From a virus, in IMG/VR virus record IMGVR_UViG_3300025141_000869, positions 1 to 22,057 of that record: DNA of 22,057 nt. One strand, written 5' to 3'. Both the position numbers and the translations under genes were made by a program. Positions within the stretch are counted from its first letter, which is position 1. Every line of letters starts with the position of its first letter. Under the pieces are notes generated by a model. The model was given only the letters and a program-made list of their open reading frames with translations. It was not told the DNA's origin and ran no database searches. Positions 1 through 22,057 of this stretch are shown piece after piece.

Positions 1-1
1 A

Positions 2-469
2 AAAGATCCCTTTTATGATGAAGACAAAGCTTGGGGCGATAAGACAGCTGTAAATGAAGCGTGCCGGATTTCCGCCAAGCCGCGATCGCCTCTGGGAGTC
101 ACGGCAACCGAAATTATAAATGGTGATGTAGATCCATCGCTGCTGCCCGATAAGGTTTTGATTGATTTATATATTGATTTAAGACAGGCGGAAGTAGAGA
201 GTCCTCTTTCGTCGTTGCGCTTGCGTACGCTTAAACAAGAGGCCTACGAGCGGTACCGGAACCTGGGCCCGACTGCGTCCGCGTCCGCTCGCCGCAAGAC
301 TGTTGCACGCTATGTGAATGATACCTACAGGCAGTATATTTATTCTAAGGGCGCGGTCAAGATGCAAAATTTAAATCGAAATTTACTTGACACCGTCGCT
401 CGAACTGGTACAATGGTAACAAGTACCGGTATGGAACTGGCCGGAGGGGGCCCTACTGGCACTTACTAA
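2..469 (+). CDS. Unknown protein, 5'-truncated by window edge
   Basis: The frame is open from base 2 to the TAA at 467-469, so this is the last 155 residues of a gene that begins before the window. I do not recognise the family. The visible part is hydrophilic and rich in Arg, Leu and Ala. A central stretch (about residues 60-115) looks helical and basic, and the tail is Gly/Thr-rich (ends GGGPTGTY). It has no signal peptide, membrane segment or cysteine cluster. It lies 9 bases before the family A polymerase gene. Its 3' end carries a good sigma-70-like promoter (387-414) for that gene. A structural or replication role is equally possible. Confidence 0.75.
   Translation, partial: KDPFYDEDKAWGDKTAVNEACRISAKPRSPLGVTATEIINGDVDPSLLPDKVLIDLYIDLRQAEVESPLSSLRLRTLKQEAYERYRNLGPTASASARRKTVARYVNDTYRQYIYSKGAVKMQNLNRNLLDTVARTGTMVTSTGMELAGGGPTGTY
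387..414 (+). promoter_or_regulatory. Sigma-70-like promoter inside upstream CDS, for the family A polymerase
   Basis: The -35 TTGACA (387-392, 6/6) and -10 TACAAT (409-414, 5/6) are separated by 16 bases. The start point would be near 421, about 58 bases before the TTG start at 479. The 16 bases at 379-394 recur exactly at 1567-1582 around another candidate -35. Both copies are read in frame as NLLDT. Confidence 0.6.
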
Positions 470-478
470 GGGGAAGAG

Positions 479-1666
479 TTGCTTTTTCAGGTATTAGATC
501 ACAAAAAGGATTGTGTTGGCTATTTTGCGGACAATGCTATTAATCCAACACCGCAGTTACCACTCCAAGGGGAGACCTGGGATTACTCTGAACATCTGCC
601 CGGCAAGCAATACGAGATAGCACGCATTTACAGCCACGGAGCCGCCCTAACAGACGTTTGCCCGCCCGAGTTGTGCGAGGAGTGGGACGGTATCAAGAAG
701 ACGCTTAAATCGTGTCTCAAAGCCTTCAATACATCGTGCCTTTCACTTAACGAAAATTGTTTTTATGACGTGCTGCCAGAATATTTTCTCTATGAGTATT
801 TAAATCTCAAGAATAAGATAACCCAGCATGTATTGGACACACATCCGCGTCCGGAGAACTATGATTTTATGTATAATCTTGTAGAGATGCTTTCGGAGAT
901 TCGTCTGCAACCTCTCAACATTGAAATGGATCCAATTAAACATCTTTTAAGCTCTGTGCGCGGAAAGAACTTTTTACGCACCACGCAGACGGTGAAACAC
1001 GTGTGTGACTACAATCCATGGGGTACTGTCACGGGACGTTTGGCAACGAACCCTCATACTTTTCCTATTCTGACAATGAACAAAGAGTTTAGGGGATGCG
1101 TTAAACCCCACAATGATTGGTTTCTGGAATTAGATTTTAACGCTGCTGAACTGCGAACGTTGCTGGCACTCGGAGGCAACCCCCAGCCCCCCAATGATAT
1201 TCATGACTGGAATGTGAGAAATATCTTTCACAATAAATTAACTAGAGAAGAAGCTAAGGTCAAAACGTTTGCGTGGCTCTACTCCGAACGCACCAATAAG
1301 GACCTAGAGCGCCTGTATAGCAAGGATTTGGTACGAAATAAGTACTGGGACGGCTTCAAAATTGAGACTGATTATGGTAGAATAATACCAGATGTGGATG
1401 AACATCGTGCGCTCAATTATGTGGTCCAAAGTACCACGATTGATGTAGTGCACGAACAGGCTTATAAGGTTTATGAGCTCTTAAAGGGGATGAAAAGTAA
1501 GATTGCTTTCTTGATTCATGATGCCGTGTACATTGACCTGGCAGAAGAAGATCGTTATGAAATTCTAAATTTACTTGACACCTTTAAGAATACACGCTAT
1601 GGTGTGTTTAAAGTAAACAACAGCGTTGGGAAAAATCTGGGAGACTTGAAGGAATTAAAATTATGA
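479..1666 (+). CDS. Short family A (Pol I-type) DNA polymerase
   Basis: Template-directed DNA polymerase of the Pol I/T7 family, 395 residues. Visible motifs are a TGR motif (TVTGRLAT, about 183-190), motif A (LELDFNAAELR, catalytic D219), motif B (R256 x3 K260, F264, Y268) and motif C (LIHDAVYID, H347 and D348). Both metal-binding aspartates are present, but the Glu that usually follows the motif C Asp (HDE) is Ala349. The usual 5'-nuclease and 3'-5' exonuclease domains are absent. About 180 residues of unassigned sequence precede the palm, so this is much shorter than typical 600-900 residue members. The TTG start follows an AGGGGA-type ribosome site at 469-474. Its stop overlaps the MazG start as ATGA. 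It may act as a repair, gap-filling or replicative enzyme; a second polymerase lies at 13490-16930. Confidence 0.9.
   Translation: MLFQVLDHKKDCVGYFADNAINPTPQLPLQGETWDYSEHLPGKQYEIARIYSHGAALTDVCPPELCEEWDGIKKTLKSCLKAFNTSCLSLNENCFYDVLPEYFLYEYLNLKNKITQHVLDTHPRPENYDFMYNLVEMLSEIRLQPLNIEMDPIKHLLSSVRGKNFLRTTQTVKHVCDYNPWGTVTGRLATNPHTFPILTMNKEFRGCVKPHNDWFLELDFNAAELRTLLALGGNPQPPNDIHDWNVRNIFHNKLTREEAKVKTFAWLYSERTNKDLERLYSKDLVRNKYWDGFKIETDYGRIIPDVDEHRALNYVVQSTTIDVVHEQAYKVYELLKGMKSKIAFLIHDAVYIDLAEEDRYEILNLLDTFKNTRYGVFKVNNSVGKNLGDLKELKL
1575..1603 (+). promoter_or_regulatory. Possible sigma-70-like promoter inside the polymerase CDS
   Basis: TTGACA (1575-1580), a 17-base spacer and TATGGT (1598-1603, 4/6). 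The -35 is perfect but the -10 is weak. It is reported because its surrounding 16 bases (1567-1582) are identical to those of the 387-414 promoter. It would serve the MazG and FtsZ-like genes. Confidence 0.4.
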
Positions 1667-1980
1667 AAAAAGAATATGACAAGCTCGTGCGTGATAGAAT
1701 TCCTGAGATCATTGAAGAAGCTGGTAAGAGCGCCAGAGTGTTCCAAGTTTCGGGCAATTCGCTTCGGGCATATGCTCTCAAGAAGTTGCGCGAGGAAATA
1801 GAAGAATTTATTGAGAATCCGTGTGCTGAAGAGGCAGCCGATGTGATGGAAATTTTAAATTTTATTTGTCATCGATTAGGAATCCGCGAGACTACGATCC
1901 TCGCAGAGACGCTTTCGAAACGAGTGAAACGCGGTGGCTTTGAGCACGGATTTGTTTTGGATTGGGTTGAGGAAAAGTGA
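1663..1980 (+). CDS. MazG-like nucleoside triphosphate pyrophosphohydrolase
   Basis: A 105-residue all-alpha NTP pyrophosphatase, expected to hydrolyse (d)NTPs or related nucleotides to the monophosphate and PPi. The N terminus (YDKLVRDRIPEII, 5-17) is the signature of the short phosphoribosyl-ATP pyrophosphatase/MazG-like group. The metal-binding pattern is visible as E44xxE47 within REEIEEF and E57xxD60 within AEEAAD. The C-terminal RVKRGGF (87-93) is also typical. The ATG overlaps the polymerase stop (ATGA), with an AAGGA ribosome site at 1649-1653. Its stop overlaps the next GTG, so translation is probably coupled. Phage MazG proteins are proposed to tune nucleotide or alarmone pools; the substrate cannot be told from sequence. 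Confidence 0.88.
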   Translation: MKKEYDKLVRDRIPEIIEEAGKSARVFQVSGNSLRAYALKKLREEIEEFIENPCAEEAADVMEILNFICHRLGIRETTILAETLSKRVKRGGFEHGFVLDWVEEK

Positions 1981-2828
1981 AAATTGTGGGGCTCGGGAAG
2001 GCTGGATGCGGCCTGGCCAAAGCGTTTTCTAAATTCCCTCAGTACGAAACGGTGGGAATTGATTGCGAGAAAGAAGCCGACATCACTATTAAGAAGCGCA
2101 AGAGCCATGAAGAGTATGATACGCATTTCCCCAATCTGAAAAGAAAACTTAAGGCTACAGAGGAGGAAGTGCTTCTGATAACCAGCGGAGTGGGTAAAAT
2201 TTCAGGGGGAGTTTTACGATTGTTGGAACAGTTGCAAAATAATAAAGTTACTGTTCTTTATATTCAGTCGGATCTTTCCTTGGCCAGCGAAGTTCAAAAA
2301 GTACGAGATAAAATTGTGAGTAATGTGTTACAGGAGTACGCCCGATCTGGTCAGCTGGAAGCTGTCTGGATCCTAGAGAATCAACGTGTTGAAAAAGGAA
2401 TTGGCGAAGTCCCCATCATGGGCTATTACGAGGTGCTCAATCAAGCTATCGCGAATATGATTCATATGATTAATGTATTCAAGAATTCTGAACCTGTCAT
2501 TGGAAATTTTATTACCCCCTCAAATCTCAGCCGCATTGCCACTATTGGAATTTTAGACATTGAAGAATCTACAGAAAGATGGTTTTATGACTTGACAAAC
2601 GCACGCGACGTGGTATACTATTACGGTATAAATGAGGCTGAGCTAAGGGACGACGGCACGTTGTTTAAAAAGATTACTACCTACGTGAAGTCAAAACTGG
2701 ATGACAAGATGAATGTTTCTTACGGAGTTTACAAAACCACTTACGATCAGAAATATTGTTATTGCATTAAGTATAGTTCTATGGTACAATCATTTATAGA
2801 ATTGATAGACGATCAGGATATTAGCTGA
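1977..2828 (+). CDS. Divergent FtsZ/tubulin-superfamily protein
   Basis: 283 residues. The order of elements follows the FtsZ/tubulin GTPase fold. A first strand and glycine loop (MKIVGLGKAGCGLA, 1-14) matches the FtsZ GVGGGG start. VGIDCE follows at 26-31. A strand plus degenerate signature loop (LLITSGVGKISGG, 66-78) stands where FtsZ has TAGMGGGTGTG. Next come a V-T-V-L strand (91-94) and VWILENQRV (130-138), matching the FtsZ IVIPNDRLL strand. Then a long helix (150-168) leads to a T7-loop position (GNFITPSNL, 176-184). The G-box is altered and the T7-loop acidic residues needed for GTP hydrolysis are missing. The C-terminal domain (200-283) shows no recognised motif. The GTG start overlaps the MazG stop. 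No close family name can be given; assignment rests on pattern, not alignment. Filament formation, DNA positioning or a non-catalytic role are all inference. Confidence 0.6.
   Translation: MKIVGLGKAGCGLAKAFSKFPQYETVGIDCEKEADITIKKRKSHEEYDTHFPNLKRKLKATEEEVLLITSGVGKISGGVLRLLEQLQNNKVTVLYIQSDLSLASEVQKVRDKIVSNVLQEYARSGQLEAVWILENQRVEKGIGEVPIMGYYEVLNQAIANMIHMINVFKNSEPVIGNFITPSNLSRIATIGILDIEESTERWFYDLTNARDVVYYYGINEAELRDDGTLFKKITTYVKSKLDDKMNVSYGVYKTTYDQKYCYCIKYSSMVQSFIELIDDQDIS
2592..2619 (+). promoter_or_regulatory. Strong sigma-70-like promoter inside the FtsZ-like CDS, for the SSB gene
   Basis: TTGACA (2592-2597, 6/6), a 16-base spacer, then TATACT (2614-2619, 5/6). The start point would be near 2626, giving a leader of roughly 236 bases for the SSB gene that contains the hairpin at 2809-2832. 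The 15 bases at 2583-2597 recur exactly at 13383-13397 in front of another candidate promoter. Confidence 0.65.
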
Positions 2829-2839
2829 TCGTACTCTAA
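2809..2839 (+). promoter_or_regulatory. Hairpin / possible pseudoknot just upstream of the SSB gene
   Basis: A perfect 8-base inverted repeat, ACGATCAG (2809-2816) and CTGATCGT (2825-2832), with an 8-base loop spans the stop codon of the FtsZ-like gene. No T-run follows, so it is not an intrinsic terminator. The loop 3' half TTAG (2821-2824) could pair with CTAA (2836-2839) to make a small pseudoknot, although the 3-base connecting loop is sterically tight. Unstructured A-rich sequence then leads to the ribosome site at 2851. Confidence 0.45.
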
Positions 2840-2850
2840 CCCAACTATGA

Positions 2851-2855
2851 AAGGA
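2851..2855 (+). promoter_or_regulatory. Ribosome binding site that fixes the SSB start
   Basis: AAGGA, six bases before ATG 2862. The alternative in-frame ATG at 2847 has no purine-rich site in front of it and would itself overlap this one. Confidence 0.75.
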
Positions 2856-2861
2856 AACAAA

Positions 2862-3641
2862 ATGGGTATTAACTTAGACAAGATGAGAGAGAAGCTCTCG
2901 TCACTACGCGGAGACGGAAACTCCTCAAATGACACTTTCTGGCGCCCCGAGGATGGGGACCAGACTATTCGAATCGTTCCGACGGCGGATGGAGATCCCT
3001 TCAAGGAGATGTGGTTCCATTACAATGTCGAGAAGGGCGGTTTTTTGTGCCCCAAGCGCAACTACAGTGACGAGTGTCCTGTGTGTGAGTTCGCCTCACA
3101 ACTGTGGCGCGAGGGGGTCGATAACAATGATGATCATTGTAAGAAGACCGCAAAGTCTCTCTTTGTGAGACAGCGTTTCTTCAGTCCCGTGATGGTTCGC
3201 GGCGAAGAAGAGCGCGGCGTGCGTGTATGGGGTTACGGCAAGACTGCCTATGAGAACCTCCTGACACTCGTGCTCAATCCCGAGTATGGTGATATTACCG
3301 ATACTGAGACTGGCACGGATCTTCAGATGACCTACGGAAAGCCTCCTGGCGCTTCCTTCCCTCAGACGAAGCTCGTACCTCGTCGACGGTCCTCACCTCT
3401 CTGTGATGACCTGACGCCTGACAAGTGCGCTGAGTTGCTCGATAGCATTCCAGATTTTACTGGCTTGTTTGAGCGCAAGACGACTGCCGACGTGCAGACC
3501 ATCCTCGACAATTTCGTCAACTCTCAGGTTGACGATCCCGAGAAGGTCAGCACCGAGACAGAGCGCTATGGTAAGACGAACAACACCGAAAGCGACACCA
3601 ACGCTGTTGATCAGGCTTTCGCAGAGCTAGGGTCTCTTTAA
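2862..3641 (+). CDS. gp32-like single-stranded DNA-binding protein
   Basis: 259 residues. It coats ssDNA at replication forks and recombination intermediates and coordinates recombinase, helicase and polymerase, as in the T4 family. The core begins at FWRPEDGDQTIRI (about 26-38). A zinc site of the T4 gp32 kind is visible: H53, C63, C72 and C75 in the spacing H-x9-C-x8-C-x2-C, close to T4's H-x12-C-x9-C-x2-C. Aromatic/basic strands follow (LFVRQRFFSPV, about 103-113). The last 50 residues are polar and net acidic, as in the T4 protein-interaction tail. ATG 2862 is chosen over 2847 because AAGGA lies six bases upstream of it. Expression may be driven from 2592-2619 and controlled by the hairpin at 2809-2832. 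Confidence 0.92.
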   Translation: MGINLDKMREKLSSLRGDGNSSNDTFWRPEDGDQTIRIVPTADGDPFKEMWFHYNVEKGGFLCPKRNYSDECPVCEFASQLWREGVDNNDDHCKKTAKSLFVRQRFFSPVMVRGEEERGVRVWGYGKTAYENLLTLVLNPEYGDITDTETGTDLQMTYGKPPGASFPQTKLVPRRRSSPLCDDLTPDKCAELLDSIPDFTGLFERKTTADVQTILDNFVNSQVDDPEKVSTETERYGKTNNTESDTNAVDQAFAELGSL

Positions 3642-3699
3642 ATCCCCCCCACAGGGAGGCACAGGGTTATCAGGTGTCTCATATTAGAAAGGAGTAGTT

Positions 3700-3888
3700 A
3701 TGACTACTGACAAGAATCGTTTAGATGAGTTAATTGATCTTTTAGAAAACGCTCGCGACGACCACGAGAAGTTTTTTGAGCGCGGCAACAATGCCGCGGG
3801 AACGCGAGTCCGAAAGGCCCTGCAGGAGGTGAAGAACCTCGCTCAGGAACTGCGAGTTGAGGTTCAAGAAGCTAAGAACGCGGACTGA
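3700..3888 (+). CDS. Histone H1-like (Hc1-family) mini-protein
   Basis: 62 residues, almost wholly helical. The segment KFFERGNNAAGTRVRKALQ followed by EVKNLAQELR (about 24-52) matches the conserved core of the bacterial histone H1-like Hc1 family. That family is characterised by a helix, a G-N-x-A-A-G-T-R turn and a second helix. The long Lys/Ala-rich DNA-condensing tail of chlamydial Hc1 is absent, and the protein is near neutral to acidic, so strong DNA compaction is unlikely. A strong ribosome site (AAAGGAG, 3688-3694) precedes the ATG. It sits between the SSB and an unknown gene in a replication cluster. A role in nucleoid or phage DNA organisation is inference. Confidence 0.75.
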   Translation: MTTDKNRLDELIDLLENARDDHEKFFERGNNAAGTRVRKALQEVKNLAQELRVEVQEAKNAD

Positions 3889-3915
3889 CTTTGGCTTTGA
3901 TGAAAGGATAGAAAA

Positions 3916-4401
3916 ATGGGAACAATTGTTGATGCGCTTCGAGAGTTTAGTGTAAGTGAAGATTCCTTTGTGAATTTGAACTACGGAGCCACGGTTGAAG
4001 TGTGGCATATTACAGATGACTATATTAGTACTGCACTTGTTGAGACCGATACGGCTTCAATGCTTGCCGCGCTCTTGGCTGCCAAGACACTTACCGTGTA
4101 TTCGCGCTGGGATGAGAACATCCTAGAAGAGATGCGCAGTAATGGTCTCTTGGACGACTATGACCGGGAAGACTGGTTTGAGGGATACCTTACCGAAACC
4201 ATTCACAATGCTGCATATGAGTATGATCTTTTGAGTGTAACCACAGAGAAATATGATAATAAGAGAGGCGCATGCGCTGTAGAGTCGAGCATTAAAATTC
4301 CCGTGAGTGAAGTGCTTGAACTTGGAGACGTCGCAGATGATCTCTTTGCTGGGTGGAACGTATCCGTTCGCACTAAAAGCGGTGTTTTGACACTGGAGTA
4401 G
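3916..4401 (+). CDS. Unknown 161-residue acidic protein
   Basis: Not recognised. The protein is acidic and rich in Asp/Glu, with alternating predicted strands and helices. It shows no membrane segment, signal peptide, cysteine cluster or nucleotide-binding loop. Aromatic residues cluster in the middle (DYDREDWFEGYL, about 79-90). AAGGA (3904-3908) lies seven bases before the ATG. The gene is between the Hc1-like mini-protein and a tiny membrane protein, upstream of recA/uvsX, so it is probably transcribed with the replication genes. Confidence 0.8.
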   Translation: MGTIVDALREFSVSEDSFVNLNYGATVEVWHITDDYISTALVETDTASMLAALLAAKTLTVYSRWDENILEEMRSNGLLDDYDREDWFEGYLTETIHNAAYEYDLLSVTTEKYDNKRGACAVESSIKIPVSEVLELGDVADDLFAGWNVSVRTKSGVLTLE

Positions 4402-4406
4402 TGGTA

Positions 4407-4562
4407 ATGGTGTGGCTCTGGATAGGTTTGGTTTTTTTGTTTGTTCTCGTGTTAGGAATAAGAGAGGACGTTAAAGCAATTGGCGATCAAGTGAGTATGC
4501 TACAAACAGATTTTATCTCAGAGATTTCTGAAAAATATGGAGACTCTCATGGCCAAGAGTAA
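4407..4562 (+). CDS. Small single-pass membrane protein (51 aa)
   Basis: Reading ATG 4407 to TAA 4560-4562 gives 51 residues. Residues 2-18 (VWLWIGLVFLFVLVLGI) form one hydrophobic membrane helix, followed by a short polar amphipathic tail. GGAG at 4395-4398 is eight bases before the ATG, and the gene starts six bases after the upstream stop. Its 3' end overlaps the recombinase gene by 14 bases, which favours coupled translation. The N-terminal anchor with a cytoplasmic helix resembles small phage accessory membrane proteins, but no function can be assigned. Confidence 0.6.
   Translation: MVWLWIGLVFLFVLVLGIREDVKAIGDQVSMLQTDFISEISEKYGDSHGQE
4539..4542 (+). promoter_or_regulatory. Ribosome binding site that fixes the recombinase start
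   Basis: GGAG with a six-base spacer to ATG 4549. The in-frame ATG at 4537 lacks a comparable site and overlaps this one. Confidence 0.65.
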
Positions 4563-5670
4563 ATCAAAGGCTGGGAAAATCTCAATTGATGGTTTGAGAA
4601 CTCTTATCAATAAGACATCTGGCTTGGAGGTTGCTCACAACCTCAACGAAGCTAACCCCACTGAAGTAAAAGAATGGATTCCAACTGGCTCACGCTGGTT
4701 GGATTCTATTGTTTGCAGGGGGCAGCTTGGCGGCATTCCTGTCGGCAAGTTTACTGAGATTGCTGGCTTGGAGTCAACCGGCAAATCTTTTATGGCCGCG
4801 CAGATTGCAGGGAATGCCCAGAAGATGGGGATGAATGTTATCTATATGGATTCTGAATCAGCGATTGACCCAGGCTTCCTTGAGCGCGCCGGATGCAATA
4901 TAAACGAACTCATTTATGTTCAGGCCCAGTCGGTTGAACATGTACTAGAAACTGTTGAAAACGTTTTGAAGTCAGGAGCAGAAAGAACCCTGTTCATCTG
5001 GGACTCCTTGGCTATGACTCCAACCGTTACAGATGTGGAAGGGGACTTCAATCCTCAATCCACCATGGCAATGAAGGCGCGCATACTTTCGAAGGGAATG
5101 TCCAAGCTGACAATTCCTATTGCGAATACCAAGTCCGCCTTCCTGGTTCTCAACCAGTTGAAGACCAACATCCCACAAGGACCAAATGCTCGCATCGTTG
5201 CTATGACGACGCCCTTCATCACCCCTGGCGGGAAGGCCATGCATTATGTATATTCTCTGCGCGTGTGGCTCACGGGACGCAAGGCCAAGTCTGCTTTCAT
5301 CGAGGATGAGAGCGGCTTCCGCATCGGCTCCGAGGTGAAGGTCAAACTTGAGAAGTCTCGCTTCGGAACGCAGGGACGCAACTGTGCGTTCAAGATTCTA
5401 TGGGGGACTGATGCAGTGGGTATTCAGGACCGAGAGAGTTGGCTGGAAGCCATCAAGGGCTCCGACAATCTTAAGCAAGCAGGCGCATGGTTTTCCCTGG
5501 TCCATAAGGATGGAACCCAAGAGAAGTTCCAGAGCGCTCATTGGCTTACTAAACTGGAAGACGAGAAGTTCAAGAACCGAGTGTTCGAGATCATGGATGA
5601 AGAGATCATTCGTAAGTTTGACACGCGCGAGGGTAGTGCCGAGGATTTCTACGACGTAGATAAAGAATAA
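4549..5670 (+). CDS. RecA/UvsX-like recombinase
   Basis: 373-residue ATP-dependent strand-exchange protein for recombination-dependent replication and repair. The Walker A loop is GLESTGKS (73-80). The RecA-type catalytic segment DSESAIDP (101-108) has Glu103 in the position of E. coli RecA Glu96. The Walker B strand TLFIWDS ends near D152. A loop before the ssDNA-contact region (QLKTN) and the FITPGGKA segment (about 224-231) are typical of phage and bacterial RecA. The C-terminal part (about 290-373) is charged. ATG 4549 is preferred to 4537 on ribosome-site spacing. It follows the SSB and precedes the 5'-3' exonuclease and helicase, matching the T4 recombination-replication logic. UvsX rather than bacterial RecA is suggested by neighbours and divergence. 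Confidence 0.93.
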   Translation: MAKSKSKAGKISIDGLRTLINKTSGLEVAHNLNEANPTEVKEWIPTGSRWLDSIVCRGQLGGIPVGKFTEIAGLESTGKSFMAAQIAGNAQKMGMNVIYMDSESAIDPGFLERAGCNINELIYVQAQSVEHVLETVENVLKSGAERTLFIWDSLAMTPTVTDVEGDFNPQSTMAMKARILSKGMSKLTIPIANTKSAFLVLNQLKTNIPQGPNARIVAMTTPFITPGGKAMHYVYSLRVWLTGRKAKSAFIEDESGFRIGSEVKVKLEKSRFGTQGRNCAFKILWGTDAVGIQDRESWLEAIKGSDNLKQAGAWFSLVHKDGTQEKFQSAHWLTKLEDEKFKNRVFEIMDEEIIRKFDTREGSAEDFYDVDKE

Positions 5671-5707
5671 GACTATTTACTATACCCTCTTAGAAGGACT
5701 TTTATAG

Positions 5708-6334
5708 ATGACATCTTATTCTAGTTTCCCACAGCACCAATTAATTACAGAGAGCTGGCGTCGCCATTTGGCTGAGGACGATCAGCCGAATCCTGAAGAG
5801 CTAGCTCAGGCCGGCCAGGATGCCCTCGAAGAACTGGGCGAAGAGGGGGTCTTGGCAGCTGTTGCTGATCTGTCCCCTGAGATTCAAGCAAAGATCGACG
5901 AGGCCGCCGAAGCGATGGTGGCCGAGCTCGATACGCAACTTAACGAAACACCGGAACCATCTTCCCTCGAGCCAACTTGGGTTCAGCGAGGCCACGCGCC
6001 ACACCCGTCGTCATCGCGCGGAGAAGCTGCAGCAGCCGCGAAGGAGGCCTCTCGCGAATCCATCATGACCGGGGCCTGGATCGGCATGATTGGAGGACCG
6101 CTCGCGGCCCTCGTGATGGCATCCAAGGGGCTGCTCGGGGCCACCACCACGGGGGGAGCCGCGATGGGCATGCTCGGCGGTGGTATCGCCGGCTTCCACG
6201 GCGGCATGCTCGCGGGGGCCATGGTGGCGGCTGTGGTTTTGAAAGTCCAGCAGAAGCTCGGTGATCCAGATTTAACATCCACTATCGTCACGAAGCCCGT
6301 CGGGAAGCCCGACGCCTGGGAAGACGAAATCTAG
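5708..6334 (+). CDS. Glycine-zipper membrane protein with N-terminal LITE-S motif
   Basis: 208 residues, function unknown. Residues 1-22 contain QLITESWRRHLAE; an acidic helical region follows (25-80), then a Pro/Ser/His linker (81-104). The last third (about 118-180) is an Ala/Gly-rich double hydrophobic segment with glycine-zipper spacing (GGAAMGMLGGG, 149-159), predicted to form a membrane hairpin. The gene is markedly more GC-rich than its neighbours in this part, largely because of Gly/Ala codons. The I-T-E followed by S at 13-16 fits the T4 prohead-protease cleavage consensus ([L/I]-x-E before A/G/S). That could mean an internal virion protein that inserts in the host membrane on infection. 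A holin-like or immunity role is an alternative. AAGGA at 5694-5698 supports the ATG. Confidence 0.75.
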   Translation: MTSYSSFPQHQLITESWRRHLAEDDQPNPEELAQAGQDALEELGEEGVLAAVADLSPEIQAKIDEAAEAMVAELDTQLNETPEPSSLEPTWVQRGHAPHPSSSRGEAAAAAKEASRESIMTGAWIGMIGGPLAALVMASKGLLGATTTGGAAMGMLGGGIAGFHGGMLAGAMVAAVVLKVQQKLGDPDLTSTIVTKPVGKPDAWEDEI

Positions 6335-6346
6335 GATGCCCTCCAA

Positions 6347-6742
6347 ATGAAACTTATAATGGAAGGCTGGCGAGACTTTTTAGGCAAAGCGAGCGATTCT
6401 TCCGAAAACAAAGATAAAGAAAAGCCCCCTCCTCCTTCCTCTGCGGTAAGCGCCCTAATGAAGCGCGCTGGCCTTTCGAGAGACGAGGCCGAAAAACAGG
6501 CAAAAAGACAAGTTGATCTAGAGGAGTCCGAAGAGCTTGAAGAGGTTTGGTCCGGCATTAAGAAAGTCGTTGGTAAAATTCGGGCGAAGGCTAAAGCCGA
6601 TATCGAAGATGAAGATGAGGCCGCCCCCGCGCCAAAAGCAAAAGACCCAGACGCGGCAAGATTCCAGGCGGCATCCTCTCGTAATATAGCAGACGCCCGG
6701 GCAAAGCGCCCCCGCGTCGGCTCGAGAGGCAGCTTCGAATAA
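6347..6742 (+). CDS. Small charged protein with N-terminal LIME-G-WR motif
   Basis: 131 residues, unrecognised. It starts MKLIMEGWRDFLGKAS, sharing the L-I-x-E-x-W-R pattern with the preceding gene product. I-M-E followed by G (4-7) fits the T4-type prohead protease consensus. The rest is low complexity and highly charged: a Pro-rich linker (27-31), a helical Glu/Lys region (35-90), and an Ala/Lys/Arg-rich tail ending RPRVGSRGSFE. This composition suits a scaffold, internal or nucleic-acid-associated protein, which is inference. AGGA at 6333-6336 is ten bases before the ATG, a loose spacing. It ends just before the 6756-6784 promoter. Confidence 0.75.
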   Translation: MKLIMEGWRDFLGKASDSSENKDKEKPPPPSSAVSALMKRAGLSRDEAEKQAKRQVDLEESEELEEVWSGIKKVVGKIRAKAKADIEDEDEAAPAPKAKDPDAARFQAASSRNIADARAKRPRVGSRGSFE

Positions 6743-6755
6743 CTCGATTTAACCC

Positions 6756-6784
6756 TTGACTCCCAGGCTCCTGTGAGGTATACT
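6756..6784 (+). promoter_or_regulatory. Strong sigma-70-like intergenic promoter for the exonuclease/helicase/RNR genes
   Basis: TTGACT (5/6) at 6756-6761, a 17-base spacer and TATACT (5/6) at 6779-6784. The start point is expected near 6791, leaving a 24-base leader that contains the ribosome site AGGGG (6804-6808). It lies in a true intergenic gap. Confidence 0.8.
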
Positions 6785-6814
6785 CATAGGAGCTTCATAC
6801 GTTAGGGGATACAC

Positions 6815-7780
6815 ATGAAAAGAGTAATGATCGTTGACGCTCTCAACGCCTATTTCAGGGCGTTTATCGTCAACCCAAGCCTGTCTACTCACGGGCAGCC
6901 AATCGGAGGCCTCAAGGGCTTCCTAGGCATCTTACAAAAGCTGAGCCGGGACATCAAGCCAGACACTGTGATGATTATCTGGGATGGCCCGGGCGGAAGC
7001 CGTAAGCGTCGAGAACAAAACAAGGATTACAAGGCAGGAAGAAAGCCCATCCGCGTCAATCGACAGACGGATTTGACGGATGAGCAGCAGCGAGCCAATA
7101 TGGCGTGGCAGCAACTGCGTCTGATGGAATACCTCAACGAGTTACCAGTTGTGCAACTACGTTTTGATGAGGTGGAAGCCGACGACGTAATAGCATATGC
7201 TACGCAAGTCGAACAATTCAAGGGTTGGGAGAAGGTAATCGTGTCGAGCGACAAGGATTTCCTTCAACTGTGCGATGACGAGACCGTGCTATTTCGACCC
7301 ATTCAAAAGAAGGTTCACAACAAGCTGAACATCGTGGAGGATTTTGGTATCCATCCTCGCAACTTTGCCATGGCCAGGGCTATCGCCGGCGATCCTTCAG
7401 ACAACCTCAAGGGGGTACCACGAGCAGGCCTGAAAAGTATTTCAAAAAACTTTAAGTTTCTTCGCGAGGATAAGGATGCGACATTGCAGGAGATTTTTGA
7501 TTTCTGTCTCAAAAGCGATTCTAAAGCCAAATTTTTCACGAACGTTTTGGAGTACAGAGATGTAATTATAGAGAACTATAAATTGATGCAACTTTACTCT
7601 CCTGCCCTGTCGTTGCAGTGTCGAGATAAGGTACAGTATGCCCTGGATAATTTTGAATATGATTATAATAAAACTGAGGTTATCCGAATGATGAATCAGG
7701 ATGGGTTTGGTGTGTTTAATTGGGATGATTTGCACGCAACAATGAATCGGATTTGTGTTGACAAAGCACTCAAAGGCTAG
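6815..7780 (+). CDS. 5'-3' exonuclease / flap endonuclease (T4 RNase H-like)
   Basis: 321 residues, PIN/FEN superfamily nuclease that removes RNA primers and 5' flaps during lagging-strand synthesis. The acidic metal-binding residues are visible in order: D8 (MIVDALNAYFRAF), D57 (IIWDGPGG), E119/E121 with D123-D124 (DEVEADDVIAYA), D146 and D148 (VSSDKDFLQL), and D193/D196 (GDPSDNLKGVP). The last lies in the helix-hairpin-helix-like region (GVPRAGLK, 200-207). The R/K-rich segment at 62-77 (RKRREQNKDYKAGRK) matches the helical-arch region. It is the first gene after the 6756-6784 promoter and directly precedes the replicative helicase. The N-terminal domain missing from the family A polymerase here is effectively supplied as a separate gene. 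Confidence 0.93.
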   Translation: MKRVMIVDALNAYFRAFIVNPSLSTHGQPIGGLKGFLGILQKLSRDIKPDTVMIIWDGPGGSRKRREQNKDYKAGRKPIRVNRQTDLTDEQQRANMAWQQLRLMEYLNELPVVQLRFDEVEADDVIAYATQVEQFKGWEKVIVSSDKDFLQLCDDETVLFRPIQKKVHNKLNIVEDFGIHPRNFAMARAIAGDPSDNLKGVPRAGLKSISKNFKFLREDKDATLQEIFDFCLKSDSKAKFFTNVLEYRDVIIENYKLMQLYSPALSLQCRDKVQYALDNFEYDYNKTEVIRMMNQDGFGVFNWDDLHATMNRICVDKALKG

Positions 7781-7786
7781 TACTAT
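7758..7786 (+). promoter_or_regulatory. Weak candidate promoter at the end of the exonuclease gene
   Basis: TTGACA (7758-7763, 6/6), a 17-base spacer and TACTAT (7781-7786, 4/6). The predicted start near 7793 would leave only about 11 leader bases before ATG 7804, so it is less convincing than the others. Confidence 0.3.
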
Positions 7787-7793
7787 TGACTAT

Positions 7794-7797
7794 GGAG
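7794..7797 (+). promoter_or_regulatory. Ribosome binding site that fixes the helicase start
   Basis: GGAG with a six-base spacer to ATG 7804. The upstream in-frame TTG 7786 and ATG 7792 have no such site. Confidence 0.7.
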
Positions 7798-7803
7798 AGA
7801 GCA

Positions 7804-9171
7804 ATGAATTTAAAGGGTGATCCGATTAACTTTTCTAAGTATGGAAAGTCCTTTCAAGAGAAGCTGTGCATGGTAATATTAGACGATCGCCCCTTTGCCG
7901 ATCAGATCGAAGAAGTACTCGACGTTAATTTTCTAGAGTTAAATTACCTTAAATTATTCCTTAATAAGATTTTTACATATCGCAAGAAGTATGGAGTTCA
8001 TCCTTCGCGTGATATTATGAAGACTATTCTCAGGTCGGAACTAGACAACGAGAATGAGTTAACAGCGAAGCAGACCCGAGAGTTTTATGTACGCAGCCAG
8101 ATTACCGCGGTAACGGATGTAGAATATATTAAGGACACCTCCCTGGACTTTTGCAAGAAGCAAAATTTAAAGTCTGCCATGGTGAAGTCCATCAGTCTTC
8201 TTCAAAACTCTTCCTTCGATGAGATCTCTCAGGTCATCAATGATTCTCTCAAGCTTGGAATGGATAACGACGAGGGGTATGATTATAAAAAGGATTTTGA
8301 AGAGCGGTTCAAACCTCGTTTTCGAAATCCAATTAGTACCGGCTGGGAACTCATCGACGACATGTGTCGGGGCGGCTTGGGACAGAAAGAACTTGGGGTT
8401 GTGATTGCCCCCACCGGCGCTGGCAAATCGATGGCGTTGGTCCACCTGGGAACACAGGCTCTCAAAGAGGGAAAGACCGTTGTTCATTACACACTAGAAC
8501 TGCAGGATACAGTAGTCGCCTCCCGGTACGATGCGTGCCTCACTAAAATTCCCCTTGAAAATCTTACCGCCTTTAAAGAACAAATTTATGAAGAGGTTCA
8601 GGACATCGAAGGCAAGTTAATTATTAAGGAATACCCCACCAAGACTGCATCTACGCAAACTATTCGAAATCATTTAGAAAAATTGCGCATGCGTACCATT
8701 GAGGTCGATATGATCCTTGTTGACTACGGTGATTTGTTGCGGCCGGTGCGTTATTTAAAAGAGAAAAGGAACGAACTGGAATCAATTTATGAAGAGCTTC
8801 GCGCCATTGCATCAGAATATAAATGCCCAGTGTGGACCGCGTCACAGACCAACAGGTCGGGGCTTAATGCCGAAGTCATTACAATGGAATCAATTTCGGA
8901 AGCGTTTAATAAATGCTTCGTGTCCGATTTTATTTTCAGCATCTCCCGTACGGTTGAGGACAAAATGACAAACAGTGGGCGCATGTTTATAGCCAAAAAT
9001 CGAAATGGACCCGATGGATTAATCTTCCCTATTTTTATGGATACCGCCAATGTGTGTATCAAAGTACTGCCTCCATCTGAAGAAACTGAAAGCGTCGAGG
9101 TTGATTCTAAGAAACAAAAAGAAAATCTATTTGAAAAATATAGGAAATTTAAGCAGAATAAAGGAGAATAG
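7804..9171 (+). CDS. Replicative DNA helicase, DnaB/T4 gp41-like
   Basis: 455-residue hexameric 5'-3' fork helicase of the RecA-fold DnaB group. An N-terminal helical domain (about 1-150) is followed by a linker and the motor domain. This has Walker A APTGAGKS (202-209), a charged strand VVHYTLEL (226-233), Walker B MILVDYGDLL (303-312, with D307 at the strand end), and a sensor-like ASQTNRSG (346-353). An arginine-finger-like KNRNG (398-402) lies near the C terminus. The start at 7804 is chosen on ribosome-site spacing. It follows the primer-removal nuclease and precedes the nucleotide reductase. No primase is visible in this window, and no primase zinc domain is fused to this protein. Confidence 0.92.
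   Translation: MNLKGDPINFSKYGKSFQEKLCMVILDDRPFADQIEEVLDVNFLELNYLKLFLNKIFTYRKKYGVHPSRDIMKTILRSELDNENELTAKQTREFYVRSQITAVTDVEYIKDTSLDFCKKQNLKSAMVKSISLLQNSSFDEISQVINDSLKLGMDNDEGYDYKKDFEERFKPRFRNPISTGWELIDDMCRGGLGQKELGVVIAPTGAGKSMALVHLGTQALKEGKTVVHYTLELQDTVVASRYDACLTKIPLENLTAFKEQIYEEVQDIEGKLIIKEYPTKTASTQTIRNHLEKLRMRTIEVDMILVDYGDLLRPVRYLKEKRNELESIYEELRAIASEYKCPVWTASQTNRSGLNAEVITMESISEAFNKCFVSDFIFSISRTVEDKMTNSGRMFIAKNRNGPDGLIFPIFMDTANVCIKVLPPSEETESVEVDSKKQKENLFEKYRKFKQNKGE
9161..9166 (+). promoter_or_regulatory. Ribosome binding site that fixes the ribonucleotide reductase start
   Basis: AAGGAG sits seven bases before ATG 9174 and only four before the in-frame GTG 9171, so ATG 9174 is favoured. The site lies inside the helicase 3' end. 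Confidence 0.65.
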
Positions 9172-9173
9172 TG

Positions 9174-11588
9174 ATGTACGACGAGACCAAAGTGAAAGAG
9201 GCCACTCTCGAATATTTTAAGGGTGATGAGTTAGCAGCGAATGTTTTTATGACCAAGTATTGTCTGCGTGACAAGAAAGGGAACTTCTTGGAACGCACTC
9301 CAGATGACTTGCACCGGCGCCTGGCTAAAGAGTTTGCTCGGATGGAAACTAAATTTGGGGGCAACGCCTTAAGCGAAGAAGAAATCTATTCTTACTTCCA
9401 GGGTTTTAAATATGTAGTTCCTCAAGGCTCTCCCATGATGGGAATAGGAAACAATCATGTCAATGTCTCCTTGTCTAATTGTGTGGTAGTGGACAGCCCG
9501 CAAGATTGTATATCTTCTATCATGGACGCTGGCAAAGACTTGGCTAATTTGTTTAAGCGCCGCTGTGGGGTGGGTATTGACATTTCTCATTTGCGCCCCG
9601 AAGGCGCCCGCGTCAACAACTCGGCGCGCACCACCACTGGAGCATGGTCCTTCGCAGATTTCTACTCTTATGTTTGCCGAATGATTGGGCAGAACGGTCG
9701 CCGAGGTGCGCTCATGATTTCCATGGACGTGCGCCACCCCGACATTCAGAGGTTTGTGAACATGAAGCATAACTTGGCCAAGGTAACAGGCGCAAATGTA
9801 TCTGTGAAGATAAGCGATGCGTTCATGCACGCTGTGGAAAATAAAGAATCGTTCACCTTGCAGTTCCCGGTTGAGGGAGAACCAGAATTCACGCACGAGA
9901 TTGATGCTGTGGAATTGTGGGACGAAATTATTGACTCTGCTACCAAGACTGCTGAGCCTGGGCTTTTGATGTGGGACAACATCACCAAGAACCTGCCCGC
10001 TCATGAGTACACCGCCTTCAAAACTCAAACGACTAATCCCTGTGGGGAAATTCCTCTCTCTGCTTATGACAGCTGTAGGCTTGTCTCTTTGAATTTAAAA
10101 AGTCTCGTCAAAAATTCTTTTGAAAAAAATGCAGAGTTTGACTTTGAGAAGCTACGGGAGGTGGCATCGATTGGGATGCGATTGTCTGATGATTTGGTGG
10201 AACTAGAGTTGGAGAAACTCGAAAACATCAGGGCGGTCGCCGACACTGATGATGAAAAAGAGCTGTGGACAAAGCTACATGAAGCCGCTTCTAATGGACG
10301 TCGAACGGGTTTGGGTACCCATGGATTGGCCGATGCGATGGCGCGCTTAAATTTAGCTTACGACAGCACCGAAGCTCTTGTAATCATTGAACAAATTTAT
10401 CGGACCTTACGCGATGCTGCGTACGAAGAAAGCGTTTATCTTGCTCAAGAACGTGGCGTGTTTCCGGCCTTCGACTGGAGCGTTGAGGAAAACAACGAGT
10501 TTATTCAGCGCCTACCAGACGAGTTGAAAGCACTCATAGCTCAGCACGGGCGCCGCAACATTTCTATTCTGACCAACGCGCCCACGGGATCTGTCTCTAT
10601 CATGTCTCAGACTTCGTCTGGACTTGAGCCGGTTTTCAGGAACTCTTATATTCGACGCCGCAAACTCTCTCATGATGAGCAAGATGTTGAAGCTGACTAT
10701 ATAGACGGACTCGGAGACCGCTGGGTAGAATACCAAGTCTTTCATCATAACGTACGCGACTGGCATGAGTGGCACCCCTTCGTAGATCCGGGCAAGATTC
10801 CAGCATTTTTTGTGGAGTCTGACAGCATTGATTGGACTGCACGTATTGCGGTGCAAGCAGTGATTCAACAAAGTATTGACCACAGTATTAGCTCTACGAT
10901 CAACCTCCCGCGGGACACGTCGCCAGAACTGGTGGGGAAACTATACACAGAAGGATGGCGCCAAGGGCTTAAGGGGCTTACAGTTTATGTAGACGGCTCC
11001 CGATCGGGTGTACTGATTGCGGATAGGTCAGAGACCGAAGTCTTTCCGCAGCACAGGGCTCCCAAGCGCCCGCGTGAATTGCCGTGTAATATTCATCACA
11101 CTACTATTCAAGGGGAGAAGTGGATTATTGTGGTGGGTCTTATGGACGGCAAACCGTACGAGGTGATGGGAGGGCTCTCAACGTTGATCGAGATTCCCCG
11201 CGATAAAGCGGAAGGCTTTCTGGTCAAGAACCCAAGGAAGACGATGAACTCTGTTTACGATTTGAAAGTGGGAAAGAATGGCGATCACATCATTGTAAAA
11301 GACTTGGTTAAAGTGTTTGATAATCCTAACCATTCGGCATTCACACGCATGATTTCGCTTGGCCTGCGTCATGGAGCCAATATTCAGTACTCCGTTGAAC
11401 AACTGCAGAAGGATCGGGACAGTGACATGTTTAGTTTTGCCAAGTGCGTCGCCCGGGTTTTGAAGGGTTACATTCCCGACGGCAACAAAGCCAGTGAAAA
11501 GACGTGCAGCGAATGCAATACTGAAGGCTTGGTTTATGTCGAGGGATGTGTGACCTGTAATAATTGTGGTTTTGCTAAATGCGGCTAA
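9174..11588 (+). CDS. nrdJ: Class II (adenosylcobalamin-dependent) ribonucleotide reductase
   Basis: 804 residues. It reduces ribonucleotides to deoxyribonucleotides using a cobalamin-generated thiyl radical, supplying dNTPs for phage DNA synthesis. The active-site signature NPCGE gives N288, C290 (thiyl radical) and E292. The redox pair is probably C103 (SNCVVV) and C301 (YDSCRL). The loop LTNAPTGSVS (about 465-474) is the phosphate-binding segment seen in NrdJ/NrdE. A C-terminal zinc-ribbon-like cluster (CSEC, then CVTCNNC near 795) provides the swinging cysteines typical of class II enzymes. No separate small subunit (NrdB) is seen next to it, which supports class II. Activity would depend on host or environmental B12. 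It follows the helicase with a 3-base gap from the stop. Confidence 0.92.
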   Translation: MYDETKVKEATLEYFKGDELAANVFMTKYCLRDKKGNFLERTPDDLHRRLAKEFARMETKFGGNALSEEEIYSYFQGFKYVVPQGSPMMGIGNNHVNVSLSNCVVVDSPQDCISSIMDAGKDLANLFKRRCGVGIDISHLRPEGARVNNSARTTTGAWSFADFYSYVCRMIGQNGRRGALMISMDVRHPDIQRFVNMKHNLAKVTGANVSVKISDAFMHAVENKESFTLQFPVEGEPEFTHEIDAVELWDEIIDSATKTAEPGLLMWDNITKNLPAHEYTAFKTQTTNPCGEIPLSAYDSCRLVSLNLKSLVKNSFEKNAEFDFEKLREVASIGMRLSDDLVELELEKLENIRAVADTDDEKELWTKLHEAASNGRRTGLGTHGLADAMARLNLAYDSTEALVIIEQIYRTLRDAAYEESVYLAQERGVFPAFDWSVEENNEFIQRLPDELKALIAQHGRRNISILTNAPTGSVSIMSQTSSGLEPVFRNSYIRRRKLSHDEQDVEADYIDGLGDRWVEYQVFHHNVRDWHEWHPFVDPGKIPAFFVESDSIDWTARIAVQAVIQQSIDHSISSTINLPRDTSPELVGKLYTEGWRQGLKGLTVYVDGSRSGVLIADRSETEVFPQHRAPKRPRELPCNIHHTTIQGEKWIIVVGLMDGKPYEVMGGLSTLIEIPRDKAEGFLVKNPRKTMNSVYDLKVGKNGDHIIVKDLVKVFDNPNHSAFTRMISLGLRHGANIQYSVEQLQKDRDSDMFSFAKCVARVLKGYIPDGNKASEKTCSECNTEGLVYVEGCVTCNNCGFAKCG

Positions 11589-11607
11589 TTAAAGAAGAGA
11601 GAAAACA

Positions 11608-11889
11608 ATGACATTTACACCAGTTAATAATTACCTTTCGGTTCGAACCGTAGAGGACACCGACACCGAAGCCAGCGGCATCCTCGTGCCGCAGGACTAC
11701 CGGGCTGTTGAAAGCCCCTTCGCGGTGGTTGAAGTGGTCAACTGCTCGGGTGAATCGGGAACCCTATGGGGGACTGGACTACAGATTGTGGTGGAGGCTC
11801 ATATGCTGAGAGACATCCAGCACAACGGCGAGACCTTCACGGTCATCAAGGAAAACCACGTAATCGGCATCTTATCAGAAAACTCTTGA
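11608..11889 (+). CDS. GroES-like co-chaperonin
   Basis: 93 residues with the 10-kDa chaperonin fold pattern. It has a short N-terminal strand (FTPVNNYLSVRTV, 3-15) and a mobile-loop region containing GILVPQ (24-29). The VVEVVNCSG turn (40-48) replaces VxxVGxG of GroES. The C-terminal strands TVIKENHVIGIL (78-89) match the E-x-x-I-x-x-I ending. It would cap the host GroEL and help fold phage proteins, as T4 gp31 does for the major capsid protein. It is very divergent: the mobile loop is short and the substrate is unknown. The ribosome site is a moderate AAGAGAG. The -35 of the next promoter overlaps its stop codon. Confidence 0.8.
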   Translation: MTFTPVNNYLSVRTVEDTDTEASGILVPQDYRAVESPFAVVEVVNCSGESGTLWGTGLQIVVEAHMLRDIQHNGETFTVIKENHVIGILSENS

Positions 11890-11914
11890 CCTAACCATTC
11901 ACTGGTGCTATACT
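11886..11914 (+). promoter_or_regulatory. Strong sigma-70-like promoter placed to give a leaderless transcript
   Basis: TTGACC (11886-11891, 5/6), a 17-base spacer and TATACT (11909-11914, 5/6). The -35 overlaps the TGA stop (11887-11889) of the GroES-like gene. The usual start seven bases after the -10 falls at 11921, the A of the next ATG. Confidence 0.75.
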
Positions 11915-11920
11915 AGCACT

Positions 11921-12649
11921 ATGATGGAACTGCCTCCTCTTAAATATACACTGGACAATGTTGTGGTGGGCTGGCGCGAGGAGGCAGTTTCGTTTGCTCG
12001 CGATCATGGCTATCATTTAATTGTCAACAGCGAACAGCGTCCCTTTCATTACTTTGTGGGATACCAAGATGTGAAGCACAGATGGTATGAGGGGATTTTT
12101 GATTTGGGCATGCGCTCTCTGTTACCCATTCCATTTGATGTACAGAGTCTGGGTTTCGAGGATGGGAGCCTCAAGGTTATAACCCAGAACAACACCAAGG
12201 TGCTTCTGGAGTTTAAAGAACTTCATCTTTTTGACGTAGACAATTTTACCAATTTAAATGTGGAAGAAGTTGTTGAAAATCATATAGTGCATGACATGTT
12301 TGATGTGGTGCAGGGTTCTAAGCTGGGGGTGAATGTCAGTATTTTTCTACCCGACGGCTTTCTGAAGGCTATCAAATTTGTAACCTCTAATAGAATTGAT
12401 CGTGATACCAGAGGGGAATTTAAAGATATTATAACCACGAGCGTGGTATGTGATGGGGACGTTCGGAATTTTGATTTTTCTGAAACGGTGGTGCGCCTCC
12501 TGGTGGAGCGCAAGCTACGCGAAAAGAACATCAAGCAACCTAACGGCCGCGGCCTTAAGCTACGCCACTCTGTCAGACATTCGACGAAAAATGAATTTTC
12601 GTTTAATGTGGTGGGCCCCCTCGATGAGCGCATAGTCTTACATGAGTAA
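11921..12649 (+). CDS. Unknown 242-residue protein, possibly leaderless
   Basis: Not recognised. It is a soluble mixed alpha/beta protein with a Trp-rich N terminus (VVVGWREEAVSF, HRWYEGIF) and a basic C-terminal stretch (about 200-224, GRGLKLRHSVRH). No membrane helix, nucleotide loop or metal cluster is seen. There is no purine-rich ribosome site before ATG 11921 or the adjacent ATG 11924. The promoter 11886-11914 predicts transcription starting at the ATG itself. It overlaps the next gene by eight bases, which suggests the two products act together or are coupled. Confidence 0.8.
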   Translation: MMELPPLKYTLDNVVVGWREEAVSFARDHGYHLIVNSEQRPFHYFVGYQDVKHRWYEGIFDLGMRSLLPIPFDVQSLGFEDGSLKVITQNNTKVLLEFKELHLFDVDNFTNLNVEEVVENHIVHDMFDVVQGSKLGVNVSIFLPDGFLKAIKFVTSNRIDRDTRGEFKDIITTSVVCDGDVRNFDFSETVVRLLVERKLREKNIKQPNGRGLKLRHSVRHSTKNEFSFNVVGPLDERIVLHE

Positions 12650-13493
12650 ACTAAACATGCCTGCGATCATCCCGGTTGCGGGGATGCAATCTGAGTTTGG
12701 GATGGAGTGGGACTCCTCTTTAGTTTTGGTGGGTCCCAACTACACAGCCATCGAGGCGTCTATCTACGAGTGTATCCACGCTGGGTGTTCCTCGATTTGG
12801 ATTGTGGCCAATGATGATGTGGCACCACTGATCCGGCACCGCATCGGCGAGTGGGCTACAGATGTGGATAGTGTAGAGCGCGGGAGGTACATCCGCTTTG
12901 GCAACGAAAAACACCAGGAGGTTCCCATTTACTATGTCCCCATCCACCCTCGTCATCGTGACAAGGTAGATTGCTATGGGTGGTCGGTCATTTATGGGGT
13001 GAACGTAGCCTATTGGGTGATGACCAAGATGGGCCGATGGATCCAACCGCATCAATATTATGTATCCTTCCCCTTGGGAGTGATGGACCCGAGGGAGGTG
13101 TATAAACGTCGTTCCCTTTTGAGGAAGAGCGCGCCCTTTTACTTCTCTCACGGGGGCAACACCGTGAAGGACGGCTCCCCCTTGAGTTTTGTATTAGAAC
13201 CAGACGAGTGGCGCAGAGCCAAGAGAAAGATAATAACCAATGCCGCCTCTTACAAGGCGCCCGCTGAGGGACAGTACCCGACGGAGTTGTTACCCCCCGA
13301 GCAACGTCAGCGTTCGCGGAGGTTTACTCTTGCTGAAGTATTCGGGGAAGCAGACACAGGAACCCACCAGGAAATGGAGCACTTTTATGACTTGACATCC
13401 TGGGAGGGATATGTTAAATTCTTATCATCGGAACTTGGTCAAAGAACTAAAAGACCGGGGACCACAACTATGTATAGAGGGAGAAGTAAATGA
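12642..13493 (+). CDS. Possible nucleotidyltransferase (GT-A-like fold) protein
   Basis: 283 residues. The N terminus resembles a sugar-nucleotidyltransferase Rossmann-type fold. PAIIPVAGMQSEFG (7-20) sits at the position of the nucleotide-binding loop, followed by LVLVGPNYTAIEASIYEC and GCSSIWIVAND (48-58), the pattern of IspD/GlmU-like enzymes (helix, then a strand ending in an acidic residue). The classical G-x-G-x-R-x-K signature is not intact, so catalytic activity is uncertain. The C-terminal third is basic. The ATG overlaps the upstream stop by eight bases with no ribosome site of its own, so translation is probably coupled. It ends in an ATGA overlap with the Pol III alpha gene. The assignment is by pattern only. 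Confidence 0.6.
   Translation: MSKLNMPAIIPVAGMQSEFGMEWDSSLVLVGPNYTAIEASIYECIHAGCSSIWIVANDDVAPLIRHRIGEWATDVDSVERGRYIRFGNEKHQEVPIYYVPIHPRHRDKVDCYGWSVIYGVNVAYWVMTKMGRWIQPHQYYVSFPLGVMDPREVYKRRSLLRKSAPFYFSHGGNTVKDGSPLSFVLEPDEWRRAKRKIITNAASYKAPAEGQYPTELLPPEQRQRSRRFTLAEVFGEADTGTHQEMEHFYDLTSWEGYVKFLSSELGQRTKRPGTTTMYRGRSK
13392..13420 (+). promoter_or_regulatory. Candidate promoter inside the CDS upstream of Pol III alpha
   Basis: TTGACA (13392-13397, 6/6), a 17-base spacer and TAAATT (13415-13420, 4/6). The 15 bases at 13383-13397 are identical to 2583-2597 at the SSB promoter. The leader to ATG 13490 would be about 63 bases. Confidence 0.45.
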
Positions 13494-16400
13494 CAGATAA
13501 AAAGATTCCTTTCGTAGGCCTGCATGCACACAGCGTAGCGGGTTCTATTTTTGATGCTATCGGGTATCCCGATGAGCATATGGATTTTTGTTACGAGAAC
13601 GGGGGCGAAGCCTTAGCCCTGACAGACCATGGGAATATGAACGGGTTCTCACACCAGTTTTTACACTGGCAGAAGATGAAGTCCGAGGGAAAGGAATTTA
13701 AACCTATCTTTGGAGTGGAAGCATACTTCCTTCCTTCCATTGATGAATGGCGCGATGACTATAACCGTATCAAGGAAGACGCTAAGCAGGCAAAGACGTT
13801 GGCTAAAAAAGGTGATACTTCTGGTGCTACTGTTGAAGATGAAGACGCGTCAAAGAAGGCAATTAAGTCCGTACTGAATCGTCGACGCCATTTAATTCTC
13901 CTGGCTCAAAACCAAACGGGATTGAACAATCTGTTTAAGATTGTCTCCGAGTCTTATAAGGAAGAGAACTTCTATCGTTACCCGCGTGTAGATTATGATA
14001 TGCTTGACCGTCACTCCGAGGGAGTGATTGCAGCATCCGCATGTTTGGGTGGCCCCTACGCGGGGAACTACTGGGCTAACCGAGAGGAAGGCCCCGATGC
14101 TGTTAGAGAAGCAATGAGGGAAACGACCCGACGCTTCGTGGGCATCTTCGGAGACCGTTGGTATGGAGAACTGCAGTGGAACAACATCGCAGAGCAACAC
14201 GAACTGAACCAACACATCATCGAAGTGTGTGAGGAATTTGGGGTTACGCTTATTTCCACAGCTGATAGTCACTACCCCAATGATGATGCTTGGAAGGACC
14301 GCGAGTTGTACAAGCGACTTGGTTGGCTTGGAAAGGGAACCCCGGCCTGGGCCGAGGATAACACAGAACTCCCCGCCGGCGTAGAAGAGATCGGCTATGA
14401 GTTGTATCCCAAGAACGGAAACCAGATGTGGGATTCCTATAAATATTACTCCAAGACCTGTGGGGTTGAGTATGATGATCAGCTTGTAATGGATTCAATT
14501 ACTGAAACGCACAACATTGCATTCAATAGAATCGAAGACTTCACACCAAACACAACTGTTAAACTTCCAGACTTTGTAGTACCAGCGGGCTTCACAGATG
14601 CGGAAGCCCTAGTCAACTATGCTTTGGAAGGTCTGCGACAACGCGGCCTTCACGAGACGGAAGAGTACACGACTCGCCTGCAGCAAGAACTTGATGTCAT
14701 CGAGGATCGAGGATTTAGCAAGTACTTCCTGACTATGAAGGCGATCGCTGACAAGGCCAATGAGGTTCAGTTGACTGGCCCGGGCCGAGGGTCTGCGGCT
14801 GGTTCTTTGGCAGCATATGTCTTAGGCATTACGCAGATTGACCCCATCAAGTATGGGCTTCTCTTTGAGAGGTTCTTGCGCAAAGACGCGACGGATTATC
14901 CAGACATTGATTATGATGTGGCGGAGCCGATGGAACTCAAGGAGATGCTGATGGAAGACTGGGGTAAGAATTCAGTTGTACCAATCTCTAATTGGAACAC
15001 ACTTCAGTTGAAGTCTTTGATCAAGGACATTTCGAAGTTTTATGGCATTGAGTTCGGGGAAGTTAACAAAGTTACATCTAGTATGATTTTTGAGGCAACG
15101 CCGGCAGCAAAGATGAAACATGGAATCAAGGCCGGAGTCTATACACCGACTTGGAAAGAGGTGATGGAACTGTCGCCATCCCTACGCGGCTTCCTAGTAA
15201 AGTATCCGCACATTAAGACACACGTGGAAGCACTTGTTGGTCAGGTGCGGTCTTGCTCTCGGCATGCCGGGGGTGTCTTAATCGCGGACGACTTGAATGA
15301 GCATATGCCCATCATTAGTTCGGGTGGTGTACGTCAGTCCCCATGGGCCGAAGGACAGAACGTTCGGCACCTAGAACCGCTCGGCTTTATTAAGTTTGAT
15401 TTGTTGGGGCTATCCACACTTCGCATGATTGAGGGCGCAGTGCGCCACATTCTGAAGCGCCACCACAACAATCCCGACCCGACGTTTGAGGATGTGAAAG
15501 ACTTTTATAATCAGCATCTTCATCCCGACGTTATTGATTTTAATGATCAGGCCGTGTATAAAAACATTTTTAGGAAGGGAAACTTCGCGGGTATTTTTCA
15601 GTTCACAGAACAGCGGGCACAGGAATTCTGCGCGAACGCAAAGCCGAAGTCCTTAATTGATATCTCTGCCATCACTTCTATCTATCGACCGGGGCCCCTC
15701 TCGGCCAACGTGCACGAGCAATACATTCAAGCCAAGGCAAACCCGGGGGATATTGATTACATTAATGAGCACGTGAAGGATGTGACCAAGGAGACCTACG
15801 GCTTCCTTATCTTCCAAGAGCAGATTGCCCTCCTTGCTCACAAGTTAGGGAAGGGACTAACTCTGGATGAGGGAAACCTACTAAGGAAGGTTCTTACCAA
15901 GAAGGGAACGGGGAAGGAAGCCAAGGTAAAGAGGGCTCTGCGCACCAAGTTCGTCGACGGATGTGTAGAGAAGGGGATTAGACACAGCGAAGCAGAGGAC
16001 ATGTGGGAGAGGTTCGAGTACTTCTCGGGCTATGGCTTCAACAAATCCCATGCGGTATCATATTCGGCAATCTCGTTTCAGTGTGCGTGGCTCTACAACT
16101 ATTACCCCGTCGAGTGGATGGCATCGTTCCTCGACAAGGAACCAGAGAAGCGTAAGGAGAAGGCAATCAATATCGCCAAGTCCAATGGGTTTGAGATTGT
16201 GGAGGCAGACGTCAACACGTCATCGTTTGTATGGGAGATTGATCCCAACAATAACAAGCGTTTGGTGCAGCCGCTAGCGGGTCTCAAAGGACTGGGGGAC
16301 GCAGCTATCGAACAGATTGTGGCGAACCGTCCCTTCAACAATATTGAGGAGTTCCTTTTCCACGACGATATTGTCTACAGTAAGTTGAACAAGAAAGCAT

Positions 16401-16930
16401 TGGATGTGTTGGTACGCTCGGGTGCGATGAACAGTCTTATGGACGAGAGGTTCAGTGGGCGCAAGCACTTCTGGTCAGCAGTGGCTGTAGATCGAGTGTA
16501 CAGTAAAAAGAAGTTTCTGGAAAACATTGAAACTTATGAACCGGAAGGTGACTTCAGCACCGAGGAAGAGATTGATAATCTCACGACGCTTACGGGCATT
16601 TTTCCGATGCATCTTGTGATGACGGAGGATGTGCGCGAACGATTGAGTGCGCACTATGTACCACCGATCTCAGATTATGACCCAGACCTTCGACTTGTAT
16701 GGTTCATCCCTCGCGAGGTTATTAAAAAGAAGACAAAGCACGGAAAGCCTTATTGGATTGTTTCGGTAATTGATTCAAATTCAGTATTGACAAAATTCCG
16801 ATGTTGGGGTATAATAGAAGGTAAAGATAGAGTTCACTTGAACCGACCCTACATGGGCAAACTAGACTTTGACCCGGCGTGGGGATTCTCCACTAGGTCG
16901 ATCAAGAGAAACTTAAGACTGTTAGGATAA
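13490..16930 (+). CDS. dnaE: DNA polymerase III alpha subunit (family C, DnaE-type)
   Basis: 1146 residues, close to bacterial DnaE length. An N-terminal PHP domain carries H12, H14, D46-H47 (TDHGN), E77 (GVEAYF), an ACLGG turn and a late D-S-H, so its metal site looks complete and may proofread. The polymerase core shows GPGRGS (430-435), PDIDYD with catalytic D472 and D474, RHAGGVLIA, and the third Asp D637 in KFDLLGL. Next come a RPGPLS segment, a GYGFNKSHAVSY segment, a helix-hairpin-helix (LAGLKGLGDAAIEQI) and a C-terminal OB-like region (about 1070-1146). Ribosome site GAGGGAG (13477-13483) has ideal spacing. It coexists with the short family A enzyme. A charged insertion (about 95-125) is unusual. 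The beta-clamp-binding peptide could not be located with confidence. Confidence 0.95.
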   Translation: MTDKKIPFVGLHAHSVAGSIFDAIGYPDEHMDFCYENGGEALALTDHGNMNGFSHQFLHWQKMKSEGKEFKPIFGVEAYFLPSIDEWRDDYNRIKEDAKQAKTLAKKGDTSGATVEDEDASKKAIKSVLNRRRHLILLAQNQTGLNNLFKIVSESYKEENFYRYPRVDYDMLDRHSEGVIAASACLGGPYAGNYWANREEGPDAVREAMRETTRRFVGIFGDRWYGELQWNNIAEQHELNQHIIEVCEEFGVTLISTADSHYPNDDAWKDRELYKRLGWLGKGTPAWAEDNTELPAGVEEIGYELYPKNGNQMWDSYKYYSKTCGVEYDDQLVMDSITETHNIAFNRIEDFTPNTTVKLPDFVVPAGFTDAEALVNYALEGLRQRGLHETEEYTTRLQQELDVIEDRGFSKYFLTMKAIADKANEVQLTGPGRGSAAGSLAAYVLGITQIDPIKYGLLFERFLRKDATDYPDIDYDVAEPMELKEMLMEDWGKNSVVPISNWNTLQLKSLIKDISKFYGIEFGEVNKVTSSMIFEATPAAKMKHGIKAGVYTPTWKEVMELSPSLRGFLVKYPHIKTHVEALVGQVRSCSRHAGGVLIADDLNEHMPIISSGGVRQSPWAEGQNVRHLEPLGFIKFDLLGLSTLRMIEGAVRHILKRHHNNPDPTFEDVKDFYNQHLHPDVIDFNDQAVYKNIFRKGNFAGIFQFTEQRAQEFCANAKPKSLIDISAITSIYRPGPLSANVHEQYIQAKANPGDIDYINEHVKDVTKETYGFLIFQEQIALLAHKLGKGLTLDEGNLLRKVLTKKGTGKEAKVKRALRTKFVDGCVEKGIRHSEAEDMWERFEYFSGYGFNKSHAVSYSAISFQCAWLYNYYPVEWMASFLDKEPEKRKEKAINIAKSNGFEIVEADVNTSSFVWEIDPNNNKRLVQPLAGLKGLGDAAIEQIVANRPFNNIEEFLFHDDIVYSKLNKKALDVLVRSGAMNSLMDERFSGRKHFWSAVAVDRVYSKKKFLENIETYEPEGDFSTEEEIDNLTTLTGIFPMHLVMTEDVRERLSAHYVPPISDYDPDLRLVWFIPREVIKKKTKHGKPYWIVSVIDSNSVLTKFRCWGIIEGKDRVHLNRPYMGKLDFDPAWGFSTRSIKRNLRLLG
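16787..16815 (+). promoter_or_regulatory. Perfect consensus sigma-70 promoter inside the Pol III alpha CDS
   Basis: TTGACA (16787-16792), a 17-base spacer and TATAAT (16810-16815), 12 of 12 consensus positions. The start would be near 16822, about 110 bases before the dUTPase ATG. It would drive the dUTPase, zinc-finger, GMP reductase and regulator genes. Confidence 0.75.
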
Positions 16931-16932
16931 AG

Positions 16933-17397
16933 ATGATTTTACAATATCACATGTTGCGGGGAAATGACTTTCCCCCTGTTAGAGCAAACCCGAGCGATGC
17001 CGGGTTGGACTTAAGGTGGACGCCTACCGAAAAGGCAGAGAGCGGGTTTAGCATTGCCCCGGGGACGAGTGTTCTTGTGCCAACAGGATGCACTTTTGGA
17101 ATACCCCACGGATACATGCTCGAGATCAAGAATAAATCGTCCGTTGCCCACAAACGACAGCTGCTTGTCGGCGCATGCGTGGTGGACAGTGGCTACGAGG
17201 GGGAAGTGTTTGTGAATCTTCACAATATTGGTGATGAAGTACAGGTCCTGGAACCCGGTGATAAGATCGCACAAGCCGTGGTGGTGCCTGTGGTACACGC
17301 CCGCTTCATAGCATCTGAATCGCCTGACATCTATGACTGGTACCCGATCACCATCTCGGGCCGGGGAACTGGCGCGTTGGGATCCACAGGGAAGTGA
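16933..17397 (+). CDS. dut: dUTPase (trimeric dUTP pyrophosphatase)
   Basis: 154 residues. It hydrolyses dUTP to dUMP and PPi, preventing uracil incorporation and supplying the thymidylate precursor. All five family motifs are seen: motif 1 DAGLDL (about 22-27), motif 2 NKSSVA (67-72; the usual Arg before SS is Lys), motif 3 GACVVDSGYEGE (81-92), motif 4 GDKIAQ (111-116) and motif 5 GRGTGALGSTGK (143-154). Length is that of the homotrimeric class. AGGA (16924-16927) precedes the ATG by five bases and overlaps the end of the Pol III alpha gene. The stop overlaps the next GTG start. Confidence 0.95.
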   Translation: MILQYHMLRGNDFPPVRANPSDAGLDLRWTPTEKAESGFSIAPGTSVLVPTGCTFGIPHGYMLEIKNKSSVAHKRQLLVGACVVDSGYEGEVFVNLHNIGDEVQVLEPGDKIAQAVVVPVVHARFIASESPDIYDWYPITISGRGTGALGSTGK

Positions 17398-17648
17398 AAA
17401 AACTCCGCAAGGTTGATCGTCAGAAGCGCAAGCAGAAGCGGAAGGATGCTCAAAACCAATTAGCGGAACGTGTTGCGCTCATGACAAAGCACCCTAAAGA
17501 GTGTTGTGTTTGTCAGCAAGTATTTGAACGAAACCATGAAACGGTGAAAACGTGGATGGTTACAATCATAAGTGAAAAGAAAACAGTGCGCCTAACCTGT
17601 CCTCAGTGTTGGGCCAAAATAGGAGAAATTATAGAATGTCAAGAATAA
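17394..17648 (+). CDS. Small basic zinc-finger protein
   Basis: 84 residues. A strongly basic N terminus (KKLRKVDRQKRKQKRK, 2-17) precedes a four-cysteine zinc module: C37/C38 and C40, then C69 and C72 (ECCVC ... CPQC), with about 28 residues between. The pattern suits a nucleic-acid-binding treble-clef or ribbon domain. The GTG start overlaps the dUTPase stop (GTGA) and an AGGGA site lies nearby. The product may bind DNA or RNA, or act as a cofactor to RNA polymerase, which is inference. No named family was recognised. Confidence 0.7.
   Translation: MKKLRKVDRQKRKQKRKDAQNQLAERVALMTKHPKECCVCQQVFERNHETVKTWMVTIISEKKTVRLTCPQCWAKIGEIIECQE
17621..17626 (+). promoter_or_regulatory. Ribosome binding site that fixes the start at 17636
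   Basis: AGGAGA with a nine-base spacer to ATG 17636. The upstream in-frame TTG at 17606 has no site and would lengthen the overlap with the zinc-finger gene. Confidence 0.6.
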
Positions 17649-18277
17649 GAGGTTTTCATGCCGAACTTATCAAAGAAAGATTTAAAGAAATTGTAGAAGG
17701 AAAGGGCTATGGCTTTTTCGATGGGGGGAAACCCCATAACGTAAATATAATTGGAGTGCGCAATTCTAATGGGCGCCCCAATTACTTTGACGATATGTTG
17801 CTGGTGGTCTATCGCGACACTCACAAGAGGTGGCTCGTGGATTCCTATCAGCTAACCACAGACCCCGGCTTTTACTGGATGAAGAAACCAATGAATGTGG
17901 ATGGGACTGCCATCCTCTGTCCGGGCCAGTACCGAGGGGTCTATAGGGTCTCTAAGCATCGGGGTAAATATGACGCGTTGTGTCAGCGGGGAGGGCACGT
18001 TACTGTATGGAGAGATCCGAATCGCGATCTTCAACATGACATGGATGACGCTACGAAAGACACAGGTAGCTTCGGGATCAATATCCACAAGGGAGGTAGA
18101 AACTCATCGCGAGTGGAGAAGTACAGCGCTGGTTGTCAAGTATTTAAGAACGATGGGGATTTCAAAGACTTCATGGTGACGATGAATTCCGCCCGGCGCG
18201 CCTTTGGTAACAGTTTCACATACACGTTGCTCGAAAGCTCAGACCTAGAGTCGGGGGTAGAGGATGACAAGAATTAA
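17636..18277 (+). CDS. Possible L,D-transpeptidase-like / peptidoglycan-active protein
   Basis: 213 residues. Residues 146-168 hold FGINIHKGG, then SAGCQ: a His (H151) followed 13 residues later by S164-x-G-C167. This is the spacing pattern of the YkuD-type L,D-transpeptidase active site (H, then S-x-G-C). Upstream strands (LLVVYRDTHKRWLVDSYQL, about 55-73; GQYRGVYRV, 97-105) suit the beta-rich fold. No signal peptide or membrane helix is seen. A lytic or cell-wall-modifying enzyme is inferred by motif only. It might act as an endolysin, which would be oddly placed among nucleotide-metabolism genes. The ATG at 17636 is chosen for its ribosome site. It overlaps the next gene by 14 bases. Confidence 0.6.
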   Translation: MSRIRGFHAELIKERFKEIVEGKGYGFFDGGKPHNVNIIGVRNSNGRPNYFDDMLLVVYRDTHKRWLVDSYQLTTDPGFYWMKKPMNVDGTAILCPGQYRGVYRVSKHRGKYDALCQRGGHVTVWRDPNRDLQHDMDDATKDTGSFGINIHKGGRNSSRVEKYSAGCQVFKNDGDFKDFMVTMNSARRAFGNSFTYTLLESSDLESGVEDDKN

Positions 18278-19307
18278 AGGACATGCAGCAAAGGGGCTCA
18301 CGTATGATGATGTACTGCTGGTCCCTCAGTATTCGGATATTAAGAGTCGCCTAGAAATTAACATAGGAAATACTTTTCGCGGCCCCCATGCAACCGTAAT
18401 GTTGGATCTACCTATCATCGCGAGTCCTATGGACACGGTGTCGGAATCCGAAATGGGCGTGTCCATGTGGAAACTTGGAGGGCTAGCCGTTATTCATCGC
18501 TACAATGCAATTGCGAAGCAGGCAGCTTTGGTGGACCAGGTGATCGTCGGAGCAAATGCCAATGTGGCCGCAGCCATAGGTGCTTCTGGTGACTATTTAG
18601 ATAGAGCACGAGCCCTGTATGATGCGGGCACGCGCATTCTGTGTATTGATGTGGCGCATGGACATCACGTTCATGTGAAGAACGCTCTCCACGAATTGCG
18701 TAGAGTATTCTCTAATACGATCCACATCATGGCGGGCAACATTGCTACTAAGGAGGGTTATGATGACTTGGTCGATTGGGGAGCCGACAGTGTGCGCTGC
18801 AATATTGGCGGCGGTTCTATTTGTTCAACTCGGATTCAGACTGGCCACGGTGTCCCGGGGCTTCAGACAATATTGGATTGCGCGGAAGCAGGAAGGAAAG
18901 TACCGATTATTGCCGACGGAGGAATTAGGAGTTCCGGAGATATTGTCAAGGCTTTGGCGGCTGGCGCTGACTTCGTTATGCTTGGTTCTGTGCTTGCAGG
19001 TACTGATGAAACTCCTGGCGACGTAATCAATACGCGACAGGGGAAGTTTAAAGCTTACCGCGGAATGGCCAGCAAGGATGCGCAGGTTGAGTGGCGTGGC
19101 AAGACTGCGTCCCTAGAAGGTATTGCGACAACGGTGCCCTCTAAAGGTCCTGTAGCTGGTGTCTTGGACGAGTTGGCCCGCGGCATTCGGAGCGGCCTTT
19201 CCTACAGTGGTGCTCGAAGTGTGCGAGAGCTACAACAAAAGGCGCGCTTCATGAGACAAACTAGTAGCGGCCACGTAGAGGGTACCACTCACATATTAAA
19301 ACGATGA
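18264..19307 (+). CDS. GMP reductase / IMP dehydrogenase family enzyme
   Basis: 347-residue TIM-barrel enzyme of purine metabolism, with no CBS (Bateman) domains. [12 protein letters not shown] (10-21) and [11 protein letters not shown] (51-61) are family signatures. The catalytic loop GGGSICSTR (182-190) has C187 and T189. DGG at 218-220 and YRGMAS (265-270) bind the phosphate. In the flap, IMP dehydrogenase has a catalytic Arg, but here [13 protein letters not shown] (284-296) has none and resembles GMP reductase (EGKT...RGP), with E285 in the position of its catalytic Glu. GMP reductase (GMP to IMP, NADPH-dependent) is therefore favoured, though not proven. The length (about 345) also fits. 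The last codons overlap the next start (ATGA). Confidence 0.85.
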
Positions 19308-19636
19308 GTGACCACAGGGAAAATTATTCTATTTTAAGTTTTGGGCTGGACTCCAAACTACATGAGAACCTAAAGATAAGACTCTACTACGATCAGATAA
19401 GAAATCAAAGTCAGTTTTTTAGGATGTGCGTCGAGTCGTACTTGGCACAAGATAAGTTTTTCATGGAGTTCTTTGACGACGTGAAGGTTCGAATGAAGAC
19501 ACAGTCTAAAATAAGAGCATCTAAGTCACGAAAGCTCAGACAACAAGGCGAAGATCTCATGCGCAATTTGGCGCTGAGCGATGAGGAAGTACAAGATATA
19601 TTTGATTTATTAGAAGAGGAGTTACCCGAATTATGA
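19304..19636 (+). CDS. Small probable ribbon-helix-helix-like protein
   Basis: 110 residues. The N-terminal strand YSILSFGLDSKLHENLK (8-24), followed by a helix (25-48, RLYYDQIRNQSQFFRMCVES), has the look of a ribbon-helix-helix DNA-binding unit. The middle (60-85) is Lys/Arg-rich and the C terminus is acidic (DLLEEELPEL). It may be a transcriptional regulator. It is coupled to genes on both sides by ATGA overlaps. It is a prediction from secondary-structure pattern; no family was recognised. Confidence 0.6.
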   Translation: MSDHRENYSILSFGLDSKLHENLKIRLYYDQIRNQSQFFRMCVESYLAQDKFFMEFFDDVKVRMKTQSKIRASKSRKLRQQGEDLMRNLALSDEEVQDIFDLLEEELPEL

Positions 19637-19875
19637 AGAATTGTGTAAAGGAATGTTACCTTGCGAAAAAGGCATGCGGGAACAAGGAGTGCAGAATGAA
19701 CATGGATTATGAAGAAGACTTAAATTGTGCTCTCATTGCAATTAAGAAACATGGGCCGATGACTCTGGAGGAAATTGGAAAGCGTCATCAGGTTAGTACG
19801 GTGAGGATAAAGCAAATCGTAGATGCCACCTTACTAAAATTAAAAAAGACATTACTCAAGGAAAATACTATTTAA
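19633..19875 (+). CDS. Cys-rich protein with sigma-region-4-like helix-turn-helix
   Basis: 80 residues. Residues 41-71 (MTLEEIGKRHQVSTVRIKQIV) match the sigma-70 region 4 helix-turn-helix, which binds -35 elements. The N terminus has C4, C8, C15 and C20 plus C32, suggesting a zinc knuckle followed by DYEEDLNC (25-32). It lacks sigma regions 2 and 3, so it cannot open a promoter by itself. A repressor or an accessory factor that modulates host RNA polymerase at TTGAC boxes is plausible, which is inference. The ATGA overlap with the preceding gene suggests a two-gene regulatory pair. Confidence 0.75.
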   Translation: MKNCVKECYLAKKACGNKECRMNMDYEEDLNCALIAIKKHGPMTLEEIGKRHQVSTVRIKQIVDATLLKLKKTLLKENTI

Positions 19876-19913
19876 AAGTAGCATAATCGCGATGTGTTAG
19901 GAGATTATTGAGG

Positions 19914-20858
19914 ATGTCAAACAAAAAGAATCTATTGAATGAAGTTCAGGTCCGCCAGTTTATGAAGCTGGCATCCTTGCAACCCCTTACGCCCGGATTC
20001 GTCAACGGCCTTACGGAGAAAGCCGCTTTTGATAAGGGTCAGGAGACCGAAGTTGGCGGAAAGGCCGACGAAAGCCCAACCAAAGGCCAAGAAAAGAAAG
20101 GCGGTGGCAAGGCCTATGAAAAGGACCTTGAAGAGGGTCATGGCCGCGGCGGAAATGAATATCATGAGGCTGGCGTGCATCGAGGCGGTGGCATTAAACT
20201 TGACGAAGAGGGATTGCAATATCGCGACGACGTGGAAGCCGAACTTGGTGCCACCGAAGATGAGTTGGGCGCCGAAGACGAGCTAGCCGGCGAGGAAGGC
20301 GAAGAGGTCGCGGACCTTGAGGGTGAAGTCGACGTCGAAGCTGATGCTGGCGGCGAAGCAAGTCTGACTGTTGCACAGGTGGTGGACGCCATCGAGACTG
20401 CGCTGCAGGAACTCTTGCCCAACGAGGAAGTCGAAGCAGAATATGTAGGTGGCGAGGAAGAGGGTGGAGAGCCCGGCGCCGGAGATGAGTTTGCCCCCGA
20501 GGGTGATGAAGTCGTTGCCGATGTTGAACTTGGAGAAGAGGGCGAAGAACTCGAAGAGATTTTGGGCTTCGGCAAGAGCAAAGCTGACAAAGCCCGTGAG
20601 AAGCTTGCCTTGGGCAGTAAAGGGTCCTACGATCCTGATCCCGAAGCGGGTGAAGAGAGTTCCGCCCCCACACCCGAAGAGGCTGCAGCCGCCCGGAAGA
20701 AACCCGTAGGACGTACCAGGAGCCCGGCAGGAGCTACCACGTACGGTCTCGGGGGCACTTACGGCGGTGTTCGTGAAGGAAATACCGACGAACTGGTTGA
20801 GCAAATCACTAAGCGTGTTGCTGCTCGCATTTTGAAGGCGGCTCTCCGCAAGAAGTAA
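19914..20858 (+). CDS. Acidic repetitive protein, scaffold-like, with N-terminal LLNE motif
   Basis: 314 residues. It starts MSNKKNLLNEVQVRQFMKLASLQPL, then a Gly/Lys-rich stretch (about 40-80), a very acidic Glu/Gly/Ala region (100-225) and a basic C terminus with an amphipathic helix (about 295-314, VEQITKRVAARILKAALRKK). Low complexity, high acidity and a helical basic tail suit a prohead core/scaffolding protein. L-N-E at 8-10 resembles the T4 prohead-protease signal and, with ATG 19914, leaves exactly 10 residues, the length of T4 internal-protein targeting peptides. Function is inferred, not recognised with certainty. ATG 19914 is preferred to TTG 19908; AGGAG at 19899-19903 lies ten bases away. 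Confidence 0.75.
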   Translation: MSNKKNLLNEVQVRQFMKLASLQPLTPGFVNGLTEKAAFDKGQETEVGGKADESPTKGQEKKGGGKAYEKDLEEGHGRGGNEYHEAGVHRGGGIKLDEEGLQYRDDVEAELGATEDELGAEDELAGEEGEEVADLEGEVDVEADAGGEASLTVAQVVDAIETALQELLPNEEVEAEYVGGEEEGGEPGAGDEFAPEGDEVVADVELGEEGEELEEILGFGKSKADKAREKLALGSKGSYDPDPEAGEESSAPTPEEAAAARKKPVGRTRSPAGATTYGLGGTYGGVREGNTDELVEQITKRVAARILKAALRKK

Positions 20859-20867
20859 AATAAACGC

Positions 20868-20896
20868 TTGACTTTCAAGCGCTCCTAACGTATACT
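20868..20896 (+). promoter_or_regulatory. Strong sigma-70-like promoter overlapping a terminator
   Basis: TTGACT (20868-20873), a 17-base spacer and TATACT (20891-20896). The expected start near 20903 lies inside the left arm of the terminator hairpin at 20900-20923. Confidence 0.75.
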
Positions 20897-20899
20897 AAG

Positions 20900-20930
20900 G
20901 ACTGTGAGGGAAGCCTCGCAGTCTTTTTTT
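20900..20930 (+). terminator. Rho-independent terminator
   Basis: Left arm GACTGTGAGG (20900-20909), loop GAAG (20910-20913), right arm CCTCGCAGTC (20914-20923), giving a 10-bp stem with one G-U pair, followed by seven Ts (20924-20930). It closes the long transcription unit that ends with the scaffold-like gene and is the only clear intrinsic terminator in the window. Confidence 0.85.
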
Positions 20931-20941
20931 ATGGGGTTAAA

Positions 20942-21370
20942 ATGTATGAAGTAACAACTGGAGAACTCATGGTGTTTGTGGTTCTAGGCTTCGCGGCCGG
21001 AGCATTTGCGAGTGTTTATCTCTCTAAACTATTTGAGGTTGTTCACCTCTGGCGCTTCTGCCAAGAAGTGGTGGCCCATTGTTTGTTAATGTGCGTGAAG
21101 ATTATTGAGGATGTGGCATTTTTAAGTGAGGTAAAACGGAAGCATATGCAAAAAGCAGATTTCACACCAGAGCAGATTCGACAGTTTGAAGAGGTTGATG
21201 AAAGGACCTTGACAAACTGGAAGGACTCAGTTATACTATCTTTAGTGAGTGGCACGCCACCGAGATTTCGGACGTTGATGCCATTCACCAACTGGAAAGA
21301 AGCAATCAAGTTTCTAGAAGAGTCCAAGAAAGCATCCATAATTAAAAGAAAGGAAAATTATGATCTATAA
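20942..21370 (+). CDS. Unknown protein with N-terminal membrane segment(s)
   Basis: 142 residues. Residues 9-30 (LMVFVVLGFAAGAFASVYL) form a membrane helix, and a second hydrophobic stretch lies near 40-60 (VVAHCLLMCVKIIEDVAFL). The remaining two thirds is soluble and charged, ending in a Lys-rich tail. No family was recognised. A weak GGGG (20933-20936) stands five bases before the ATG. It overlaps the ClpP gene by 11 bases, and its coding sequence carries a strong promoter (21209-21237) for that gene. Confidence 0.75.
   Translation: MYEVTTGELMVFVVLGFAAGAFASVYLSKLFEVVHLWRFCQEVVAHCLLMCVKIIEDVAFLSEVKRKHMQKADFTPEQIRQFEEVDERTLTNWKDSVILSLVSGTPPRFRTLMPFTNWKEAIKFLEESKKASIIKRKENYDL
21209..21237 (+). 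promoter_or_regulatory. Strong sigma-70-like promoter inside the membrane-protein CDS, for clpP
   Basis: TTGACA (21209-21214, 6/6), a 17-base spacer and TATACT (21232-21237, 5/6). Start near 21244, about 116 bases before the ClpP ATG. Confidence 0.7.
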
Positions 21371-21974
21371 CAGTAGTGATAAAGAAGAGGTAGAGGAAGA
21401 ATCCACAGTGAAGGAGCCCGAAGCCCCAGGAGAGGAAGAGCCCCCACTGATAGGGCTGTGCACCGACATCAACGAAGAATCGATGAAGGAGATAGTACTC
21501 GGCTTGCTAACGTTAAACGGAGGCAAGATACTGCCCGATGAGAATGATGACGAGAATCTACGGGATGTTGAATTTTTTATTTCATCCAACGGAGGCTCCG
21601 TCAACGATATGTTCGCCATTTATGATGTGATGGAGCTTGTTAAAAACAATCGAGACGTCGCTACTTTTGGCTACGGCAGGGTTGCGTCTGCTGCCGTTGT
21701 GCTGCTGGCCGGCGGCACCAAAGGGAAGCGGCACATCTCCAAGAATGCGCGCCTCATGATTCATCACTGTTCCAGCGACCTGGGAGGGAGTCACCCTACG
21801 ATTAGGTCCAGCTTTGCAGAGTTAAAGAAGGTCGAGGCAATGATGATCCAGGCACTCGCGGAGAATTCTAATATTTCAGTCGGTGAATATTACAACATTT
21901 TTTCTAAGAACACAGATGAATATTTCTCTGCTGAGGAAGCATTAGAAATGGGTCTTGTTGATAAAATCATCTAA
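21360..21974 (+). CDS. ClpP-like serine protease (S14 family)
   Basis: 204 residues with an intact catalytic triad: S110 (GRVASAAV), H135 (ARLMIHH) and D186 (NTDEYFSAEEA). Additional family features are ISSNGGSV (74-81), the oxyanion-hole strand, and ALEMGLVDKII at the C terminus. An acidic N-terminal extension of about 30 residues (EEVEEESTV ... EEEPP) is unusual. It could serve as the protease of a host ClpX/ClpA system, or as the phage prohead maturation protease, a role ClpP-fold enzymes play in some tailed phages. The promoter 21209-21237 and the overlap with the upstream gene indicate local control. The nearby scaffold-like gene favours a head-assembly role, but this is inference. Confidence 0.92.
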   Translation: MIYNSSDKEEVEEESTVKEPEAPGEEEPPLIGLCTDINEESMKEIVLGLLTLNGGKILPDENDDENLRDVEFFISSNGGSVNDMFAIYDVMELVKNNRDVATFGYGRVASAAVVLLAGGTKGKRHISKNARLMIHHCSSDLGGSHPTIRSSFAELKKVEAMMIQALAENSNISVGEYYNIFSKNTDEYFSAEEALEMGLVDKII

Positions 21975-22001
21975 TTAGTATTGCCGCGCCGAGGATTACA
22001 C

Positions 22002-22057
22002 ATGGATATTGATACGATGGTGGAGAACCACTTTAAAAAGAACCGAGACCTTTTTGG
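22002..22057 (+). CDS. Start of an unknown gene, cut by the window edge
   Basis: ATG 22002, preceded by GAGG near 21991, opens a frame that is still open at the last base. The 18 visible residues (MDIDTMVENHFKKNRDLF) are charged and helical. Nothing can be assigned. Confidence 0.55.
   Translation, partial: MDIDTMVENHFKKNRDLF

Follow-up and report, generated by a model that had tools for sequence, protein, structure and literature searches.

The window analysed here, a 22,057-nt stretch of DNA covering positions 1 to 22,057 of IMG/VR virus record IMGVR_UViG_3300025141_000869, encodes on its plus strand a 283-residue protein with a GTG start (1977–2828), for which we use the name FtsZL. A MazG-like gene (1663–1980, plus strand) overlaps the FtsZL start by 4 nt (GTGA), making translational coupling of the two likely, and a gene for a gp32-type single-strand DNA-binding protein (SSB; 2847–3641, plus strand; Pfam gp32, 3e-14) begins 18 nt after the end of FtsZL. 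The initial annotation, which described FtsZL as an FtsZ/tubulin relative coupled to MazG and lying directly before SSB, was right about this placement, given the overlap and the SSB reading frame from 2847. The gene order PolA-MazG-FtsZL-SSB-Hc1-like-UvsX is kept in nearly all loci of the clade. A ribonucleotide reductase and a protein of the DNA polymerase III alpha type are among the other products of the window. Directly after SSB lies a gene (3700–3888) for a 62-aa histone H1-like protein of the Hc1 family (Pfam 4e-22), present in most clade loci. Elsewhere in the window, 18264–19307 encodes an IMP dehydrogenase/GMP reductase-type protein (Pfam 6e-101), a phage-encoded guanine-nucleotide gene. 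Loci L178, L193, L201 and L202 carry one or more extra genes between FtsZL and SSB.

Searches of IMG/VR located 44 homologous places at first and then 168. The set of distinct full-length FtsZL homologues, the window protein included, numbers 81, and all conservation counts refer to these members; relatives share 53–96% identity with the window protein. With SSB as an independent bait, FtsZL was found at 70 of the 70 loci that had enough upstream DNA. Median dN/dS for FtsZL, with DNA-constrained segments left out, is 0.07. FtsZL is under purifying selection and, given this value together with its presence at every SSB-bait locus, is not a decaying gene. No homologues were found in cultured phages or in the 84,980 bacterial and archaeal genomes of the GTDB collection, and no FtsZL-like gene lies 5' of SSB in Microcystis phage Mel-JY01, Flavobacterium phage immuto, Bacillus phage SP8 or LR756508. 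Contigs of 112–194 kb are among those of the clade, the largest carrying a terminase and five tRNAs.

Predicted structures indicate that FtsZL is very probably a highly divergent member of the FtsZ/tubulin superfamily by fold. Template-free AlphaFold2 gave the full two-domain topology both for the window protein (pLDDT 83, pTM 0.83) and for a 56%-identical relative with a 62-sequence alignment (pLDDT 89, pTM 0.89), whose mean pLDDT was at least 85.9 in all five models. In Foldseek searches against the PDB, the top 50 matches of both models were exclusively FtsZ, TubZ and CetZ; FtsZ was the best match of the window-protein model, across both domains (7e-12), TubZ was the best match of the relative's model (3e-12), and the best viral match was a phage protein named FtsZ (9e-11). 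The predicted models join a GTPase domain to a C-terminal domain (2571–2777, plus strand; strands at residues 199–202, 211–219, 246–254 and 260–267, helix at 228–240) through the core helix H7, in the element order S1-H1-S2 ... S3-T4 ... S4-H4-S5-H6-H7-T7-S7, then S8-H10-S9-S10. This order suggests that FtsZL has neither a T3 loop nor a counterpart of the FtsZ H9 segment, which would account for its small size. Structure prediction therefore supports the proposed FtsZ/tubulin relationship, with the expected fold over both domains and no unrelated Rossmann fold. The profile searches by which the same proposal could be checked bore it out in part: HHalign against seven PhuZ sequences gave 62% (E 8e-5) over 92 columns, T1 to T4, on a yardstick of 88% for PhuZ against FtsZ, but HHalign against a small FtsZ alignment of seven sequences gave no match. 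Pfam Tubulin (PF00091) matched 3 of 34 members below its curated cut-off (best E 0.011), a cut-off that is a detection criterion and not a defining property of the fold. The family profile had no sequence match among PDB chains. Sequence-only support for superfamily membership is thus weak.

Residue equivalences for the nucleotide-site loops, all on the plus strand, were taken from element order and motif spacing rather than from residue-level structural alignment. The glycine-rich loop that had been noted at residues 5–14 (GLGKAGCGLA) is there, and its T1 portion, GLGKAGCG (residues 5–12; 1989–2012), follows the family pattern G-L-G-x-A-G-(C)-(N), with G5, G7 and G10 invariant. D29, at the T2 position (2061–2063), is also invariant. 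By order of elements, the place of T3 would be taken by HEEYDTHFPN (residues 44–53; 2106–2135), in which H44, E45, Y47 and P52 are conserved and the T3 glycines (FtsZ GLGAGANPE) are absent. The degenerate signature loop was likewise correctly read as TSGVGKISGG (residues 69–78); sequence comparison puts the T4 signature position at GVGKISGG (71–78; 2187–2210), and the alteration is family-wide, with GxGx(I/V)SG(G/A) standing in for the canonical GGGTG(S/T)G. After T5, E105 (2289–2291) is a glutamate in 79 of 81 members and may be equivalent to FtsZ E138. A strand followed by N-x-R had been described at residues 130–137; VWILENQR occupies this position and its T6 asparagine, N135 (2379–2381), is conserved in 78 of 81 members, but R137 is found in only 10. 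Helix H7 (residues 150–169; 2424–2483), delimited from the predicted structure and from conservation, contains the invariant residues Y150, N155, N160, H163 and M164; conservation in FtsZL is strongest in H4, H7 and S9.

The T7 loop also lies where it had been placed (GNFITPSNL, residues 176–184). In full it reads GNFITPSNLSR (176–186; 2502–2534), has the family pattern G-N-(F/Y)-I-x-P-S-x-(L/I)-S-R and in the window protein is free of acids. The claim that the T7 acids are missing is borne out for the two catalytic positions, 179 and 182 when numbered from the shared N, which are non-acidic in all 81 members; the neighbouring position 183, asparagine in the window protein, is however acidic in 55 members, and 17 members have no acid anywhere in 176–186. 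A good part of the nucleotide pocket thus seems preserved, whereas the catalytic acidic pair is gone. To judge from its T4 signature and T7 acids, FtsZL does not appear to be a canonical polymerising GTPase of the FtsZ, TubZ or PhuZ kind.

FtsZL differs from each of the known tubulins that it resembles. At about 10–15% identity to FtsZ, it is not alignable to it by sequence, is shorter, and lacks GGGTGTG, the NxDFxD T7 loop, T3, and the C-terminal linker and peptide. TubZ belongs to the type III partition systems of plasmids and phages, whereas FtsZL has different catalytic loops and is adjoined by MazG and SSB, with no TubR-like neighbour: neither an adaptor gene nor a centromere-like repeat turned up beside it, and positions 1–6000 of the window contain no TubC-like iterons or repeated iteron cluster. 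PhuZ shares with FtsZL a phage origin and a compact tubulin fold, and HHalign aligns the two over the T1–T4 region at 62%. However, PhuZ of phiKZ-like nucleus-forming phages keeps a GGGSGS-type T4, the T3 glycines and a T7 LDxxD in which D187 and D190 are invariant, and FtsZL does not; PhuZ phages also carry multi-subunit RNA polymerases, of which the beta subunit (PF00562) is absent from three 112–194 kb clade contigs that are possibly incomplete. The FtsZ of N. maritimus (Nmar_1262) is degenerate like FtsZL: it has neither the GTP motif nor the T7 loop and fails to form polymers (PMC3684127), but it is a cellular thaumarchaeal gene.

We tentatively propose, with a confidence that falls somewhat short of even, that FtsZL is a non-hydrolysing phage "pseudo-FtsZ" that forms a static scaffold made together with replication proteins. 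This reading draws on the lack of T7 acids, the strong selection, the position in a replication block and the precedent of PhuZ T7 mutants: PhuZ D190A needs GTP to polymerise and its filaments are stable and non-dynamic (PMC4244570), and the D198A mutant of phage RAY PhuZ polymerises in vivo at every expression level tested (PMC10299810). With the T1 glycines, N135, Y150 and N155 of H7, and E105 kept, FtsZL would still hold guanine nucleotide, and it could not complete the hydrolysis site of a neighbouring subunit. Subunits assembling head to tail would then build stable filaments without dynamics, or short oligomers, in the manner of the PhuZ T7-aspartate mutants. A scaffold produced alongside the replication proteins would arrange or hold in place these proteins or the phage DNA under replication, a role other than that of pushing cargo. 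Counting against a static scaffold, the frequently acidic position 183 could replace the lost acids, and FtsZL has no adaptor gene or centromere-like repeat beside it.

The failure of N. maritimus FtsZ to polymerise makes loss of assembly a serious alternative. FtsZL may have given up its polymer function and, bound to nucleotide as a monomer or dimer, act as a switch or adaptor with MazG or SSB, an explanation we hold to be unlikely but the most credible of those competing with a static scaffold. The overlap with MazG and the fixed place before SSB fit it, as do the degenerate T3 and T4 and the N. maritimus precedent (PMC3684127); a simple monomer, however, would have no need of conserved T1 and T7/S9, which mark opposite ends of the axis along which a protofilament would be expected to run. 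Slightly less probable, in our estimation, is a decoy or poison that binds or caps filaments of host FtsZ and stops division during infection. The initial annotation had suggested inhibition of host FtsZ, along with DNA positioning, as possible functions. Loss of T7 is the kind of change that gives dominant-negative FtsZ mutants, and FtsZL shows a loss of this type. Six large clade contigs contain no second, canonical tubulin over the Pfam cut-off, so host FtsZ would be the only likely partner of FtsZL besides itself. Its low identity to FtsZ, with no recognisable FtsZ interface sequence, speaks against such a decoy, as does conservation that peaks in H4, H7 and S9 and not on an FtsZ-mimicking face, and FtsZL sits in a replication block rather than among host-takeover genes.

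It strikes us as improbable that FtsZL is instead a phage tubulin that remains active and dynamic because its catalytic site has been rearranged to work with E183 or a different acid: the acid shared by 55 members at position 183 favours this, but the window protein and 25 others lack it, and the members devoid of any acid in the loop argue further against it. We give very little credence to an NAD(P)-binding Rossmann protein unrelated to tubulin. Pfam TrkA_N does match 22 of 34 members (best 1.5e-5), but each match covers a short beta-alpha-beta GxG stretch, which lies at 3–34 or 65–100 depending on the member. The whole predicted fold matches FtsZ and TubZ, and H7 and the C-terminal domain are absent from Rossmann dehydrogenases; with the fold search in disagreement, we rejected this identity.

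The phage tubulins described in the literature consulted are dynamic GTPases, belonging either to nucleus-forming jumbo phages or to partition systems of a plasmid-like type, and the FtsZL clade is a different, widely sampled group of uncultured phages. If the proposal of a static scaffold is true, phage replication has put the FtsZ fold to a new use that does without its cytomotive dynamics. The family poses a testable question, namely whether a natural "T7-dead" FtsZ forms static filaments, poisons host FtsZ or acts on its own.

The 3' third of FtsZL overlaps a set of putative regulatory elements on the plus strand. Promoter-like site 1 (2592–2619; TTGACA-16-TATACT, with TG before the second hexamer) is nearly invariant as DNA in the 81 sequences, and synonymous differences at 2577–2621 are 0.54 of expectation. 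Around promoter-like site 2 (2762–2790; TTGCAT-17-TACAAT with TGG) they fall to 0.40 of expectation (2745–2789), against ~1.1 elsewhere in FtsZL. Both sites are consensus-like and presumably act as sigma70-type promoters driving SSB, and the operon seems to have several promoters inside reading frames. Downstream of them, a covarying hairpin, ACGATCAG-GATATTAG-CTGATCGT (2809–2832), spans the FtsZL stop and ends 14 nt before the SSB ATG. Six of its 8 pairs have changes on both sides and 99.4% of cells are paired; none of 500 shuffles covaried as well, and the folding z is −3.1. A conserved TAACCC follows the hairpin, for which Rfam gave no match.

In L034, L040 and L110, where a further gene separates FtsZL from SSB, the promoter-like site and the hairpin stay before SSB, and the FtsZL end has neither the hairpin nor the DDQDIS tail. 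Because they are located with SSB in these three loci, comparison of the loci assigns the promoter-like sites and the hairpin to SSB. Since these elements overlap the end of the gene, the DDQDIS tail and part of the conservation of the "invariant" YYYGI and QKYCYC motifs are attributable, on the same comparison, to DNA or RNA constraint, a warning that "invariant" motifs of phage proteins can be regulatory DNA. For this reason we rejected the idea that the acidic DDQDIS tail is a peptide with a function of its own or one resembling the SSB tip, the tail being gone where the hairpin has stayed with SSB. Stop recoding, with TAG read as Gln in the eight loci that have DD*DI, was also rejected: the change is a compensatory hairpin partner, and the reading frame terminates at this point.

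The hairpin contains G-U pairs in a few members, which makes a structure acting as RNA more likely than a palindromic DNA operator. By analogy with T4 gene 32, which has a leader RNA structure overlapping the upstream ORF (PMC535899), the hairpin is a candidate autoregulatory leader of SSB. The two have in common a folded RNA closely 5' of a gp32-type gene that overlaps the upstream ORF; the element here differs in being a simple 8-bp hairpin of unrelated sequence, with no pseudoknot seen. Phage tubulins and degenerate FtsZ proteins are already known, and what is new is a phage tubulin/degenerate-FtsZ variant with an overlapping regulatory region. The fullest account would make FtsZL an undescribed branch of the FtsZ/tubulin superfamily that serves as a core replication-block protein in a large phage clade without nucleus-type signs, forms a non-hydrolysing, permanent DNA scaffold, and has a gene that doubles as the promoter and RNA-leader region of SSB; taken as a whole, we regard this as possible but doubtful.

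Synonymous differences are also low (0.66) at 2895–2939, near the start of the SSB gene. Within PolA, synonymous dips at 1343–1387 and 1559–1603 lie over promoter-like sites at 1355–1383 and 1575–1603.
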